A DNA stretch of 64,000 nt from assembly GCA_021608145.1 (NCBI GenBank), contig JAKIHM010000008.1, positions 1 through 64,000 on the forward strand, written 5' to 3'. The stretch is from Thermovorax subterraneus. GTDB taxonomy: Bacteria > Bacillota > Thermosediminibacteria > Thermosediminibacterales > Thermosediminibacteraceae. How positions within the stretch are numbered: position 1 is the stretch's first letter; each line of letters begins with the position of its first letter. The notes below the pieces were generated by a model that did not search any database, was not told where the DNA came from, and saw only the letters and a program-made list of their open reading frames with translations. This document shows positions 1-64,000 of this stretch, one piece after another. A program made the translations under genes and the position numbers.

Positions 1-142
1 AAAATATGGAAATAAAAAACATGCTGCTTTTTAGCTTCAAAAAATTCTTTTTGGTACTTCAATAGAGGGAAAATATTGCAATAAATAGGTGACCAAAATT
101 AAAAAAATGGCACAAAGCAAAAAGCTCAAATATGTAAATATC

Positions 143-171
143 TTTTCACTGTAATTGGATTGTGGTATAAT
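143..171 (+). promoter_or_regulatory. sigma-A promoter of scfA
   Basis: An exact -10 TATAAT lies at 166-171. A weak -35 (TTTTCA, 143-148) sits 17 bp upstream. The element is 43 bp before the scfA start. Bases 1-142 hold no gene I can support. Confidence 0.6.
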
Positions 172-214
172 GTAACGAGGTGACAATGTAAATTGCGAAG
201 GAGGGAATTGATGA

Positions 215-367
215 ATGAAGCACATCAAGATGATACATAAAGGAAATTTATGCGATAACGAAGCTATTTTTTTGAGCGGATGCGGGGAATGTCAAGCATC
301 ATGCCAGTCTGCCTGCAAAACATCATGTACTGTGGCAAATCAGGTTTGCCAGAAAGAAAAAGAATAA
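215..367 (+). CDS. scfA: SCIFF peptide (six-cysteine ribosomal peptide precursor)
   Basis: This 50-residue peptide begins at ATG 215, behind an AAGGAGGG site at 198-205. It carries the SCIFF cysteine ladder C23-x2-C26-x3-C30-x3-C34-x3-C38-x6-C45 plus an extra C13, and the family core SCTVANQVC. SCIFF peptides are known to be substrates of a radical SAM maturase (ScfB) that forms Cys-Thr thioether links; what the mature peptide does is unclear. The gene has its own promoter and terminator, so it is a single transcription unit. Location next to secD/secF is typical of Clostridia, but no maturase gene follows here. The family call is secure. Confidence 0.95.
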   Translation: MKHIKMIHKGNLCDNEAIFLSGCGECQASCQSACKTSCTVANQVCQKEKE

Positions 368-394
368 AGGCCTTTTTTCAAAGGCCTTTTTTAA
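366..394 (+). terminator. Rho-independent terminator after scfA
   Basis: Two copies of the self-complementary decamer AAAGGCCTTT (366-375 and 380-389) form a 10-bp stem with a TTTC loop, followed by T residues. The stem begins inside the scfA stop codon. Confidence 0.85.
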
Positions 395-405
395 ATTTCG
401 GTTTG

Positions 406-435
406 TTGACAAGCATTAAAGGCGAGGAATATAAT
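406..435 (+). promoter_or_regulatory. sigma-A promoter of secDF
   Basis: TTGACA (406-411) and TATAAT (430-435), both exact, with an 18-bp spacer, 38 bp upstream of the secD start. Confidence 0.85.
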
Positions 436-473
436 AAAACTTGCAGTATCTGAGAGATTGGAGGAACCTTAAA

Positions 474-1715
474 ATGAACTTAAGGGCCAAGAGTTTGCTT
501 AAAATAGCAGTCATATTATTTATTGCCTTTTTTTTAGCTTATACTTTGGCTTTTGGGGTGAAGATAGGCCCTTATCAAGTTTTGCCGCTAAAAAAGGCAA
601 TTAAGTTGGGCCTGGACCTTCAGGGAGGAATTTATGTCCTTCTTGAAGCAAAACCTAAGCCGGGGCAGACGATTTCGGAAGAAAAGATGAATGCGGCAAG
701 AGAGGTAATTTGGAAGAGGGTAGACCAGTTGGGTGTGGCAGAACCGGTGGTTGTAAGACAAGGTGAAAATAGAATCCGCGTAGAACTCCCTGGCGTGAAA
801 GATTCGCAAAAAGCACTAGAAATAATTGGGAAAACCGCTTCGCTGGAATTCATCGGCCCTGACCAAAAGGTCATACTGACAGGGGACGATGTAAGTGATG
901 CCAGGGCTTTATACGACAATTTAAACAATCCTGTAGTAAGTTTGAAACTCAATTCGCAAGGGGCTAAAAAATTCGCTGAGGCCACCGAGAAATTTCTTGG
1001 CAAGCCCATTGCAATTGTGCTTGACGGTGAGGTCATTTCTGCACCTGTTGTAAAATCGGTTATTTCAAATGGTGAAGCTGTCATAGAGGGGCTTTCAAGC
1101 ATAGACGAAGCCGCACAGCTTGCCGCCCTTATCAGGGGAGGAGCCCTTCCGATAGATTTAGAACAGCGTGAAGTGAGGTCGGTAGGCCCTACGCTAGGGA
1201 CCGATTCGCTCAACAAAAGTCTTAAGGCAGGGATTATAGGCATTATTTTGGTAATGACCTTTATGTTAGTATATTACAGGATTCCTGGATTAGTGGCTGA
1301 TATAGCTCTAGCTTTTTACATCATGCTTGTTTTAATAACTTTCATAGCACTTGGCGCTACTTTGACTCTTCCTGGAATTGCAGGCTTCATACTTTCGGTG
1401 GGCATGGCTGTGGATGCCAACGTGCTCATTTTCGAAAGGTTCAAAGAAGAACTCAGAAGCGGAAAGACATTAAAGGCAGCTTTGGATTCAGGATTTCACA
1501 GGGCATTTACAACGATTATTGACTCTAATTTGACGACTATTATAGCTGGAATTGTACTCTTTTATTTCGGAACAGGTCCAATTAAGGGGTTTGCGGTCAC
1601 TCTGATTTTAGGTAATGTTATTAGTCTGTTCACTGCTATTGTAGTTACCAGGATATTGCTCGGTAACTTGATAAATACAAGGCTTATAACCAACAAGAAG
1701 TTTTTCAGCGCATAA
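474..1715 (+). CDS. secD: Protein translocase subunit SecD
   Basis: SecD works with SecF and the proton-motive force to help pull secreted proteins through SecYEG. The 413-residue product has an N-terminal membrane segment (about 8-28), the SecD signature LDLQGG near residue 46, a periplasm-type P1 domain, and a C-terminal group of membrane helices containing GMAVDANVLIFERF near residue 310. ATG 474 is preferred over an upstream in-frame TTG at 441 because GGAGG at 460-464 is correctly spaced for it. secF follows 13 bp downstream and is surely co-transcribed. Length is normal for Firmicutes with separate secD and secF genes. Confidence 0.95.
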   Translation: MNLRAKSLLKIAVILFIAFFLAYTLAFGVKIGPYQVLPLKKAIKLGLDLQGGIYVLLEAKPKPGQTISEEKMNAAREVIWKRVDQLGVAEPVVVRQGENRIRVELPGVKDSQKALEIIGKTASLEFIGPDQKVILTGDDVSDARALYDNLNNPVVSLKLNSQGAKKFAEATEKFLGKPIAIVLDGEVISAPVVKSVISNGEAVIEGLSSIDEAAQLAALIRGGALPIDLEQREVRSVGPTLGTDSLNKSLKAGIIGIILVMTFMLVYYRIPGLVADIALAFYIMLVLITFIALGATLTLPGIAGFILSVGMAVDANVLIFERFKEELRSGKTLKAALDSGFHRAFTTIIDSNLTTIIAGIVLFYFGTGPIKGFAVTLILGNVISLFTAIVVTRILLGNLINTRLITNKKFFSA

Positions 1716-1728
1716 GGGGGTGAAAACG

Positions 1729-2601
1729 GTGAAAAAATACGCTTTCATGGAACGAAAGTGGCTTTGGATTAGTATTTCCCTTATCGTCATTGCGTCCGGG
1801 CTGTTTTCTTTGGCTACTCGAGGATTGAATTGGGGCGTGGATTTTACAGGAGGCGATATACTGCATTTTGATATAGGAGAACCCTATAGTCTCGCAGAAG
1901 CAAGGCAGAAGATTGAAAGTCTGGGTCTTAAAAATGTCGAAATTAAAGAAGCCGGAGATAGCCGCGAAGAATTGATAGTAAGAACTCCTGTTCTTTCTCA
2001 AGATCAAAAAAACAAGCTAACTCAAACTATAAAGGAACGGTGGCCAAAAGCTCAGCTTATACGTGCAGAAAAGGTGGATGCGATAATCGGAAAGGAATTG
2101 CAGCGTCAGGCTTTGATAGCTTTGTTAATTGCAAATTTCGGCGTGCTCCTATATGTGGCCTTTCGTTTCGAATTTAAATCGGGAATCGCAGCCATACTTG
2201 CGCTCGTCCACGATGTCCTTGTAATGATTAGTTTTTATTCCCTATTTTACATTCCCGTCGATGTTACTTTCGTTGCAGCCATTCTTACAGTAGTTGGATA
2301 TTCTATAAACGATACGATAGTCATATTCGACCGCATACGCGAGAACCAAAGAATTATGGGAAAAGCCAAGTTTGACGATATAGCCAATACGAGTATAACT
2401 CAGTGTCTTACGAGGTCTATAAATACATCTTTGACAACGCTTCTTGCTATAATTTCGCTTTACTTCTTGGGCGGTGAGACAATCAAAGATTTTACCCTCG
2501 CGCTTATAGTAGGAATAGTGAGCGGTGTTTACTCTACGATATTTATAGCAACGCCAATATGGAGCATGTTGAGGGGACAACAGAAAGTTGCTCGTGCATA
2601 A
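1729..2601 (+). CDS. secF: Protein translocase subunit SecF
   Basis: Partner of SecD in the Sec accessory complex. The 290-residue protein shows the SecF signature GVDFTGGD near residue 37 and VGYSINDTIVIFDRIREN near residue 188, plus a multi-helix C-terminal membrane domain. GTG 1729 is chosen over GTG 1720 because the AAGGGGG ribosome-binding site (1714-1720) overlaps the latter. A strong terminator follows, closing the secDF operon. Confidence 0.94.
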   Translation: MKKYAFMERKWLWISISLIVIASGLFSLATRGLNWGVDFTGGDILHFDIGEPYSLAEARQKIESLGLKNVEIKEAGDSREELIVRTPVLSQDQKNKLTQTIKERWPKAQLIRAEKVDAIIGKELQRQALIALLIANFGVLLYVAFRFEFKSGIAAILALVHDVLVMISFYSLFYIPVDVTFVAAILTVVGYSINDTIVIFDRIRENQRIMGKAKFDDIANTSITQCLTRSINTSLTTLLAIISLYFLGGETIKDFTLALIVGIVSGVYSTIFIATPIWSMLRGQQKVARA

Positions 2602-2613
2602 GGATTAATTTTT

Positions 2614-2646
2614 AAAAATAAGGGCTTAAAAGGCCCTTATTTTTTT
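2614..2646 (+). terminator. Terminator after secF
   Basis: AAATAAGGGC (2616-2625) pairs with GCCCTTATTT (2633-2642), and a T run follows to 2646. Confidence 0.9.
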
Positions 2647-2698
2647 ATAATTAAAAGCCTTTTTCCGTGGGAAAATATTGTTGAAGGAGGGAAAAAGA

Positions 2699-3988
2699 AT
2701 GAAAAGGTATTCGCAGTTGGTGCGACATGACGGCAACAGCTGCCTTTTTGACATTATAGACGTTGCAATTCTTTCAACTTATGCGGATGTTCCGGTGCAC
2801 ATTCATGTGGAAGGATTGAGAGGTACGGGAAAAACTACTATTTTAAGAGCCTCCCGCAATATTTTCCCTAAAATCGAGCGAATAAAAGGGTGCGAATACA
2901 ATTGCGATCCGAAAGAACCTCACTGTCCCAACCATAAAGACCTTCCCCCCGAAGAAATCGAAAAAATTGGCGTAGAACTGATAGATATGCCTTTTCTTGA
3001 AATATCCCATTCAGCCAAAAAAGGGACAGTAGTGGGAAGTATTGACGTGGGGAAACTCTTGTCCAAAAATAATCCTCAGGCGGCATTGCTGCTAGGGACC
3101 ATCCCACGAGCTCACCGGGGTGTGATTTTTATAGACGAAATAAATCGCCTTGCTGATACATCTCCTGAAATCGTAGATATTTTGCTGGATGTTATGGGAA
3201 CGAAGCCAGGCAGGATTCAGATAGAAGAGACCGGTTTGCCCACCGTAGAAATACCGGTAAAGGTGAGCGTCTGGGCTGCGTCAAACCCCGATGAAGACCC
3301 GGGACCGCTGGAAAACATTCGGCGCCAACTTTCGGATAGATTTGATTTTGTAGTAGATGTGGAAAAGCCCAAAAGCATCGGGACTGTCCTAGACATACTA
3401 GAATGCCGTCAACAAAAGGAAAATTTGGAATTGGAAAGAGAAAAAGTAAAAAAGTTTATTGAAGCAAGGAAGAAACTATCAGAATTTCAAGTTCCAGAAG
3501 AATTGAAAACGACACTGGCATCAATGTACATTAAGTATGGGCTAGAAAGCATAAGGGGATTGGAATCTATACTGCATGGAATCTGGATTTTAAGTGCACT
3601 ACAAGGTAAGAAGCCAGAAGTAAAGGATTTAGCTTATCTTGTGAGAGTAGCTTTAAAACATAGAACAGACAGTAAAAATTTGGCTGAAATATTAAAGAAC
3701 CTGGAAAATTTAAACTCAAAGAATGCTGAAGTTTTTCAAAGACAACAAATTGAACTGTCGGGCAAAGAAAATATAGCAAGCTCCAAGCAAAGGGAAAAAA
3801 ATAAAAACAATAATAATAATATAGATATTTTTAGGAAAATGTTTTCAATTTTTTCAAGAGCCCTGAAGGGAAAGACTTTGCGTAAAATAGAGTCTAAGAA
3901 TGTAGAGATATGTGCACCGAGCAAAAAAGCCGTACCATTGAGACAGCTGGATTTTAATGATTGTGTTAAAACGGAGGATGAGCTTTAA
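2699..3988 (+). CDS. AAA+ ATPase, Mg-chelatase subunit I-like, function unknown
   Basis: The 429-residue protein has Walker A GLRGTGKTT near residue 38, Walker B VIFIDEINRL near residue 141, and a ChlI/MoxR-style sensor stretch (SNPDEDPGPLE, then LSDRFDF). A small cysteine cluster, C-x3-C-x6-C near residue 64, may bind metal. The last 90 or so residues are Asn/Lys-rich and look disordered. ATG 2699 follows AAGGAGGG. The stop overlaps the start of the VWA gene (TAATG), as in translationally coupled I/D-type pairs. Nothing here suggests chlorophyll synthesis, so a chelatase name would be misleading; the pair more likely remodels or loads an unknown target. The fold is secure, the role unknown. 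Confidence 0.85.
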   Translation: MKRYSQLVRHDGNSCLFDIIDVAILSTYADVPVHIHVEGLRGTGKTTILRASRNIFPKIERIKGCEYNCDPKEPHCPNHKDLPPEEIEKIGVELIDMPFLEISHSAKKGTVVGSIDVGKLLSKNNPQAALLLGTIPRAHRGVIFIDEINRLADTSPEIVDILLDVMGTKPGRIQIEETGLPTVEIPVKVSVWAASNPDEDPGPLENIRRQLSDRFDFVVDVEKPKSIGTVLDILECRQQKENLELEREKVKKFIEARKKLSEFQVPEELKTTLASMYIKYGLESIRGLESILHGIWILSALQGKKPEVKDLAYLVRVALKHRTDSKNLAEILKNLENLNSKNAEVFQRQQIELSGKENIASSKQREKNKNNNNNIDIFRKMFSIFSRALKGKTLRKIESKNVEICAPSKKAVPLRQLDFNDCVKTEDEL

Positions 3989-5634
3989 TGATTAAACTAT
4001 TAGAAAAAATAAAGAATGAATTTGCAAAAGGAAAAGGAGTTCGAATAGGTGAAGCAGCAGTAGTAAGCAGAAAAATACACGTAATTTCTCCGGAACGCCC
4101 TCATTTGGTTCGAATTATCACTAATTCTGATGCAGGAAAAGTTTTTTATAACAGGTTCAATGAAGGCGAAATTGTGCATGTAGATTTATTTCATGAAGTA
4201 AAAAAGGTAGACGTAAAAAAAGTTGCAGAAAACCTTTTAAAAGCACTCGCAGAGGTTTCTAAGGAGTCTCTGGGGGATTTTATAGATATTCAAACGGGCA
4301 GCGGAGGAGGAAGATTGACTGGCACCCTAAATTACGGTAAAACTGAGAGCCTTTTAAAAAACCATTTGAATCACGTGCACCTTGCTGTTTTGCTCGACAA
4401 TGACAATTTAGATTTTTTACTTTTTTTAATAATTAAATTGGAAGAAGCTCTGTTAGAGCAAGGTGTAGAGATAAGAAAAGTAGAAAAAATTAGAAATGAA
4501 ATCGGCAATACTCCGTACGACCTTTCACCTTATGCGACAAATTCAGACTCATTTTTAAAACAAACCAATCTCAGCAAAGAGCCCTTTACAGAAAATGAAT
4601 ATCAGAGAGCTATTGATTTGAGCGAATATTTTGGTAGCATAAACGAATTACAGGAACTTCTAGAATACTTTAAGTCTGAAAAAAGAAAGGACCTTTTTGA
4701 GTTAAAGAAAAAGTACGGAGATTTGGACGAAATTTTAGCTCGCCTGGAAAGGAATGATATTGTTTGTAAAAAATCTGGTGTCTACAATTTGACAAAGGAA
4801 GGAGAAAGTCTCATTGAATATATAAAACAAAATAATAAAGAACTAGAGTTGATATTGAAGAAAATGATAAGAGAACTTCCTAAAAAAGGGGAAAAAATAA
4901 TAACACCAGCCTTCGGAAACGTTAAAAATACGCCAAAAAACAGGGGAATTGTATCAAAAAAAATTTATAATAAAAATGAATGGCTCGAAGAAATCGAAAT
5001 AACAGAGACGATAAAAAGAGCTTTAATTAGGTGTTATACAGAAAGAAAAAGATTGTCAATTTCAACTGAAGACATCGTAATTGTCAAAAGGTCTTTTGAA
5101 AAGGGACAAGATATTTGCCTGCTTATAGATGCAAGTGCTAGCATGGCAGGGGAAAGATTAAGGAGTGCAAAATATTTGGCGAAACATATTGTTTTAAATT
5201 CCTATAGAAGAGTCAGCGTCCTTACTTTTCAAGAAAAAGAGGTTAAAATTTGCGTTCCCTTTACCAAAAATTTCAGCCAGGTAGATTATGGTGTAAGCAG
5301 CATAGCATCTTCAGGCCTTACTCCTCTAGCCCTTGCCTTGGAGAGGGCACTATCCTATATGTGCTCTAAAAATTTAAAAAACCCGTTGATTATGCTGGTG
5401 ACAGATGGAATTCCTACTGTGCCGGTTTGGAGTACAGATCCCGTAAAGGATGCAATTATTGCTGCTCAAAATATTAGAAAGAAAAAAATAGATTTCTGCT
5501 GTATTGGCTTACAACCAAACAAGGACTGCCTCACTAAGATAGTTGAGGCTGCACATGGAAAACTTTACATCGTAGATGAGTTAAATAGAGATGTACTAGT
5601 GAACGTATTAAATAATAGCAGACAATTGATTTAA
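3988..5634 (+). CDS. VWA-domain protein, Mg-chelatase subunit D-like partner
   Basis: A 548-residue protein coupled to the preceding ATPase gene by a TAATG overlap. Residues about 375-545 form a von Willebrand A domain with a complete MIDAS metal site: DASAS near 380, a Thr in SGLTPL, and Asp in TDGIP. The N-terminal 130 residues contain a Gly-rich stretch (TGSGGGRLTG); the middle (about 200-280) looks like a winged-helix segment. AAA+/VWA pairs of this build usually form a motor plus a metal-dependent adaptor. No terminator is visible after it; recJ has its own promoter. The target is unknown. Confidence 0.82.
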   Translation: MIKLLEKIKNEFAKGKGVRIGEAAVVSRKIHVISPERPHLVRIITNSDAGKVFYNRFNEGEIVHVDLFHEVKKVDVKKVAENLLKALAEVSKESLGDFIDIQTGSGGGRLTGTLNYGKTESLLKNHLNHVHLAVLLDNDNLDFLLFLIIKLEEALLEQGVEIRKVEKIRNEIGNTPYDLSPYATNSDSFLKQTNLSKEPFTENEYQRAIDLSEYFGSINELQELLEYFKSEKRKDLFELKKKYGDLDEILARLERNDIVCKKSGVYNLTKEGESLIEYIKQNNKELELILKKMIRELPKKGEKIITPAFGNVKNTPKNRGIVSKKIYNKNEWLEEIEITETIKRALIRCYTERKRLSISTEDIVIVKRSFEKGQDICLLIDASASMAGERLRSAKYLAKHIVLNSYRRVSVLTFQEKEVKICVPFTKNFSQVDYGVSSIASSGLTPLALALERALSYMCSKNLKNPLIMLVTDGIPTVPVWSTDPVKDAIIAAQNIRKKKIDFCCIGLQPNKDCLTKIVEAAHGKLYIVDELNRDVLVNVLNNSRQLI

Positions 5635-5645
5635 TAAAAAATTCA

Positions 5646-5674
5646 TTGATATAACGTTTCGGTTGTTTTATAAT
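5646..5674 (+). promoter_or_regulatory. sigma-A promoter of the recJ operon
   Basis: TTGATA (5646-5651), 17-bp spacer, TATAAT (5669-5674). Confidence 0.8.
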
Positions 5675-5710
5675 TTATATGTGTTTTAAGGGACGGGGGT
5701 GTATAGTTTT

Positions 5711-8269
5711 GTGATCGATGGAAACTACCTGTGGGAATTTTGTCCGCCGGTAATTCCGTCTTATAGGGCGAAAAATCTCCACCCTGTAATTTTAAAGCTG
5801 TTAAAAACCAGGGGTATAGAGAAAAGAGAAGATATACTGCGCTTTTTAAGGGTTTCTATTGATGACATGTACGATCCTTTTTTACTTAAGGACATGGAAA
5901 AAGCCGTAATTAGTGTGAAAAAAGCTATTTTAAACGGAGAAAAGATAACAGTTTACGGAGACTACGATGTTGATGGGGTTACTGGCTGTGCACTGTTAGT
6001 GAGAGCTTTGCGTGAACTGGGAGGGGATGTCGAATTTTACATTCCCTCAAGGTTAGAAGAAGGATACGGGTTAAATAAGGAGGCACTCGAAAAGATTGCA
6101 AAAAGCGGTACTAAGTTGATAATTACAGTAGATAATGGCATAGCTTCAAAAGAAGAAGTAATTTACGCAAAAGAGCTAGGAATGGATATGGTGATTACGG
6201 ATCATCACGAGCCTCACGACGATGTACCTAAAGCTATTGCGGTAATAAATCCAAAACAGAAAGACTGCTCTTATCCTTTTAAAGAACTGGCTGGGGTAGG
6301 AGTTGCTCTAAAATTAGTTCAGGCTCTTTCAAATTGTAACAAAGAAGTTACCTTAAAATTATTGGACCTGGTCGCATTAGGTACGATAGCCGATATGGTT
6401 CCGTTGGTAGATGAAAATCGGATAATTGCAAAATGGGGAATAAATGTATTAAAAAATACTGATAAAAAAGGACTGCTTACTCTGTTGGAGGAATGTAGAC
6501 TTTCGGTTAAGGACATAGATGAGGAAAAAATCAGTTATATTTTAGCACCGAGGCTCAACGCTGCAGGGCGGCTTTCGGATGCCACTTTGGCCGTACAACT
6601 TTTGCTTGCTGACGATGAAAATGAAGCAAAAAAGCTGGCTAAGGATTTAGAATTACTTAATCGGGAAAGGCAGGCTATTGAAACAAAGATATATAATGAA
6701 GCAAAGGAGTACATACAAAAAAACGTAAGATTTGATAAAGACAGAGTTATAGTAGTGTCTGGTTCCAGATGGCATCCCGGTGTTATTGGGATCGTAGCTT
6801 CGAAGCTTGTGCAAAACTATTGTATACCTTGTATCCTTATATCAGAAGAAGGAGAAGAAGGGAGGGGATCTGCGAGGAGCATACCGGGTTTTGATATTTT
6901 CGAAGCTTTGAGTAAGTTGTCTGATATGCTTGATAAATTTGGCGGTCATGAACAGGCTGCTGGTTTCACTATAAAAGTAAAAGAAATAGAAAATTTTCGT
7001 TTAAAAATAAATGAATTAGCTAAGTCCATTGAAAAAGAAAAATGGGAAATGAAGCTGAGGATAGATATGGAATTGACACCGGAGGAATTGACGACCGAAC
7101 TGGCTGAGCAGCTTCAGCTCCTTAAGCCTTTCGGATTTGGCAACCCTAAACCCGTTTTTGTCTGCAAGAGCATGGCGATAGAACAAATCAAAGCTATAGG
7201 AGAAAAAGAAAATCATTTAAAGATTCGATTGAAAAAAAGGGAAAAAGAATTCAGTGCAATTGGTTTTAATTTTGGAAATTACAAAAACCAATTAGAAATG
7301 GCTCCTTTGATAGATGTAGCTTTTTGGCTTGAGCTCGATGAGTGGGAAGGGAATAAGAGGTTACAGCTAAATCTAAAAGATATAAAAATCCCCTTTCTTC
7401 GAGACGATATTATGATAAAATTGGAAGAAGAGTATTTTAAACGGTTTTTAAATGTTTTACAAGAAATGGATTTTAATAATATTGAAGAGAATTCATACTG
7501 TATCGGCAATGAGATAAAGTTTTTTAAAGTTAAAAACAAAAGAAAATACATAAAAAGCCTTTTTGAATCGCCTAAAAGAATTCTTGTTAAAGTAAATACT
7601 CCATATCAAGCATGGAGACTTCTAGTTTATCTTAAAAAATTTGATATTGCAAAATCGGAGATGGGGGTTTTTTTTAATTTAGAAAGCAAAGATGTATTAA
7701 ATAAAAAAAATGTGATTTTAATAAATCCAAAGGCCGATTCCCACAAAGTTCTGTCAGATGATATGGATGAGATAGTTTTTTATGATCCGCCATTTAGTAT
7801 TGAACTTATGAGAGATCATGTTTTAGACTTACCTTTACCTAAACTTCACTTAATTTTCAACAGGGAAGATTTGAGGTATAATTACTTAGTATGTGAAAAA
7901 TTATTGCCTTGCAAGCAAATTTTAGGATCGACTTTAAGTCATATATATAATTTAGCAAAAAACAGGAAAAATGTTTTTTCTTTAAGCGAATTGGTGAATT
8001 TTTTTAAGCAGCAAGATATGAAAAAAGTAGATCGAATAAGTATTATTGTTGCGCTGAGTATTTTAGAAGAGTTGGGAATATTAAAGTATATTATAGATAA
8101 AGACAGAGTTAAAGTTCTGCATTTTAGTTTCAACTTAAAGAAATTGGATTTCAATTTTTCGCCTACTTATCAAAAGATTGTGTTATTAAAGAAAAAGGTA
8201 ATAGAATTTTATAACAATTTTCATAATATCCAAGAATTATTAAAACAGGAGGAGATCGAATGGATCTGA
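5711..8269 (+). CDS. recJ: Single-stranded-DNA-specific exonuclease RecJ
   Basis: 5'-3' single-strand exonuclease of recombination and mismatch repair. The 852-residue product has the DHH-family motifs [11 protein letters not shown] (near 85), DNG, TDHHE (near 163), and the DHHA1 motif GGHEQAAGF (near 412), followed by an OB-like region. It has a long C-terminal extension (about 570-852), as in Firmicute RecJ and unlike the shorter E. coli enzyme. GTG 5711 fits the ACGGGGGTG ribosome-binding site better than GTG 5699, which overlaps it. The recJ-apt-rel-dtd order is conserved in Clostridia. Confidence 0.93.
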
Positions 8270-8772
8270 AAGAGAAAATTCGGATAATAATGGATTTTCC
8301 TAAAAAGGGAATAAGCTTTAAAGATATAACTACCCTTTTGAAAGATGGAGAAGCTTTCAAAATAGCCATCAAAAGTTTAGCAGATTTAGTAAGAGATAAA
8401 GAATTTGATCTTGTGGCTGGACCTGAGGCCAGAGGATTTATTATCGGTGCGCCGCTTGCTTATGAACTTGGCAAAGGATTTGTTCCTGCAAGGAAAAAAG
8501 GAAAGCTTCCTGGGGAGACCATAAAAGCTGAGTACAAACTCGAGTACGGAACCGATGTGCTCGAAATGCACAAAGATGCTATTGAGGCTGGCCAAAAGGT
8601 GTTAGTAGTGGATGACCTTTTAGCTACAGGAGGAACTATTTTTTCCACTATCGAATTGGTCGAAAGACTTGGCGGGATAGTTACTGCTGTTGCTTTTTTG
8701 ATTGAACTGACGGATTTAAAAGGAAGAGAATATTTATCTAAGTACGAGGTAATTTCTCTAATAAAGTATTAA
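8260..8772 (+). CDS. apt: Adenine phosphoribosyltransferase
   Basis: Salvages adenine to AMP using PRPP. The 170-residue protein is full length, with the PRPP-binding loop [13 protein letters not shown] near residue 110 and the APRT signature GPEARGFI near residue 54. ATG 8260 follows AGGAGGAG and overlaps the end of recJ by 10 bp, so translation is probably coupled. Standing directly before rel places purine salvage beside the purine-derived alarmone enzyme. Confidence 0.96.
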
Positions 8773-8793
8773 GTTTTAAAAGGGGTGGATATT

Positions 8794-10959
8794 TTGGCAA
8801 CTCTTCATACCCTGAAAGAACGCATAAAATCGTATAATCCTACGGCTAACTTAGAGCTGGTCGATAGGGCTTATGAGTTTGCCCAAAAAGCCCATGACGG
8901 CCAGCACCGAATTTCAGGAGAGATGTATATTTTCCACCCCTTAGAAGTTGCTATAATTCTTGCTGACCTTGAACTTGATACAATCACAATCGCTGCAGGT
9001 TTGTTACACGATGTAGTGGAAGATACAGAATATACTCTTGAAGATATCAACAGAGAATTTGGAGACGAAATAGCTTTATTGGTAGATGGAGTAACAAAAT
9101 TGGGAAAACTTGAGTTTAAGACTAAGGAAGAACAACAGGCAGAAAACCTCAGAAAAATGTTCTTGGCGATGGCTAAAGATATAAGGGTTATCCTTATAAA
9201 ACTAGCAGACAGGCTTCACAATATGAGGACTCTAAAGTATCTGCCTGTAGAGAAGCAAAAGGAAATAGCTATAGAAACGTTGGAAATTTTTGCTCCCCTT
9301 GCTCATCGACTTGGAATATCTAAAATTAAGTGGGAATTGGAGGATTTAGCTTTTAGGTATTTGGAACCAGAGAGATACTATGAATTGGTAGAAAAAGTAG
9401 CCAAAAAAAGAAGGGAAAGAGAAGAACACATAAACAAGATGATAGCCATTTTAGAAAAAAAATTAGAGGCCGCTGGTATTAAGGCAGAGATTCAGGGACG
9501 TCCAAAGCATTTTTACAGCATCTATAAAAAAATGAAGGAACAGAATAAATCCTTCGAACAGATTTACGACTTGACTGCTGTAAGAATAATTGTTTCAAGT
9601 GTAAGGGATTGTTATGCGGCATTGGGGGTTGTCCATACCTTATGGAAACCTATACCAGGTAGATTTAAAGATTATATTGCGATGCCAAAGCCCAATATGT
9701 ACCAATCGCTTCATACTACCGTTATAGACTCTTCAGGGGAACCTTTGGAAATTCAAATAAGAACTTACGAAATGCATAAAACTGCGGAATACGGTATCGC
9801 AGCTCATTGGAGATATAAAGAGGGAAATAAAAGCGACGATTTTGACAAAAAACTATCTTGGCTTAGAGAGATCCTCGACTGGCAGAGAGATTTGCGGGAT
9901 GCTAAAGAATTTATGGAATCCTTAAAAATAGATTTGTTTTCCGATGAGGTTTACGTCTTTACTCCTAAAGGAGATGTGATAAACTTACCAGCAGGATCTT
10001 GTCCTATAGACTTCGCTTATAGGATTCATACGGACATCGGAAACAGATGTATTGGGGCAAAAGTTAACGGCAAGATCGTACCTTTAGACTATAAGCTAAA
10101 AAACGGAGATATAGTTGAAATAATTACATCGGCTCACAGCAATGGTCCTAGCCGGGATTGGCTGCAGTTTGTCAAATCTACTCAGGCAAAAAATAAAATA
10201 AGACAATGGTTTAAAAAAGAAAGACGTGAGGAAAACATAAATCGCGGAAAGGAGATGTTGGAAAAAGAGGCCAAGAGACAGGGGTACGACATTTACCAGC
10301 TTATAAATCAGGATTTTATGGACAACCTGTTAAAAAAGCTCAGCTTTCAAAATATCGACGATCTTTTTGCATCGGTTGGATACGGAGGAATTTCGGCGAC
10401 TCAGGCTGTTCAAAAAATTCTAGAAGAATATAAAAAGAACGTTAGATCCGACAAAGGAGAACTGGAAAGCGCAAAAGGAGAACAAAAGTTTAAGCAAAAA
10501 AATAAAATATTTGAAGGTGTAAAAATAGACGGAGTAGATAATGTACTGGTTAAGTTTTCCAGATGTTGTAATCCTGTGCCTGGAGATAAAATAGTGGGAT
10601 ATATAACTAGAGGTCGAGGGGTTTCAATACACCGGCAGGATTGTCCGAATGTAATTAATAATGTCTACGATAAAGAAAGACTTATTGAAGTTAAATGGGA
10701 TGGATTTAAAGAAAAGTCGTTCCCGGTAGAAATTGAAGCTTCAGGTTACGACAGACCAGGTATGCTGTCGGATGTGCTGGACATCCTAGGGGATATGAAT
10801 ACTACAATAGATTTGGTAAATGCCAGAGCGTCGAAAAACGGCATTGCGGTAATAGACCTCATTCTTGAAATTACGGATAAGCAACACTTGGATAATATTA
10901 TTCAAAAATTGAAAAAGATAAATGGAATTTTCGAGGTCAGAAGGGTAATGAATCAGTAG
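8794..10959 (+). CDS. rel: Bifunctional (p)ppGpp synthetase/hydrolase Rel
   Basis: Stringent-response enzyme of 721 residues. In order it shows an HD hydrolase domain (LLHDVVEDT near 72; ADRLHNMRTL near 137), a synthetase domain (PGRFKDYIAMPKPN near 290), a TGS domain (VYVFTPKGD near 387), a conserved Cys-Cys segment (RCCNPVPGD near 590) and a C-terminal ACT domain. The RFKD motif is the type found in bifunctional enzymes, not the acidic form of RelA synthetases. TTG 8794 is chosen because the AAAGGGGTGG site overlaps the in-frame GTG 8785. It is often named relA in databases. Confidence 0.95.
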   Translation: MATLHTLKERIKSYNPTANLELVDRAYEFAQKAHDGQHRISGEMYIFHPLEVAIILADLELDTITIAAGLLHDVVEDTEYTLEDINREFGDEIALLVDGVTKLGKLEFKTKEEQQAENLRKMFLAMAKDIRVILIKLADRLHNMRTLKYLPVEKQKEIAIETLEIFAPLAHRLGISKIKWELEDLAFRYLEPERYYELVEKVAKKRREREEHINKMIAILEKKLEAAGIKAEIQGRPKHFYSIYKKMKEQNKSFEQIYDLTAVRIIVSSVRDCYAALGVVHTLWKPIPGRFKDYIAMPKPNMYQSLHTTVIDSSGEPLEIQIRTYEMHKTAEYGIAAHWRYKEGNKSDDFDKKLSWLREILDWQRDLRDAKEFMESLKIDLFSDEVYVFTPKGDVINLPAGSCPIDFAYRIHTDIGNRCIGAKVNGKIVPLDYKLKNGDIVEIITSAHSNGPSRDWLQFVKSTQAKNKIRQWFKKERREENINRGKEMLEKEAKRQGYDIYQLINQDFMDNLLKKLSFQNIDDLFASVGYGGISATQAVQKILEEYKKNVRSDKGELESAKGEQKFKQKNKIFEGVKIDGVDNVLVKFSRCCNPVPGDKIVGYITRGRGVSIHRQDCPNVINNVYDKERLIEVKWDGFKEKSFPVEIEASGYDRPGMLSDVLDILGDMNTTIDLVNARASKNGIAVIDLILEITDKQHLDNIIQKLKKINGIFEVRRVMNQ

Positions 10960-10974
10960 GGGGTAATAAAAATA

Positions 10975-11424
10975 ATGAGAGCTGTCGTTCAGCGGGTAAA
11001 AGGTGCTTCTGTTGCCGTAGATGATGAAATAATAAGCCAGATAGGTCCGGGACTCATGGTTCTTCTGGGAGTTTCACAGGATGATACTTTAGAAGATGCA
11101 GAATATTTGGCGGAAAAGATAGTGTCTCTCAGGATATTCGAGGACAAGGAAGGAAAGATGAACCTTTCTTTAGAAGAAACAAAGGGCGAAATGTTGATTG
11201 TGTCTCAATTTACCCTTATGGGTGACGTCAGAAAAGGCAGGAGGCCAAGTTTTACTCAGGCTGCTCCTCAAGATAAAGCCCGCGAATTGTACGAAGTTTT
11301 TGTAGAATTATGTCGAAATAGAGTTGCTAGTGTAAAAACCGGCCAATTTCAGGCTAATATGCTGGTGACCATACTCAATGATGGACCGGTGACAATTTTG
11401 TTAGATTCGAAAAAGACATTTTGA
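10975..11424 (+). CDS. dtd: D-aminoacyl-tRNA deacylase
   Basis: Removes D-amino acids wrongly loaded on tRNA. Full length at 149 residues, with both family motifs: SQFTLMGD (near 79) and the Gly-Pro motif [11 protein letters not shown] near the C-terminus. It starts 15 bp after rel with GGGGGTAA upstream, in the same operon. Confidence 0.96.
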
Positions 11425-11436
11425 GGGGGAAGGGTG

Positions 11437-12054
11437 ATGGTGTTCAAAAAACTTCGGGTAGGACCTCTTTCCACCAATTGTTATATTTTAATTGATGACG
11501 GCAGAAAGGGTGTAATAATTGACCCAGGTGCCGAACCCCAAAATATAATAAAAGAAATAGAAGAACAAAATTTAGAAATTGAATGGATAATCTTGACTCA
11601 CGGGCATGTAGACCACATAGGAGCCGTTAAAGAAGTGAAAGATTTTACGGGAGCGAAGATTGCAATTCACGAGAAAGATGCGAAAATGTTAGTATCTTCT
11701 AAGGAAAATTTATCTTTTTATGGTGGGCATGAAGTAATACAACCACCTGCGGATAAAGAATTAAAAGGTGGAGAACTTATTAAAGTAGGTGAACTAACCT
11801 TAGAGATAATATGGACTCCTGGACACACACCTGGTAGTATATGCATAAAAGCTGATAAACTTCTTTTTACAGGAGATACTCTTTTTGCTGGTTCTATAGG
11901 AAGAACTGATTTTCCTGGTGGTTCTTATGAAGAAATTATAAATTCTATAAAAACAAAACTTTTAATATTAGATGAGGATATGTGTGTTTTACCGGGTCAT
12001 GGCAGCGAATCCACACTTGAGGTTGAAAAAGCGACAAATCCTTTTTTGCGGTAA
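11437..12054 (+). CDS. MBL-fold metallohydrolase (glyoxalase II-like)
   Basis: A 205-residue metallo-beta-lactamase-fold hydrolase with the metal-binding motif THGHVDHIG near residue 53, then GHTPGS, GDTLFAGSIGRTD and PGHG. It resembles the YcbL/YqgX group of small hydrolases that follow dtd in Clostridia. Its substrate cannot be told from sequence; hydroxyacylglutathione hydrolase is often assigned by default. ATG 11437 is preferred over GTG 11434, which is too close to the ribosome-binding site. Confidence 0.88.
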   Translation: MVFKKLRVGPLSTNCYILIDDGRKGVIIDPGAEPQNIIKEIEEQNLEIEWIILTHGHVDHIGAVKEVKDFTGAKIAIHEKDAKMLVSSKENLSFYGGHEVIQPPADKELKGGELIKVGELTLEIIWTPGHTPGSICIKADKLLFTGDTLFAGSIGRTDFPGGSYEEIINSIKTKLLILDEDMCVLPGHGSESTLEVEKATNPFLR

Positions 12055-12114
12055 GTTTATATAATAATTTTTGCAGCGAAGGGAACACTATACCTGGGGA
12101 TTGGAGGGATTCTG

Positions 12115-12330
12115 ATGAAGAAAAAAAACAAACCCCCCAGGTTAATATTTAGGCCAGAAGAAGCTTTTAGTGATTACCTTGAATTGTTTGAGGAAGGAGT
12201 TACAGATGAAGACATAGCCAGGGATATGAAAGTTAACATAGACACAGTGAAGAGTATCAGAAACGAGCTAGATGATGAAGACAAAAATCCAAAGTGGATT
12301 TTATTCAAAAAAACTCGAGGGAAAGCGTGA
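12115..12330 (+). CDS. Small conserved protein with HTH-like segment
   Basis: A 71-residue protein starting at ATG 12115 after TTGGAGGG. The middle part (LFEEGVTDEDIARDMKVN, about 24-41, followed by an IDTVKSIRNEL helix) resembles a helix-turn-helix of the kind that follows a small basic N-terminus, so DNA binding is possible. It ends in a bidirectional terminator shared with htrA. I do not recognise a named family. The codon pattern, ribosome-binding site and terminator make it a real gene. Confidence 0.7.
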   Translation: MKKKNKPPRLIFRPEEAFSDYLELFEEGVTDEDIARDMKVNIDTVKSIRNELDDEDKNPKWILFKKTRGKA

Positions 12331-12345
12331 CCCCTCGAGTTTTTA
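12311..12345. terminator. Bidirectional terminator
   Basis: AAACTCGAGGG (12311-12321) pairs with CCCTCGAGTTT (12332-12342). T tracts on the right and A tracts on the left let it serve both the small HTH-like gene and htrA, which converge here. Confidence 0.88.
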
Positions 12346-13515
12346 TTGGTTAGGTTTTTTTCCTACTGTTACCGAAACGTACATTGTTCTACCATTTCTA
12401 TATATTAGCAGAACAAGCTTCTGATTTATCTTTGAGTTGCTGACTATTTCTGAAACATCACTGGATTTTTTAATGGTTTTATCGTTTATCTTAAGAATTA
12501 CGTCACCCTGCCTGAGTCCTGCTTTTTCTGCGGGGCTATTTGGAACAACATAACTTATCAAGGCGCCTTCGGTGCTTTTTAAATTGAAGTAATCTGCCAA
12601 ATCCTTAGTTATATCTTGGAGGTAAACACCGATATAAGGCCTTGCGACGCCGCCGGTTTTTATAAGCTCGTCCAATACCTCTTTTGCTGTATTGATGGGA
12701 ATGGCAAAGCCTATGCCCTGGGCTTCTGCGTTGACTGCTGTATTAATACCTATCACTTCTCCGTTTAATGATATCAATGGACCGCCGCTGTTTCCTGGAT
12801 TGATAGCTGCATCGGTTTGAATGAGATCCTTGAACACCCTTGTCTTGCCTGTTGACCTGTCGGTTATGGCAAGAGGCCTTCCTTTGGCGCTTATTACTCC
12901 GACAGTGACGGTATGGTCCAATCGATAAGGGTTGCCTATTGCGATGACCCAATCTCCAACCCTCATTTTGTCAGAGTCGCCCAGATTAAGATACGGAAGT
13001 TTTTTATCGGAATTTATCTTGAGTACTGCGAGGTCCAGTTCGAAGTCAGTGCCAACTACTGTAGCTTTGAAGGGATTTGAGAATCCTTTTACTGTGACGT
13101 TTACCTCAGTGGCACCTTCGATGACGTGGTGGTTTGTCAATATATACCCATCGGGAGTGATGAGAAAGCCAGATCCTACGCTTTTACTTTCTTGGTTCGA
13201 AAAGGGGAAATTATCTCCAAAAAATTCCCTAAAAAATGGGTCGTAGAAAAACGGATTTACGGAAGCGCTCCTAGTTGTTGTTTCTATAAAAACTACCGCA
13301 TCTTCTACCTTTTCTATGATGTCGGGAATATTGGTTGGACCTATATAAGCTGCTTGATTTAAGTTATTACTTACCGAATTTGAGGTGCCTGCCTTAGCCG
13401 AGTTTGAAGGATAAAAGAAATGGTAAGCAAATATTCCACCGGCGACTACAGCAGCTCCAAGAGTAAAGCCAAGCAAGATAGCGATAAGATATTTGTAACG
13501 GGAGAACATTTTCAC
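12343..13515 (-). CDS. HtrA/DegP-type serine protease with PDZ domain
   Basis: Membrane-anchored envelope quality-control protease of 390 residues. There is an N-terminal membrane anchor (about 6-30), a trypsin-like domain with catalytic His in TNHHVIEGA, Asp in DLAVLKI and Ser in GNSGGPL, and one C-terminal PDZ domain (from about 295). In the minus-strand direction the GGAGG site favours GTG 13515 over the nearby ATG codons. It converges with the operon on its right-hand end in transcription and diverges from hisS. Firmicute homologues are named HtrA, HtrB or YyxA; I cannot choose between these. Confidence 0.92.
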   Translation of the reverse strand: MKMFSRYKYLIAILLGFTLGAAVVAGGIFAYHFFYPSNSAKAGTSNSVSNNLNQAAYIGPTNIPDIIEKVEDAVVFIETTTRSASVNPFFYDPFFREFFGDNFPFSNQESKSVGSGFLITPDGYILTNHHVIEGATEVNVTVKGFSNPFKATVVGTDFELDLAVLKINSDKKLPYLNLGDSDKMRVGDWVIAIGNPYRLDHTVTVGVISAKGRPLAITDRSTGKTRVFKDLIQTDAAINPGNSGGPLISLNGEVIGINTAVNAEAQGIGFAIPINTAKEVLDELIKTGGVARPYIGVYLQDITKDLADYFNLKSTEGALISYVVPNSPAEKAGLRQGDVILKINDKTIKKSSDVSEIVSNSKINQKLVLLIYRNGRTMYVSVTVGKKPNQ

Positions 13516-13622
13516 GGCTTTCACCTCCATCAAGTGTATATTTTATTGTTCTATACTTTATATTTTAATACACCTTTTTTTAAAGTCTATGAGGAATCTG
13601 TTATGAAATTGTGAAAAATTGC

Positions 13623-13651
13623 TTGACATAAAAAGTTAATTTCTCTATATT
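13623..13651 (+). promoter_or_regulatory. sigma-A promoter of hisS-aspS
   Basis: TTGACA (13623-13628), 17-bp spacer, TATATT (13646-13651). The leader to hisS is only about 60 nt and shows no T-box. Confidence 0.8.
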
Positions 13652-13715
13652 GATTTATAAAGGCTTTATGCAGCCTGTACACAAAATTACGAAAAATAAA
13701 CAAGGAGCTGAAAAG

Positions 13716-14987
13716 ATGCTTACGAAAGCACCAAGGGGTACACGCGATTTGCTTCCAGAAGATTGCGCTAAATGGTTGTACGTAGAAGGTGTTTTTAGAG
13801 AAATATGCGAACGATTTGGTTATAGGGAAATAAGGACACCTACTTTTGAACATACCGAACTGTTTCAAAGGGGGATCGGCGAGGCAACTGATATCGTTGA
13901 AAAAGAGATGTATACTTTTGAAGATAAATCGGGAAGGAGCATTACGCTAAAGCCCGAAGGAACTGCTCCAGTAGTGAGAGCTTATATTGAACACAAACTT
14001 TTCAACAATCCGTTACCGGCGAAGTTTTTTTATATTTCGCCATGTTTTCGATATGAAAGGCCCCAGGCCGGAAGACAAAGAGAATTTCATCAATTTGGGA
14101 TTGAGGCTTTCGGTTCTCCGAACCCCTTGATAGATGTGGAAGTCATAGCTCTTGCCGTTTTGTTTTTGGAACAACTCGGCCTTTCTCAATTAGAAGTACA
14201 TATCAATTCCATAGGGTGTAAGAGTTGCAGGGAAGATTATAAAAGACAATTAAAAGATTTTTTAAATAAAAGGAAGGATTTCTTATGTGAAACATGCCTT
14301 ATACGCCTAGACAAAAATCCATTGAGAATTCTTGATTGCAAGAACGACAAATGCCGAAAGGTACTTGAAAATGCACCGGTGATTTTGGATTTTCTTTGCG
14401 ATGATTGCAGAGAACATTTTGAACAAGTAAAAAGGGATTTAACGGCAGTAGGAATAAAATATAAAGTCGACCCCGGCATCGTAAGGGGGTTGGACTACTA
14501 TACAAAAACTGTATTTGAGATAATTTCAGAGGTATTAGGGGCTCAGAGTACCATCTGCGGTGGTGGCAGGTATGATGATCTAATTGAGGAATGCGGAGGA
14601 CCGCCTACTCCCGCTGCCGGTTTTGGCATTGGTGTAGAAAGATTGATATTATTATTGGAAGCTAAGGGGTTGCTAAAAATTGCTGCCTGGGATATGGATG
14701 TCTTTATAGCTTTGACGGGCGAAGAGCAAAGGGATTATGGATTGCGCCTGCTATACGATTTGAGGAGAAATGGATTTTCAGCGGAGATGGATACGATGGG
14801 TAGAAGCCTTAAAGCCCAGCTGAAATATGCCAGTAAGATACCGGCAAAATATGTTTTCATAATAGGTGAAGAAGAAGTTAAAACTGGGAAAATTACTGTT
14901 AAAGATTTATCGAGTGGTTGGCAAGAGAAACTGCCTTTAGAAGAAGCCAAAGCATTTTTAAAAAACAAGACAGGAAAGGGTTGTTAG
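13716..14987 (+). CDS. hisS: Histidyl-tRNA synthetase
   Basis: Class II aminoacyl-tRNA synthetase of 423 residues. Motifs seen: GTRDLLPED at the N-terminus, motif 2 (SPCFRYERPQAGRQREFHQF near 112), the histidine-binding GLDYYTKTVFE near 260, motif 3 (GFGIGVERL near 305) and a C-terminal anticodon-binding domain. ATG 13716 follows AAGGAG. aspS follows 4 bp later, a pairing widely conserved in Firmicutes. Confidence 0.97.
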   Translation: MLTKAPRGTRDLLPEDCAKWLYVEGVFREICERFGYREIRTPTFEHTELFQRGIGEATDIVEKEMYTFEDKSGRSITLKPEGTAPVVRAYIEHKLFNNPLPAKFFYISPCFRYERPQAGRQREFHQFGIEAFGSPNPLIDVEVIALAVLFLEQLGLSQLEVHINSIGCKSCREDYKRQLKDFLNKRKDFLCETCLIRLDKNPLRILDCKNDKCRKVLENAPVILDFLCDDCREHFEQVKRDLTAVGIKYKVDPGIVRGLDYYTKTVFEIISEVLGAQSTICGGGRYDDLIEECGGPPTPAAGFGIGVERLILLLEAKGLLKIAAWDMDVFIALTGEEQRDYGLRLLYDLRRNGFSAEMDTMGRSLKAQLKYASKIPAKYVFIIGEEEVKTGKITVKDLSSGWQEKLPLEEAKAFLKNKTGKGC

Positions 14988-14991
14988 GTTT

Positions 14992-16767
14992 ATGTTTGAA
15001 AAAATGAAAAGAACTCATCAGTGTGGAATGCTGACAAAAGAAAACAGCGGACAAGAAGTTACACTTATGGGATGGGTTCAAACCCGCAGGGATCACGGGG
15101 GACTAATTTTTGTCGATTTAAGGGACAGAAGCGGCATTGTTCAGGTCGTCTTCAACCCTGAATACAGCCGCGAAGCTTTTGAAACGGCGAAGGAAGTAAA
15201 AACCGAATATGTAATTGTGGTAAATGGAAAGGTTTACGAACGGCCAAAGGAAAGCATTAATCCCAAGATTAAGACCGGCGAAATTGAAGTATTTGCGGAC
15301 AAGCTTGAAATATTAAATCCCGCCAAAACTCCTCCATTCCCTATAGAAGATGATATAAAAGTTGATGAAAGCTTGCGGTTAAGGTACAGATACCTTGACC
15401 TTAGAAGGCCGACAATGTTACGAAATATAACTTTCCGGCACAAAGTGAGTAAAGCTATAAGAGACTTCCTTGATGATAACGGCTTTATAGAAGTGGAAAC
15501 CCCGATGTTAACGAGAAGCACCCCGGAAGGAGCAAGGGACTTTTTAGTGCCCAGCCGCTTAAATCCAGGTACCTTTTATGCTTTACCTCAGTCGCCGCAG
15601 CTTTTCAAGCAAATTTTGATGGTGGCGGGAATTGAGCGGTATTATCAAATAACCAGGTGCTTCCGTGACGAAGACCTGAGGGCTGACAGGCAGCCCGAAT
15701 TTACCCAACTTGACATAGAAATGTCTTTCGTTGATGTTGAGGATGTAATTTCATTGAACGAAAGGCTTATGAAATATGTTGTGGAAAAAACGATGGGTAT
15801 TAGTTTAGAAATTCCATTTAAAAGGATAACTTATAAAGATGCTATGGAAATATACGGAACTGACAAGCCTGATACCCGTTTCGGCCTTGAAATGGTAGAT
15901 GTGACCGATATTGCTTCAAAAAGTGACTTCAGGGTTTTTTCCGACGCGGCAGAGTCAGGTGGAAAGGTCAAGGGAATAAACATAAAAAATTCGGCGGAGC
16001 TTTTTAGTCGCCGGCAAATTGATGAATTGGTGGAAAAAGCGAAGGAATTCGGTGCTAAAGGTCTCGCGTGGATAGTCTATTCCGGTGAAGGGATAAAATC
16101 GCCTATTGCGAAGTTCTTCAGCGACGAACTTCTAAATGAGCTGTTAAAACGAATGAATGCCCAGCCGGGAGATCTCATGGTGTTTGTGGCTGACACCGAT
16201 CCGAAACAGGTGTTGATCTCGATGGGGCAGCTCAGGTTGCACTTGGGAAAGCAGCTCAATTTAATAGATGAAAACTCTCTAAATTTCTTGTGGGTTGTGG
16301 AGTTTCCGCTTTTGGAATGGGATGAAGAAGAAAATCGCTTTGTGGCTATGCACCATCCTTTCACTTCGCCTATGGACGAAGACTTAGACCTCCTGGAAAG
16401 AGATCCATTGCGTGTGCGGGCTAAAGCGTACGATTTAGTTCTCAATGGCACCGAAGTGGGTGGAGGCAGCATAAGAATTCACAGGACCGACTTACAGGAG
16501 AGAATGTTTAAAGTTTTAGGATTTACAAAAGAAAGAGCATGGGAAAATTTCGGATTTCTGCTTAGGGCGTTTGAATACGGGACGCCTCCTCACGGCGGCA
16601 TAGCTTACGGACTTGACAGACTAGTTATGCTACTTCTAGGTCTTAACAGCATTCGCGATTGTATTGCTTTTCCGAAGACCCAAAATGCTGCCTGCCTCAT
16701 GACGGAAGCTCCTGCACCTGTAGAATCAAGGCAGTTGAAAGAGCTCCACATTCAGATTGCCAATTAA
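14992..16767 (+). CDS. aspS: Aspartyl-tRNA synthetase (bacterial type)
   Basis: A 591-residue class II synthetase of bacterial length: N-terminal OB anticodon domain (GWVQTRRDHGGLIFVDLRDR), catalytic core with motif 2 (RCFRDEDLRADRQPEFTQLD, near 220), an inserted GAD domain (about 285-420) and motif 3 (GLDRLVMLL near 535). Whether it also charges tRNA-Asn cannot be decided here. It is co-transcribed with hisS. Confidence 0.97.
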   Translation: MFEKMKRTHQCGMLTKENSGQEVTLMGWVQTRRDHGGLIFVDLRDRSGIVQVVFNPEYSREAFETAKEVKTEYVIVVNGKVYERPKESINPKIKTGEIEVFADKLEILNPAKTPPFPIEDDIKVDESLRLRYRYLDLRRPTMLRNITFRHKVSKAIRDFLDDNGFIEVETPMLTRSTPEGARDFLVPSRLNPGTFYALPQSPQLFKQILMVAGIERYYQITRCFRDEDLRADRQPEFTQLDIEMSFVDVEDVISLNERLMKYVVEKTMGISLEIPFKRITYKDAMEIYGTDKPDTRFGLEMVDVTDIASKSDFRVFSDAAESGGKVKGINIKNSAELFSRRQIDELVEKAKEFGAKGLAWIVYSGEGIKSPIAKFFSDELLNELLKRMNAQPGDLMVFVADTDPKQVLISMGQLRLHLGKQLNLIDENSLNFLWVVEFPLLEWDEEENRFVAMHHPFTSPMDEDLDLLERDPLRVRAKAYDLVLNGTEVGGGSIRIHRTDLQERMFKVLGFTKERAWENFGFLLRAFEYGTPPHGGIAYGLDRLVMLLLGLNSIRDCIAFPKTQNAACLMTEAPAPVESRQLKELHIQIAN

Positions 16768-16780
16768 AAACAATTGATTT

Positions 16781-16809
16781 AGGACAGCTTCCTGTGATAT
16801 CATTATAAT
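16781..16809 (+). promoter_or_regulatory. Promoter of the 6S-like RNA
   Basis: An exact -10 TATAAT at 16804-16809, with AGGACA (16781-16786) 17 bp upstream, predicts a start near 16816. Confidence 0.6.
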
Positions 16810-16815
16810 TGAAAA

Positions 16816-17008
16816 AGTCAATTTCCCTGCTGTGTGCGTGGACCTGACAGAGGAAAGAGCCAACACTATGACATAGGGAGTCCGGACTCTGGATGTGGAT
16901 TGTATGCCCTCCTTATGAGAGGGAAACATGAATCATCCAGGAGGACACCCACGTGGGAGAGCAGGGTCTCTGTTCCTTGTCAGTACACGGCATGGCGGGG
17001 TTTTTGTT
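16816..17008 (+). ncRNA. ssrS: 6S RNA (RNA polymerase-binding regulatory RNA), probable
   Basis: This is the bulk of the 320-nt gap between aspS and the csoR-like gene. About 190 nt can fold as a long interrupted rod, the 6S shape. Bases 16825-16837 pair with 16983-17000 near the ends; GATTGTATG with CATGAATC and CCCTC (16907-16911) with GAGGG (16919-16923) build the apical arm. The same 5' strand can instead pair with AGCAGGG (16960-16966). The RNA ends in a GC-rich stretch and T run. B. subtilis 6S-1 also lies beside aspS. 6S RNA mimics an open promoter and holds housekeeping RNA polymerase in stationary phase. Identity is by structure and position, not a database match. Confidence 0.75.
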
Positions 17009-17016
17009 TTATTTAT

Positions 17017-17045
17017 TTGACTGTGAATTATTATAATTCTATAAT
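17017..17045 (+). promoter_or_regulatory. sigma-A promoter of csoR-like gene
   Basis: TTGACT (17017-17022), 17-bp spacer, exact TATAAT (17040-17045). Confidence 0.8.
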
Positions 17046-17087
17046 TGTACATAGATACCCTGTAAAGGTATTGGTGGAGGTGTTCGA

Positions 17088-17375
17088 ATGAAAAGTGAAG
17101 TAAGCTGCTCGTATTGTGAAAGCAAAGAAGATTTAAAAAAGAGGCTAAAGAAAATAGAGGGTCAAATAAAAGGAATTCAAAAAATGGTAGAAAACGAGAA
17201 ATACTGTGTGGACATACTTATTCAAATCGCCGCAGTAAGAGCGGCTTTAGACAGAGTAGGATTAATATTATTGAAAGACCACACTAAAGGGTGTGTTGTA
17301 CGGGCTATAAACACTGAAAGACAGGAAGAGGTTATTGAAGAATTAATTAAGGTAATAAGCCACTTTATTAAATAA
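17088..17375 (+). CDS. CsoR/RcnR-family metal-sensing repressor
   Basis: All-helical repressor of 95 residues, DUF156 family. Cys40, His65 and Cys69 reproduce the C-x24-H-x3-C Cu(I) ligand spacing of CsoR, which argues for copper over nickel or formaldehyde sensing. It also has an N-terminal CSYC (7-10) not essential to the family. ATG 17088 follows GGTGGAGGTG. No copper exporter or chaperone gene is nearby, so its operator and targets are unknown; autoregulation is possible. Confidence 0.87.
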   Translation: MKSEVSCSYCESKEDLKKRLKKIEGQIKGIQKMVENEKYCVDILIQIAAVRAALDRVGLILLKDHTKGCVVRAINTERQEEVIEELIKVISHFIK

Positions 17376-17391
17376 AAGGGGGATGTTCCAT

Positions 17392-17817
17392 TTGCGCGAA
17401 AAGGCGATTGTCGTTTCGAAAAAGGGCAATAAAGCTGAGGTAGAAGTAATAAGGACGTCCGCCTGTGCAAAGTGCAAAGCATGTAGCCTCGGTTCTGAAA
17501 AGAAAGTCATAAAAGTGTGGGTTCAAAATGACGCAAATGCCAATGTGGGACAGGTGGTGGAAATCGAAATAGAAAACAGGGCGCTAATTTCGGCGACTTT
17601 CATCATGTACGTAATTCCGCTAGTGAGTTTCCTCTTGGGGGTGATTTTGGGATTAAATTTTGCCAATACTTTAAATATAGCCTGGGAAGAACCTTTTTCG
17701 CTTTTGACGGGCCTTTTATTCATGTCGCTGGCCTTTTTAGCTATTTATTTAAATAATAAACGCTTTGAAAAAAGTCGAATGTTTACTTCTAGAATAGTGA
17801 ATATCTTAGACGAATAA
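17392..17817 (+). CDS. RseC/MucC-family (SoxR-reducing-type) membrane protein
   Basis: A 141-residue protein with an N-terminal domain bearing a cysteine cluster (CAKCKACSLG, about 25-34) and two membrane helices (about 63-86 and 97-116). This matches the RseC/MucC family, whose proteobacterial members act on sigma-E regulation and SoxR reduction, and whose Firmicute members are linked to Rnf-type electron transport. TTG 17392 is chosen because the GGGGG ribosome-binding site abuts ATG 17383. It is probably co-transcribed with the csoR-like gene. The role here is undetermined. Confidence 0.82.
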   Translation: MREKAIVVSKKGNKAEVEVIRTSACAKCKACSLGSEKKVIKVWVQNDANANVGQVVEIEIENRALISATFIMYVIPLVSFLLGVILGLNFANTLNIAWEEPFSLLTGLLFMSLAFLAIYLNNKRFEKSRMFTSRIVNILDE

Positions 17818-17828
17818 CTTAGAAAACA

Positions 17829-20538
<2,710 letters not shown>

Positions 20539-20566
20539 TAGAGATTTTACCTATCTCATTATGAAA

Positions 20567-20605
20567 GGAGCACGGCTTAAAAAGCCGTGCTCCCTGAGAT
20601 TTTTG
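20567..20605 (+). terminator. Terminator-like hairpin after alaS
   Basis: GGAGCACGGCT (20567-20577) pairs perfectly with AGCCGTGCTCC (20583-20593), but the T run (20600-20604) is set back by a few bases, so termination may be partial. Confidence 0.7.
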
Positions 20606-20625
20606 CGATTAGGAGGTAAACGATA

Positions 20626-20892
20626 ATGGAAAACAATATGCAAGATACAGTAATGTTTAAAAAAGTTGAAAAAGAGGAAGTAAAAGTGACAAAGCAAATA
20701 TTAAAAGAGGTGTATAATGCATTAAAGGAAAAAGGATATAATCCGATAAGCCAAATTGTAGGATATTTATTGTCTGGAGATCCGGCCTATATCACTAGTT
20801 ACAAAGGTGCTCGTAGCTTGATAAGAAAAATTGAGAGAGATGAACTGCTAGAAGAACTGGTTAAAAGTTACTTGGAAAAAGAAGTGGTCTAA
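20626..20892 (+). CDS. IreB-family regulatory phosphoprotein (UPF0297)
   Basis: An 88-residue protein of the IreB family. In Enterococcus faecalis IreB is phosphorylated by the kinase IreK and affects cephalosporin resistance. The conserved central block is seen: [20 protein letters not shown] (about 36-55), then ITSYKGAR. The gene starts with ATG 20626 after AGGAGG. In Firmicutes ireB normally sits right before ruvX (yqgF) and a DUF1292 gene; that order holds here except for one inserted gene. Confidence 0.93.
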
Positions 20893-20894
20893 AG

Positions 20895-21842
20895 ATGCAA
20901 TATAGCAACCTGGGGAATACTGAGATTTCAGTTTCCAGGCTTTGTTTTGGCACTCTGACCTTAGGGCCCCTTCAAGCGAATTTGACCGCGAAAAAAGGAG
21001 CCGATCTAATTTGTAAAGCTGTCGAATTGGGAGTAAACTTTTTAGATACGGCGGAATACTACCAAAATTACCCTCACATTAGACTGGCTTTAAAAAGATG
21101 CGGGAAGGATTTGGTGGTTGCAACCAAATCTTATGCTTTTACATATCACGGGATGAAAAAAAGCGTAGAATATGCACGAAAGGCTTTGGACAAGGACGTC
21201 GTAGACATTTTCATGCTTCACGAGCAGGAGTCTAAGCTAACCTTAAAAGGCCATAGAGAAGCTCTTGAGTATTTAATAGAAGCCAAAGAAAAAGGGATCA
21301 TAAAGGCTACAGGTGTTTCAACCCATACGGTCGAAGTGGTTTTAGCTGCATCCGAGATGGAAGAAATTGATGTTATACATCCCATTATAAACTACCAAGG
21401 AATAGGAATAAAAGATGGGACTGTAGAAGATATGATAAAGGCCATTAAAAAGGCATATCAAAACGGCAAGGGAATCTATGGGATGAAATGTCTGGGAGGC
21501 GGCAATTTAATTCGAGAGAAAAAAAGAGCGTTTGAATTTGTTTTAGGGTTACCCTTTTTACATTCGATCGCGGTAGGAATGAAATCGGAGCATGAAATTA
21601 TTGCGAATGTTTTGTCATTTGAAGGAAAAGAGGTTCCGTTAGAAATCGAAAAGTACATTTCAAACGAAAAAAGACGGTTATTAATTGAAGATTGGTGCGA
21701 AGGTTGTGGAGAATGTGTCAAAAAGTGCGGATTTGGGGCATTACATATTGAAAATGGCAAGGCGGTTGTAGATTATGATAGATGTACATTATGTGGTTAC
21801 TGCAGCAGGGTTTGTCCCGAGTTTTGCATAAAAATCGTATAA
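20895..21842 (+). CDS. Aldo/keto reductase with C-terminal two-cluster ferredoxin domain
   Basis: A 315-residue fusion. Residues 1-260 are an aldo/keto reductase barrel with the tetrad Asp and Tyr in LDTAEYY, Lys in VVATKSY and His in FMLHEQ. Residues about 265-315 hold two ferredoxin-type motifs of the form C-x2-C-x2-C-x3-C ([11 protein letters not shown] and [11 protein letters not shown]), which predict two [4Fe-4S] clusters. Such fusions are common in anaerobes and may pass electrons from ferredoxin instead of NADPH. Only 2 bp separate it from ireB. Substrate unknown. Confidence 0.88.
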
Positions 21843-21858
21843 AAGGGGTATCTTTTTA

Positions 21859-22275
21859 ATGCGAATCCTTGGATTAGATGTAGGTGAAAAAAGAATAGGA
21901 GTTGCGGTATCTGACGAGCTTGGAATCACTGCTCAAGGGATAGGGGTGATTGTCCGCGGCTCTACAAAAGGTGATATTCAAGCGATATCAGAAATCGCGC
22001 GAAAATATAGTGTCAATAAGATTGTCATCGGGCTGCCTGTAAATATGAACGGTACATTAGGCCCCCAGGGAGAGGAGATAAAAGAATTCGGGGAAAAATT
22101 GAGGAATAATTTAAATATAGAAGTGCAGTATTGGGACGAAAGACTGTCTACAGTAGCCGCTGAACGGGTCTTGATCGACGCTGATATTTCACGGAAGAAG
22201 AGGAAAAAAGTAATCGATAAATTATCAGCAGTGATTATCCTGCAGAACTTTCTTGATTCACAGCCTAGATGTTGA
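21859..22275 (+). CDS. ruvX: RuvX/YqgF-type Holliday-junction resolvase-like nuclease
   Basis: A 138-residue RNase H-fold nuclease with the acidic motif [16 protein letters not shown] at the N-terminus, [15 protein letters not shown] in the middle and [12 protein letters not shown] near 94. The E. coli enzyme processes the 5' end of pre-16S rRNA, and resolvase activity has also been reported. The stop codon lies within the -35 element of the next promoter. Confidence 0.93.
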
Positions 22276-22300
22276 CACGAAAATCAAATTGCTATAAAAT
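22272..22300 (+). promoter_or_regulatory. Promoter of the DUF1292 gene, overlapping the ruvX stop
   Basis: TTGACA (22272-22277) overlaps the ruvX TGA; TAAAAT (22295-22300) follows after 17 bp. Confidence 0.7.
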
Positions 22301-22336
22301 GTATTTAATTTTAAAAGTAGATTGGAGTGATTTTTA

Positions 22337-22624
22337 ATGTCTGAAGAAAGAGAAACCATTACATTATATGATGAAGAAGGCAACGCTACGGAATTCGAAG
22401 TAATAGGCGTTGTAAATGTAGAGGACAATGATTACGCAATATTGTTGCCGCTCGATGGGGAGGATGAGGAAACAGCTTATATTTTTAGAATCGATGTAGA
22501 AGACGATGGAGAAGAAGTTCTGACTGTAGTTGAAGATGACGAAGAATTTGAAAAGGTAAAAGAGGCATGGGAAGCTTTGAGTGATGAGGATTTTGAGGAT
22601 GAAGATTGGGAAGATGAAGAATAA
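22337..22624 (+). CDS. DUF1292-family acidic protein (YrzB-like)
   Basis: A 95-residue, very acidic protein with the DUF1292 layout: a beta-rich core beginning ETITLYDEEGNATEFEVIG and an Asp/Glu-rich C-terminal tail. The family's function is unknown, but it keeps company with ireB and ruvX across Firmicutes. It has its own promoter and a strong terminator. Confidence 0.9.
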   Translation: MSEERETITLYDEEGNATEFEVIGVVNVEDNDYAILLPLDGEDEETAYIFRIDVEDDGEEVLTVVEDDEEFEKVKEAWEALSDEDFEDEDWEDEE

Positions 22625-22654
22625 AAATATGTTTTTTACCATGAAGCACAAGAC

Positions 22655-22682
22655 CGCCCCAAAACTTGGGGCGTTTATTTAT
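22655..22682 (+). terminator. Terminator after the DUF1292 gene
   Basis: CGCCCCAA (22655-22662) pairs with TTGGGGCG (22666-22673); a T-rich tail follows. Confidence 0.85.
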
Positions 22683-22697
22683 TATCAAAATTTAAAC

Positions 22698-22727
22698 TTG
22701 CGCTGACGGATTATAAAGATGTATAAT
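22698..22727 (+). promoter_or_regulatory. Promoter of fur
   Basis: TATAAT (22722-22727) with a weak TTGCGC (22698-22703) 18 bp upstream. I see no clear palindromic Fur box over it. Confidence 0.55.
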
Positions 22728-22764
22728 TAACGTTGTGCAACAGTTTTATCAGGAGGGAAGGATT

Positions 22765-23244
22765 TTGCCTGAAAGAAAGGGAAAAAAAAACGAGGACGAT
22801 AAAATAAGAAAGATGAAATTTTTTGAAGATAAACTGAGGAACAGAGAAGTAAAACTCACCCCTCAGAGAAAGGCAACTTTGGATGTGCTTTTGGAAAATC
22901 CTTCAAGGCATATGAGCACCGAAGAAATATACGCATTGGTAAAAAAGAAATTTCCGGAAGTAGGGCTTGCCACCATCTACAGAACTTTGCAGCTTTTCGA
23001 TGAATGCGACATAATAAAAAAGCTCAATTTTGGCGATGGGTGTTACAGGTACGAGCTCAGCGAGGATGAAAAACACCAGCACCACCATCTGGTTTGTTTA
23101 AAATGTGGTCAGGTTTACGAGTTTGACGATGATCTTCTTGAAGAGTTGGAACACCAGATTGAAACTAAAAATGAATTTAAAATTATAGACCACATGGTAA
23201 AATTTCTGGGGTATTGCAAAAAATGTCAGGGAAGTAAAGAATAA
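22765..23244 (+). CDS. fur: Fur-family metalloregulator
   Basis: A 159-residue repressor with an N-terminal winged helix (VKLTPQRKATLDVLLEN, then GLATIYRTLQLF near 70) and a metal-binding dimer domain with HQHHHLVCLKCG (near 100) and a C-terminal CKKC. Two Cys-x2-Cys pairs form the structural zinc site usual for Fur, PerR and Zur. The HHH motif looks most like Fur, but the metal cannot be settled from sequence. TTG 22765 is chosen from the AGGAGG spacing; the N-terminus is Lys-rich and longer than usual. It converges with a Mn-riboswitch-controlled ATPase. Confidence 0.88.
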   Translation: MPERKGKKNEDDKIRKMKFFEDKLRNREVKLTPQRKATLDVLLENPSRHMSTEEIYALVKKKFPEVGLATIYRTLQLFDECDIIKKLNFGDGCYRYELSEDEKHQHHHLVCLKCGQVYEFDDDLLEELEHQIETKNEFKIIDHMVKFLGYCKKCQGSKE

Positions 23245-23278
23245 AAGAGCTTGTCCTTTTAAAAGACAAGCTCTTTTT
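23243..23278. terminator. Bidirectional terminator between fur and the P-type ATPase
   Basis: AAAAGAGCTTGTC (23243-23255) pairs with GACAAGCTCTTTT (23265-23277). The A and T flanks serve both converging genes. Confidence 0.9.
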
Positions 23279-23284
23279 AGTTTT

Positions 23285-25990
23285 TTATGCTTTGGCTTTC
23301 CTCAGAAATATTTTACTTATTTCGGCTGATGCAAAAGGAATTAAGCCAAATAGTATAATGATATCCATTTCCATAAAAGTTAAGTATGTGGTATCGAGAA
23401 CGGTCCTCAAAAACGGTATATAAATCACGGCAAGAAGCAATATCAGTGATATGGATGTGCCTAATACCATGAAGCGATTAGTGAAAAAGCCGATCTTAAA
23501 TACTGAGTAGGTCTCAGAACGGGAAGTATACGCGCGCAGAAGTTCGCTAAAAATTAACGTAGTAAAAGCAAAGGTCCTGGCTTTTTCCAAATCGGCTGTT
23601 GTTTTTAATGCATAGACGAATACTCCTATTACTGCGACGGTCATGAAAATACTCTGAATTGCTATTTGCCAGCGCATTCTTCCATCTATAATGGGCTCTT
23701 CGGGTTTTCTAGGCGGCCTTTGCATAATATCGGGCTCCTTATTTTCCATTCCGAGGGCTAGGGCAGGGAATGCGTCTGTCAGCACATTTATCCATAATAG
23801 CTGAATCGGTTTTAACGGAATGGGCAATCCCGCCAGCATGGAAACGAATATGATAAGAATTTCTGCTATGTTGCAAGACAAGAGGAAAAATATGAATTTA
23901 CGTATATTGGAATAAATGACGCGACCTTCCTCGACAGCTGCAACTATACTGGCGAAATTGTCGTCAACGAGAATCATATCGGCCGTTTCCTTTGCCACGT
24001 CAGTTCCGGTGATGCCCATAGCCACGCCTATATCCGCCTTCTTCAACGCAGGTGCATCGTTGACGCCGTCACCGGTCATAGCAGCGATATGACCGTTGCT
24101 TTTTATAGCGTCTACTATTCTAAGTTTGTGAATGGGGGATACTCTGGCGTAAACTGATACTTTTTTGGATTCTTTCAGAAGCTCTTCGTCGGTTATGGAA
24201 TCGAGCTGGGCACCGGTCAGCACTCCGGTTTCATTTTCCATTAAGCCTAGCTCTTTTGCTATGGCCACTGCCGTGTCCTTATGGTCTCCGGTAATCATGA
24301 CAGGTCTGATGCCGGCTTGTTTGCATATTTTTATGGCTTCAATGGCCTCAGGGCGCGGCGGGTCTATCATTCCGATTAATCCTACAAAAATCAGTTCCTT
24401 TTCGATATCTTCGGATTTGGGTTCTTCCGGCAATTTCTCCAATGGCCTGTAAGCTAGAGCAAGTACCCTCAATGCCTGAGAAGCCATGGTTTTGTTTGCA
24501 GCGTTTATTTCTTCGATATCATCCTGGGTTAATGGCAGTATCTGGTTGGTTTTATAGATGTACTTCGAACGGCTTAAAAGTACATCTGGAGCGCCTTTGA
24601 CATAAGCCACGTATTTTCCGCCACATGGATGTATTGTGGTCATAAGTTTTCTATCTGAATCGAATGGGATTTCTTTTACCCTTGGCTCGCTTTTTTCCAA
24701 TTCAGAGGTAACCAATCCAGCTTTAGCTGCAGCGACTACAAGGGCGCCTTCCGTTGGATCGCCTAAAATTCTCCAGCTTGGAGAATCTTGTTCCTGGCTG
24801 ATTTCTTCTAACTTTGCATCGTTGCAAAGAGCTCCGATTTTTAAAAGCATTTCGAGCGCCGGATTGGATCTGGGGTCTATTTTCTTGTCATTCAGATAAA
24901 AATCTCCGAAGGGCCTGTAACCTTCGCCGGTTATGGAGAAAAATTGTCCGTCTGTGAAAATTTTTGTCGCGGTCATCTGGTTTTGAGTAAGGGTTCCGGT
25001 TTTATCCGAACATATAACGGTAGTACTCCCTAATGTTTCGACGGCATGTAATTTTTTAATAATTGCATTTCTCTTGACCATTCGTTGAAGACCTAGCGCT
25101 AGTACTATGGTTACAATAGCGGGAAGACCTTCGGGAATTGCAGCAACCGCTAGGCTTATTGCGGTCATGAATATTTCAAGGAAAGGAATACCTCTGAAAA
25201 GACCCATTAGAAATACCACACCGCAAATCACTAGGCTGGCAATTCCCAAAACCTTTCCTGTTTCCTCCAGCTTCTTTTGAAGGGGAGTTATTTCCTCCTC
25301 GTAAGATTCGAGCATTGTGGCAATCATGCCGATTTCGGTTTTCATTCCCGTGGAAACCACGATTCCTTTGCCTCTACCATAGGTGACTACTGTGCCCATA
25401 AATGCGCAGTTAATCCTATCACCCAATGGAACTTCGCCGTTTAAAACTTTTTCTGCGTCTTTTTCCACTGGTACCGATTCGCCGGTAAGGGCGGATTCGT
25501 CGATCTTTAAATTAACGCTTTCTACTAATCGCAAATCAGCGGGCACGTAGTTTCCTGCTTCCAATAAAACTATGTCGCCAGGTACTAATTCACGCGCCGG
25601 TATAACATGAACTGTGGAATCTCTGATGACTTTAGCCTCGGGTGCAGCCATTTTTTTCAAAGCATCTAAAGCTTTATTGGCTTTATGTTCTTGAACAACC
25701 CCGAGCACCGCATTTAAAATTACGATAAAAATGATCACCAGTGAATCGATGACTTCACCTATGAGAATTGATATTAAGCTGGCAACTATAAGTATTATAA
25801 CCAAGAAATCCTTAAATTGGTCTAAGAACATTTCGAATAAAGTTGGTCCTTTTTTGCCGACTAATTCGTTATATCCGAATTCCTTTAGCCTTTGCTGGGC
25901 GGTTTCTGAAGAAAGCCCTTCAGATAAAGATGTATTGAGAATTTCTGCTGCTTCTGTAGAACGCAGTGCGTACCACTTTTTGTTCTCCAA
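23285..25990 (-). CDS. Cation-transporting P-type ATPase (Ca2+/Mn2+ type)
   Basis: A 901-residue P2-type ATPase. Seen in order: N-terminal cation-ATPase domain, actuator loop LTGESVPVE, ion-site helix PEGLPAIVTIVLALG, phosphorylation motif DKTGTLT, hinge TGDGVNDAPALKKADIG, and C-terminal membrane helices. This is the SERCA/PMR1-like group, which can move Ca2+ or Mn2+. Its leader holds a yybP-ykoY riboswitch, known to sense Mn2+, so a main role in Mn2+ export or detoxification is a reasonable inference. TTG 25990 follows GGGGAGGG; the adjacent residues MENKKWYALR begin the conserved region. Confidence 0.93.
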   Translation of the reverse strand: MENKKWYALRSTEAAEILNTSLSEGLSSETAQQRLKEFGYNELVGKKGPTLFEMFLDQFKDFLVIILIVASLISILIGEVIDSLVIIFIVILNAVLGVVQEHKANKALDALKKMAAPEAKVIRDSTVHVIPARELVPGDIVLLEAGNYVPADLRLVESVNLKIDESALTGESVPVEKDAEKVLNGEVPLGDRINCAFMGTVVTYGRGKGIVVSTGMKTEIGMIATMLESYEEEITPLQKKLEETGKVLGIASLVICGVVFLMGLFRGIPFLEIFMTAISLAVAAIPEGLPAIVTIVLALGLQRMVKRNAIIKKLHAVETLGSTTVICSDKTGTLTQNQMTATKIFTDGQFFSITGEGYRPFGDFYLNDKKIDPRSNPALEMLLKIGALCNDAKLEEISQEQDSPSWRILGDPTEGALVVAAAKAGLVTSELEKSEPRVKEIPFDSDRKLMTTIHPCGGKYVAYVKGAPDVLLSRSKYIYKTNQILPLTQDDIEEINAANKTMASQALRVLALAYRPLEKLPEEPKSEDIEKELIFVGLIGMIDPPRPEAIEAIKICKQAGIRPVMITGDHKDTAVAIAKELGLMENETGVLTGAQLDSITDEELLKESKKVSVYARVSPIHKLRIVDAIKSNGHIAAMTGDGVNDAPALKKADIGVAMGITGTDVAKETADMILVDDNFASIVAAVEEGRVIYSNIRKFIFFLLSCNIAEILIIFVSMLAGLPIPLKPIQLLWINVLTDAFPALALGMENKEPDIMQRPPRKPEEPIIDGRMRWQIAIQSIFMTVAVIGVFVYALKTTADLEKARTFAFTTLIFSELLRAYTSRSETYSVFKIGFFTNRFMVLGTSISLILLLAVIYIPFLRTVLDTTYLTFMEMDIIILFGLIPFASAEISKIFLRKAKA

Positions 25991-26100
25991 AAAAGACCCT
26001 CCCCTTAGAAGGTAACCTTTAATAAAGACTCTTTTTTATTATTTGCTTCTAAAAAAGATCCAATTTTAATTTTTTAAAAATTTCACCTCCCGTTTTTAAA

Positions 26101-26154
26101 TAATAAAAATAACCTTTGACTGATTTCCAGAGAAATAGAAATACAGTCAAAGGT
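26101..26154 (-). terminator. Riboswitch expression-platform terminator
   Basis: Read on the minus strand, ACCTTTGACTG (complement of 26144-26154) pairs with its partner (complement of 26112-26122), followed by a T-rich tract (26101-26110). Its 5' arm reuses the last aptamer strand, so aptamer and terminator exclude each other. Confidence 0.88.
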
Positions 26155-26252
26155 CTTGCCCCCACAACCGGGAGATAAAGCCAGGCAATCCGATTATGCC
26201 TACTCCGGATTGCCGAGATGATGGCTTTATCTTTTAGGCTACTCCCCTTTAA
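26145..26252 (-). promoter_or_regulatory. yybP-ykoY Mn2+ riboswitch aptamer
   Basis: The minus-strand leader of the ATPase contains the two conserved ends of this riboswitch, AAAGGGGAGTAGC (complement of 26238-26250) and GGGCAAGACCTTT, joined by a long helical arm with CATCATC in place of the usual GTCGTCA. The outer helix pairs AAAGG with CCTTT. Known members bind Mn2+ and switch genes on. Here Mn2+ would hold the outer helix and stop the downstream terminator from forming. The 420-nt gap between the ATPase and queT is mostly this leader plus two diverging promoters. Confidence 0.93.
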
Positions 26253-26287
26253 CTAAACGAGGTTTATTTATGTAGTTTTCAAGGGGA

Positions 26288-26316
26288 ATTATATAACAAA
26301 AAACTTCTTTTGTAAA
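26288..26316 (-). promoter_or_regulatory. Promoter of the Mn-riboswitch/ATPase transcript
   Basis: On the minus strand TTTACA (complement of 26311-26316) and an exact TATAAT (complement of 26288-26293) are 17 bp apart, about 30 bp before the aptamer. Confidence 0.8.
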
Positions 26317-26346
26317 GAAGGAGGTTTTCGATGTAATTTGTTTAAG

Positions 26347-26375
26347 TTGACGCAAAAAGGCTTTAGCGATAAACT
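26347..26375 (+). promoter_or_regulatory. Possible promoter of queT
   Basis: TTGACG (26347-26352), 17-bp spacer, and a poor -10 TAAACT (26370-26375). Tentative. Confidence 0.35.
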
Positions 26376-26413
26376 AAAATAGGAACAAAAAAATAAAGGA
26401 GGATGCATGATTA

Positions 26414-26890
26414 GTGGGATCTGTCAGGTATATCGTACGTGCTTCGATCATAGCCGGAATATATGCTGCACTGACGTATTTTTTAAAACCGATAAGTTAT
26501 GGACCACTGCAGGTGCGCGTAGCAGAAGCCCTTACCCTTTTGCCTTTAATAGAGAGGTCTGCAGTACCCGGCCTTTTTGTGGGATGTTTTCTGGCAAATT
26601 TACTAGGAGGTTTGGGCCCGTGGGATATATATGGAGGAAGTCTTATAACCCTGGTTGCCGCATATTTGACAAGTAAAATGCCGAATCCGTTCTTGGGGGC
26701 GATTCCACCTATAATCCTTAATGCTCTTGGAGTATCGTATTATCTTAGCTTGCTATACGACATGCCTTATATCCTTACAGCAGCCTACATTGCAGTAGGA
26801 GAGATTATCGCTGTCGGTTTTATTGGAATACCTATGTTGCTCTTCATAGAAAGGACGGGCTTAAAAAGATATTTTGATAAAGCTCGTTGA
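26414..26890 (+). CDS. queT: QueT-family transporter, queuosine precursor
   Basis: A 158-residue multi-helix membrane protein with the QueT signature GPLQVRVAEALTLLP (about 32-46), followed by further hydrophobic helices. QueT is the substrate-binding S-component of an ECF transporter thought to take up a queuosine precursor. The GTG 26414 start lies 11 nt from GGAGG, a slightly long gap. No queuosine genes or preQ1 riboswitch are in view. Its end lies 13 bp before the mltG start, so the two are probably co-transcribed. Confidence 0.88.
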   Translation: MGSVRYIVRASIIAGIYAALTYFLKPISYGPLQVRVAEALTLLPLIERSAVPGLFVGCFLANLLGGLGPWDIYGGSLITLVAAYLTSKMPNPFLGAIPPIILNALGVSYYLSLLYDMPYILTAAYIAVGEIIAVGFIGIPMLLFIERTGLKRYFDKAR

Positions 26891-26903
26891 AGGTGGGATT
26901 TAC

Positions 26904-27977
26904 TTGCAAGATATTAAAGTTTACTGGCAAAAGCTTAGGGATAGCCTGTGGAGACAGAAAATACGTCGATGGAGGCTGCTTTTTGTAGCGATTCCTTTAC
27001 TCTTGAGTCTTTCTGCGGTTTGGTGGTACTTTTGGATGCTGTCACCGGCGAATCCAAAAAGGCAAGACACAGTCTCATTTGAGATCGCAAGGGGTATGAC
27101 AGTAAAGGCTATAGGAGAGAGTCTGAAGAAGGAAGGATTGATAAAAAATTCCCTCGTTTTCTTAATTTATACAAAGATAAATCGACTTGATACAAAATTT
27201 AAAAGTGGCTATTACAATTTAAGCTATGCTATGAGCTTACCGGAAATGGTAGATAAATTTGTAAAAGGGGAAGTGATGCTGAAAAAGGTAACTATTCCTG
27301 AGGGGTTGACTTTGGAAAAAATAGCCGAAGTGTTTGAGTCAAATGGACTTGCCGCCAAAGATGAATTTTTGAGATTGGCCGTTCCTTCGCTATTTGAAGA
27401 TAAATATCCTTTTTTAAAGACGTTACCGGCAGGAGCAACGTTAGAAGGCTTTTTGTTTCCTGATACGTACTATTTACCGGAAGACAGCCCTGTAAGCTTG
27501 TACATAGATGCAATGATAAAAAGATTTTACGATGTATATTATAGAAATGGAGAATTTCTAGAAAAGGAAAAAAAGCTGGGGCTTAATACATATCAAGTAA
27601 TTACGCTGGCTTCTATAGTAGAAAGAGAAGCAAAATTGAACAGTGAAAAACCAGTTATTGCTGCCGTTTTTCTAAATCGATTGAAAAAGGGCATGCCGCT
27701 TCAGTCATGTGCAACTATAGAATATGCACTTAAAGAGCATAAAGAGGTGCTTACTCTTGAAGATCTCAAGATAAAATCACCTTACAATACTTACATTAAT
27801 TCCGGGCTTCCTCCTGGGCCCATATCTTCACCTGGAATGGAGTCCATAAAGGCTGTTTTAAATCCGGCAGATGTGGATTATCTATACTTCGTAGCGAATA
27901 AGGATGGTTCGCATACTTTTAGCAAGACATACGAAGAACATCTTAAAGCTAAAAAAGAAAGCGAACAAAAAAGGTAA
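26904..27977 (+). CDS. mltG: Endolytic murein transglycosylase MltG
   Basis: A 357-residue protein with a basic N-terminus, one membrane anchor (about 22-42), a LysM-like segment and the YceG/MltG catalytic domain; the catalytic Glu lies in ASIVEREAKL, followed by NTYINSGLPPGPISSPG. MltG cuts newly made glycan strands and so ends their extension. TTG 26904 is chosen from the AAGGTGGG ribosome-binding site, rather than the earlier in-frame TTG inside queT. Confidence 0.92.
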   Translation: MQDIKVYWQKLRDSLWRQKIRRWRLLFVAIPLLLSLSAVWWYFWMLSPANPKRQDTVSFEIARGMTVKAIGESLKKEGLIKNSLVFLIYTKINRLDTKFKSGYYNLSYAMSLPEMVDKFVKGEVMLKKVTIPEGLTLEKIAEVFESNGLAAKDEFLRLAVPSLFEDKYPFLKTLPAGATLEGFLFPDTYYLPEDSPVSLYIDAMIKRFYDVYYRNGEFLEKEKKLGLNTYQVITLASIVEREAKLNSEKPVIAAVFLNRLKKGMPLQSCATIEYALKEHKEVLTLEDLKIKSPYNTYINSGLPPGPISSPGMESIKAVLNPADVDYLYFVANKDGSHTFSKTYEEHLKAKKESEQKR

Positions 27978-28033
27978 TTTTTATATAGCATAAAAAAATT
28001 AAAAAGTGAAAATCTATGTATGGGTGATTGTAT

Positions 28034-29623
28034 GTGAATAGGGGCGATAGAGTAAGTTTTTTGTTCGCCTTTATATTTTTTTTAACAGGAGTTTTAATAT
28101 TAAGGATTTTTGATATTCAAATATTATCTCACGATTACTTATCCGGCAAAGCTAGGGCTCAATGGCGGGGAGTTTCGGGGGAAGTAACACGGGGTGGAAT
28201 TTTTGACAGGAACGGTGAATCTCTTTTGGGTTCTTACGAAGAAAAGTATGTCTATATTTCTCCAAAGTGGCTAAAAGATACTGAAATTGAATTTCTGCAG
28301 AAAAATAACGTCCTAACTAAAACTAATTCGGACGAACCTAAGAGTATAAAGTCATCTGAGATAAATTTGGAAATTACTAAAAAGTTTATCGGCAAGACTC
28401 CTGGTATTTTTATTTATTCAAAAAAGATGCGTTATGGATCTAGCGCCCTTGCTACTCATTTGGTTGGGTACAACGGAAAGGCGGGGATAGAAAAAGCTTT
28501 CAATCAAATATTGGAGGGAGACAAAAAAGCAAATATATTATTCGATGGTTTTGGGCAACCAATACCGGGAATATCGAAAGATGCATCCGGCGAAGAAAAT
28601 TGGGGAGTCTATCTGACAATTGACAGTAAAATACAATCCGTAGTGGAAAGAATTATGGATCAATCGGTAAAAAAAGGCGCCGTTGTCGTAATTGAGGCTG
28701 ATACTGGTGAGGTTTTGGCCATGGCAAGTAGGCCGAATTATAAACAATATGAACTTGAAAAGTATATTAAAGATAACGATTCTCCTCTCATAAATAGAGC
28801 TGTGCAAGCCTACATACCAGGTTCGATATTTAAAATCATAGTTCTTTCCGCTGCTCTCGAAGAAAAGATAGCGACACTAAATGATGAATTTTTTTGTACC
28901 GGTTCAGTACGGGTAGGAGGGAATGTAATTCGTTGCAGTAGCTATGAAAAAGGGGGCCACGGGCGTATTACTTTGAAAGAAGCTTTTGCTCATTCTTGTA
29001 ATTCTGTTTTCATAGAACTTGGAATAAGGTTGGGTAAAGAAAGGATTTTAAAATACGCGGAGAAATTTGGTTTGGGTAAAACGGTATTGGATATACTGCC
29101 GGAAGAAAAACCTGGTTACATTCCAACTTACAAGAATGTTTATTATGCCGATCTGAGCAATCTTTCGATAGGGCAGGGAAACCTTCAAATTACGCCGTTA
29201 CAAGCAGCACAAATAATGCTCATTATAGTGAATGACGGCCTTAGAAAACCTCCATTGATTATAAAAAAAGTGGTTGATAAAAACGGAATTGTAAAGCAGA
29301 TTGAATTTGAGGAAAGGACGGCGGAGAGAATAATTTCACCAGATACCGCAAAAAAGGTACGAGAGTCCCTTGAGGCAGTGGTAGATTACGGAAGCGGCTT
29401 GTTCGCAGCTCCTTCGGAAGATGTTTTTAAAGCGGCAGGGAAGACAGGAACCGCCGAACTAGGCGACGGAACTAATCATGCATGGTTTGTGGGATATTTC
29501 CCGGCGGACAATCCACGATATATCATAGCCGTTTTTATAGAAAAAGGGCAGTCAGGTCCTTTAAGAGCGGCTCCTGTCTTTAGAAAAATTGCAGAAGAAA
29601 TTTATTTTTTGAACGGAAAGTAA
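28034..29623 (+). CDS. Class B penicillin-binding protein (transpeptidase)
   Basis: A 529-residue peptidoglycan transpeptidase. There is one N-terminal membrane segment (about 9-29), an N-terminal dimerisation part, and a transpeptidase domain with SIFK (SxxK, near 264), SCN (SxN, near 321) and KTGTAE (near 469). No PASTA domains are present. It is shorter than typical FtsI/SpoVD. Position between mltG and sigK suggests a specialised, perhaps sporulation-linked, role, but that is inference. GTG 28034 fits GGGTGAT better than TTG 28028. Confidence 0.9.
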   Translation: MNRGDRVSFLFAFIFFLTGVLILRIFDIQILSHDYLSGKARAQWRGVSGEVTRGGIFDRNGESLLGSYEEKYVYISPKWLKDTEIEFLQKNNVLTKTNSDEPKSIKSSEINLEITKKFIGKTPGIFIYSKKMRYGSSALATHLVGYNGKAGIEKAFNQILEGDKKANILFDGFGQPIPGISKDASGEENWGVYLTIDSKIQSVVERIMDQSVKKGAVVVIEADTGEVLAMASRPNYKQYELEKYIKDNDSPLINRAVQAYIPGSIFKIIVLSAALEEKIATLNDEFFCTGSVRVGGNVIRCSSYEKGGHGRITLKEAFAHSCNSVFIELGIRLGKERILKYAEKFGLGKTVLDILPEEKPGYIPTYKNVYYADLSNLSIGQGNLQITPLQAAQIMLIIVNDGLRKPPLIIKKVVDKNGIVKQIEFEERTAERIISPDTAKKVRESLEAVVDYGSGLFAAPSEDVFKAAGKTGTAELGDGTNHAWFVGYFPADNPRYIIAVFIEKGQSGPLRAAPVFRKIAEEIYFLNGK

Positions 29624-29648
29624 ACATGCACTTCTTTTCACCCAAAGT

Positions 29649-29657
29649 CATATTATA
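29649..29657 (+). promoter_or_regulatory. Possible mother-cell -10 element before sigK
   Basis: CATATTATA matches the sigma-K -10 pattern CATAnnnTA and partly the sigma-E one. The -35 is unclear. Confidence 0.35.
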
Positions 29658-29683
29658 TAGGTACGCGAGGAAGGAGGATTCAA

Positions 29684-30403
29684 ATGGAAGGCATCCTGTC
29701 TTCCCTTGTGACTTTGGGTTTTTTATTTTTTAAAGAACTGCTTACATGGATGGGGTACATTACTAACAACAATACTTTTCCGCAACCGCTCGCTCCTGAA
29801 GAAGAAGAAAAATATCTCGAACTATATAAAAAAGGTGACGAAGAGGCTAAAAACATATTAATAGAACGGAATTTGAGACTAGTTGCCCACATAGTTAAAA
29901 AATTCGCTAATACTGGAGAAGATATGGATGACCTGATTTCTATAGGCACTATCGGGTTAATAAAAGCCATAAATACGTTTAATGAAACCAAGGGTAACCG
30001 ACTGGCCACTTACGCTGCACGATGCATAGAAAACGAAATTTTGATGAATCTTCGTTCGACAAAGAAAACGAAGGTTGAAGTGTCTTTGCAGGATCCCATA
30101 GGTGTCGACAAGGAAGGCAATGAAATTTCTCTGATGGACGTATTAGGCACCGATTCCGATGCTATAATAGATGAAATAACGAATAAATTTCAGCTGAAGA
30201 AACTCAGGGACAAAGTGGGAACGGTTCTGGAAGAACGCGAAAAAAGGGTAATAGAATTGAGGTACGGGTTATACGATGGTAAAGTAAGAACTCAGAGGGA
30301 AACAGCCAAGATATTGGGGATTTCTAGATCTTATGTATCTAGAATAGAAAAAAAAGCAATAAAGAAATTATTTTATGAGTTTTTTTCAGAAGGGTGCAGT
30401 TAA
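29684..30403 (+). CDS. sigK: RNA polymerase sigma-K factor precursor
   Basis: Late mother-cell sporulation sigma factor. The 239-residue protein is intact, not split by a skin-type element. Residues 1-24 form a hydrophobic pro-sequence ([16 protein letters not shown]) before [13 protein letters not shown], as in pro-sigma-K, which a membrane protease must remove. Region 2 ([26 protein letters not shown]) and region 4 ([20 protein letters not shown]) are clear. ATG 29684 follows AAGGAGG. SpoIVB, part of the activating signal, is coded at 55.4 kb; the processing protease SpoIVFB is not in the window. Confidence 0.95.
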
Positions 30404-30418
30404 TGGGTTTCTTAAGTA

Positions 30419-30427
30419 TGATATAAT
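30419..30427 (+). promoter_or_regulatory. Extended -10 promoter before yqeG
   Basis: TGATATAAT is an extended -10 (TGn plus exact TATAAT at 30422-30427). No good -35 is seen. Confidence 0.55.
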
Positions 30428-30472
30428 TTATATGCACTTTTTTTATTTAAAAAAATTTCCACGGAGGCTTAT

Positions 30473-30985
30473 ATGTTGAACTTATTTTTGCCAGATTTTT
30501 ATGTTACGGACATCTTCGAAATAGATTTTGATTATTTGAAGAAAAACAATATAAAAGCTATTTTGGTTGATCTAGATAATACTCTAGTCCCTTGGAATTC
30601 AAGCGAAGTGAATGACAAACTTATAAAATGGATTGAAGAAGGCAAAGAAAAAGGGTTTAAATTTTGTATTGTTTCAAACAATTTAGCTCGTAGAATAATA
30701 GAGTTCTCGAAAAAATTGGGGATTCCCGCTGTAACAGGTGCCTTTAAACCGGGCAAAAAAATTTTTTTAAAAGGATTGGAAGTTACGGGAACTACGGCTA
30801 AAGAAACCGCTTTTGTAGGTGACCAGTTATTCACAGATGTTTTAGGGGCTAAAAGGATGGGAATGACGGTAATATTGGTAAAACCCATAAGTGAAAAAGA
30901 GTTTTTCTGGACAAGAATAATAAGGCGATTTGAGAAAAAGTTGATCGATTTTATGCAAAAAAGAGGTCTATTAACAAAATTTTAG
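30473..30985 (+). CDS. YqeG-family HAD phosphatase
   Basis: A 170-residue HAD-superfamily, class IIIA protein with motif I VDLDNTLVPW (near 32), motif II VSNN, a Lys in FKPGKK, and motif IV GDQLFTDVLGAKRMG (near 116). It belongs to the YqeG family found near the GTPase YqeH in many Firmicutes; that partner is not here. Substrate is unknown. ATG 30473 follows ACGGAGG. Confidence 0.9.
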   Translation: MLNLFLPDFYVTDIFEIDFDYLKKNNIKAILVDLDNTLVPWNSSEVNDKLIKWIEEGKEKGFKFCIVSNNLARRIIEFSKKLGIPAVTGAFKPGKKIFLKGLEVTGTTAKETAFVGDQLFTDVLGAKRMGMTVILVKPISEKEFFWTRIIRRFEKKLIDFMQKRGLLTKF

Positions 30986-31079
30986 GTGTTTTAGAGCAAT
31001 TTTTATGTGATTTTGGAGGAATTTGAAAAATAATGTTGAATATTTACCTATGTAGGAAAAATTTACTACAGGTGATACG

Positions 31080-32735
31080 GTGATAAAAAAAATTGGAGAA
31101 ATATTGCTGGAATGCAACATAATTTCTAAATATCAACTAGAAAATGCTTTGGATTTACAAAAAAAGAGTGGCAAAAAAATTGGCGAAATATTAGTTGAAC
31201 TCGGTTTAATAAAAGAAAAATTGCTAATGGAAGTTTTGGAATTTCAATTGGGAATACCCTATGTGGATTTAAATGCTTATGATATCGACCCGGAAATAAT
31301 AAAATTCTTACCAGAAAGTTTTGCAAGAAAGTACAACGCTTTCCCCCTAAAATATAAAGAAGGCGTGCTTACGTTAGCTTTAAGTGATCCTATAGACATT
31401 GTTGCAATAAATGCCTTAAGGGTTATAACTGGAAAAGAAATTCAAATAGCACTAGCGTCAAAATCCCAGATAGAGCGGGCAATAGAAATATTTTACTCGG
31501 CAAAAGATTCTATAAAAGAAGTTTTACAAAATATAGGTGTTCGACTCCAAGAGTCGTTCTCAGAGGATTTATACGATCAAGAAAATGCTCCAATAATAAA
31601 ATTGGTAAATACTGTGTTATTCAGGGCAATATCTGAAGGCGCAAGTGACATACATATAGAACCCCAGGGAAAAGAGATCAGAGTAAGGTATCGTATAGAC
31701 GGGGAGTTATTCGAAGTTATCAGATGGCCGAAAGAACTTCTCGATTCCGTAGTTACGAGAATTAAAATTATGGGTGGCATGGATATAGCTCAGAAAAGAA
31801 TTGCACAGGATGGACATTTTGATTTCCCTATTAACGATAACATATATGACATTAGGGTATCGACGATGCCAACAATTCACGGAGAAAAACTGGTCCTTAG
31901 AATATTCAATCATCAGCGGATGACACTGGATTTGAAATACTTGGGATTTGACAGCTATGAACTGGATTTGATATCGAAAATGCTCCAATTCCCGCACGGA
32001 ATGATACTCGTTACTGGACCGACCGGAAGTGGTAAAACGACGACTCTTTATTCCATGCTGAATCACATCAATAATTCATCAAAAAACATAGTTACGTTAG
32101 AAGATCCAGTAGAATACATAATTGACGGTATAAATCAATTACAAATAAATCCAAAAGCTGGAGTTACTTTTGCCCAGGCCCTTCGTTCAATTTTGAGACA
32201 GGATCCAAACGTCATAATGATAGGGGAAATAAGGGACAGGGAAACGGCGGAGATAGCGGTAAGAGCTGCGCTTACCGGACATTTGGTCCTTTCAACTCTA
32301 CATACAGGAGATGCGGTTGGGTCAATAACTAGATTGCTCGATATGGGCGTGGAGGCATCATTGGTAGCTTCCAGCTTAATAGGGGTAGTTTCACAGAGGT
32401 TGATAAGAAAAATATGTCCATACTGTAAGGAAGAATACCAACCGGACGTGCAAGACTTAATAGCATTAGGTTTGGATGTAAACCAAAAACTATTTCACGG
32501 GAAAGGCTGTAATCTGTGTAATAAGTCGGGGTTTAGCGGGAGAACTGTCATAGCAGAGATTCTTCTCCTTACTCAAAAGCATCGGGAACTAATCACTAGA
32601 GGAAATTTAACCGAGGAATTTACAAAAGTTTCTAAGCAGATGGATTTTAGGAGCATTCGAGAAACTGCAGTAAAAAAAGTTATTGAAGGGGTAACCACAC
32701 CGAGAGAAATAATCAAGGTTATTTTTTCTAATTAG
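31080..32735 (+). CDS. pilB: Type IV pilus assembly ATPase PilB/GspE
   Basis: Motor ATPase for pilus extension or secretion, 551 residues. It has an N-terminal GspE-N (MshEN-like) domain, Walker A GPTGSGKTT near 314, the Asp box/Walker B region IMIGEIRDRETAEIA, His box LVLSTLHTGDA, and the tetracysteine zinc site (CPYC near 445, CNLC near 478). GTG 31080 is the first in-frame start after the ribosome-binding site. It opens a run of pilus genes reaching 38 kb. No pilT retraction ATPase follows. Confidence 0.94.
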   Translation: MIKKIGEILLECNIISKYQLENALDLQKKSGKKIGEILVELGLIKEKLLMEVLEFQLGIPYVDLNAYDIDPEIIKFLPESFARKYNAFPLKYKEGVLTLALSDPIDIVAINALRVITGKEIQIALASKSQIERAIEIFYSAKDSIKEVLQNIGVRLQESFSEDLYDQENAPIIKLVNTVLFRAISEGASDIHIEPQGKEIRVRYRIDGELFEVIRWPKELLDSVVTRIKIMGGMDIAQKRIAQDGHFDFPINDNIYDIRVSTMPTIHGEKLVLRIFNHQRMTLDLKYLGFDSYELDLISKMLQFPHGMILVTGPTGSGKTTTLYSMLNHINNSSKNIVTLEDPVEYIIDGINQLQINPKAGVTFAQALRSILRQDPNVIMIGEIRDRETAEIAVRAALTGHLVLSTLHTGDAVGSITRLLDMGVEASLVASSLIGVVSQRLIRKICPYCKEEYQPDVQDLIALGLDVNQKLFHGKGCNLCNKSGFSGRTVIAEILLLTQKHRELITRGNLTEEFTKVSKQMDFRSIRETAVKKVIEGVTTPREIIKVIFSN

Positions 32736-32752
32736 AAGAGGTGTTCTTCCAA

Positions 32753-33958
32753 TTGGCTGTATATTACTATCGCGGTAAAAACTTGAAAGGGGAAATATTG
32801 CATGGAGTTTACGAAACGCAGAGTGAAACCGACATCGTTGAACTCTTGAGAAAAAATGGGTTCTATCCGGTCGCCATTAAAAAACATCCTTTCTATTCTT
32901 TTTTGTACTTTTTGGGAGAGATTTCTTTAAATAAAAAATATAATGAGCTTGCATTTTTTTGCCGTCAGATGTCCGGAATGCTTGAAGCGGGCATGCCCGT
33001 AATGGATTGTCTTGCGGTCTTATGTCAGCAAAGTTCCCATCCTGGCCTGGCGAGGACTTTAAAAAAAATGATGAGAGATTTAAATAGAGGTTTTACTTTG
33101 TCGGAAGCTTTCAAAAATCAACCGGGTATATTTCCGGATATACTCGTATATGCCGTGGAAACGGGGGAAATTTCGGGCAAGCTAGAAGACATCCTGAAAA
33201 AGTTGGCGGTGTATTTTGATACCATAGCGAAATACCAGCAGCGTTTTAAAACCTCCATGATTTATCCGACCATTTTGGGTCTTATAAGTATAGCCGTTTA
33301 CTATTTTTTATCAAGCACCTTAATACCATTGTATTCCAATATGTTTAAAGAAGCCGGAATTTACCTTCCTATGGCAACTCAAATTTTTATAGCTATTACT
33401 GTTAAATCAAAAGCACTTGCGATTATTCTGAGTTTAGTCGTTATATCGATATTAGTGATACACCAAAAGTACAGACAAAATTTAAAATTGGCTTACAAAG
33501 TCGACAAATTTTTACTTAACCTACCATTGCTAGGGCTTTTAATAAAAAACCACAACGCGGCTAATTTTTGCAGTATTCTCGGAATTTTATTGTCAAGCGG
33601 CATACCTTTGATAAAGGCTATGGAAATTGCTGAAAACCATACAAATAATTGTGTATTTAAATTGGAGTTGCAATTAGCTAGAGAAAATATAAAAAAAGGA
33701 GAAACATTGGCAAATTCCCTGAGAACTTCATCTTATCCCGTATTTATGTTGAAGATGTTGCAAACGGGTGCAGAATCGGGTAAACTAGATGAAATTTTGT
33801 TTAAGACCGCTGAATATTATGATAACGAAGTTAATGCTTTACAACAGAGGGTCTTAGCTTTGGCTGAACCGCTGGCAATTCTTATAATGTCAGTAATTAT
33901 AGGCTTTGCGGTAATCTCAGCGATTCTTCCTATGTTTCACATGTATACTATATTTTAG
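32753..33958 (+). CDS. pilC: Type IV pilus inner-membrane platform protein PilC/GspF
   Basis: A 401-residue platform protein with the duplicated GspF domain: FFCRQMSGMLEAGMPVMDCL in the first half, and NFCSILGILLSSGIPLIKAM in the second. Three membrane segments are visible (about 167-190, 215-235, 370-395). It contacts PilB and the assembling pilin. TTG 32753 is preferred because the AGAGGTG site overlaps the earlier in-frame GTG 32741. Confidence 0.92.
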   Translation: MAVYYYRGKNLKGEILHGVYETQSETDIVELLRKNGFYPVAIKKHPFYSFLYFLGEISLNKKYNELAFFCRQMSGMLEAGMPVMDCLAVLCQQSSHPGLARTLKKMMRDLNRGFTLSEAFKNQPGIFPDILVYAVETGEISGKLEDILKKLAVYFDTIAKYQQRFKTSMIYPTILGLISIAVYYFLSSTLIPLYSNMFKEAGIYLPMATQIFIAITVKSKALAIILSLVVISILVIHQKYRQNLKLAYKVDKFLLNLPLLGLLIKNHNAANFCSILGILLSSGIPLIKAMEIAENHTNNCVFKLELQLARENIKKGETLANSLRTSSYPVFMLKMLQTGAESGKLDEILFKTAEYYDNEVNALQQRVLALAEPLAILIMSVIIGFAVISAILPMFHMYTIF

Positions 33959-33974
33959 AAAGAGGGGATTTTTA

Positions 33975-34319
33975 TTGGCATATAAAAGAGAAAGAGGTTT
34001 TACGTTGCTTGAGCTGCTCATAGTCATAGCAATTATTGCTTTGGTTCTAGCAGTTGCTGTTCCTAGCGTATCAGGCTTGATAAATGAGTCTAAACAAAAA
34101 ATAGCTAAAACTAATGAAAGCATAATCAAAAATGCCCTTGAAATGTATTATACCACATACGAAAAATATCCAGTAGGCGATATAAATGACTTAAAAACAG
34201 CTTTAGTCCCGACTTACTTAAGTCGAGATAGCTGGGATAAGATGATAGGGAAGTTTGACATAAATTATAGTTCTTCAGACGGTGCCAGTTTCAATTTAAC
34301 AGTAAACCCCAAAAATTAA
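33975..34319 (+). CDS. Type IV pilin-like protein, probable major pilin
   Basis: A 114-residue prepilin. A short basic leader (MAYKRERG) precedes the cleavage motif G/FTLLELLIVIAIIALVLAV with Glu at mature position 5, typical of type II/IV pseudopilins. Its small, polar C-terminal domain ends KYPVGDINDL...YSSSDGASFN, as in PulG-like major pilins. TTG start at 33975. The first of four consecutive prepilin genes. Confidence 0.9.
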   Translation: MAYKRERGFTLLELLIVIAIIALVLAVAVPSVSGLINESKQKIAKTNESIIKNALEMYYTTYEKYPVGDINDLKTALVPTYLSRDSWDKMIGKFDINYSSSDGASFNLTVNPKN

Positions 34320-34343
34320 ATTCTATCTCTTGAGGTGACACAA

Positions 34344-34793
34344 TTGAGAATAAAGTTAGACTCCAAAGGCTTCACGTTGATAGAAACTATTACAGCAACA
34401 GCAATTTTCTGTGCTATTTATTTTTGTGTCGTTCCCAATATGAAGGATATTATGGAAAGTTTCAAACTGCAACTTGCAGCTCAAAAATTGTCCCAAGACA
34501 TAAGAACTATCCAACAACAGGCAATTGCCGAAGGCGAAAACTACAAAATCCTGTTTGACGTGTACAGGCGTGACAATTATCAAATACTTAAGGGCTTTAA
34601 ATCATCAAGAGTATTTTTGCCGAAAGGAATTTCCTTTTTATGGACGAATTTTCCTGATAATACATTGATATTTACTCCTTCTGGAGCACCACAGCAGGGG
34701 GGCACAGTATCTATGAAGAATCAAAAGAAAAGACTTTATATCATCATAAATGTGGCTACAGGAAGAGTGAGGATTAGTGAAACTTCCCCGTAA
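34344..34793 (+). CDS. Prepilin-type protein (GspH/FimT-like)
   Basis: A 149-residue prepilin with the cleavage motif KG/FTLIETITATAIF and a conserved Glu5. The beta-rich C-terminal region, with short repeats of ILKGFKSSRVFLPKGISFLW type, resembles minor pilins of the GspH/FimT kind. TTG 34344 follows TGAGGTG. It overlaps the next prepilin gene by 17 bp, so translation is probably coupled. Confidence 0.86.
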   Translation: MRIKLDSKGFTLIETITATAIFCAIYFCVVPNMKDIMESFKLQLAAQKLSQDIRTIQQQAIAEGENYKILFDVYRRDNYQILKGFKSSRVFLPKGISFLWTNFPDNTLIFTPSGAPQQGGTVSMKNQKKRLYIIINVATGRVRISETSP

Positions 34794-35160
34794 AAATAAT
34801 AGAGCGGACAAAGGTTTTACTTTACTTGAAATAGCGGTAGCCGTTGCAATTCTGGGGATTGTGGTTGCATCTTTAGTCGGTCTTTTTGTCCAGAGTCTTT
34901 TCGCGTCAAAATTTAGCAAGGAGGTTACTGCAGCTACATTGCTAGCCCAGGAGAAAATAGAAGAAATTAAAAGTTTGTCCTTTGAAGAACTTCAAAAAGA
35001 TGAAGGACTTACAGAAGAAACTGTGGAAGTGAGCGGGATAGAATTTATTCTTTGCCAAAAAATTGAAAAAGTTAACGATGTTTTGATGAAAATTAGCGTG
35101 GAGGTGAGAACAAAAAATAACAATGGACTTAGAATCGTCACGTATCGCGGGAAATTTTAG
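34777..35160 (+). CDS. Prepilin-type protein (GspI-like minor pilin)
   Basis: A 127-residue prepilin with a 13-residue basic leader and the motif KG/FTLLEIAVAVAILGIVVASL. The layout and length match GspI/PilV-like minor pilins, which help start pilus assembly. GTG 34777 lies inside the previous gene; its end overlaps the next prepilin by 38 bp. Confidence 0.86.
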   Translation: MKLPRKNNRADKGFTLLEIAVAVAILGIVVASLVGLFVQSLFASKFSKEVTAATLLAQEKIEEIKSLSFEELQKDEGLTEETVEVSGIEFILCQKIEKVNDVLMKISVEVRTKNNNGLRIVTYRGKF

Positions 35161-35611
35161 AAACGAAAAAGGAATGACCCTTATCGAACTGATACTATCA
35201 GCAGCAATATTGTCCCTTTTATTAGTTGCATTGTATACATTCCTTGTGACAGGAATGAAAATATATAATCAAAGTTGGGAAGATTTGTCGAACCTGCAAA
35301 ATGCTCGCTATGCAATGAATAGACTTTCAATTGCGATATCGCAGGCAAGAGATGTCAAGGTTGTATCAAATAGCAAAATAGAAGTAACGTTGGCAGACTG
35401 CTCCAAAGTTTATTATTACTTGGAATACGGAACGCTGTACCGGGAAAAAAACGGTGGGAAAAATCCAGTAGCGGAACTTTCCTTCCTTGAATTCCGACAG
35501 AATTCAGATTCCAAAGTTGTGAAAATTGTACTAAAAGCTGGTAAAGAAAGAGACATTACTTTCAAAACATCCGTAACCCCTTTCGGGGCTTTAATTAGAG
35601 GACAGCCTTGA
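35123..35611 (+). CDS. Prepilin-type protein (GspJ/PilW-like minor pilin)
   Basis: A 162-residue prepilin whose cleavage motif is KG/MTLIELILSAAILSLLLVAL, with Met instead of Phe at mature position 1. The C-terminal part with GTLYREKNGG and late beta strands resembles GspJ/PilW. ATG 35123 is inside the previous gene. With the two preceding genes it would form an H-I-J minor pilin set that caps the pilus. Confidence 0.86.
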   Translation: MDLESSRIAGNFRNEKGMTLIELILSAAILSLLLVALYTFLVTGMKIYNQSWEDLSNLQNARYAMNRLSIAISQARDVKVVSNSKIEVTLADCSKVYYYLEYGTLYREKNGGKNPVAELSFLEFRQNSDSKVVKIVLKAGKERDITFKTSVTPFGALIRGQP

Positions 35612-35632
35612 ATCTCCGGAGGTGAGGAAAAA

Positions 35633-35905
35633 ATGGAGAAAAAGTTGTGGCTAAAAAATTATATGGAAGACGTGGTATTTTCTCTTTTGGATGGACTGAT
35701 AAACGAAAAAGATGCGTGCAACTGCGAAAGATGTAGGTACGATATCGCGGCTATAGCATTAAACAATTTACCTCCTAAATACGTCGTAACAGAAAGCGGC
35801 GAAGTTTTTGCAAAAACGCAATTATTGAATCAGCAGTTTAAGACCAATGCAGTGGTCGAAATACTAAAAGCTATAGAGATTGTACGGAATAATCCGCACC
35901 ATTGA
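35633..35905 (+). CDS. ComFB-family late competence protein
   Basis: A 90-residue protein matching the ComFB family: LKNYMEDVVFSLLDGL at the N-terminus, a cysteine cluster CNCERCRYDIAAIALNNLPP (about 28-47), and KTNAVVEILKAIEIV at the C-terminus. ComFB proteins are zinc-containing, and recent work describes the family as cyclic-dinucleotide receptors. Its place inside the pilus operon suggests it controls pilus activity here, an inference. ATG 35633 after CGGAGGTGAG. Confidence 0.87.
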   Translation: MEKKLWLKNYMEDVVFSLLDGLINEKDACNCERCRYDIAAIALNNLPPKYVVTESGEVFAKTQLLNQQFKTNAVVEILKAIEIVRNNPHH

Positions 35906-35919
35906 TGAAAGGTGAAATT

Positions 35920-36921
35920 ATGTTAAAATTTTCGAGATATGCCGGAATTGATATGGGGAATAAAACTATAAAGATTGTTCAACTAGAAAAATATAAAAAT
36001 AAAATAAGAATAAAAAATATATTGTCTATTCCTAATCGTTCGCAGAATCCATTTTATTCAAAGGAAGCATTGAGCGAAAACCTGAATGCTGTGTTTGACC
36101 TTATAAAAGATCATCTAAGAAAACAGAAAATAACTATTGGCATTCCGAACGATAGAGTGCTTTATAAAAAAATAGAACTGCCCAAAATGAGACCTGGAGA
36201 ACTAAAACAAGCTATTTTGTGGGAGAAAAGGGAATTATTAGCACAATTGGAAGGAGAATATGTCGTAGACTATGAAGTGATAAAAACCCACGCCAATTCT
36301 TATGAAATTTTAATGGCCGCATCGTTAAAAGGTGAAGTAATTGAATACGTTAACACTGCCAGAAAATTTGGACTAGCTCTTGAAGCCATAGATATCTATC
36401 CGCTTTCAATTGCACGGGTATTTAAATCCTCGTTTCCAGAACATAATCTGGCAGTAGTCGACATTGGCGCTTCAAGGACTGAAATTACCCTTTTTGATTG
36501 CGACAAGGTAGATTTTACTTATTCAGTTCCTATAGGCGGCAATGCTATGACAAAATTAATAGCTAAATCCCTTTCACTCAATGAGTTCGATGCAGAATCA
36601 ATCAAAATAAATCCCGGAAATCATCAAAACGAAGTTAAAGAATGCCTTACCCCTCTAATTCATCATCTGACGCTTCAGATAATTAGATGCATAAAGTATT
36701 TTCAACGAAAAAAGGGTGAGGAAGTAAAAACCGCCGTTTTTACCGGTGGTGGGGGAAAGCTACTAGGGTTGAAAGACTACTTTTTCAATGAAACGCGAAT
36801 CGAAGTACTACTGGCCAATGAGATCGACTTTCCTTTTGAAATAGACCCAATTTTGAAAAGTGCTTTTGATAAGATGGAATTTTCGTGTGCTTTAGGTTAT
36901 GCCTTGAGAGGAGCATTCTAG
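35920..36921 (+). CDS. pilM: Type IV pilus biogenesis protein PilM
   Basis: A 333-residue actin-like cytoplasmic protein of the PilM family, with an N-terminal YAGIDMGNKTIKIVQL, the mid motif LAVVDIGASRTEITLF and a late TAVFTGGGGKLLGL. PilM binds the short N-terminus of PilN and joins the cytoplasmic motor to the membrane complex. ATG 35920 fits AAAGGTGA; the stop overlaps the pilN start. Confidence 0.9.
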   Translation: MLKFSRYAGIDMGNKTIKIVQLEKYKNKIRIKNILSIPNRSQNPFYSKEALSENLNAVFDLIKDHLRKQKITIGIPNDRVLYKKIELPKMRPGELKQAILWEKRELLAQLEGEYVVDYEVIKTHANSYEILMAASLKGEVIEYVNTARKFGLALEAIDIYPLSIARVFKSSFPEHNLAVVDIGASRTEITLFDCDKVDFTYSVPIGGNAMTKLIAKSLSLNEFDAESIKINPGNHQNEVKECLTPLIHHLTLQIIRCIKYFQRKKGEEVKTAVFTGGGGKLLGLKDYFFNETRIEVLLANEIDFPFEIDPILKSAFDKMEFSCALGYALRGAF

Positions 36922-37475
36922 TGCACAAATTGAATCTGATACCCGAAGAATACTTAAAAACTGGCAGGAAAAAACGAATAAAACTGTCATTTATCTTTTC
37001 GGGACTTGTTTTATTTATTTTTATGACGGTTAGTGTCTTAAGATATAATTCCTTGTTATCAGAGTTAAAAATTGAACTCGAAGAATTGAACAAGTCTATT
37101 TTCTTTTATCGTTCTTCTTTTGGTTCTGGAAAGGATGCAGAAAAACTCTATTTAGATTTACAGGAAAGAACGAAAATAATAAATGCACTATTGAAAGATA
37201 GAGTAGTAATGTCCGAGCACCTCCGAAAAATATTGGAAACGCCTCCTCCTGGTACGATTTTGACTTCTATCGATATAGATGACGACGGAAATGGCGTAAT
37301 AAAGGGGATTTCCCCCGAATATTCGTCTATTGCGTATGTAATTGAAAATCTTAAGAAAAACAACGATGTAATATCTAAAGCGCACCTTGGATTTATAGAA
37401 AAAGAATCAGAAAAAAATTTTTATACTTTCGAGATAATTTTCCACATCCGGGGGAATGATTTGATTGAGAGATAA
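36921..37475 (+). CDS. pilN: Type IV pilus biogenesis protein PilN
   Basis: A 184-residue protein that starts VHKLNLIPEEYL, the conserved N-terminal PilM-binding NLIP motif, then has a membrane helix (about 22-44), a coiled-coil and a ferredoxin-like periplasmic-type domain. GTG 36921 overlaps the pilM stop by 1 bp. The pilM-pilN-pilO order is standard. Confidence 0.88.
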   Translation: MHKLNLIPEEYLKTGRKKRIKLSFIFSGLVLFIFMTVSVLRYNSLLSELKIELEELNKSIFFYRSSFGSGKDAEKLYLDLQERTKIINALLKDRVVMSEHLRKILETPPPGTILTSIDIDDDGNGVIKGISPEYSSIAYVIENLKKNNDVISKAHLGFIEKESEKNFYTFEIIFHIRGNDLIER

Positions 37476-38001
37476 ACTAACTCGACGTGAAAAAATTTTA
37501 TTGTCTTTATTTTTTATAACCTGTACTTTTATTGCTTTTTACAAAATCGGCTCCGGATGGATAGAAAAGTACCTCCTTACAAAAGCCGAAGTTCAACAGA
37601 AAAGGGCAGTTCTTTCACTATTGCAGGGGATTTACAGCAACAAAGATAGCATAGATGAAGTGATTAAAACTAGTTTGGTGGAACTCCCTTCGGATGATGA
37701 AATATCTACCTACATTGTTAAGGTAGAAAGCTGGGCTAGGAATGAAAATATTAGCCTTCTTAGCATAAAACCTGGAGAAATTGTGGAGAATGGTAAAAGT
37801 AAGGTAAAAGTTATTCCCGTTGAAATCACATTGGAAGGCAAAAGAGATTCTTTTATAAGATTTTTAAACTACATGGAAAGTTTTGAAAGAATAAGTCAGG
37901 TAAGTCGAGTAACAATGGAGTATACGGGTAAAGCTGACTTATGGAAAAGTACATTGACAGTAAATCTTTTTTATTATCCAATGCCGGATGTAACTTATTA
38001 A
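37465..38001 (+). CDS. pilO: PilO-like type IV pilus protein
   Basis: A 178-residue protein with an N-terminal membrane helix (about 9-27), a coiled-coil (about 34-55) and a ferredoxin-like domain, matching PilO. It overlaps pilN by 11 bp. TTG 37465. The sequence similarity of PilO proteins is low, so the call rests mainly on architecture and gene order. Confidence 0.8.
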   Translation: MRDKLTRREKILLSLFFITCTFIAFYKIGSGWIEKYLLTKAEVQQKRAVLSLLQGIYSNKDSIDEVIKTSLVELPSDDEISTYIVKVESWARNENISLLSIKPGEIVENGKSKVKVIPVEITLEGKRDSFIRFLNYMESFERISQVSRVTMEYTGKADLWKSTLTVNLFYYPMPDVTY

Positions 38002-38027
38002 AAAAATGGCATCTTCAAAAGTACCTA

Positions 38028-38057
38028 TTCAAATAGTGGGAAATATGGTAATATAAT
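38028..38057 (+). promoter_or_regulatory. Promoter of the Xaa-Pro peptidase/efp unit
   Basis: TTCAAA (38028-38033), 18-bp spacer, exact TATAAT (38052-38057). Confidence 0.65.
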
Positions 38058-38107
38058 AGGAGATTTGTTGTGTATATTACGCAATGCAAAATTCAGGAGG
38101 TCGCACG

Positions 38108-39181
38108 ATGTATCGATCGAGAATCAGCAATTTACGTAAGAAGTTAGTAGATGAAGGTTTTGATGCGATGCTTATACTTAAACCCGAAAACCAATATTAT
38201 CTCTGTGGATTCGATGGGGAAGGTTTTCTTGTAATAGGTAAAGAACGCGATGTTGTTTTAACTGACTTTCGCTATGTTGAGGAAGCAAAAAGCAAAACAA
38301 CCGGTGTGGAAGTAATAGAACTAAAATCTGACATTACCCCTTATGAAAAACTTGCCCATGAATTGATGTCGATGGGGGTAAAGAAGATTGCTGTTGAAGG
38401 CCAATATCTGACATTAAAGTCTTATGAAGAAATGAAAAAAATTTTTAATGAAATCGATATCATAAGCACGGAAAATCTTGTAGAGGAATTGAGAACGGTA
38501 AAGGACGAAACAGAACTTGATTTTATAAAGCAAGCCCAATCAATTACCGATAAGGCTTTTTTACATATTTTAAGCTATATCCGCCCGGGTGTTTCAGAAA
38601 TTGACATAGCCATCGAAATCGAATACTTTGTGAAAAAAAGCGGAGCTGATGGACTTGCTTTTCCGACAATAGTAGCTTCAGGGCCGAGGAGTTCACTTCC
38701 TCACGCAAAACCCACTGCAAGAAAACTGAAAGAAGGAGATTTTCTAACGATAGATTTCGGTGCAAAATTAAATTACTACTGCTCTGATATGACTCGAACA
38801 GTTTTTTTAGGCAAGTTAGATAAAGAAAAGGAAAGAATATATAATATTGTCCTCGAGGCGCAAAAAAGGGCATTGGAATATATAAAAGCAGGAGTTTCGT
38901 GTAAAGAGGTGGACACAGTAGCAAGGGAGTTTATTGAAAAAAATGGATTTGGCAACAATTTTGGACATAGTTTGGGCCATGGGGTGGGATTGGAGGTGCA
39001 TGAAAGTCCAAGGCTAAGTCAAAAAGGTGATGGTTGCCTTTTGCCGGGCGTGGTAGTTACTGTTGAACCTGGTATTTATTTAGAGGGTATTGGTGGGGTA
39101 AGAATTGAAGATTTGGTAATAGTCACTGATGATGGTTGCATAAATTTAACTCAATCGCCGAAGGACATAATTTGCCTATAA
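38108..39181 (+). CDS. Xaa-Pro aminopeptidase (M24 family)
   Basis: A 357-residue M24 metallopeptidase with a creatinase-type N-terminal domain and a pita-bread C-terminal domain. The dimetal ligands are all visible: Asp in TIDFGA and SDMTRTVF, His in GHSLGHGVGLEVHE, Glu in TVEPGIY and RIEDLV. Such enzymes remove an N-terminal residue before proline. It stands directly before efp, as in many Firmicutes. ATG 38108 after AGGAGG. Confidence 0.94.
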   Translation: MYRSRISNLRKKLVDEGFDAMLILKPENQYYLCGFDGEGFLVIGKERDVVLTDFRYVEEAKSKTTGVEVIELKSDITPYEKLAHELMSMGVKKIAVEGQYLTLKSYEEMKKIFNEIDIISTENLVEELRTVKDETELDFIKQAQSITDKAFLHILSYIRPGVSEIDIAIEIEYFVKKSGADGLAFPTIVASGPRSSLPHAKPTARKLKEGDFLTIDFGAKLNYYCSDMTRTVFLGKLDKEKERIYNIVLEAQKRALEYIKAGVSCKEVDTVAREFIEKNGFGNNFGHSLGHGVGLEVHESPRLSQKGDGCLLPGVVVTVEPGIYLEGIGGVRIEDLVIVTDDGCINLTQSPKDIICL

Positions 39182-39217
39182 CAAAACTATAAAATTTCAA
39201 AGAATGGAGGTAGAGTC

Positions 39218-39775
39218 ATGATTTCCACCAATGATTTAAGACCTGGTGTAACTGTTGAAATTGATGGAGAAGTTTATATGGTCATTGATTTCCAGCACGT
39301 AAAACCCGGAAAAGGGGCGGCATTCGTAAGAACAAAAATAAAAAATGTTAAAACAGGTCAGGTTTTTGAACGCAACTTTAGAGCGGGTGAAAAGTTAAAC
39401 AGAGCAATAGTGGAAAGAAAAACTATGCAGTATTTATATCATGCTAGCGATACATACTATTTTATGGATACCAAGACTTACGAACAGATTCCTCTTACTA
39501 AGGAACAGCTAGGTGACGCCATACTTTATCTAAAAGAGAACCTTGAGGTAGTTGTAATGTTTTACGAAGGAGTGCCTATTGGCGTTGAATTGCCGACTTT
39601 TGTAGAACTGACTGTGATTGACACAGAACCAGGCTTCAAGGGCGATACTGCCACAGGCGGTTCAAAACCTGCCACCTTAGAAACTGGAGCGGTAATTCAA
39701 GTGCCTCTATTTATAGAAAAAGGGGATGTAGTAAGGGTAGATACTAGGACCGGTGAGTATTTGAGCCGAGTCTAA
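39218..39775 (+). CDS. efp: Elongation factor P
   Basis: A full-length 185-residue EF-P that rescues ribosomes stalled at proline runs. The three-domain family sequence is intact, with the tip lysine Lys32 in KPGKGAAF; the surrounding sequence is typical of Firmicutes, and no beta-lysylation genes are nearby. ATG 39218 follows TGGAGG. Confidence 0.97.
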
Positions 39776-39803
39776 ATAAAAACACAGGATAGGAGGAAAT
39801 AAA

Positions 39804-40271
39804 ATGGATAATTTAAAGTCAAGGGTTTCATACCTAAAAGGATTAGCCGATGGACTAGGACTGGATGAATCAAAAGAAAAAAGACTGTTAATAGAAATAG
39901 TAAAAGTATTGGAAGAAATGGCTGAAGCAATTGATGACCTGCGGGCATTTTCTGAAGCTACCCAAGAATATGTGGAAAGCATCGATGAAGATCTAGGCCA
40001 GCTGGAGCATGATTTTTATGGCGACGAAGATTCAGATTATGATTTTGAAGAAGATGAAGACTATGAGGAAGATTATGATGATGAATATGAAGACGAATAT
40101 GAAGAAGACTACGATGAAGATGAATACGATGACCTAGATGAGGATTTGCGAGAAATCGAGTGTCCCAAATGCCATGAAATCATATTCATAGACGAAGATC
40201 TCATTGATGAAGAGGGAAAAACAGAATGTCCCAATTGCAAGGCAGAAATAAGAGTAGAAAATAACGATTGA
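39804..40271 (+). CDS. Acidic CD1247-like protein with zinc-ribbon
   Basis: A 155-residue protein. Residues 1-65 (LKSRVSYLKGLADGLGLD) match the CD1247 N-terminal domain found in Clostridia. Residues about 73-115 are almost all Asp, Glu and Tyr. The C-terminus has two CPxC knuckles, CPKCH and CPNCK, that form a zinc ribbon. It lies between efp and spoIIIAA, a conserved position. Function is unknown. The strong terminator follows. Confidence 0.82.
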   Translation: MDNLKSRVSYLKGLADGLGLDESKEKRLLIEIVKVLEEMAEAIDDLRAFSEATQEYVESIDEDLGQLEHDFYGDEDSDYDFEEDEDYEEDYDDEYEDEYEEDYDEDEYDDLDEDLREIECPKCHEIIFIDEDLIDEEGKTECPNCKAEIRVENND

Positions 40272-40276
40272 AGAGC

Positions 40277-40307
40277 AAAGAGGGTAAAAAGCCCTCTTTT
40301 TTTTTAT
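40277..40307 (+). terminator. Terminator after the efp unit
   Basis: AAAGAGGG (40277-40284) pairs with CCCTCTTT (40292-40299), followed by a long T run. Confidence 0.9.
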
Positions 40308-40316
40308 GCTTTACAG

Positions 40317-40345
40317 TCATATTGTACGGATCTAGAAAATATAAA
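40317..40345 (+). promoter_or_regulatory. sigma-E-type promoter of the spoIIIA operon
   Basis: A perfect sigma-E -35 TCATATT (40317-40323, pattern KMATATT) is followed after 14 bp by AATATAAA (40338-40345), a 5-of-8 match to CATACAHT. Spacing and gene content support mother-cell control. Confidence 0.65.
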
Positions 40346-40368
40346 TTAAAAAGAGGAGGGACAAGAGT

Positions 40369-41472
40369 TTGCAAGAGCAAAGAGAAAGAAATTCATTGGA
40401 AGCCCTAGAAAAACACATAGCACCTATACTTCCCTTGACAATAAGGAGCGTATTTTTCAAATTGCCGCTCGAAAGATTAGAAAAGGTTGAAGAGATAAGA
40501 CTGCGTCGGCGGAAACCACTTATGGTGGTCGAAGGGAGAAATGACTACATGTTGGCGCCAGATGGTTTCACTACTGATAACCCAAACAATGCATATATTG
40601 TGACCGACAACGATGCGGAAAAGACTTTGCAATTAATTAGCCAAAGTTCTATTTATGCCTGGGAAGAAGAGATAAAAAACGGCTTTATTACATTGAAAGG
40701 AGGCCATCGAGTAGGAATCGTTGGCAAAATAGTGGTGGAAGCAGGGAAAATCAAAACGATAAAACATATATCCGGGTTTAATATAAGAATAGCAAGGGAA
40801 ATTTTGGGTGCTGCAGACAAAATAATTCCATATGTATTAAATGAAAAAGGCGAGTTTTTAAATACAATGATAATTTCGCCGCCTAAAGCGGGTAAAACGA
40901 CTTTACTAAGGGATTTAATAAGGCAGCTCAGTTCCGGAAATTCTAAACTGGGCTATAAGGGTTTTAAGGTCGGAGTAGTGGATGAGCGATCTGAAATAGC
41001 TTGTTGTTACGAAGGAGTGCCTCAGAATGATGTAGGTATACGCACGGATGTCCTTGATGGATGCCCGAAAGCATTAGGAATTATGATGCTTTTAAGGTCT
41101 ATGTCTCCAGAAATAATAGCTACCGACGAGATTGGAAGACCTGAAGATGTGGAGGCTTTGGAAGAGGCAATAAATACGGGAGTCAAACTGTTAACGACTG
41201 CCCATGGCACAGATTTAGAAGATCTGAAAAGAAGGCCTACCATACGGAAATTGATAGAAAACCAATTTTTCGATAGGTACCTTGTTTTGGGGTTCAGCGA
41301 CGGAATAGGCACTTTAGAAAAGGTGGTTGAGGGTAAAGATTTTATAGTTATATACGAACGAAACGAAAAGGGGGAAGTAAAAAATGTTAAAGTTAATAGG
41401 AAGTGCATTGGTGATTTTTTCTTGCACGATGATAGGGCTTATTATGGCGGGATATTACCAACACAGGCCTAA
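40369..41472 (+). CDS. spoIIIAA: Stage III sporulation protein AA (ATPase)
   Basis: A 367-residue secretion-type ATPase, the likely motor of the SpoIIIA-SpoIIQ channel linking mother cell and forespore. Walker A SPPKAGKTTLL lies near 167 and the Walker B/His region SPEIIATDEIGRPED, then LTTAHGTD, follows. TTG 40369 after GAGGAGGG. The C-terminal end overlaps spoIIIAB by 89 bp. The first of eight collinear genes. Confidence 0.96.
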   Translation: MQEQRERNSLEALEKHIAPILPLTIRSVFFKLPLERLEKVEEIRLRRRKPLMVVEGRNDYMLAPDGFTTDNPNNAYIVTDNDAEKTLQLISQSSIYAWEEEIKNGFITLKGGHRVGIVGKIVVEAGKIKTIKHISGFNIRIAREILGAADKIIPYVLNEKGEFLNTMIISPPKAGKTTLLRDLIRQLSSGNSKLGYKGFKVGVVDERSEIACCYEGVPQNDVGIRTDVLDGCPKALGIMMLLRSMSPEIIATDEIGRPEDVEALEEAINTGVKLLTTAHGTDLEDLKRRPTIRKLIENQFFDRYLVLGFSDGIGTLEKVVEGKDFIVIYERNEKGEVKNVKVNRKCIGDFFLHDDRAYYGGILPTQA

Positions 41473-41902
41473 AGCTCTGCGAAACTTTCAAACAGCCTTA
41501 TCCATGCTGGAAACGGAAATTGATTTCGGCCAATCCCCCCTACCGGAGGCTTTAAACAATATAAGCAAAAGGTGCGATCCAACTATTTCTATGTTTTTAA
41601 GAAAAGTCCGTCAACTTTTGCTTTCAATGGAAGGATATACGGCCTCTGAAGCTTGGGAAATGTCGCTTAATGAGTTCAAATCTCAAATTCCATTAAACGA
41701 TTCCGACTATGAAATACTAACTTCTTTTGGCAAGTATCTCGGTTCCTCAGATAAGGAAGATCAGATAAGAAATTTAAAGCTGACATTGTCCCAGCTGAAG
41801 CAACAGGAAAATTTGGCTTTAGAAGAAAAAAGGAAAAACGAAAAATTGTGGAAATATTTAGGCGTATTAACTGGTCTGATGCTGGTCTTATTGCTGTATT
41901 AA
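41384..41902 (+). CDS. spoIIIAB: Stage III sporulation protein AB
   Basis: A 172-residue protein with an N-terminal membrane segment (about 5-25) and a second at the C-terminus (about 155-171). Similar in layout to GspF/PilC-type platform proteins. ATG 41384 lies within spoIIIAA, after AAAAGGGGGAAG. Confidence 0.94.
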   Translation: MLKLIGSALVIFSCTMIGLIMAGYYQHRPKALRNFQTALSMLETEIDFGQSPLPEALNNISKRCDPTISMFLRKVRQLLLSMEGYTASEAWEMSLNEFKSQIPLNDSDYEILTSFGKYLGSSDKEDQIRNLKLTLSQLKQQENLALEEKRKNEKLWKYLGVLTGLMLVLLLY

Positions 41903-41930
41903 CCCAGATTATTTTGAGAGGTGTCATTAT

Positions 41931-42128
41931 ATGGATGTAGACATTCTATTTAAGATAGCGGGGATTGGTATAGTTATCTCAATTTTGAGCAAAGTCCTTG
42001 ATGAAGCCGGACGAAAAGAACAAGCCCAAATGACTACTCTTGTAGGGGTAGTAATAGTACTCATGATGGTCATTCAGATGATAAGCAGACTTTTTGACAA
42101 TGTAAAATCAATCTTCCACTTGTATTGA
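41931..42128 (+). CDS. spoIIIAC: Stage III sporulation protein AC
   Basis: A 65-residue protein with two membrane helices, the family's normal size: IAGIGIVISILSKVL and TLVGVVIVLMMVIQMI. ATG 41931 after GAGAGGTG. Part of the collinear spoIIIA operon. Confidence 0.95.
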   Translation: MDVDILFKIAGIGIVISILSKVLDEAGRKEQAQMTTLVGVVIVLMMVIQMISRLFDNVKSIFHLY

Positions 42129-42140
42129 GGAGATGGAGAT

Positions 42141-42527
42141 ATGGAGATTGGACAAATTGTTGGAATTGGCTTGATAACAGCCGTTTTCGTAGTATTATTG
42201 AGGGAAGAAAGGCCTGAAATAGCCTTACTAATTAGCATAATCGCAGGGACTTTTGTTTTTCTTTTGATGCTAAACAAAATTGCCTCGGCCTTAAGTCTTT
42301 TACAAAATATGGCAGCGAGGGCAAATATAGACTTTATCTATTTAAGTGCGATACTTAAAATCATAGGTATTGCTTACGTGGCCGAATTTGGAGCTCAAAT
42401 TTGCAGGGATGCCGGCTCATCCTCCATAGCTACAAAAATCGAATTTGCCGCAAAAATTATAATAATGCTTCTTTCAATACCGATCCTCATGGCGGTGCTT
42501 GAACTTTTGTTGAAAATACTCCCTTGA
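42141..42527 (+). CDS. spoIIIAD: Stage III sporulation protein AD
   Basis: A 128-residue membrane protein with helices (about 5-20, 25-46, 60-85, 100-125), matching SpoIIIAD, including YVAEFGAQICRDAGSSSIAT near 76. Related to SpoIIIAC. ATG 42141 after GGAGATGG. Confidence 0.95.
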   Translation: MEIGQIVGIGLITAVFVVLLREERPEIALLISIIAGTFVFLLMLNKIASALSLLQNMAARANIDFIYLSAILKIIGIAYVAEFGAQICRDAGSSSIATKIEFAAKIIIMLLSIPILMAVLELLLKILP

Positions 42528-42540
42528 AAAGGTGATTGCT

Positions 42541-43689
42541 TTGAGAAGAACTTTACTTTGGCTATTGTTAATTTTGCTAATAACCCCACAAATGGCTTTT
42601 GCTGCTAATGATATAGAAAATCAGCTAGAAGACCTTGATGTAGGAGAAATTAACGAGTTTATAAACGAATTCAACCGCGAATACGGGAGTTATTTTCATT
42701 TAAATGATTTAAAAGACCTTTTAAATTCACTTAAGAAAGATCAAAACATCGATTTTAAATCTTTGTTTGAAGGGATAATGCGGTATATATTTCATGAGAT
42801 CACGGCAAATTACAGTTTACTTGTAAAATTGATTGCACTTTCTTTGATATGCGCTGTTTTAAAAAATCTTCATTATGGATTTGAAAAAGATAATATAGGG
42901 AAAATGGCTTACAGTGCGGTTTTTTTAGTTTTGGTGATATTAGCTATTCAGAGTTTTACGATTGCCATTGAAACAGGTCAAGAAGCGATAAATAAAATGG
43001 TTTCATTTGTGCAAGCCATAATGCCAACAGTATTTACGTTACTTGCTGCAGTTGGAGGAATGACTTCAGCAAGTGTATTTAATCCTATCATTTTCATTGG
43101 GATTACCGCTGCAAGCACATGGATTAAAGACATAATTCTTCCTGTAATTTTTTTGATTTCGGTCTTGAGCTTGGTTAATAATATTACCGACAGTTTTCAC
43201 GTTTCCCAGCTCGCCCATTTCTTGAAGCAGTTATGTGTATTTTTGATAGGGCTTTTTTTGAGCGTTTTTTTAGGTATAATGGTAGTCCAGGGAGCGGCAG
43301 CTGCTACTGTTGATGGGATAACTATAAGGACGGCAAAATTCGCATCGAAAAATTTTATGCCTATCGTTGGAGGTATATTTTCCGATGCATTAGATGCAGT
43401 AGTGGGCTATTCGCTTATATTGAAAAATGCAATAGGATTAATTGGATTGTTGACATTATTTCTAATAACAATTTTTCCTGTGATAAAAATCTTGTCGATT
43501 ATTTTCATATACCGTTTGAGCGCAGCAATCATACAGCCCGTCGGCGAAGACGCAATGGTAAGATGTTTAAACGATATAGGCAATTCGTTGACCCTTGTAT
43601 TTATTTCCGTTGCATCGGTAGCCATGATGTTCTTCATCGCTATAACGATTGTGTTAGCTGCGGGAAATTTGTCGATTATGTTGAGGTGA
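42541..43689 (+). CDS. spoIIIAE: Stage III sporulation protein AE
   Basis: A 382-residue protein with a cleavable signal-type N-terminus (LLWLLLILLITPQMAFA, then AND) and several membrane helices in the C-terminal two thirds, typical of SpoIIIAE. TTG 42541 is selected because AAAGGTGA overlaps the in-frame GTG 42532. Confidence 0.95.
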   Translation: MRRTLLWLLLILLITPQMAFAANDIENQLEDLDVGEINEFINEFNREYGSYFHLNDLKDLLNSLKKDQNIDFKSLFEGIMRYIFHEITANYSLLVKLIALSLICAVLKNLHYGFEKDNIGKMAYSAVFLVLVILAIQSFTIAIETGQEAINKMVSFVQAIMPTVFTLLAAVGGMTSASVFNPIIFIGITAASTWIKDIILPVIFLISVLSLVNNITDSFHVSQLAHFLKQLCVFLIGLFLSVFLGIMVVQGAAAATVDGITIRTAKFASKNFMPIVGGIFSDALDAVVGYSLILKNAIGLIGLLTLFLITIFPVIKILSIIFIYRLSAAIIQPVGEDAMVRCLNDIGNSLTLVFISVASVAMMFFIAITIVLAAGNLSIMLR

Positions 43690-43693
43690 TGTT

Positions 43694-44284
43694 GTGGTTG
43701 CCAGTTTGAGTTCGTGGATTAAACAGGTAATTTTAGTTGTAATCTTTACATTGTTTGTGGATTTACTCATGCCCAGCAACGACTTGCGAAAATATATAAA
43801 AGTTACCTTGGGGATAATCGTGATAATTGCTATATTAAATCCGATAATTTCGCTTCTAAAAGCCGATAAATTTTTTGACGGTATACAACTAGAAGCCATG
43901 GAATACCTTGATGAGGATTCAATTTCTAATCAAGCAGAAAAATTAAAACAAAAACATATTAAAATGGCATTGGAATTGTTTGAGAAAGAACTTGAAGAAA
44001 AACTCGTTCGACAGCTAAAACAAATTACCTCTCTTGCGGTTTACAAAACAGATGTTAAAGTAAACCAAGACGGGAGTATTAAAGAAATTCACCTAGTAAT
44101 TAATAAAGATTCTCTCCAACATCCTAAAAATGTGGAAAAAGTATTTGTAAGCCTAGATTCGCAGCCTAGTAATATTCCAAATATTAATTCGATGAAAGAT
44201 GAAATCAAAAAAATAAAAGAATATTTGAGCGCTTTTTATGAAATTCCCGAAACAAACATTTCAGTAGAAATGGAGGGAAATTAA
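43694..44284 (+). CDS. spoIIIAF: Stage III sporulation protein AF
   Basis: A 196-residue protein with two N-terminal membrane helices (about 9-24, 35-55) followed by a soluble domain rich in charged helices. SpoIIIAF belongs to the ring-forming part of the channel. GTG 43694; the stop overlaps the spoIIIAG start by 1 bp. Confidence 0.93.
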   Translation: MVASLSSWIKQVILVVIFTLFVDLLMPSNDLRKYIKVTLGIIVIIAILNPIISLLKADKFFDGIQLEAMEYLDEDSISNQAEKLKQKHIKMALELFEKELEEKLVRQLKQITSLAVYKTDVKVNQDGSIKEIHLVINKDSLQHPKNVEKVFVSLDSQPSNIPNINSMKDEIKKIKEYLSAFYEIPETNISVEMEGN

Positions 44285-44883
44285 TGGAAAGTGAAATTGT
44301 AAAAAATTATATGAACTTGTTCAAAAAAAATAAACATAAATCTCTTAATTTTTTAATAATCATTGGTTTGATGGGCCTCTTAATGCTTTCTTTTGCTAAA
44401 ATTACATCGCAGGAAAAAGTGTTGGATATGGCAGAATTAAGTTCCGTGGAATCCAAAGATAATTTGGTTTCAGATAACGACATACAACTTTTTCAGTCAG
44501 AGATGGAAAAAAGACTAGAGCAAATTTTGTCTCAAATAGAAGGTGCGGGAAGGGTTAAAGTTATGGTTACACTCGAAAGTGAGGGATATGTTGAACCAGC
44601 CTTTAACTCGATTGACAATAAAAGAGTTACCGAGGAAAACGACAGCGAAGGGGGTGTCAGGACTATTACAGAAATTCAGGCAAACAAGCAAATAGTCCTT
44701 CTCAATAAAGGAGGCAAAGAAGAGCCTCTATTAGTAAAAAAATTAGAACCAACGGTAAAGGGAGTTTTGATAGTAGCTGAGGGAGGAAATTCCTCTCAAA
44801 TCGTAGATAGGATAACAAAAGCCACATCTACTTTATTAGGTATCCCTCTTTATAAAATTAAAGTTTTACCATTTTCAAAATGA
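44284..44883 (+). CDS. spoIIIAG: Stage III sporulation protein AG
   Basis: A 199-residue protein with one membrane helix (about 20-38) and a ring-building domain like those of secretion systems: EKRLEQILSQIEGAGRVKVM, then VKGVLIVAEGG near 157. SpoIIIAG makes a large ring between the two membranes in B. subtilis. Confidence 0.95.
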   Translation: MESEIVKNYMNLFKKNKHKSLNFLIIIGLMGLLMLSFAKITSQEKVLDMAELSSVESKDNLVSDNDIQLFQSEMEKRLEQILSQIEGAGRVKVMVTLESEGYVEPAFNSIDNKRVTEENDSEGGVRTITEIQANKQIVLLNKGGKEEPLLVKKLEPTVKGVLIVAEGGNSSQIVDRITKATSTLLGIPLYKIKVLPFSK

Positions 44884-44897
44884 AAGGGAGTGAATTT

Positions 44898-45437
44898 ATG
44901 ATTTTGTTTAAACGCAAGGCTTTACTAATTGGTCTTTTTATAGTGTTGCTGATAATTTCAATATACCTGCTCGTGACTGAAAATTACCCCCAAGTAATTT
45001 ACAGAGATAATAGCCTTCCTGATGCCGAAAAAGTTTCATCTTTAAACCCTTCAACGAGTGAATCAGTAAGTGCAAAAAATGGCGGCGAAAAAGACTTTTT
45101 CGTCGATTACCGGCTAGAAAGGGACCGATTGAGGAGTCAGGAAGCCGATTATTTGCGCGAAATTATAAACAACCCCAATGCAAGTCAGGAATCTAAAGAA
45201 AAAGCTCAAAAAGATCTCATTGCGCTAGCTGAAAAAGTAGAAAAAGAAATGAACGTAGAAAACTTGATAAAAGCGAAAGGCTTTGAAGATGCTGTAATAA
45301 TTCTTTCAGGAGATTCAGCTAATGTTATAGTAAAATCGGAAGGCCTCTCTACAAAAGAAGTGGCACAGATTACAGATATAGTCACCAGAACCACTGGGTT
45401 TTCTTTGGAAAAAATTACTATTGTGGAGAGAAAGTAA
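44898..45437 (+). CDS. spoIIIAH: Stage III sporulation protein AH
   Basis: A 179-residue protein with one membrane helix (about 5-24), a linker and a ring-building motif fold (GFEDAVIILSGDSANVIVK near 127). SpoIIIAH binds forespore SpoIIQ, which is not coded in the window. ATG 44898 fits AAAGGGAGTG; an earlier ATG at 44880 overlaps spoIIIAG. Confidence 0.94.
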   Translation: MILFKRKALLIGLFIVLLIISIYLLVTENYPQVIYRDNSLPDAEKVSSLNPSTSESVSAKNGGEKDFFVDYRLERDRLRSQEADYLREIINNPNASQESKEKAQKDLIALAEKVEKEMNVENLIKAKGFEDAVIILSGDSANVIVKSEGLSTKEVAQITDIVTRTTGFSLEKITIVERK

Positions 45438-45446
45438 TTGATGTAA

Positions 45447-45475
45447 TTGTAATTTCTTCTGATTTTTGCTATAAT
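45447..45475 (+). promoter_or_regulatory. sigma-A promoter of asp23
   Basis: TTGTAA (45447-45452), 17-bp spacer, exact TATAAT (45470-45475), giving a leader of about 45 nt. Confidence 0.7.
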
Positions 45476-45529
45476 TTAATCGTTCCTTTTGTTAAAGTTT
45501 ACTATAGCTGAAATTGGAGGGTGTTTTTA

Positions 45530-45907
45530 ATGGAACCTACTAACGGAAAAGGCTCTGTAAAGATAACCGACGAAGTAGTTAGCATAATAGCTGGTCTTGC
45601 GGCAACGGAAGTTGAAGGAGTCGCCGGTATGAGCGGAGGTTTGGCAGGCGGAATAGCCGAAATGCTGGGGCGCAAGAATCTGTCAAAAGGCGTAAAGGTT
45701 CAGGTTGGAGAAAAAGAGGTAGTCGTGGATATATACATAATTGTGAATTACGGCGTTCGTATTCCAGAAGTGGCGTGGAAGGTTCAGGAGAACGTAAAGA
45801 AAGCCATCGAAAACATGACCGGGCTTACAGTAACAGAAGTAAACATTCATGTGCAAGGTGTGAATTTTGGTCAGCAGTCTAAAGAAGGCGAGGCAAAGGC
45901 GAAATAA
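45530..45907 (+). CDS. Asp23/Gls24-family envelope stress protein
   Basis: A 125-residue Asp23-family protein, with the core VSIIAGLAATEVEGVAGMSG (about 13-32) and KVQENVKKAIENMTGLTV near the C-terminus. Staphylococcal Asp23 is an abundant cell-envelope stress protein held at the membrane by AmaP, whose homologue follows. ATG 45530 after TGGAGGG. A terminator separates it from amaP, so it can be expressed at a higher level. Confidence 0.93.
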   Translation: MEPTNGKGSVKITDEVVSIIAGLAATEVEGVAGMSGGLAGGIAEMLGRKNLSKGVKVQVGEKEVVVDIYIIVNYGVRIPEVAWKVQENVKKAIENMTGLTVTEVNIHVQGVNFGQQSKEGEAKAK

Positions 45908-45934
45908 AACCCCCTATTTTAGGGGGTTAATTTT
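45908..45934 (+). terminator. Hairpin after asp23
   Basis: AACCCCCT (45908-45915) pairs with AGGGGGTT (45921-45928), followed by AATTTT. Probably attenuates reading into amaP. Confidence 0.75.
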
Positions 45935-45954
45935 CCATTGAAAGGGGTATTTTG

Positions 45955-46494
45955 ATGAGATTATTTGAGAGGGTAATTGTGTTTTTTATTTGCGTAGCCA
46001 TGGTCGTAGTTTCCGCACTTGCTATATTATTTTCGCTTAAAATTTTTTCACTGGATTATTTTTGGACAAGATTGGCATACTTTTATGGGCGCTGGGAAAT
46101 GGGTGCCGTGGCCGGAATATTTTTAGTCGGCAGTATCTTGATTTTACTTTCCGGTTTTAGGAATAGAAAAATTCCAGAAAGCGTGATAAATAACGGTGAA
46201 ATGGGAAGTGTTAGCATTTCTTTCAACGCAGTCGAAAATTTAATCCTTAAGGCTGCTAACAACGTTGAAAGATTGAAAGACGTGAAGGTGAAATTGAAAC
46301 CTCGAGAGGATTCCCTTTCTATAATTCTAAAGGTGACAGTGGCCCCCGACACCAATATTCCGGAACTTACTTCTGAATTGCAAAGGGTGGTAAAAGATTA
46401 CGTAGAGTCTATGGCAGGAATTTCAGTCAGGGAAATAAAGGTTAAGGTTGAAAATATCGCAATTCCTCAAAAACAGAAAAGCAGTAAGGGGTGA
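45955..46494 (+). CDS. amaP: AmaP-like alkaline shock membrane anchor protein
   Basis: A 179-residue protein with two N-terminal membrane helices (about 6-28, 48-65) and a C-terminal Asp23-like domain (ISFNAVENLILKAANNVERL). This is the AmaP layout, in which the protein anchors Asp23. ATG 45955 after AAAGGGG. Confidence 0.88.
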   Translation: MRLFERVIVFFICVAMVVVSALAILFSLKIFSLDYFWTRLAYFYGRWEMGAVAGIFLVGSILILLSGFRNRKIPESVINNGEMGSVSISFNAVENLILKAANNVERLKDVKVKLKPREDSLSIILKVTVAPDTNIPELTSELQRVVKDYVESMAGISVREIKVKVENIAIPQKQKSSKG

Positions 46495-46499
46495 GAATT

Positions 46500-46715
46500 G
46501 TGGACTTTTTTTGGGAATTATGGGAGCATCACAGGGGTAAACTCATAGGTGCTATTATAGGATTTGGAATAGGTCTTTTAATATTAGTTTTCGGATTCAT
46601 AAAAGCCATTTTTCTTGTTTTTTGCGCTTTTTTAGGGTATTATATTGGCAAACACATAGACAAAAAGGAAGGATTGAGGGATATTCTTGATAAAATTTTA
46701 CCACCAGGCAGGTAA
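46500..46715 (+). CDS. DUF2273 small membrane protein
   Basis: A 71-residue protein with two membrane helices (about 15-32 and 38-55), matching the DUF2273 family that usually follows amaP and asp23. GTG 46500 fits AAGGGGTGA. Confidence 0.88.
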   Translation: MDFFWELWEHHRGKLIGAIIGFGIGLLILVFGFIKAIFLVFCAFLGYYIGKHIDKKEGLRDILDKILPPGR

Positions 46716-46730
46716 AGGAGTGCAGCAGAC

Positions 46731-47153
46731 TTGAGCAGAAAACTTGCAAGAGAATTATGTTTTAAAATACTTTTTGCCATAGATGCCGGAGGAAATACCA
46801 TAGATGAAGCTTTTAAGATTGCGGTAGACAAACCTTTGAACGAAGATGCGAAAGTATTCATGCTTAATGAGGTTAATGGAGTACTTGAAAGAAAAGAACA
46901 AATAGATGATATAATCGATGATTACTCTATAGACTGGAGGCTGGAACGCCTTAATGTGGCAGACCGAAACATACTGAGAATAGCCATATACGAGATGTTC
47001 TTTTGTGATGATATCCCTTTGAGCGTTTCTATTAACGAGGCGGTAGAAATTGCTAAAAAATATGGGGATAAAAAATCTCCTAAGTTTATAAACGGAATTC
47101 TAGGAGCAATAGCAAGAGACTTGGAAAGATTGCGACCGAAATTTTCTGTTTAA
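46731..47153 (+). CDS. nusB: Transcription antitermination factor NusB
   Basis: A 140-residue all-helical NusB: ARELCFKILFAIDAGGN at the N-terminus, RLNVADRNILRIAIYEM near 72, and INEAVEIAKKYGDKKSPKFI near 103. Works with NusE (S10) in rRNA antitermination. TTG 46731 after AAAGGAG. Confidence 0.96.
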   Translation: MSRKLARELCFKILFAIDAGGNTIDEAFKIAVDKPLNEDAKVFMLNEVNGVLERKEQIDDIIDDYSIDWRLERLNVADRNILRIAIYEMFFCDDIPLSVSINEAVEIAKKYGDKKSPKFINGILGAIARDLERLRPKFSV

Positions 47154-47170
47154 ATCTGGGGGAATACGTT

Positions 47171-48403
47171 ATGCACGGGCCTGTCCTCACGGTCAGCGAA
47201 CTGACCGGAATGATAAAATATTTGTTTGATTCCAACGAAATCTTAAGGCAGGTTTATGTTCGCGGCGAAATTTCGAATTTTAAATACCACCTTTCAGGTC
47301 ACTTATATTTTGTTTTAAAAGATGAAAAAGCTCAAATCCGTTGTGTAATGTTTAAAAACCGAAGCATTTTGTTGCCTTTCATGCCGGAAAATGGAATGAA
47401 AGTAATTGCTTTCGGTTACGTTACGGTGTACGAAAGAAACGGAGAATATCAGTTATACGTCGACGATATGCAGCCCGACGGAATAGGCGCACTTTATTTG
47501 GCTTACGAAAAATTGAAGGAAAAATTGAAAAAAGAGGGCCTATTTGATGTAAGTTCCAAAAAACCTATTCCTTTCTTACCCAAAAATATAGGTATTATAA
47601 CTTCTCTAAACGGTGCGGCCATAAGAGACTTGCTAACGGTTATACGGCGAAGGTATCCAAATGTGAATATTCTGATAGCTCCGGTATCGGTTCAAGGTAA
47701 ACAAGCTGCTGATGAAATTTGCGAGGCGATAAAGGACCTAAATAAGATAGGAAATCTAGATGTGATAATCCTGGGCCGTGGAGGAGGCTCGATAGAAGAA
47801 CTGTGGACTTTTAACGAAGAAAAAGTGGCTCGAGCGATATACAGTTCAACAATTCCGATAATATCAGCTGTAGGTCATGAAACTGATTATACCATAGCCG
47901 ATTTCGTTGCTGACAAAAGGGCACCTACGCCTTCAGCAGCGGGGGAAATGGTAGTTCCGGAAAAGAAACAATTAATTTCTGAGATAATGCAGAGAAAGAA
48001 AAGGTTATTAGCTGCTATTTGCGCAATTATTAATACAAGAAAGCAGGAGATTGAATATATAAGAAGATCAATCGTTTTTAAAAAGATTCGCTCAGAAATA
48101 GACAATAACCGGATTTTAATGGATTCTCTAATGAAAAGCCTTGCTAAAGGAATTTTAAATAATCTGTCGAATAAAAGAGCCGATTTAAAATTTTTAGCAG
48201 GGAGACTTGATATTTTAAGCCCTTTAGCAGTGTTAGAGAGAGGATACAGTATATGTCAGACGTTGGACGACTTTAAAGTTGTGAAAAGAATAGAAGATGT
48301 TGAGGTTGGACAGCAAATCAAAGTAGTCATTTCGAACGGTTACCTGCTCTGTTGTGTAAAAAGTAAGGAAAAAAAAGGAGAGAAAAATGATGCCGGAATA
48401 TAA
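47171..48403 (+). CDS. xseA: Exodeoxyribonuclease VII large subunit
   Basis: A 410-residue subunit with an N-terminal OB domain (VYVRGEISNFKYHLSGHLYF) and a nuclease domain with GRGGGSIEELWTFNEE (near 203) and SAVGHETDYTIADF. Forms the ssDNA exonuclease VII with XseB. ATG 47171. It overlaps xseB by 17 bp. Confidence 0.97.
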   Translation: MHGPVLTVSELTGMIKYLFDSNEILRQVYVRGEISNFKYHLSGHLYFVLKDEKAQIRCVMFKNRSILLPFMPENGMKVIAFGYVTVYERNGEYQLYVDDMQPDGIGALYLAYEKLKEKLKKEGLFDVSSKKPIPFLPKNIGIITSLNGAAIRDLLTVIRRRYPNVNILIAPVSVQGKQAADEICEAIKDLNKIGNLDVIILGRGGGSIEELWTFNEEKVARAIYSSTIPIISAVGHETDYTIADFVADKRAPTPSAAGEMVVPEKKQLISEIMQRKKRLLAAICAIINTRKQEIEYIRRSIVFKKIRSEIDNNRILMDSLMKSLAKGILNNLSNKRADLKFLAGRLDILSPLAVLERGYSICQTLDDFKVVKRIEDVEVGQQIKVVISNGYLLCCVKSKEKKGEKNDAGI

Positions 48404-48620
48404 ATATGAGGATGCAATAGCCCGCCTTGAAGAGATTATTGAAAAGCTAGAACAAGGCAACCTCTCTTTGGAGGAGTCGTTGTCGCTTTTTGAAGAAGGA
48501 ATTAAACTTACAAAGATTTGCACGAAAATTTTGGATGAGGCAGAAGGACGCGTACAGGTTTTAATAAAAGATTTGAATGGCCAGATAGATTTCAAAGATT
48601 TTGATGGAGGGTGCATCTAG
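48387..48620 (+). CDS. xseB: Exodeoxyribonuclease VII small subunit
   Basis: A 77-residue helical hairpin protein with the signature YEDAIARLEEIIEKLEQGNL. ATG 48387, or the next ATG 48390, follows AAAGGAG. It is followed immediately by ispA. Confidence 0.96.
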   Translation: MMPEYKYEDAIARLEEIIEKLEQGNLSLEESLSLFEEGIKLTKICTKILDEAEGRVQVLIKDLNGQIDFKDFDGGCI

Positions 48621-48622
48621 AA

Positions 48623-49513
48623 TTGCAAAGTTTTGAAATGGAATTAAAAGAAATTGGGAAAATAATAGAAAAAGCTCTGGATAACTACCTGCCAAAATCC
48701 AATGAATATCCGTCAAAAATTCATGAAGCCATGCGCTACAGCACCTTCAATGGTGGAAAGAGGATAAGACCGATTTTAACGATAAAAGCAGCGGAATTAT
48801 TCGAACTGCCGGGCGAAAAAGTGTTGCCGACTGCGTGCGGAATAGAAATGATACATACCTATTCCCTTATCCACGACGACTTACCAGTAATGGATAACGA
48901 CGATTTCCGAAGGGGAAAACCCACTTGCCATAAAGTCTTCGGAGATGCCATAGCGTTGTTGGCCGGAGATGCTTTGCTGACCTTAGCATTCAGAACTATA
49001 GCTAAAAATGCTCAAATTGAAGGTATATCATTGAGAGCGGTGATAGAAGTTATAGATAGAATATCTTTGGCCTCCGGAAGCTTGGGTATGATTGGAGGTC
49101 AAACCGTAGATATTTTGTCGCAAGGTATTGACATAGATGAAAATACTTTGTTTTATATGGATAACCATAAAACCGGTTGTCTTATCAGGGCGTCTTTGTG
49201 GTCGGGAGCAAGGTTGGCGGAAGCTCCGGTGTCAGACCTGGATAAATTAGACAAGCTGGGGGAAAAAATTGGTCTTATATTTCAAATAGTCGATGACCTT
49301 CTGGACGTGCACGGGGATGAAAAAAAATTAGGGAAGCCCGTAGGAAGTGACGTAAGGAACAAGAAAAGTACTTTCTTGAGTGTTTACGGATATGAAAAAT
49401 CAAAAAAATTGGTGAAAGTTCTTTCCGATGAGTCAAAAGAAATAGCGAGCGAATTTAAAAACAGTAGATTTTTTATGCAGTTTATCGATTTTCTAGTAGA
49501 AAGGCAGTATTAG
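48623..49513 (+). CDS. ispA: Polyprenyl (farnesyl/geranyl) diphosphate synthase
   Basis: A 296-residue short-chain prenyl synthase. The first Asp-rich motif is DDLPVMDNDD (near 90), the second is DDLLD (near 229), and the substrate block NGGKRIRP (near 45) is intact. It makes isoprenoid diphosphates, probably farnesyl diphosphate. TTG 48623 is chosen over GTG 48611, which overlaps GGAGGGTG. In OLE-containing genomes it is usual to find xseA-xseB-ispA just upstream of OLE. Confidence 0.95.
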   Translation: MQSFEMELKEIGKIIEKALDNYLPKSNEYPSKIHEAMRYSTFNGGKRIRPILTIKAAELFELPGEKVLPTACGIEMIHTYSLIHDDLPVMDNDDFRRGKPTCHKVFGDAIALLAGDALLTLAFRTIAKNAQIEGISLRAVIEVIDRISLASGSLGMIGGQTVDILSQGIDIDENTLFYMDNHKTGCLIRASLWSGARLAEAPVSDLDKLDKLGEKIGLIFQIVDDLLDVHGDEKKLGKPVGSDVRNKKSTFLSVYGYEKSKKLVKVLSDESKEIASEFKNSRFFMQFIDFLVERQY

Positions 49514-49557
49514 TCAATTAATTGATTTTAGCTAGACACTAAGAAACAAAGTGCGAT

Positions 49558-49587
49558 TTGAAGTTAAGGAATTATTTTTGTTATAAT
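49558..49587 (+). promoter_or_regulatory. Promoter of OLE RNA
   Basis: TTGAAG (49558-49563), 18-bp spacer, exact TATAAT (49582-49587); a start near 49595 is predicted. Confidence 0.75.
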
Positions 49588-49594
49588 ATACTCC

Positions 49595-50236
49595 AGTAGT
49601 ACATTTCGGTAGTTAAGGTGGAACAGGTGGTGCAGTATTCTAGTCGAAATCCTCTTCTCTGAAGACGGGGCTAAAAATCCGTCGAGGGCACATCGATGAA
49701 GTTCCTTGTGCTGGCTTTCGACGCCCAGTCGGGGGTTGGTGCAGGGAGTAAGGGAGTGGGGCAACCTGCAAAGGCATGCAGGCGCGACCCTACTTCCGTG
49801 GAGACCTAAGTGCGTGATGGAAGGCTAAAAGCCTCCTGTTACGGCTTAGGGCGTGAACCTGCATCCGATACAAACCGTGTTGGGTGCAGTGTAGCCTGCC
49901 TTGAGCGGGAAGGGTGGAAAAAGGGAAAACGCATTTAAACTGGCCATTTAAATGCGGCTTAATTACCTTTGAAACCCTTACTGCAAAAGAGGCTAGGAGA
50001 AGGTGGATTTCGGTGAGGAAAACTCCTAGACTGTTCCGAAAGGAAGTGGACTGAGGATTGCAGTGCGGACTAAGTGGCAATCCAGCCCTGCCTTTGGCGA
50101 CAAGGCAGAGAGAGGCGTAAAGGGGAACCGCCTTTTCCGGCGACGGGAGGTGCTTCTCTGGGAAATCCTGCTGGACCTAAGCCGCAAAATTTACTCAGTT
50201 CACTACCTCCTGTTCCACCTCGTTTGAGGTGAATTT
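49595..50236 (+). ncRNA. ole: OLE RNA (ornate, large, extremophilic)
   Basis: A gene-free, GC-richer stretch of about 640 nt. Its ends form a long-range stem: 49616-49627 pairs perfectly with 50209-50220 (12 bp), and TGGTG with CACTACC adds to it. In between are many short helices and G+A-rich joints. OLE RNAs are about 600 nt, belong to anaerobic or extremophilic Firmicutes, lie near isoprenoid genes and are followed by oapA, exactly as here. The RNA forms a membrane ribonucleoprotein with OapA and has been linked to alcohol, Mg2+ and cold stress in Bacillus halodurans. Call rests on size, context and end pairing. Confidence 0.92.
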
Positions 50237-50240
50237 TTTT
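50216..50240 (+). terminator. Terminator-like hairpin at the OLE/oapA junction
   Basis: CACCTC (50216-50221) pairs with GAGGTG (50226-50231) over a GTTT loop, followed by AA and seven T residues. The same GAGGTG is the oapA ribosome-binding site, and the CACCTC arm is part of the OLE closing stem. Confidence 0.65.
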
Positions 50241-50847
50241 GAGTAAAAACAATAACAAAAAAATCACGTGCAAAAAAAACAACGGAGGACCAAAAGCTAG
50301 ATGGATATATAAAGTTGTGGTATTAACTTTTGGGCTTTCCGTTTTTTTTAGCTTTATTTCGGAAACATTGATGGATAAGTTGAACGTAATCTTATCATTT
50401 TTTATTTTGTCCTCCATAGTATTCATAGGGATAATATTTGATATTATAGGAATAGCAGTTACCTCTGCCGACGAGACCCCTTTTCATGCCATGGCAGCTC
50501 ATAAAATTCCTGGGGGGAAAGAGGGGGTACGGCTTATTAGAAATGCCGATATAGTGTCAAATTTCTGCAATGACGTCATTGGCGATATCTCAGGGATAAT
50601 AAGCGGTGCAGCAGGCGCTTCTATAGTAGCGAAAATAATTTATGGTAATAATGACGTGCCGGAAATAATAATTAGCACTTTAATCGCTGGAACGATTTCA
50701 ACAATTACGGTAGGTGGAAAGGCCTTAGGCAAGAGTTTAGCTATAAAAAAATCCAAGGAAATCGTCTATAAGGTCGCGTATATTCTCTATTTTTTAAAAA
50801 AACGTTTCGGAGTTGAATTGTTTCCAAAAAAATCGGGCAAATACTGA
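50239..50847 (+). CDS. oapA: OLE-associated protein A (OapA), membrane protein
   Basis: A 202-residue membrane protein that partners OLE RNA. The N-terminus is strongly basic (KNNNKKITCKKNNGG), followed by four hydrophobic segments (about 28-44, 52-75, 120-140, 144-160). Known OapA proteins bind OLE and hold it at the membrane. TTG 50239 lies inside the T run of the preceding hairpin, 7 nt from the GAGGTG ribosome-binding site, so expression depends on the hairpin state. It lacks any database check; context makes the call strong. Confidence 0.9.
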   Translation: MSKNNNKKITCKKNNGGPKARWIYKVVVLTFGLSVFFSFISETLMDKLNVILSFFILSSIVFIGIIFDIIGIAVTSADETPFHAMAAHKIPGGKEGVRLIRNADIVSNFCNDVIGDISGIISGAAGASIVAKIIYGNNDVPEIIISTLIAGTISTITVGGKALGKSLAIKKSKEIVYKVAYILYFLKKRFGVELFPKKSGKY

Positions 50848-50864
50848 TTTGAGGTGAAAAAGAA

Positions 50865-51659
50865 TTGCCAAAACAAAGGTTAGATGTATTGTTGGTACAA
50901 AGAGGCTTCTTTCCGAGCAGGGAAAGGGCAAAATCCGAAATTATGATGGGGAACGTATTTGTAAACAATGTGAAGGTAGACAAACCTGGAACTCTCGTTG
51001 ATATAAACGCGGAAATACAAATTAAGGAAAAGTCTTTGCCGTTTGTGAGCAGGGGCGGATTAAAATTAAAAAAAGCTTTGAGCGTTTTTCCGGTTGTCGT
51101 TAAAGATAAAGTGGCATTGGATGCGGGGGCTTCAACCGGTGGATTTACGGACTGCCTATTAAAAGAGGGTGCCACTAAAGTCTACGCCGTTGACGTTGGT
51201 TACGGGCAATTGGACCTTTCTCTTAGAAACGACCCGAGGGTAATAAACATCGAACGAAAAAATGTGCGTTTCCTTTGTTTTGAAGATATAGGCGAACTTG
51301 TCGATATAATTACGGCCGATCTTTCCTTTATATCTTTATCAAAAGTATTTGAGCCTCTCTTTAAACTACTGAAAGAAGATGGAGACTTTATAGCACTTAT
51401 AAAGCCACAATTTGAAGTGGGAAGGGAAGACGTAAAAAACGGCGTTGTTCGAGACAGAAAATTGCATGAAAAGGCGATTACCCAGGTAATTGAATCGGCG
51501 AAATCGATTGGATTATATTGTCAGGGGTTGACTTTTTCTCCGATAAAGGGACCTAAGGGGAATATTGAATTTTTATCGTGGTTTAAAAAAATTCCGAATA
51601 ATACTTCTGGAATAGAGATTGAAAAAGTTGTCGAAGAAGCACATAAAGCGCTAAATTAA
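50865..51659 (+). CDS. tlyA: TlyA-family rRNA (cytidine-2'-O)-methyltransferase
   Basis: A 264-residue protein with an N-terminal S4 RNA-binding domain (KQRLDVLLVQRGFFPSRERA) and an FtsJ-type methyltransferase domain: ALDAGASTGGFTDCLL (SAM site, near 84), KPQFEVGREDV and GNIEFLSW. TlyA methylates 16S and/or 23S rRNA; the sequence cannot show which sites. TTG 50865 after TGAGGTG. In other OLE genomes dxs often sits here; it is absent. Confidence 0.92.
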   Translation: MPKQRLDVLLVQRGFFPSRERAKSEIMMGNVFVNNVKVDKPGTLVDINAEIQIKEKSLPFVSRGGLKLKKALSVFPVVVKDKVALDAGASTGGFTDCLLKEGATKVYAVDVGYGQLDLSLRNDPRVINIERKNVRFLCFEDIGELVDIITADLSFISLSKVFEPLFKLLKEDGDFIALIKPQFEVGREDVKNGVVRDRKLHEKAITQVIESAKSIGLYCQGLTFSPIKGPKGNIEFLSWFKKIPNNTSGIEIEKVVEEAHKALN

Positions 51660-51690
51660 AAGAGAAAATTTAAAGAGGTTTTGTTTATAT

Positions 51691-52206
51691 ATGAAATGGT
51701 ATATCAGCATATTGTTAGTTATTGCGGGCATTTTCCTAGGAATATGGTGTTTAAGATTTTATAAAAGGATAACTTTAAGACACAGGAGGAAAAAAGCCCG
51801 AATTTATGAGAAAAAAGCAATAGATTTGCTAAAAAAGTATGGTTTTGATATATTAGATGTACAAAAGAGTGCGTCTTACTTTATTTTTATAAACGGAAGA
51901 CCTAGAGAAATTAAGGTGAGAGCCGATGTCATAGTAAAAAAGGGCGGCAAAGTTTATGTAGCAGAAGTAAAATCCGGGAAAACTTCCCCTTTAGTGGATA
52001 TACCGGCTACGAGGAGACAACTTCTTGAGTATTACCTTGTGTATAAACCTGCTGGCATTTTATTGGTGGATATGGAGCAGCAAAAGATAAAAACTATAGA
52101 GTATTCCATTTTAAAGAAAGATTACACTAAATTACGTTATATTTTTTATGTTCTGGGAATTTTTTTTGTCGGTTTTTTACTCGGTTTTTTGACTAGAGGT
52201 GAATAA
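51691..52206 (+). CDS. Membrane-anchored PD-(D/E)XK-like protein
   Basis: A 171-residue protein flanked by two membrane helices (about 4-24 and 148-166). Between them is a basic region (about 25-55) and then RADVIVKKGGKVYVAEVKSG (about 77-96), which fits the Asp...Glu-x-Lys core of restriction-like nucleases. A downstream TRRQLLEYYLVY helix supports the fold. The substrate is unknown; a nuclease that acts at the membrane or an inactive relative are both possible. ATG 51691; the stop overlaps the nadK ribosome-binding site. Confidence 0.75.
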   Translation: MKWYISILLVIAGIFLGIWCLRFYKRITLRHRRKKARIYEKKAIDLLKKYGFDILDVQKSASYFIFINGRPREIKVRADVIVKKGGKVYVAEVKSGKTSPLVDIPATRRQLLEYYLVYKPAGILLVDMEQQKIKTIEYSILKKDYTKLRYIFYVLGIFFVGFLLGFLTRGE

Positions 52207-52207
52207 A

Positions 52208-53059
52208 TTGCATAGGGTTGGTCTTTTCCTGAATCTTTCTAAAAATAATGCATTAAACGTAGCGACATCTCTTGCACGATGGTTAAAAGAAAATAACTAT
52301 GAAGTATTTACAGAATCTTCTATCGTGAATAAGCTTGGTCTTCCCGTAGAATATAATAATTTAGAAGAACTGGCGAAAAATATCGAGCTTGCTATAACTC
52401 TCGGTGGAGATGGCACTTTGCTTAATGTGGCGCGCAAGCTAGCTCCTTACGAAATCCCTGTTCTGGGAATTAATCTAGGCCATTTAGGTTTCCTTACCGA
52501 AATAGAAGTGCCTGATTTATTCAGCGACTTAGAACTGCTAAAGAGGGGAAAGTTCTACATAGATAAAAGAATGATGGTTGAAGCTAAAGTTTTCAGAGAA
52601 GAAAAATTCGTAAAAAATTTTTTAGCTCTAAATGATGTTGTAGTCACAAAAGGCCCTTTTGCAAGACTTATAAGACTAAAAACATCTGTTAATGATGCTT
52701 ATGTAGATACGTTTAATGCAGATGGACTCATAATTGCCACTCCGACAGGTTCGACTGCTTATTCACTTTCTGCAGGGGGACCTTTGGTTGCTCCCAACGT
52801 AGAAGTTCTGATTCTGACTCCGATATGTCCTCATACGCTTCAAAACCGTTCTATGATAATTTCCCCCCATGATTCTGTTACCATTCAGGTAGTTGCAGAA
52901 CACCAGGAAATAATGCTTACGGTAGACGGACAATTGGGATATCGCCTGCAGCCCTATGATAAAGTAGTAGTGAAAAAATCAAAGCATTACACTAAACTTG
53001 TACGCATTAAAAGCAGGAGTTTTTACGATGTTTTAAGAAAAAAACTTAGAGAGCAATAA
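52208..53059 (+). CDS. nadK: NAD kinase
   Basis: A 283-residue ATP-NAD kinase with LGGDGTLLNVARK (near 65), ALNDVVVTKG, TPTGSTAYSLSAGGPLV (near 177) and the C-terminal PVTxTG-like region (LTPICPHTLQNRS). Makes NADP. TTG 52208 fits AGAGGTGA, which overlaps the in-frame GTG 52199. Confidence 0.95.
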   Translation: MHRVGLFLNLSKNNALNVATSLARWLKENNYEVFTESSIVNKLGLPVEYNNLEELAKNIELAITLGGDGTLLNVARKLAPYEIPVLGINLGHLGFLTEIEVPDLFSDLELLKRGKFYIDKRMMVEAKVFREEKFVKNFLALNDVVVTKGPFARLIRLKTSVNDAYVDTFNADGLIIATPTGSTAYSLSAGGPLVAPNVEVLILTPICPHTLQNRSMIISPHDSVTIQVVAEHQEIMLTVDGQLGYRLQPYDKVVVKKSKHYTKLVRIKSRSFYDVLRKKLREQ

Positions 53060-53073
53060 TGGAGGTGTGCGGT

Positions 53074-53520
53074 TTGAAGGCTAAAAGACATATAAAGATA
53101 AGAGAGATTATAAGAGAAAAGCCGATAGAAACCCAAGAAGAACTTGCAGAAGAACTGAGAAAATGCGGCTTTAATGTAACACAAGCTACTGTATCTCGAG
53201 ATATAAAGGAATTAAGGCTAGTCAAAGTTTTAAGGGACAATAACCGCTACTGTTATTCGGAACCCGATAAAACTGTGGTTGTCTCGGAAAAACTAGTGAG
53301 GATGTTTAAAGAATCTATTGTAAAAATTGATTCATCGGAAAATATTGTCGTAGTGAAAACTCTATCAGGCACTGCTCAAGCAGCTGCTGCGGCTATAGAT
53401 GGTTTGAATTGGGAAGAAATCGTAGGGACGGTTGCTGGCGATGATACAATATTAGTCGTGGCACGCTCTAAAAATGCAGTAAAAAGCATCATAGAAAAAC
53501 TTGAAAATCTTATAAAATGA
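53074..53520 (+). CDS. argR: Arginine repressor ArgR/AhrC
   Basis: A 148-residue repressor with an N-terminal winged helix (IKIREIIREKPIETQEELAE, then ATVSRDIKELRLVKV) and a C-terminal arginine-binding oligomer domain (GTAQAAAAAIDGL near 105, GTVAGDDTILVV). In Firmicutes it commonly lies before recN. TTG 53074 is selected because GGAGGTG overlaps ATG 53059. Confidence 0.94.
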   Translation: MKAKRHIKIREIIREKPIETQEELAEELRKCGFNVTQATVSRDIKELRLVKVLRDNNRYCYSEPDKTVVVSEKLVRMFKESIVKIDSSENIVVVKTLSGTAQAAAAAIDGLNWEEIVGTVAGDDTILVVARSKNAVKSIIEKLENLIK

Positions 53521-53536
53521 ACCTGGGAGGCATATT

Positions 53537-55267
53537 ATGCTTCTTAAATTGATCGTAAAAGATTTTGCGTTGATCGACGATGTGGAAATAGAATTCAAAG
53601 AAGGGTTGAATGTTTTAACTGGAGAAACAGGTGCAGGTAAATCTATTATAATCGATGCGATAGGAATGATTCTTGGAGAAAGGGCATCCAGTGAATATAT
53701 AAGATCAGGCAAAGAATTTTCGGTAATAGAAGCTATATTTGAATACAATAATCCAATAATCGACAACATATTGGCAGAGATGAGCATTGAACAAGAAGAT
53801 AATCTTTTAATAATTTCGCGCAAAATTAACCAACAAGGTAAAAACTACTGCCGAATAAACGGAACTAGTGTACCTGTTTCAACCTTAAAAACCATAGGCA
53901 AGTATTTGGTAGATATTCACGGTCAGCACCAACACCAATCCCTCTTAAATCCAGAAAAGCATTTAGAAATGCTGGACCTTTTGGGTGGAGAAGAACTACA
54001 AGAAAAAAAAGAGGAAGTTCGGAGTTTATATAAAAAAATTCTCGATGCAGAAAATAAACTTAGGAACCTCGTAAAGGTGCAAGAAGAATTTTTAAAATAT
54101 AAAGAACAATTACAATTTGAAGTTGACGAGCTTGAAAAAGCACAATTGAAACCCGGAGAAGATTTAGTATTGGAAAGAGAACTCGAAATTTTGGAGCATT
54201 CTGACAAAATTTTAAGGTCGCTTAATTTCAGCCTTTTAACCCTTTATGAGGGAGATGAAAATAGCCCCGCTGTTGTTGACAATGTGGCAAAAGTAGTCAA
54301 TGCATTAGAAGAAGTTGTCGATTACTTTTCGCCTATAAAAAAGGACTTGGATAGCCTAAAAAATATTTTATACGAGTTGGAAGATGTGGTCTCTGATTTA
54401 AGGGACCATATAAAAACTATAGATTTTGAACCGGGAAAGCTGGACGAAATACAATCGAGAATTTCTCTTTTAAATAGATTAAAAAATAAGTACAACAAAA
54501 GTATAGACGAATTAATAAAATACAAAGAACAAGTTGCTTCTAAATTAGATGAAGCTTTGAACATAGATGAGGAGATAATAAAGTTGGAAGATTCCCTACA
54601 AATACTTAAGCAAGATTATATAAAGAGTGCTTTAGAATTGCACGAATTAAGAAAAATTATCGCTTCAACGCTTGAAAAAAATATTTCAAAAGAATTGAAA
54701 GATCTTGGAATGAAAGATGTAAGATTTTCGGTGGACATAAGCTGGGTAGAATCGGAAGAAGGAGTTGAAGTGGAAAATAAAATTGTCAGGATAGGAGATA
54801 AAGGACTGGATACAGTGGAATTTATGATTTCCACAAATCCGGGTGAACCGTTAAAGCCTCTGGCAAAAATAGTATCAGGCGGTGAAGCTTCACGTGTATT
54901 ATTAGCTTTAAAGAGTATCCTTGCTCAGATAGACAACATTCCTTGTTTGATTTTCGATGAAATAGATGTGGGCATTGGCGGAAGGATTTCTCAGATAGTA
55001 GGCGAAAAATTACTCAAAATATCCCGTAGCCATCAGGTTCTCTGTGTTACCCATTCCCCGCAAATAGCAAGTTTAGGCGATGTTCATTTTTGTATAAACA
55101 AAATTTCGGATAGCGAAAGAACATTTACAACGGTTAAGGAAATAAAAGGCGAAGAGAGAATCAAGGAAATTTCTAGGATGTTAGGTGGAACTGAAATAAC
55201 CGAAAAGACAATTGCCCACGCAAAAGAAATGCTTGAAATAGCCGAAAAAATAAAAAGAAAATATTAG
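53537..55267 (+). CDS. recN: DNA repair protein RecN
   Basis: A 576-residue SMC-like repair ATPase: Walker A GETGAGKSIIIDAI (near 31), a long coiled-coil arm (about 150-370), ABC signature VSGGEASRVLLALKS (near 448) and Walker B FDEIDVGIGG (near 472). It acts early at double-strand breaks. ATG 53537 after TGGGAGG. Confidence 0.96.
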   Translation: MLLKLIVKDFALIDDVEIEFKEGLNVLTGETGAGKSIIIDAIGMILGERASSEYIRSGKEFSVIEAIFEYNNPIIDNILAEMSIEQEDNLLIISRKINQQGKNYCRINGTSVPVSTLKTIGKYLVDIHGQHQHQSLLNPEKHLEMLDLLGGEELQEKKEEVRSLYKKILDAENKLRNLVKVQEEFLKYKEQLQFEVDELEKAQLKPGEDLVLERELEILEHSDKILRSLNFSLLTLYEGDENSPAVVDNVAKVVNALEEVVDYFSPIKKDLDSLKNILYELEDVVSDLRDHIKTIDFEPGKLDEIQSRISLLNRLKNKYNKSIDELIKYKEQVASKLDEALNIDEEIIKLEDSLQILKQDYIKSALELHELRKIIASTLEKNISKELKDLGMKDVRFSVDISWVESEEGVEVENKIVRIGDKGLDTVEFMISTNPGEPLKPLAKIVSGGEASRVLLALKSILAQIDNIPCLIFDEIDVGIGGRISQIVGEKLLKISRSHQVLCVTHSPQIASLGDVHFCINKISDSERTFTTVKEIKGEERIKEISRMLGGTEITEKTIAHAKEMLEIAEKIKRKY

Positions 55268-55288
55268 CCCCTTTTTGGGGTTTTTTTA
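55266..55288 (+). terminator. Terminator after recN
   Basis: CCCC (55268-55271) pairs with GGGG (55277-55280), then seven T residues. The stem starts in the recN stop. Confidence 0.75.
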
Positions 55289-55300
55289 TTTTTTCTTCCA

Positions 55301-55330
55301 GTATTAAAAGAAGTGAACCGGGTTATCTTA
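55301..55330 (+). promoter_or_regulatory. Possible sigma-G-type promoter of spoIVB
   Basis: GTATT (55301-55305, near GHATR) and TATCTTA (55324-55330, 6 of 7 of CATnHTA) with an 18-bp spacer. spoIVB is a forespore gene in B. subtilis. Tentative. Confidence 0.35.
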
Positions 55331-55352
55331 ATTTTCAGGCCCGGTTTTTTCA
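55316..55352 (+). terminator. Second terminator between recN and spoIVB
   Basis: AACCGGG (55316-55322) pairs with CCCGGTT (55340-55346), followed by a T run. Confidence 0.75.
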
Positions 55353-55376
55353 TTTTTTACAGAAGGAGTGAAAGCT

Positions 55377-56687
55377 GTGGCAGTGAACAAAAGAAAATTA
55401 TTGGGTATTCTTTTAGCAATTCTTCTTTTGTTTCTGTCAATTTCCTCGCAATTGTCAGGTTTTTCCTGGTTCCCTGACAAAGTCAAGATAATAGAGGGCA
55501 AAGAACATGTTATAGACCTGGGAATACCTCTAAAATTCCAACTTTTATCAAGAACAAGGGATTCTTTAACTATTAATGGAAGCAATTTACAGGATAAAAT
55601 TTCTGTAAACTTAAGAAATCCCCTTTCCATTAGGTCTGATCGTTTGGGGACATACGACCTAGAGTTTCGATTGTTCGGAATTATCCCTGTAAAAAAGATG
55701 AAATTAGAAGTATTACCTGAAATAAAAGTTGTACCAGGAGGACATTCAATAGGTGTAAAATTGAGGCCAAACGGGGTAATTGTCGTAGGAATTGCTTCTG
55801 TCGTTGATGAACAAGGAAAAACACATTATCCTGCCAAAAATGCAGGGATACAGGCAGGTGATACCGTTATTTTTATTAACGGTCAAAAAATTCATACTGC
55901 TAATGATGTGACAGAGATTATAAATAAAGATGAAGACAAGATAGTAGAATTAACTGTAAAAAGGAACGGTAAAACTTTTAACACAAAGTTGTCTGCAGTA
56001 AAAAATAGTCAGGGATTTTACCAAATAGGGCTTTGGGTGCGGGACATTGCTGCTGGTGTCGGTACCCTTACGTTTTACGACCCAGAGTCTGGGTATTACG
56101 GCGCTTTAGGACATATCATATCAGATTCAGACACTGGCAGGGTGGTTGAAGTTGGTCAGGGGGAAATTATTAGAGCGAGTATCATTAACGTAGTCCCGGC
56201 TAAGAAAAACGTCCCTGGCGAAAAAAGGGGAGTTTTTGTGGAAGAAGAGGAAGTTATCGGCAACATTTTAGTTAATACTTCCTTTGGCATATTTGGAAAA
56301 ATGTATAAGCCTGCAGTAAATCCTCTTTTTGGTGAAATTCCAGTAGTACTTTCCAGCTACGCCCACGAAGGAAAGGCGCAAATCCTAACTGTGATTGATG
56401 GTGAAAAGATAGAAAAATTTGATATAGAGATTCAAAAGATTATAAAACAAGACTTTCCTAGCACAAAAGGAATGATAATAAAAATAACCGACCCTCGTCT
56501 ATTAGAAAAAACTGGCGGCATTGTGCAGGGAATGAGTGGAAGTCCGATAATTCAGGATGGCTACCTTATTGGAGCAATAACTCACGTTTTTGTAAATGAT
56601 CCGACGCGAGGTTATGGAGTTTTTGCCGAGTGGATGATTGAAGAAGTAGCAAAATTGAAAAGCGAACGACAAGTATATAAATATTAA
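55377..56687 (+). CDS. spoIVB: SpoIVB signalling peptidase (S55 family)
   Basis: A 436-residue forespore-made serine peptidase with an N-terminal membrane/signal segment (about 8-28), one PDZ domain (about 140-205, with AGIQAGDTVIFINGQKI) and the S55 domain: catalytic His in GALGHIIS (near 240) and Ser in GMSGSPII (near 385). SpoIVB cuts SpoIVFA, which frees SpoIVFB to process pro-sigma-K. GTG 55377 fits AGAAGGAGTG; GTG 55368 is too close to that site. spo0A follows, the usual order. Confidence 0.95.
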   Translation: MAVNKRKLLGILLAILLLFLSISSQLSGFSWFPDKVKIIEGKEHVIDLGIPLKFQLLSRTRDSLTINGSNLQDKISVNLRNPLSIRSDRLGTYDLEFRLFGIIPVKKMKLEVLPEIKVVPGGHSIGVKLRPNGVIVVGIASVVDEQGKTHYPAKNAGIQAGDTVIFINGQKIHTANDVTEIINKDEDKIVELTVKRNGKTFNTKLSAVKNSQGFYQIGLWVRDIAAGVGTLTFYDPESGYYGALGHIISDSDTGRVVEVGQGEIIRASIINVVPAKKNVPGEKRGVFVEEEEVIGNILVNTSFGIFGKMYKPAVNPLFGEIPVVLSSYAHEGKAQILTVIDGEKIEKFDIEIQKIIKQDFPSTKGMIIKITDPRLLEKTGGIVQGMSGSPIIQDGYLIGAITHVFVNDPTRGYGVFAEWMIEEVAKLKSERQVYKY

Positions 56688-56706
56688 AACATTTTATGGA
56701 ATTTCA

Positions 56707-56733
56707 GGAGGATAATACCATAAATTGTCGAAT
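56707..56733 (+). promoter_or_regulatory. sigma-H promoter of spo0A
   Basis: GGAGGATAA (56707-56715) is an exact match to the sigma-H -35 pattern RnAGGAWWW, and GTCGAAT (56727-56733) is exact for RnnGAAT, with the standard 11-bp spacing. Confidence 0.8.
56726..56732 (+). promoter_or_regulatory. 0A box overlapping the spo0A -10
   Basis: TGTCGAA is the exact Spo0A binding core, overlapping the sigma-H -10 element. This suggests autoregulation. Confidence 0.65.
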
Positions 56734-56771
56734 ATATCAAACATAGAGAATTTTATAGGGGGGTCAACAAG

Positions 56772-57566
56772 ATGGGCGACAGGAAAAAAATACTTTTGGC
56801 AGATGACAACAAAGAATTTTGCGATCTTTTGGAAGAGTTTTTTTCAACGCAAGAGGATATGGAAGTGGTTGGCAAGGCTTATAACGGACTAGAAGTTGTG
56901 GAAAAAGTTCAGGAGTTGAACCCAGATGTAGTCGTTCTTGATATAATTATGCCCAATCTTGATGGATTAGGTGTAATAGAAAAATTAACGAATTTCGATA
57001 AAAAACCTAAAATTATCGTTCTCTCTGCAGTAGGACAGGATAAAATAACCCAGAGAGCAATAAATTTAGGAGCAGATTATTACGTAGTAAAGCCTTTTGA
57101 TTTAAAAATTCTGGTGGATCGAATACGTGAACTGGATTATGATTCAGGAAGTACTTTGCAAAAATCAATAAAAAGCGCCACAAATATTCAAACATCTAAG
57201 CGCAAGGATACTAATTTGGAAATGGAGATAACCAATATAATACATGAAATCGGGATTCCAGCGCACATAAAAGGTTACTTTTACTTAAGGGATGCTATTG
57301 CTATGGTGGTAAATAACGTTGAACTATTAGGAGCCGTAACCAAGGTGCTTTATCCCACCATAGCAAAAAAATACAACACAACGCCGAGCAGAGTTGAAAG
57401 AGCCATCAGACATGCTATCGAAGTGGCATGGAACAGAGGTTGTATAGAAACCATTAACAATCTCTTTGGATATACCGTTCAAAAGGACAAAGGGAAACCC
57501 ACGAATTCAGAATTTATAGCCATGATTTCGGATAAGATAAGAATTGAACAAAAAGTCATATCTTGA
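56772..57566 (+). CDS. spo0A: Sporulation master regulator Spo0A
   Basis: A 264-residue response regulator. The receiver has the acid pocket LLADD (Asp11, Asp12), phospho-acceptor Asp57 in [13 protein letters not shown] and Lys in VVKPF. The C-terminal DNA-binding domain contains the conserved [17 protein letters not shown] (near 210). It decides entry into sporulation. ATG 56772 after AGGGGGG. Control by sigma-H and by itself is supported by the upstream sequence. A hairpin follows. Confidence 0.97.
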
Positions 57567-57647
57567 GATAATTCGGATTTTAATAATCTAACGATTCTTG
57601 AAATTGGTATTGAGAAAGCAATAAATCTCCCAAAATAACCCTAAAAA

Positions 57648-57692
57648 CACCTCTTGTTAGTTTGATAGAAACTAACAGGAGGTATTTTATTT
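57648..57692 (+). terminator. Terminator after spo0A
   Basis: ACCTCTTGTTAGTTT (57649-57663) pairs with AAACTAACAGGAGGT (57669-57683) with few mismatches, followed by a T-rich tract. Confidence 0.85.
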
Positions 57693-57822
57693 ATTGTTTG
57701 AATAAATTTACCTCATTTCAAATTATGTTGGAGAGTGGCGTGTTAGAAAATAAATTTAGTGGAAATAATAAAAACAGATTAACTGCTGCAAATAGATATT
57801 TATGTTGAGAGGAAACCGCGAA

Positions 57823-58956
57823 ATGGCTGAATTCATAGTAGGAAGAGCAGTTGTTGATAAAAAAACAAAGTGGTTAATACAGCGTGCAAAACCGGGAGAT
57901 ATAGCTGTCCTTTCTCATAAAGATATTGATGAAGTAGCAGCTCACCAACTTATAAAATCTAAGGTGAAAGGAATTATTAATTTTCAACCTTCTATTAGCG
58001 GGCGATTCTTGAATCAAGGTCCAGAAGTACTTGTTAACGCCGGCAAGGTTTTGGTGGATGTTACCCAGGACGGATTAATTGATTTGATACGCGATGGAGA
58101 TTTAATTGAGATAAAGAACAATGGAGAGATAATTTTAAACGGAAAATTTTTCTGCAAAGGAATAGTTTTAACAAAAGAATTTATTAGATCCAAATATGAT
58201 GAAGCAAAGGTTAATTATGAAAAAGAAATTGAAAGATTTGCAATTAACACCCTTGAGTACATCAAACACGAAAAAAAAATTATATCAGCAGATTATGCTG
58301 TGCCTACACTTAAGACTGATATGCGAAAAAGACATGTAATGGTTGTAGTACGAGGTAAAGATTACAAGGAAGATATTTTGGCTTTAATGTCATATATAGA
58401 AGAAATAAAACCAGTCCTTATAGGAGTGGATGGAGGAGCAGATGCATTATTAGAATTCGGTTTAAAACCAGACATTATAGTGGGAGATATGGATAGCATA
58501 AGCGACAAAGGATTAAAGTGCGGGGCAGAAATAGTAGTTCATGCTTATCCTGACGGCAGAGCACCAGGGCTTGAACGGGTGAAACGACTAGGACTTGATT
58601 ATAAGATTATGGCAGTCAATGGAACAAGCGAAGATATGGCATTGCTTTTAGCTTATCATAGTGGCGCTGATTTAATAATAGCAGTAGGTACCCATACCAA
58701 CATAATAGATTTTTTGGAAAAAGGACGGCAAGGAATGGCTAGCACTTTTTTGGTGCGCCTTAAAGTCGGGCATATTCTAATCGATGCCAAGGGTGTTAAC
58801 AAACTTTACCGGTATAGAATAAAAAGCGATTATTTAGCTGCATTGTTAGCAGCAGCTTTTTTCCCAATTTTAATAATCAGTGCTTCTTCGCCCTTAGTAA
58901 AACATTTATTTAGACTTTTAATTATCAAAGTAAGGATGATGTTTGGCTTTTTATAG
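57823..58956 (+). CDS. SteA-like putative cytokinetic ring protein
   Basis: A 377-residue protein. A middle domain (about 170-330) looks like thiamine pyrophosphokinase (DGGADALLEFGLKPD, then GDMDSISDKG). The C-terminus has a membrane anchor (about 336-355, LAALLAAAFFPILIISA). This is the SteA layout known from Actinobacteria, where SteA and SteB work at the septum. ATG 57823 after GAGAGGA. The next gene is SteB-like, so the pair is conserved here. Division role in this organism is inference. Confidence 0.83.
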   Translation: MAEFIVGRAVVDKKTKWLIQRAKPGDIAVLSHKDIDEVAAHQLIKSKVKGIINFQPSISGRFLNQGPEVLVNAGKVLVDVTQDGLIDLIRDGDLIEIKNNGEIILNGKFFCKGIVLTKEFIRSKYDEAKVNYEKEIERFAINTLEYIKHEKKIISADYAVPTLKTDMRKRHVMVVVRGKDYKEDILALMSYIEEIKPVLIGVDGGADALLEFGLKPDIIVGDMDSISDKGLKCGAEIVVHAYPDGRAPGLERVKRLGLDYKIMAVNGTSEDMALLLAYHSGADLIIAVGTHTNIIDFLEKGRQGMASTFLVRLKVGHILIDAKGVNKLYRYRIKSDYLAALLAAAFFPILIISASSPLVKHLFRLLIIKVRMMFGFL

Positions 58957-58968
58957 AGGTGAATAACT

Positions 58969-59631
58969 TTGTACAATTTCAAACACTTAACAATGCTGCT
59001 TGTTGCTGTATTTGTTTCTCTAGGTATAGGCATAGCGGTAGGCTTTACAGCCAATAGCGACAAACTATTGATAAAACAGCAAAAAGCTATTATAGATCAA
59101 TTGGAAAATAGTTACAATATTTTGAAAGAAAATAATAGGATGAAGGATAAACAGTTAAAATTGCTTATAGAAGAGCAAAAAAGAGATTATGAATTTCTTG
59201 AACATAATTTTGAAATTCTGCTGAAAGGAAGTATAGAAGGGAAAAAAGGAACTGTATTGCAACTTGGAAATAAAATAGACTCAACAACTGAAGTTATAAA
59301 GTACCTTGAAGATGCAGGAGCAGTCTTACAAACTTCCTCAATTTTAAACGATGATGAAAAAGAAGATGAAATTGACAACATTATTGAGGCCTTCCTTAAC
59401 AAGGAGACAATAGATTTTAACGATTTTGTTGTTATTGTGAGAGCGGATGAAAATTTAAATCCTGAATCTATAGCAAGAAAAATAAGTGACATAAAACCTG
59501 TGGCTATTGTTCAATCTTCTAACCTTTCAAGACTGGACATAACTACTAGTAAAAAATTACTTTATATCGATAACATAGATACGATAATGGGAAAATACAG
59601 GCTGATAGTCTGGTTAATAAATAATTCATGA
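58969..59631 (+). CDS. SteB/MctB-like coiled-coil membrane protein
   Basis: A 220-residue protein with one N-terminal membrane helix (about 8-27), a coiled-coil (about 30-75) and a C-terminal alpha/beta domain. This matches the MctB/SteB family; database names often call it a copper transporter, though its actinobacterial relative SteB acts with SteA. TTG 58969 after AGAGGTGA. The location right after steA favours the SteB reading. Confidence 0.8.
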   Translation: MYNFKHLTMLLVAVFVSLGIGIAVGFTANSDKLLIKQQKAIIDQLENSYNILKENNRMKDKQLKLLIEEQKRDYEFLEHNFEILLKGSIEGKKGTVLQLGNKIDSTTEVIKYLEDAGAVLQTSSILNDDEKEDEIDNIIEAFLNKETIDFNDFVVIVRADENLNPESIARKISDIKPVAIVQSSNLSRLDITTSKKLLYIDNIDTIMGKYRLIVWLINNS

Positions 59632-59642
59632 GGTGTTTGACA

Positions 59643-60440
59643 TTGGTATTGGCTTTTGCGTCACTGATAACTACTATACTTTTTTTGGAAAATTTTCGAA
59701 AGTGGGAACATGCAGTTAAAAAATCAAACTACAGGAACAAAGAAATAATTACTGCCGGAGGCGTGGTTTTCGTAATCGTAATACTCCTTATTAACGTCTA
59801 TACAGTTTTTTATTGGGATGATACGGATCTTCCAGAGTACATAATGCTATCTGCAGCATGCATGGGGTTTTCAGGTTTAATGGACGATATATACGGAACT
59901 AAGGCAGTAAAAGGCATTAGAGGACATTTTTCAAAATTATTGCGAGGCAAGATAACCACAGGAAGTATAAAGGCTATAATTGGGTTGAGTATAGCTTGTT
60001 TTTTAGCTGTGAAAAAAAACGATTTTTGGCCGGATATTATTATTGATGCGTTAATTATTGCCCTTTCCACGAATTTGTTAAACCTTATGGATTTAAGACC
60101 CGGTAGAGCCTGTAAGTTTTTCCTATTTTCAGTGGCCATAATATTTTTATATTTTCTCCGAAAAGGACTTACTAATTTAATATATTTTTTTATGCCGCTT
60201 GCCGTTTCTGTTATGGTCTTTTGGTTTTATGATTCAAGGGAATTATTGATGATGGGAGATGTAGGGTCAAATGTGTTAGGAATAAGTCTTGGGATTATGA
60301 TATCGTGGATAGGTTCTTATTATGCAAAGATTGGAGTGTTGTCTTTTTTGCTTGGAATACAGCTCATTTCAGAATTCTATTCTATCAGCGAAATTTTAGA
60401 AAGGATAATCTCCTTCAGAAAAAAATTTTCGATTTATTAA
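59643..60440 (+). CDS. MraY/WecA-like glycosyltransferase (GT4), divergent
   Basis: A 265-residue multi-helix membrane protein with shortened MraY/WecA features: the Asp-Asp motif GLMDDIYG (near 78), NLLNLMDLRPGRA (about 140-155) and MMGDVGSNVLG (near 203). The His-rich loop of MraY is missing, and it is shorter than the normal enzymes, so it is a separate branch. It may transfer a sugar phosphate to a polyprenyl carrier. TTG 59643 fits GAGGTG; an earlier ATG (59628) overlaps steB. Substrate unknown. Confidence 0.75.
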   Translation: MVLAFASLITTILFLENFRKWEHAVKKSNYRNKEIITAGGVVFVIVILLINVYTVFYWDDTDLPEYIMLSAACMGFSGLMDDIYGTKAVKGIRGHFSKLLRGKITTGSIKAIIGLSIACFLAVKKNDFWPDIIIDALIIALSTNLLNLMDLRPGRACKFFLFSVAIIFLYFLRKGLTNLIYFFMPLAVSVMVFWFYDSRELLMMGDVGSNVLGISLGIMISWIGSYYAKIGVLSFLLGIQLISEFYSISEILERIISFRKKFSIY

Positions 60441-60451
60441 GGTGAAATAAT

Positions 60452-61600
60452 ATGATAAGATTAAGAAAGGGGAAGGTTTTAGAAATTTTAGAGGAACAAG
60501 TAGGTTTACAAGAAATTCTAGTTGAGGTGGATGGCGAAAAAAATAAGGCTATAAATTATACTATGCTGACAGGCTATTGCAAAAAAGGCGATGAAGTAGT
60601 ACTAAATACTACAGCAGTTTTTTTAAACCTCGGAAGTGGAGGTTATCATTTTGTCATTTATAATTGCTCAGTTGAAAATCTTGATATAGAGAAAAAAGGC
60701 CATATAATGAAGCTAAGGTACACCCCCTTTCAAATAAAAACTTGGAGTGCAGAAGAAAGCACCAGTCCTTTGGCTGAAAAACTGTCAAACACTGTATCAC
60801 TTTCAGGTATGCCGGTGGTAGTGGGAACGCTCCACAGCATGTTGGCTCCCGCTTGTGCAGGAATAAAGAAAAATTCTAAAGATCTTAAGGTAGCTTATGT
60901 AATGACAGATGGTGGTGCTCTCCCTCTTTTTTTTAGCCGAGTTGTAAGAGAATTGAAAGAAAAAAAGCTAATCGATTTTACGATTACAACTGGACATGCC
61001 TTCGGAGGCGATATAGAATCAGTTAATATTTATTCTGGATTGTTATCAGCAAAGGCTTTGGGATGCGACGTTGCAGTGGTCACAATGGGGCCAGGCATAG
61101 TCGGAACCGGCACAAAATACGGTCATACTGGTCTTGAACAAGGAGAAATAGTAAATGCAGTAAATATACTTATGGGAACAGCCGTTGTAATACCACGAAT
61201 AAGTTTTATGGACAGAAGAAAAAGGCACTACGGAGTCAGCCATCATACTATTACATCGCTTCAGGAAATTGCTTTAAAAAAGGCTTTTGTAGTAATCCCT
61301 AAGATGGAAAGGGAAAAACTAGACGAGGTAATAAGTCAGCTGAAGAGTTGCGGGATTCACCGAAAACACCGTATAGTAATTGAAGACGGCATTGAAGGCA
61401 TAAGTGTTTTAAAATCATTAGGCATCGAACTTGAGACTATGGGGAGAGATTTTGAACAGGACAGTGAATTTTTCTTGGCGGCAAGTGCCGCTGGCAATTT
61501 TGCGTCAAAACTCGCCATGAATAAGGGAGGGGGCTGGAGGCAGTGGATTTTTTCGAAGCTACAATCAATACGAAATATATTTTTTCAGGTAAGATATTGA
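60452..61600 (+). CDS. DUF3866-family protein
   Basis: A 382-residue protein of the DUF3866 family, with an N-terminal beta-rich part (KGKVLEILEEQVGLQEILVE) and Gly-rich segments such as GPGIVGTGTKYGHTGLEQGE. Function unknown. It is usually found close to spo0A-steA-nudF in Clostridia. Its last 58 bp overlap nudF. ATG 60452 after AAGGTGA. Confidence 0.88.
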   Translation: MIRLRKGKVLEILEEQVGLQEILVEVDGEKNKAINYTMLTGYCKKGDEVVLNTTAVFLNLGSGGYHFVIYNCSVENLDIEKKGHIMKLRYTPFQIKTWSAEESTSPLAEKLSNTVSLSGMPVVVGTLHSMLAPACAGIKKNSKDLKVAYVMTDGGALPLFFSRVVRELKEKKLIDFTITTGHAFGGDIESVNIYSGLLSAKALGCDVAVVTMGPGIVGTGTKYGHTGLEQGEIVNAVNILMGTAVVIPRISFMDRRKRHYGVSHHTITSLQEIALKKAFVVIPKMEREKLDEVISQLKSCGIHRKHRIVIEDGIEGISVLKSLGIELETMGRDFEQDSEFFLAASAAGNFASKLAMNKGGGWRQWIFSKLQSIRNIFFQVRY

Positions 61601-62085
61601 AATTAAGATTGGACGAAGTTAAACTTCCTGATGGCAAATTTTCAACGCGGGAAATAGTAGAACATCCGGGAGCGGTTGCAATTGTCCCTATAGATGAGGA
61701 TAAAAACGTAATAATGGTTCGACAATACCGAAAACCGGTGGAGGAAATGCTCTTAGAAATACCGGCAGGAAAACTCGAAGTAAATGAAGATGTTAAAATT
61801 TGCGCTCAAAGAGAGCTATTGGAAGAAACGGGCTATAAAGCCAAAAAATTGATACATATAATGGACTTTTATACCACTCCCGGTTTTTCAAACGAGAAGA
61901 TGTCCCTCTTTTTAGCATTTGGACTCGAGGAAGCCGAAAGCAAAGCCGATGAAGATGAATTCATAAAAAAAGAGAAAATACCCATAGAGAAGGCTATGGA
62001 TATGGTTAAAAATGGAGAAATAAAAGATGCGAAAACGATGGTGGGACTTTTAGTGTCCCATATGTTTTTGCAAGGGGAATTCTAA
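61543..62085 (+). CDS. nudF: NUDIX hydrolase, ADP-ribose pyrophosphatase type
   Basis: A 180-residue NUDIX enzyme with a complete Nudix box (GKLEVNEDVKICAQRELLEE followed by TGY, about 76-98). Similar to NudF-like ADP-ribose pyrophosphatases. GTG 61543 is inside the DUF3866 gene, behind GGGCTGGAGG; the overlap suggests translational coupling. Confidence 0.92.
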   Translation: MDFFEATINTKYIFSGKILKLRLDEVKLPDGKFSTREIVEHPGAVAIVPIDEDKNVIMVRQYRKPVEEMLLEIPAGKLEVNEDVKICAQRELLEETGYKAKKLIHIMDFYTTPGFSNEKMSLFLAFGLEEAESKADEDEFIKKEKIPIEKAMDMVKNGEIKDAKTMVGLLVSHMFLQGEF

Positions 62086-62086
62086 C

Positions 62087-63259
62087 ATGGAATATTTCGC
62101 AGATTTGCACATACATATAGGTCAATCCTGCAATAGACCCGTAAAGGTGGCTGCTTCTCGTCAGATGACTTTAGATGCTATCTTAAAAACATGCATCGAT
62201 GTTAAAGGCATAAACATCATCGGACTGGTCGACTGCGCATCGCCTTTTGTCCTCAACGAAATAGAAGAAAAGATTAAATCGGGAGAATTGGAAGAATTAC
62301 CGAAAGGCGGTCTATCCTATCAGGGGAAGCTGACAGTGATTCTAGGGGTAGAGCTAGAGACGCAGGAGGAAAAAGGTGTCGCTCACAGTGTAGCGTATTT
62401 CCCAGGCTTTAAACAGATGGGGGAATTTTCGAATATATTACAAAAATACATAACAAATATCTACCTTAGTTCTCAAAGAGCGTCGTTGAATGCACGTGAA
62501 CTGCTATATATAGTAAGAAATTTAGGAGGAAAACTTGTACCTGCTCATGTATTTACCCCTTTTAAAAGTTTTTATGGGAGTTGTTATGATAGGATTTCAT
62601 CAGCTTTTGAAGAACATTTCGATGAAATATCCACGATAGAATTGGGTTTGAGCGCCGATTCGGATTTGGCAGACAGAATAAGAGAATTATCCGCAAAAAA
62701 GTTCGTAACAAACTCCGATGCCCATTCCTTAGATAACATTGGAAGAGAATATAATAAAATTAAGCTCAACAACCCGGATTTTGAAAGCTTGTTTGAAGCC
62801 ATTGGAGGAAGAACTCCGAATAATGAGATAATTGCCAACTATGGATTAGATCCAAGGTTGGGTAAATATCACAGGACTTTCTGCCTTTTTTGTAACTATA
62901 TAGCAGATGCAGAACCACCCGTTATGAGTTGTCCTCGTTGTTCGAGCGATAAAGTAATAATAGGAGTATTAGATAGGATTACATTGATTGCCGATTTTAA
63001 AGAAACTGTGCATCCTCAAGGGCGACCGCCGTACTATTACAACGTGCCCCTCAAATTCATTCCGGGTATTGGGAAGAAAACGGCAGAAAGGTTGATAAAA
63101 GCTTTTGGCAGCGAAATTAATGTAATGCACTACGCCACTTTTGAGGAACTGAAAGGTGAAGTAGGCACTGCGATTGCAGAAAAAATAATTGCAGCGAGGG
63201 CCGGGACTTTGAAGCTGAAAGCGGGCGGAGGGGGCATTTACGGAAAGGTAATATCATGA
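62087..63259 (+). CDS. Endonuclease Q (EndoQ)-like protein
   Basis: A 390-residue protein with an N-terminal PHP domain (FADLHIHIGQSC; TNSDAHSLDNIG near 207), a four-cysteine zinc element (CLFC near 266, CPRC near 284) and a C-terminal HhH-like segment (IPGIGKKTAERLI near 325). This is the EndoQ layout; EndoQ of Thermococcales nicks DNA 5' of deaminated bases. Bacterial members are fewer. ATG 62087 starts 1 bp after nudF. Confidence 0.88.
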   Translation: MEYFADLHIHIGQSCNRPVKVAASRQMTLDAILKTCIDVKGINIIGLVDCASPFVLNEIEEKIKSGELEELPKGGLSYQGKLTVILGVELETQEEKGVAHSVAYFPGFKQMGEFSNILQKYITNIYLSSQRASLNARELLYIVRNLGGKLVPAHVFTPFKSFYGSCYDRISSAFEEHFDEISTIELGLSADSDLADRIRELSAKKFVTNSDAHSLDNIGREYNKIKLNNPDFESLFEAIGGRTPNNEIIANYGLDPRLGKYHRTFCLFCNYIADAEPPVMSCPRCSSDKVIIGVLDRITLIADFKETVHPQGRPPYYYNVPLKFIPGIGKKTAERLIKAFGSEINVMHYATFEELKGEVGTAIAEKIIAARAGTLKLKAGGGGIYGKVIS

Positions 63260-63264
63260 GCGAG

Positions 63265-63293
63265 TTATATTGATACTCCTCCCGGCATAATAT
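63265..63293 (+). promoter_or_regulatory. sigma-E-type promoter of spoIIM
   Basis: TTATATT (63265-63271, 6 of 7 of KMATATT) and CATAATAT (63286-63293, 6 of 8 of CATACAHT), 14 bp apart. Confidence 0.65.
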
Positions 63294-63322
63294 TTTATAG
63301 GTGGACGGGGAGGAGATATTCT

Positions 63323-63949
63323 TTGAATTACATAATTTTGAAATTAGCAAGCTATACAAAACAGAATATAGGTTTTTATTTATTAACAGTTCTTATACTG
63401 CTGTCAGGTGTCGTTTTAGGCAGTTTTTCTGTGGGATTGCTTTCAGAGACACAAAAGAACGAGCTTTTAAATTATGTGGAATTATTTTTTTCGAATGTGA
63501 GGAATTTAAATATAGATTCTGCAGGCGTATTTTATACATCTGTTCTCAATAACCTAAAGACTGCTCTTGTTATAAGTCTTGCCGGCTTATTTGTTATAAC
63601 CTTTCCATTGATACCCGTGGTCATCTTCTTCAGGGGATATATCTTAGGTTTTACAGTAGGATTCTTAGCATCAGAATTTGGAATTAAAGGGTGTATATTT
63701 GCAGTGTTTACAATATTTCCTCAGAATTTAATTACAATACCTGTGATAATTTCTATTGGGGTTACTGGAATTTGTTTTGCAGTTGAAGTAATTAAAAATA
63801 GAAAGAAGATTGATAAGGGAGAATATTTGAATATGACTGCAAGTTATTTGCTATTGAATTTGGGATTTAGTTTATTTTTTATTCTGGCGGGTTTAATAGA
63901 AGGTTATATTTCTCCTTTGTTTATTAAACTTTTTTCCACATACATTTAA
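63323..63949 (+). CDS. spoIIM: Stage II sporulation protein M
   Basis: A 208-residue membrane protein with five hydrophobic segments and the SpoIIM signature FRGYILGFTVGFLASEFG (near 114-131). It recruits SpoIIP and SpoIID to the septum so that peptidoglycan is thinned for engulfment. TTG 63323 after GGGGAGGAGA. A mother-cell sigma-E promoter is visible upstream. Confidence 0.94.
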   Translation: MNYIILKLASYTKQNIGFYLLTVLILLSGVVLGSFSVGLLSETQKNELLNYVELFFSNVRNLNIDSAGVFYTSVLNNLKTALVISLAGLFVITFPLIPVVIFFRGYILGFTVGFLASEFGIKGCIFAVFTIFPQNLITIPVIISIGVTGICFAVEVIKNRKKIDKGEYLNMTASYLLLNLGFSLFFILAGLIEGYISPLFIKLFSTYI

Positions 63950-64000
63950 AAGGAAAATCAATTTTTTCATGGAAATTATTATACGGTGATATTGATGGAA

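What the first reader, a model, noticed from the sequence alone, without database searches (positions are those of the whole stretch)
2699..5634. AAA+/VWA pair between secF and recJ with no known substrate
The ATPase looks like a Mg-chelatase I subunit and its overlapping partner like a D subunit with a full MIDAS site, but no tetrapyrrole or B12 genes are present. The ATPase has an unusual Cys cluster (C-x3-C-x6-C) and an Asn/Lys-rich tail, the partner a winged-helix-like middle. secD-secF-recJ are usually neighbours in Clostridia, so the pair looks like an insertion. It may be an undescribed remodelling system.
Basis: partly seen in the sequence, partly recalled or inferred. Interest (0 to 1): 0.7.

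Follow-up and report, generated by a model that had tools for sequence, protein, structure and literature searches.

The report
Spore-linked AAA+/VWA protein-remodelling pair
Two overlapping genes encode an ATP-driven motor and its partner that look like the engine of magnesium chelatase but are not one; they form an undescribed family found almost only in spore-forming Bacillota, and in many lineages they carry a forespore-type promoter, so they probably act during spore formation.

Summary
An AAA+ ATPase (2699-3988) overlaps a VWA protein (3988-5634) by one base. They are a distant I/D-like pair, not a chelatase. A profile finds the ATPase in 116 of 398 Bacillota genomes at over 200 bits, while true BchI/ChlI relatives score at most 136. 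The CobN/ChlH subunit is absent from this genome and from 47 of 50 pair genomes tested. The pair is not a recent insertion: secD-secF-AAA-VWA-recJ-relA is conserved over about 19 families, and one close relative has lost exactly these two genes. The 'unusual' Cys cluster is a Cys3His variant of the Cys4 knuckle found in related cobaltochelatase-type ATPases. New points: (i) the partner's N-terminal ~190 residues form a domain unknown to Pfam, NCBIfam and PDB, with near-invariant His31, Asp48, His64, Asp66, His69, His129, His131 and Glu152, a likely metal or catalytic site; (ii) upstream of the ATPase in many lineages lies a forespore (sigma-F/G-type) promoter, like that of spore-protein (SASP) genes in the same genomes; (iii) 112/116 pair genomes have spoIVA, against 222/282 without the pair. 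Best reading: a forespore-expressed AAA+/VWA remodelling or metal-insertion chaperone with an unknown client. Expression, client and metal are untested.

The parts
2614..2644 (+). intrinsic terminator after secF, separating secDF from the pair
   Evidence: 14-bp stem plus T run; folds at -18.3 kcal/mol, z -2.7; aligned terminators in relatives
2649..2677 (+). putative forespore-type promoter: AATTA ... TGGGAAAATA (-10 at 2668-2677)
   Evidence: conserved throughout the order; de novo motif over 85 loci; only copy of this pattern in the genome. The window's own copy is weak against a SASP-derived matrix
2684..2691 (+). ribosome-binding site AAGGAGGG
   Evidence: sequence
2699..3988 (+). AAA+ ATPase, BchI/ChlI-like, 429 aa
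2813..2836 (+). Walker A GLRGTGKT
2891..2935 (+). Cys3His knuckle C-x3-C-x6-C-P-x-H, invariant in the family
   Evidence: homologous to the Cys4 knuckle of cobaltochelatase-type ATPases
3119..3145 (+). Walker B GVIFIDEIN
3914..3985 (+). conserved C-terminal tail motif (P..KA.PL..L...VKTE.EL) after a variable linker; possible tether
   Evidence: alignment
3988..5634 (+). VWA partner, 548 aa
4030..4587 (+). new N-terminal domain with near-invariant S27 H31 D48 H64 D66 H69 T103 G106 G108 H129 H131 E152
   Evidence: 73-sequence alignment; no match in Pfam, NCBIfam or PDB
4714..4836 (+). winged-helix-like region
   Evidence: PF14947 hit in 31 of 73 relatives
5110..5586 (+). VWA domain with MIDAS D381-x-S-x-S, T445, D473
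5646..5674 (+). sigma-A-like promoter for recJ (TTGATA-17-TATAAT), so recJ need not be cotranscribed with the pair
   Evidence: 11 of 12 matches

Best explanation
The two genes form a two-protein ATP-driven machine. Shown: a conserved AAA+ of the chelatase (helix-2-insert) branch that nearly always precedes a VWA protein with a full MIDAS, in one of many genomic places. Inferred from families of this kind (NorQD, CbbQO, MgCh I/D): the ATPase forms a hexameric ring, stiffened by its zinc-type Cys3His knuckle; the VWA part docks on the ring and grips a client through MIDAS; ATP turnover twists the VWA part against its N-terminal domain. Inferred here: that domain, whose conserved His/Asp residues alternate along predicted strands, holds a divalent metal or is catalytic, so the machine most likely remodels a client and loads or activates its metal site. 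Inferred from promoters and distribution: in the ancestral setting it is expressed in the forespore by sigma-F/G, so the client is probably a forespore or spore protein. The system can be lost, so it is accessory.
For: Distinct, sharply separated family. Chelatase H subunit absent from 47 of 50 pair genomes. Near-invariant His/Asp/Glu set in a domain without known relatives. Invariant Walker, knuckle and MIDAS residues. The Foldseek match list for the model includes the NorD VWA domain bound to NorQ (9qh6, E 6e-8). Promoter: a priori two-box pattern in 34% of ATPase upstreams, against 6% of 685 control genes and 4% of shuffles; de novo motif GNATNAAA..GGNAANANTA; a matrix built only from SASP promoters of the same genomes passes 39% of the 38 recJ-context loci at the 5% control threshold, against 0/39 recJ, 0/38 relA and 1/42 secDF. 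spoIVA in 112/116 versus 222/282 genomes. Two-gene unit with its own terminator and promoter.
Against: No client or third gene shared by all contexts. The forespore-type -10 is found in only 14 of 34 families and is missing in several lineages (f16, f20, f33). The window's own copy scores low with the SASP matrix. The spoIVA association is confounded by ancestry, and 222 spore-former genomes lack the pair. Both structure models are poor (pLDDT 54 and 39), so neither the metal site nor the interface was seen. Some genomes carry ATPase copies without a VWA gene nearby, and one family has a VWA without the N-terminal domain.
Confidence: 0.47

Rival explanations
1. A vegetative AAA+/VWA maturation chaperone for a common anaerobic metalloenzyme. 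The sporulation link is a by-product of ancestry, and the upstream motif is another regulator's site.
For: Housekeeping neighbourhood secDF-recJ-relA. No forespore-type site in 20 of 34 families. Known AAA+/VWA pairs mature metalloenzymes (NorQD, PMC13036017; CoxD, PMC3471820).
Against: Enrichment of an independently derived forespore promoter matrix at this gene but not at its neighbours. No metalloenzyme gene constantly neighbours it in any context.
Confidence: 0.28
2. A divergent Mg or Co chelatase whose H subunit is diverged or elsewhere.
For: Homology to both halves of TIGR02442. The genome makes corrins (CbiC).
Against: CobN/ChlH absent from 47 of 50 pair genomes. CbiC absent from 12 of 26 pair genomes. 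No chelatase or corrin operon in 86 neighbourhoods. Where CobN occurs, a separate canonical ChlI is also found, in one case a few kb from it. Scores far below the chelatase cut-offs.
Confidence: 0.03
3. A conflict or defence system of the MoxR-vWA type.
For: Core AAA+/VWA logic shared with the ternary systems (PMC7159879). Patchy presence; some tandem VWA copies.
Against: No third component or variable effector. Stable synteny and co-divergence with housekeeping genes. None in viral contigs or, at family level, in plasmids.
Confidence: 0.05
4. A nucleic-acid remodelling machine, with the winged helix binding DNA or RNA and the His-rich domain acting as a metal-dependent nuclease, perhaps in forespore DNA maintenance with RecJ.
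For: Winged-helix signal. Catalytic-looking residues. recJ neighbour in 38 loci.
Against: recJ has its own promoter and the pair is elsewhere in many genomes. Winged helices also mediate protein contacts. No nuclease fold recognised.
Confidence: 0.08

Closest known systems
Magnesium chelatase I (BchI/ChlI) and D (BchD/ChlD)
   Same: ATPase fold and motifs by sequence (1g8p, 8osf); VWA with MIDAS as a partner
   Different: No H subunit, no tetrapyrrole operon; Cys3His knuckle; partner has a new His/Asp N-terminal domain and a winged helix instead of the AAA-like N-half of ChlD; only about 30% identity
Putative cobaltochelatase TIGR02442 / CobN-linked ChlI of Bacillota
   Same: Best family match of both proteins; Cys4 knuckle homologous to the Cys3His one
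   Different: Two separate proteins, no CobN; scores 136 and 91 against a 779 cut-off
NorQ/NorD (also CbbQ/CbbO, CoxD/CoxE)
   Same: Two-gene AAA+/VWA machine without an H subunit; VWA protein with an extra N-terminal domain; VWA match to NorD
   Different: Those are MoxR-branch ATPases next to their client genes; here a chelatase-branch ATPase and no client gene
MoxR-vWA ternary conflict systems (PMC7159879)
   Same: AAA+ plus VWA core
   Different: No third component and no effector domains

Membership tests
Magnesium/cobalt chelatase | I-type AAA+ ATPase above family cut-off | tested here: not met
   TIGR02030 107 versus 467; TIGR02442 136 versus 779 bits
Magnesium/cobalt chelatase | H/CobN catalytic subunit in the same genome | tested here: not met
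   PF02514 absent from G000 and from 47 of 50 pair genomes
Magnesium/cobalt chelatase | tetrapyrrole or corrin genes in the operon | tested here: not met
   86 neighbourhoods
Magnesium/cobalt chelatase | ATP-dependent metal insertion into a porphyrin or corrin | not testable with these tools
   needs biochemistry
AAA+/VWA remodelling pair (general kind) | adjacent AAA+ of the helix-2-insert branch and MIDAS VWA protein | tested here: met
AAA+/VWA remodelling pair (general kind) | physical complex, ATPase stimulated by the VWA protein | not testable with these tools
   no complex prediction offered; single-chain models poor
MoxR-vWA ternary system | conserved third component (VMAP, iSTAND, FtsH or beta-propeller) | tested here: not met
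   no third gene common to the contexts
Forespore (sigma-F/G) regulon | sigma-F/G-type promoter | tested here: inconclusive
   met at family level by enrichment; weak for the window's own copy under the SASP matrix and missing in 20 of 34 families
Forespore (sigma-F/G) regulon | expression lost in sigF or sigG mutants | not testable with these tools
   needs transcriptomics

The most novel reading that the evidence does not exclude
A previously unrecognised sporulation module: a forespore-specific AAA+/VWA machine with a new metal-binding domain that loads or activates a spore metalloprotein. It would be ancestral to large parts of Bacillota and missing from the Bacillus and Clostridium models, which would explain why it was never found.
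Probability: 0.3. Interest if true: 0.8.

Novelty: new variant of a known kind. Interest (0 to 1): 0.58.

Why it matters
Sporulation genetics rests on Bacillus subtilis and a few clostridia. A conserved ATP-driven remodelling pair with forespore-type promoters in deep-branching Bacillota would be a developmental component outside those models. Its new His/Asp domain makes a concrete, testable prediction about metal handling by AAA+/VWA machines. It also warns that 'Mg-chelatase' annotations of this pair in Bacillota are wrong.

Tried and rejected
Chelatase reading: rejected. Recent insertion: rejected. LapA-like gene or cation diffusion facilitator as third component: rejected, both also sit in the secF-recJ slot of genomes without the pair. 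Class-III aminotransferase, GerMN, murI or response-regulator neighbours as partners: lineage-specific. Upstream Spo0A boxes (TGTCGAA): 5/85 versus 7/683, too weak after several patterns. gpr promoters as a second control: start codons could not be fixed, inconclusive. Own-genome search for other genes with the window's promoter: none. Structure prediction: only a few sequences were allowed in the alignments and the models were poor; the fold search is therefore informative for the VWA part only. Viral and plasmid homologues: none of the family. First 30-nt SASP matrix was dragged into the RBS and was replaced.

Full report
Observation. Sequence searches place the ATPase with ChlI/BchI (4e-25 to 1g8p; 1e-33 by profile to 8osf). 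They place the partner with VWA domains and the D-half of TIGR02442, but far below the family cut-offs.

The family. A profile of 22 ATPases (A1) scanned over 398 Bacillota genomes gives 116 genomes with matches at E below 1e-60, mostly 420-670 bits. The next matches are canonical ChlI-like proteins at 135 bits and below. The gap is wide and the family is easily told apart. Seventy-three VWA partners align over their length with invariant MIDAS residues. No member was found in viral contigs, and plasmids gave only distant BchI-like or VWA matches. Phyla outside Bacillota were not searched.

Not a chelatase. CobN/ChlH (PF02514) is absent from this genome and from 47 of 50 pair genomes in the test set. 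In three that have CobN (G094, G182, G253), canonical ChlI-like genes separate from the pair were seen for G094 and G182, and in G094 one lies about 6 kb from cobN. CbiC, a marker of corrin synthesis, is present in this genome (another contig) but absent from 12 of 26 pair genomes. None of the 86 neighbourhoods has tetrapyrrole genes (neighbours were named from sequence, not all by database search).

Not a recent insertion. In 38 of 85 loci, spanning about 19 families, the pair stands directly or nearly directly before recJ, usually after secF. ATPase and VWA distances correlate with those of recJ and relA (Spearman 0.56-0.62, no permutation of 999 as high). Genomes without the pair have secF and recJ with other genes in the same slot: a cation diffusion facilitator, a LapA-like gene, or nothing. 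So the slot is variable and the LapA-like gene is not tied to the pair. G015, in the same genus as G010 and G011, has the same upstream genes but lacks exactly the two genes, so the pair is dispensable and lost as a unit. Elsewhere it sits beside a response regulator and a GerMN-domain gene, mnmG, coaX-type genes, rapZ or ftsK. The VWA gene is the only near-constant companion. A few genomes have extra ATPase copies without a VWA gene at the locus, tandem VWA copies, or a VWA partner without the N-terminal domain.

Anatomy. The Cys cluster C-x3-C-x6-C-P-x-H is invariant. CobN-type ChlI relatives have C-x3-C-x8-C-x2-C at the same place, so this is a Cys3His variant of an existing knuckle, probably zinc (inference). 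The Asn/Lys-rich stretch is a linker of variable length and composition ending in a conserved motif, possibly a tether (inference). The most striking part is the first ~190 residues of the partner. H31, D48, H64, D66, H69, H129, H131 and E152 are conserved in 71-73 of 73 sequences, with S27, T103, G106 and G108. H64/D66 and H129/H131 alternate along strands predicted by a low-confidence model. No Pfam, NCBIfam or PDB match was found. A metal or catalytic site is the simplest reading, but it is inferred. A winged helix follows (31 of 73 members), then the VWA domain, whose structural matches include NorD in complex with NorQ.

Transcription unit. A terminator (2614-2644) separates secF from the pair. 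recJ has a strong sigma-A-like promoter of its own (5646-5674). Between terminator and RBS, relatives in the same order share (A/T)WTTA-N14/15-(T/G)GGRAAAATA. A de novo search over 85 loci returned GNATNAAA-N12-GGNAANANTA. This resembles forespore promoters (B. subtilis sigma-F GYWTA / GGNRANANTW, from general knowledge; [quoted passage not shown] An a priori two-box pattern occurs in 34% of ATPase upstreams, 6% of 685 control genes and 4% of shuffles. This loose pattern was written after looking at the upstream sequences; the strict textbook sigma-F -10 alone gives 21% versus 6%, and the strict two-box sigma-F form gives none. As a positive control I took SASP genes from the same genomes. Their promoters read GTATW-N15-GGTTATATTA and similar. 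A matrix built only from these puts 39% of the recJ-context ATPase loci above the 95% control quantile, and 0/39 recJ, 0/38 relA and 1/42 secDF. Limits: only 14 of 34 families carry the -10 in at least half their loci, and the window's own copy is weak under the SASP matrix. The pattern is unique in the genome.

Distribution. spoIVA is present in 112 of 116 pair genomes and 222 of 282 without the pair (Fisher 2e-6). Two of the four exceptions are incomplete bins. Shared ancestry inflates this figure, so it is support, not proof. Many spore-formers lack the pair, so it is not a core sporulation gene.

Interpretation. The pair works like NorQD/CbbQO in architecture (two proteins, no H subunit, VWA with an extra N-terminal domain; mechanism from PMC13036017), but its ATPase belongs to the chelatase branch. 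I think it most likely that it is a client-remodelling, probably metal-loading, machine used in the forespore. Shown: family, motifs, synteny, promoter enrichment, absence of the chelatase subunit. Inferred: ring, docking, metal, client and timing.

Noticed in passing
window 49611-50225 (+): Complete OLE RNA (RF01071, 516 bits), the ornate large extremophilic RNA.
   Followed up: no
window 16821-17005 (+): 6S RNA (RF00013, 105 bits).
   Followed up: no
L099, L110, L115, L116, L117: Copies of the ATPase with no VWA gene at the locus, several in one genome (G085 has four copies, one paired).
   Followed up: partly
L053, L054, L092, L093, L095: Two or three tandem, diverged VWA partners behind one ATPase gene.
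   Followed up: partly
L145, L147, L148: VWA partner of about 290 aa lacking the N-terminal His/Asp domain, next to the ATPase in an ftsK-rimO neighbourhood.
   Followed up: partly
L185, L189-L203 (secF-recJ slot): The secF-recJ interval is a variable slot in Bacillota that repeatedly holds a cation diffusion facilitator and/or a LapA-like gene.
   Followed up: partly
upstream of the ATPase in L052, L100, L102, L109, L113: TGTCGAA (Spo0A-box-like) 57-82 nt before the start; weak statistics.
   Followed up: partly

Follow-up and report, generated by a model that had tools for sequence, protein, structure and literature searches.

Among bacterial RNAs of unsolved function, those of the OLE class are some of the largest and best conserved, and they form a membrane ribonucleoprotein (RNP) with the proteins OapA, OapB and OapC. 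The frequent position of dxs beside ole and oapA, and the fact that Dxs and GapA have a substrate in common, have been noted as a hint of a link (PMC10898510). Does OLE depend on DXS, or is dxs a neighbour that can be lost? This question is raised by a window of 64,000 nucleotides from Thermovorax subterraneus, the whole stretch of DNA that was analysed and to which plain coordinates refer. An earlier note, made from the letters of this window, had recognised an OLE locus with tlyA in the place of dxs, and had proposed it as a useful variant for asking what the tie between OLE and isoprenoid genes means. OLE is already known; the arrangement without dxs is a new and informative variant.

The OLE locus and its neighbours

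The Rfam model for OLE (RF01071, gathering score 50 bits) matches the forward strand of the window at 49611-50225 over its full length (model 1-616 of 616) with 516.1 bits and an E-value of 1.8e-148, which settles the identity of the locus and answers the search that had been suggested for 49.6-50.2 kb. The earlier note had described a structured RNA of roughly 640 nt. The structure is well supported, as the minimum free energy fold is far more stable than those of shuffled sequences (z -11.7), whereas the length had been overestimated and comes to ~615 nt. The perfect closing stem of 12 bp is present exactly as claimed. The features of the locus, all on the forward strand, are as follows:

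47171..48403, +, xseA, exonuclease VII large subunit, 410 aa; open reading frame, named from operon order and the earlier note
48387..48620, +, xseB, exonuclease VII small subunit, 77 aa; open reading frame, upstream of ispA in the compared loci
48611..49513, +, ispA, farnesyl diphosphate synthase, 300 aa; NF045485 with 340 bits (cut-off 275), PF00348
49558..49587, +, putative OLE promoter; TTGAAG, 18 nt, TATAAT, with TG before the second hexamer; 10/12 in a consensus scan
49611..50225, +, OLE RNA; RF01071, full length
49616..49627, +, OLE closing stem, 5' arm; AGGTGGAACAGG, perfect 12-bp helix with 50209-50220
50209..50220, +, OLE closing stem, 3' arm; CCTGTTCCACCT, pairs with 49616-49627
50216..50231, +, hairpin CACCTC-GTTT-GAGGTG, then the T-run AATTTTTTT; the 3' arm is the ribosome-binding site of oapA
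50239..50847, +, oapA, OLE-associated protein A, 202 aa; TTG start, follows OLE in the compared loci
50865..51659, +, tlyA, rRNA methyltransferase; TIGR00478 with 271 bits, above cut-off; directly after oapA, in the usual dxs slot

In a comparison of 97 OLE loci, the two ends were joined by a longest perfect helix of 8.8 bp on average in the native pairing versus 5.6 bp in a control in which 5' and 3' ends were exchanged between loci, and 78 different arm sequences were counted. Hence the closing stem is a structure kept by compensatory change and not a product of chance. The predicted promoter just upstream of the RNA agrees with the separate promoter reported for OLE of B. halodurans (PMC9723947). 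Elsewhere in the window, at 16821-17005, there is a 6S RNA (RF00013, 105 bits).

The gene order xseA-xseB-ispA-OLE-oapA-tlyA is the one that had been read from the open reading frames, with family models identifying ispA and tlyA and with no dxs between oapA and tlyA. OapA carries the DxxxD motif described as distinctive for this protein (PMC11332333) within CNDVIGD, both aspartates (D112 and D116) being invariant in our alignment; its resemblance to CNNM is weak (PF01595, E 1.3e-4, below the cut-off of that family). With the type case, OLE of Halalkalibacterium halodurans, the locus shares the full-length model match and the closing stem; in both, ispA precedes OLE, oapA follows it directly, and recN and argR-type genes lie farther along the same strand. 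It differs in that dxs is found neither between oapA and tlyA nor anywhere else in the genome, and in that its host is also devoid of dxr.

One local feature might suggest a regulatory role for the end of the RNA. In the hairpin at 50216-50231 the 5' arm overlaps the OLE closing stem and the 3' arm (GAGGTG) is the ribosome-binding site of oapA, and hairpin and stem together could act as a switch that exposes or masks this site. However, terminator-like matches are about equally common in shuffled sequences, and among the relatives compared the hairpin is present only in the genus of the window and in one further genome (G007), being absent from Thermosediminibacter and most of the order. A conserved switch at the 3' end of OLE is therefore ruled out, and we regard a switch of this kind as highly improbable.

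Loss of dxs and dxr across the order

The premise that dxs usually lies just downstream of OLE was borne out: of the 90 OLE-oapA loci whose downstream sequence extends for 1 kb or more, 75 have dxs adjoining oapA. These loci are a sample of nearest relatives chosen by similarity to the window's OapA and not at random. A comparison of gene order across relatives, which had also been proposed, placed dxs directly after oapA, between oapA and tlyA, in most relatives outside the order, and showed the same arrangement as in the window for relatives within it. That dxs is not next door proved to be an understatement. In the window genome (2.45 Mb in 44 contigs, 100% complete) no open frame passes the TIGR00204 cut-off for dxs of 465.95 bits; the best match reaches 247.5 bits, and the matches below the cut-off are split transketolase subunits and E1beta. 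Neither dxr nor HMG-CoA reductase was found in a genome-wide search. We then examined 22 genomes of the order (G000-G021), comprising the window genome and its Fervidicola, Thermosediminibacter and Tepidanaerobacter relatives. Not one of the 22 has dxs above the cut-off, as against 18 genomes outside the order, and not one has dxr. HMG-CoA reductase, the marker by which the mevalonate pathway was judged, is likewise absent from all 22, which speaks against a switch to mevalonate in the order.

Assembly gaps are not the reason for these absences, since both genes are likewise missing from G006, G011 and G012, each of which is assembled as one contig. A relocation of dxs is ruled out for the window genome and the order, with no match above the cut-off genome-wide; a second OLE copy with dxs beside it, which the earlier note had named as a possibility to be looked for, does not exist either, as the window genome holds one OLE and no dxs. 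Relocation as such does occur: in two outgroups (G028, G037) dxs and OLE lie on different contigs. Transketolase was considered as a special substitute for DXS and rejected, its split pairs scoring alike in outgroups that keep DXS.

OLE is present in 31 of 32 near-complete relatives, at one copy per genome (two fragments in G002). All 14 order genomes that are at least 90% complete keep OLE, ispG, ispH and the DRL catalytic domain, and 13 of them have ispD above the cut-off; the exception, G015, contains ispG and ispH and no full ispD match. In the window genome ispD is followed by ispF, a gene also found in G006, G010 and G011. In the outgroup genome G022 dxr is flanked by cdsA and rseP, a slot that a YtvI/AI-2E permease takes in the window genome and G006 (one at L052 14374-15414). 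Probably the ancestor of the order lost both genes once, dxs from the oapA-tlyA interval and dxr from the cdsA-rseP interval, and retained the lower MEP pathway (ispD, ispF, ispG, ispH).

Independent losses and the fate of OLE

The order is not the only group in which OLE stands without dxs. In a scan of named genomes, carried out with the OapA alignment and followed by a gene-order survey, OLE without adjoining dxs was also found in a Tissierellaceae bin, Schnuerera sp. xch1, Anaerosalibacter, Lentibacillus halodurans and Virgibacillus sp. MSJ-26. When whole genomes were queried jointly with Dxs, Dxr, HMG-CoA reductase, DRL and IspF, none of these five (three Tissierellales, two Bacillaceae) gave a dxs or dxr match, indicating that dxs had been lost and not moved; all 14 named controls with dxs beside OLE carry dxr as well. 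The three Tissierellales keep ispF and DRL and gave no match to HMG-CoA reductase in their whole genomes, while in those of the two Bacillaceae HMG-CoA reductase is present and ispF was not found. Hence OLE is kept together with the standard MEP pathway, with an MEP pathway minus DXS and DXR-I, and with HMG-CoA reductase instead. Some further loci depart from the common order. In a Clostridia bin (L105 371-1627) ispA, OLE and oapA are followed by a shikimate dehydrogenase-like open reading frame in place of dxs. Two bins labelled Actinomycetota carry OLE at L121 8209-8807 and L136 6350-6948 (460 and 485 bits) together with oapA, and ispA, dxs and tlyA are not nearby; only 24 OLE matches have been reported outside Bacillota, for which gene transfer or assembly error was suspected (PMC11332333).

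If OLE served DXS, it might be expected to serve whatever has replaced DXS in these genomes. For H. halodurans a link between OLE, glyceraldehyde 3-phosphate and Dxs has been suggested (PMC10898510), the frequent closeness of dxs and oapA fits such a tie to DXS or to glyceraldehyde 3-phosphate, and some substitute for DXS must exist if MEP is made. However, OLE persists in Lentibacillus and Virgibacillus, where dxr and ispF are missing along with dxs and where isoprenoids, with HMG-CoA reductase at hand, need no DXP synthase; moreover, DRL lies beside OLE in none of the DRL loci examined. We consider such a tie distinctly unlikely. Decay of OLE after the loss of dxs is ruled out as well, the scores within the order (498-546 bits at full length, with one partial match of 481) being as high as or higher than those elsewhere (170-547 bits).

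That OLE is kept intact in genomes without dxs argues against an obligatory link between the two, and in this respect the locus does inform the tie to isoprenoid genes, as had been anticipated. Very probably, the intact OLE-OapA unit has outlasted an order-wide loss of dxs and dxr and has no need of DXS or DXR-I, and OLE would have stayed in place throughout. The usual closeness of dxs would then be inherited from a common ancestral operon, with no obligatory functional pairing behind it. In H. halodurans OLE and OapA form a membrane stress-response RNP (PMC12265935). By analogy, the OLE-OapA unit of the window organism is most likely an RNP of the same type, with dxs as a separable neighbour in an ancient operon. 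A link of OLE to ispA, to prenyl diphosphates or to membrane lipids more generally may exist, because ispA stays beside OLE throughout the order.

Possible MEP formation without DXS and DXR-I

How could the lower MEP pathway be fed in these organisms? DRL (DXR-II) is encoded in 21 of the 22 order genomes; two copies, each with a DRL_cat domain, occur in the window genome. The copy compared in full is homologous over its whole length to DRL of Brucella abortus (3UPL, 3UPY; E 2e-112) and shares the substrate-anchoring and dimer residues Lys191, Lys193, Thr229, Glu174, Phe178, Arg320 and Tyr322 (numbering of PMC3847144). The diagnostic DXR-II residues Gly121, Lys191, Lys193, Thr229, Arg320 and Val351 are conserved in one alignment, whereas His250 is replaced by Ile. 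Other differences from the Brucella enzyme are the placement of several copies in an operon with PTS and E1-E2-E3 genes and the absence of DXS from the hosts. A Thermosediminibacter oceani and a Tepidanaerobacter sequence have been classed as DXR-II before (PMC3847144). Judged by its sequence, DRL can account for the loss of dxr, as it would make MEP from DXP. The DRL tree indicates that 'housekeeping' placements arose more than once, beside transaldolase and PTS enzyme I or, in Tissierellales, beside an HI0933-like flavoprotein. Three genomes from outside the order (G041, G042, G045) likewise combine DRL with an MEP pathway devoid of DXS and DXR-I.

Several DRL copies, one of the two in the window genome among them, belong to an operon with the order gutM-srlA-srlE-srlB-DRL-E1alpha-E1beta-E2-E3, which occurs in more than one genus: it recurs in G000, G006, G011 and G043 and is near-identical in G022. 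Its full extent is given for G000, where E1alpha/beta span L048 7625-9713; a further DRL locus is L066 9417-10709:

G000, C11:324760-334438 (L048 2760-12438), SorC-type regulator, GutM, sorbitol-type PTS (SrlA, SrlE, SrlB), DRL, E1alpha, E1beta, E2, E3

The operon looks like one for import and breakdown of a branched polyol of the 2-C-methyl-D-erythritol type. In the direction of breakdown, the PTS would yield MEP, DRL would convert it to DXP, and E1-E3 would split this into acetyl-CoA and glyceraldehyde 3-phosphate; running in reverse, the same operon would make MEP. We found no published description of such an operon, and literature searches on OLE with mevalonate or dxs and on methylerythritol catabolism returned nothing useful.

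The best candidate for a source of DXP is the acetoin/pyruvate-dehydrogenase-type E1 beside DRL. It would make DXP from pyruvate and glyceraldehyde 3-phosphate for DRL to turn into MEP, in an operon whose original role would have been methylerythritol breakdown. Besides the recurrence of the gene order, it speaks for this idea that E1 mutants of the E. coli pyruvate dehydrogenase make DXP (PMC3424233) and that the same paper, citing its reference 39, refers to pyruvate and acetoin dehydrogenases as enzymes that form 1-deoxyketoses. The E. coli suppressors that make DXP without DXS (aceE and ribB mutants) resemble the present case in that DXS is bypassed, possibly via a 2-oxoacid-dehydrogenase E1; in the order of the window the state without DXS is natural and order-wide. 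However, G010, which is 99% complete, has DRL and no E1beta match; E1 is thus not the general answer, and E1alpha/beta as a universal substitute for DXS is ruled out. Nor is there an E1 beside DRL in G041 and G042, and in G022 and G024 DRL occurs together with a normal dxs and dxr. We therefore put E1 as the DXP source forward as a tentative possibility.

Alternatively, these bacteria might be auxotrophs that import precursors of MEP, for example 2-C-methyl-D-erythritol through the sorbitol-type PTS, and such salvage might have allowed dxs and dxr to be lost together. The joint loss and the sorbitol-type PTS next to DRL in many genomes are what one would expect under salvage, yet in G005, G010, G041 and G042 DRL has no PTS IIB/IIC genes as neighbours, and free-living hosts from many habitats would depend on a constant external supply. 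Salvage seems unlikely to us. To return to synthesis, MEP formation would have passed to DRL and to a DXP source other than classical DXS. That the order and, independently, some Tissierellales run the MEP pathway without DXS and DXR-I, through DRL and a putative DXP-forming enzyme, possibly E1, and that OLE is intact and independent of DXS there, has in our estimate about an even chance of being correct as a whole.

Conclusions

The closeness of OLE and dxs has been offered as a clue to OLE (PMC10898510), and the genomes described here, as natural knock-outs, uncouple OLE from DXS. Retention of OLE after the loss of dxs is seen in at least three lineages: in two of them DXS and DXR-I are lost within the MEP pathway, and one has HMG-CoA reductase and lacks dxr and ispF besides dxs. 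The same genomes expose a gap in isoprenoid biochemistry, as they contain no recognised enzyme for DXP. Among the OLE hosts without dxs are two named isolates, Fervidicola ferrireducens and Thermosediminibacter litoriperuensis. The variant is useful because with it the question of whether OLE and DXS belong together becomes testable, in nature as well as at the bench.

Follow-up and report, generated by a model that had tools for sequence, protein, structure and literature searches.

The junction between the OLE RNA gene and oapA in Thermovorax subterraneus contains two RNA pairings that compete for the same nucleotides. One is P1, the stem that closes OLE, and the other is a short hairpin over the Shine-Dalgarno sequence (SD) of oapA. 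Sequence comparison shows that both pairings can be drawn, that they are mutually exclusive at 5 shared nt, and that two genera have retained them. We tentatively propose, with a confidence somewhat short of even, that P1 gates a lineage-specific attenuator at the OLE-oapA junction. The DNA analyzed is the 64,000-nucleotide (nt) stretch at positions 1 to 64,000 of contig JAKIHM010000008.1, referred to as the window, and the junction was compared with OLE-oapA loci of other genomes.

The OLE-oapA junction and its two pairings

The window contains a full-length OLE RNA (49611-50225; all OLE-oapA features described here are on the + strand). It matches positions 1-616 of the Rfam model RF01071 with 516.1 bits, compared to a gathering cut-off of 50. 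Upstream of it, a consensus scan predicted a sigma-A-type promoter (49558-49587; 10 of 12 matches), in which TTGAAG and TATAAT are separated by 18 nt and the -10 hexamer is preceded by TG. Accordingly placed, the OLE transcription start is expected at approximately 49594-49596. A TATAAT-like box was found at the same place in relatives; the consensus scan as a whole yielded no excess over shuffled sequences.

An adjacent oapA gene is frequent, not universal, for OLE RNA. In the window, oapA (50239-50847, an ORF of 202 amino acids) adjoins OLE downstream, and its TTG start codon lies 14 nt past the end of the Rfam match. Its product showed a weak CNNM match (E 1.3e-4), which is under the curated cut-off. 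Among named organisms, Fervidicola ferrireducens is the closest relative, with an OapA protein that is 91% identical. OLE was present at all 80 of the 80 named OapA loci retrieved. The SD of oapA, GAGGUG (50226-50231), is located 7 nt before the start codon, and relatives have a similar SD and spacing ahead of a TTG start. Elsewhere in the window, a 6S RNA was detected (16821-17005; RF00013, 105 bits).

The spans of P1 are given as strict contiguous stems; spans from unrestricted duplex folding were discarded. The P1 5' strand (AGGUGGAACAGG-U-GGUG) corresponds to positions 49616-49632 and the 3' strand to positions 50204-50220. In the main helix, AGGUGGAACAGG (49616-49627) pairs with CCUGUUCCACCU (50209-50220) in 12 unbroken Watson-Crick pairs. 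Inward of this helix, a U-U mismatch (49628/50208) is followed by pairing of GGUG (49629-49632) with UACC (50204-50207). The outer part of the 5' strand, AGGUG, is the same 5-mer as a part of the oapA SD. Across the family, four P1 pairs showed double-sided changes, and 88% of cells were paired. Furthermore, in a comparison of 201 loci, the mean P1 stem was 9.8 bp for own-locus pairs versus 6.8 bp for cross-locus pairs. In this strict-stem comparison, relatives sharing the P1 of locus L001 stood in for L001.

The outer end of the P1 3' strand is also part of the predicted alternative hairpin (50216-50231), in which CACCUC (50216-50221) and GAGGUG (50226-50231) are connected by the loop GUUU (50222-50225). 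The overlap consists of the five nucleotides CACCU (50216-50220), which form the outer 5 of the 16 P1 pairs. This agrees with the original prediction that the OLE closing stem shares bases with a hairpin over the oapA SD. The hairpin is followed by AA and by a T7 tract (50234-50240), which overlaps the TTG codon (50239-50241), so that the T run said to hold the oapA start was also found. With a 6-bp stem containing four G-C pairs, AA, and T7, the element has the layout of an intrinsic terminator, which the T7 tract would complete. As a terminator, the hairpin is weak (approximately -8 kcal/mol at 37°C in the window and -9.9 kcal/mol in genus g2; see below). A terminator scan flagged it, with 4 such sites detected in 4 kb versus 3.9 in shuffled sequences.

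Conservation of the hairpin in related genera

The hairpin at the OLE-oapA junction is not random. In a pattern search, CACCTC-N3-8-GAGGTG occurred a single time in the 2.45-Mb genome. The palindrome with the tail AATTTT was found in 4 of the 22 genomes of the order, once in each and always at the ole-oapA junction, and a fifth junction (L015 in genome G014) harbors a U-G variant of the hairpin. In the window, 57 ORFs are preceded by an SD; of these, oapA alone has a short-loop SD hairpin of 6 bp, and it alone has a T-run of 7. A survey of 185 OLE-oapA junctions revealed this type of hairpin in the present clade only. The T-run taken alone was rejected as evidence for a terminator: runs of at least 7 also occur without a hairpin, for example at L023.

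For the genome search, genera were designated g1, g2, g3, and g4 and families f1 and f2, with the window belonging to f1 and g1. The hairpin with T7 is kept in five genomes, namely in the window, Fervidicola, G014 (the U-G variant), G016, and the g2 genome. It is thus present in g1 and g2, and it is absent in g3, g4, and family f2. The carriers represent two related genera of Gram-positive and apparently heat-loving bacteria. Between them, the loop varies (GTTT, GCTAT, or GTTC) while the stem and T7 stay. At fourfold sites, the window differs from G016 or g2 by 0.58-0.59, which is near saturation, whereas the junction is almost unchanged.

These data bear on the explanation that the hairpin is incidental. 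In this case, C-rich, anti-SD-like 3' arms of P1 would create an SD hairpin by chance and without a role, and the T-run would be an A/T-rich spacer. The 3' arms would be anti-SD-like because the conserved 5' GUGGUG resembles an SD. Random pairings of junctions and SDs yield 0.93 short-loop SD hairpins on average (approximately 0.9 per swapped set), in line with a chance origin, as are the T-runs of at least 7 without a hairpin, the lack of covariation in the hairpin, and the similar P1-dependent SD accessibility of swapped junctions (both described below). However, chance does not easily account for a palindrome with a single copy in the genome that five genomes have retained at this junction, although the loops have changed and synonymous divergence is near saturation. 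We consider an incidental hairpin rather improbable.

Covariation of CACCTC with GAGGTG had been set beforehand as a test of the original prediction, and it was not found: compensatory changes were seen in 0 of the 6 hairpin pairs, with one change from U-A to U-G, in a comparison of few sequences with constrained arms. The hairpin has little room for variation, because its two arms double as a part of P1 and as the SD, respectively. The P1 5' extension GGTG tracks the hairpin, both being present in g1 and g2 and both missing in g3 and g4. Such co-occurrence, which represents a single evolutionary contrast, would follow from a need for both CACC partners. In the phylogenetic tree (g1,(g2,g3)), g2 groups with g3 (support 86/90), implying either that g3 lost the hairpin or that it arose twice.

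At loci L005, L007, L008, L010, and L012 of family f2, weak pairing with an A-A mismatch is possible between the inner 3' arm of P1 (UACCACC) and the oapA SD GGAGGUA. It may represent a less stable version of the arrangement in the window.

Folding models and the proposed attenuator

The competition between the two helices was modeled using a short construct, in which the OLE body was replaced by a linker. At 37-70°C, full P1 was more stable than the combination of hairpin and inner P1, with a margin of 2.9-8.3 kcal/mol. In modeled nascent chains, positions 50216-50220 are already paired in P1 when the second hairpin arm emerges. When the P1 5' strand was omitted, the hairpin was formed and the SD accessibility was approximately 0-0.05 even at 70°C. 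When a short 5' strand was supplied, the accessibility was 0.5-0.8. Folding with and without the P1 5' strand covered the loci outside f2. The models thus suggest that P1 prevails as long as its 5' strand is available. The postulated competition of P1 with the hairpin is borne out to this extent: the helices are mutually exclusive in the models, with P1 favored, and both are conserved in the two genera.

The original prediction also held that folded OLE frees the SD. This applied to the model with the short 5' strand but not to that with the whole expected leader, for which the SD accessibility in the window was 0.01 at 37°C and approximately 0.4 at 65°C. The low values are explained by the OLE 5' leader CAUUUCGG (49602-49609), which can pair with the SD; its predicted partner when P1 is formed is UUGAGGUG (50224-50231). 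Pairing between leader and SD is not consistently conserved in relatives. According to the models, folded OLE in the window may mask the SD through its own 5' leader.

The same models are relevant to the explanation that the hairpin acts on translation only, either as an SD-sequestering element or as a thermosensor that opens with rising temperature, P1 and termination being of minor importance. The whole SD is inside the hairpin and its modeled accessibility is approximately zero without P1, as a translational element would require. However, the model without P1 has the hairpin still intact at 70°C and thus predicts no melting at relevant temperatures, and the T7 tract is left unexplained. 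This makes a purely translational role very improbable in our opinion.

For the P1-gated attenuator, we propose the following sequence of events. When RNA polymerase leaves OLE, the P1 3' strand would be out first. With the OLE body and the 5' strand in place, P1 would capture positions 50209-50220 and keep CACCUC from GAGGUG. The polymerase would then pass the T7 tract, and the SD would be at least partly exposed. If P1 is blocked, with OLE misfolded, 5'-cleaved, or remodeled by a protein, CACCUC and GAGGUG would fold into the hairpin. The transcript would then end in the T-run or, if completed, would have a buried SD. That termination or a translation block takes place in cells, and that its purpose is an OapA supply matched to intact OLE, is what we infer from this arrangement.

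The attenuator is favored by (i) the conservation of the hairpin together with T7, (ii) the co-occurrence with GGTG, (iii) the covariation in P1, (iv) the folding results, and (v) the recurrence of terminators between OLE and oapA in other lineages (see below). Our doubts come from its restriction to two genera, which the tree accounts for only by a loss or by two gains, the 6-bp stem without compensatory change, the short linker construct, and the possible masking of the SD by the leader when P1 is formed. They also come from the wider survey, in which P1-SD coupling showed no excess over swapped junctions and the strong terminators of other lineages did without P1.

A broader reading, which we regard as doubtful, is that OLE senses its own folding. 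Transcription and translation would proceed into oapA only if OLE is complete and its 5' strand intact. The RNA of a membrane ribonucleoprotein would thereby license, in cis, the synthesis of its protein partner, and OapA binding near P2 may provide feedback. In the published OLE model, P1 belongs to domain 2, and the mapped OapA binding sites are palindromes located within or close to P2 and P4a (PMC12265935). Binding of OapA at these sites would allow feedback on P1. If the proposal is true, one helix choice would decide both the formation of OLE 3' ends and the matching of OapA output to OLE, making OLE a self-licensing RNA and offering a simple assay for OLE folding.

Junctions of other lineages and known systems

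At 155 OLE-oapA junctions, the gain in SD accessibility derived from P1 was compared between native and swapped tails. The mean gain was 0.12 for native and 0.13 for swapped tails, and a gain above 0.4 was observed for 14% of the native versus 12% of the swapped junctions. Since own junctions performed no better than swapped ones, a general P1-SD switch across OLE RNAs was rejected. The suggested coupling of OapA output to intact OLE is therefore upheld only in part: the exclusive pairings, the GGTG extension, and the folding models are in its favor, whereas its lineage-specific occurrence and the lack of general P1-SD coupling at the 155 junctions are not.

Strong intrinsic terminators, defined by a hairpin of at most -12 kcal/mol ahead of a T-run, were found between OLE and oapA at 26 of 192 junctions versus 1.4 expected from shuffled sequences. 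They include junctions of Fictibacillus, Rossellomorea, Anaerosalibacter, Maledivibacter, and Caloranaerobacter. This shows that ending OLE before oapA is a recurrent arrangement, a finding relevant to the notion that processing is the main route of OLE release. The strong terminators of other lineages sit downstream of P1 and make no use of its strands. P1 gating was rejected for them, as they are clear of P1; a marginal overlap at L191 is due to over-extension of the hairpin. A terminator common to P1 and the SD is particular to the clade of the window.

Strong OLE-oapA terminators were seen in many Bacillota (L192, L148, L150, L142, L133, L134, L166, L173, L059, and others), and several carry the repeated stem CTGATAGC...GCTATCAG. 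A hairpin of the form AGGTTGGAGG...GAGG...CC...CCCCAACCT is present at seven junctions (L030, L034, L042, L066, L078, L084, and L088). Both its sequence and its pairing are conserved. Instead of an ordinary terminator, it may be a binding element. The metagenome-assembled genome RGIG3863 appears to contain two OLE-oapA loci (L165 and L174) on different contigs.

The main rival to the gated attenuator is a constitutive terminator, which would form the 3' end of most OLE transcripts. Minor read-through would set a high OLE:OapA ratio, and the overlap with P1 would be an economy of space. The 26 strong terminators, nearly all of them clear of P1, are consistent with this explanation. In addition, the OLE of H. 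halodurans is very abundant, has its own promoter, and is approximately 630 nt long (PMC9723947); in the window, the distance from the expected OLE start to the T-run is approximately 645 nt. However, folding prefers P1 when OLE is intact, and termination would then be inefficient. Furthermore, a constitutive terminator leaves the co-occurrence of GGTG and the hairpin unexplained. We judge it to be unlikely.

In the open-access literature, a scope outside of which the original OLE papers lie, we found no description of an OLE terminator or of cis control of oapA. Comparison of the proposed attenuator with known systems reveals the following. The locus resembles that of the H. halodurans OLE ribonucleoprotein in the RNA class, the promoter-like element, and the position of oapA directly downstream, but the H. 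halodurans junction (L190) lacks such a hairpin or T-run, and its OLE is presumed to be processed from a longer transcript (PMC9723947). In the Mn2+ riboswitch ykoY, an attenuator, the closing stem and the terminator are mutually exclusive (PMC10898510). As in riboswitch-type attenuators of this kind, the 3' strand of the closing helix is common to a terminator or SD hairpin. Unlike in riboswitches, a 600-nt RNA with its own function is in the position of the aptamer, the stem is short, and switching is predicted, with no ligand known. Finally, as in plain terminators after noncoding RNA genes, a stem-loop and a T-run are located immediately past OLE. In contrast to plain terminators, the stem in the window overlaps P1, the SD, and the start region of oapA.
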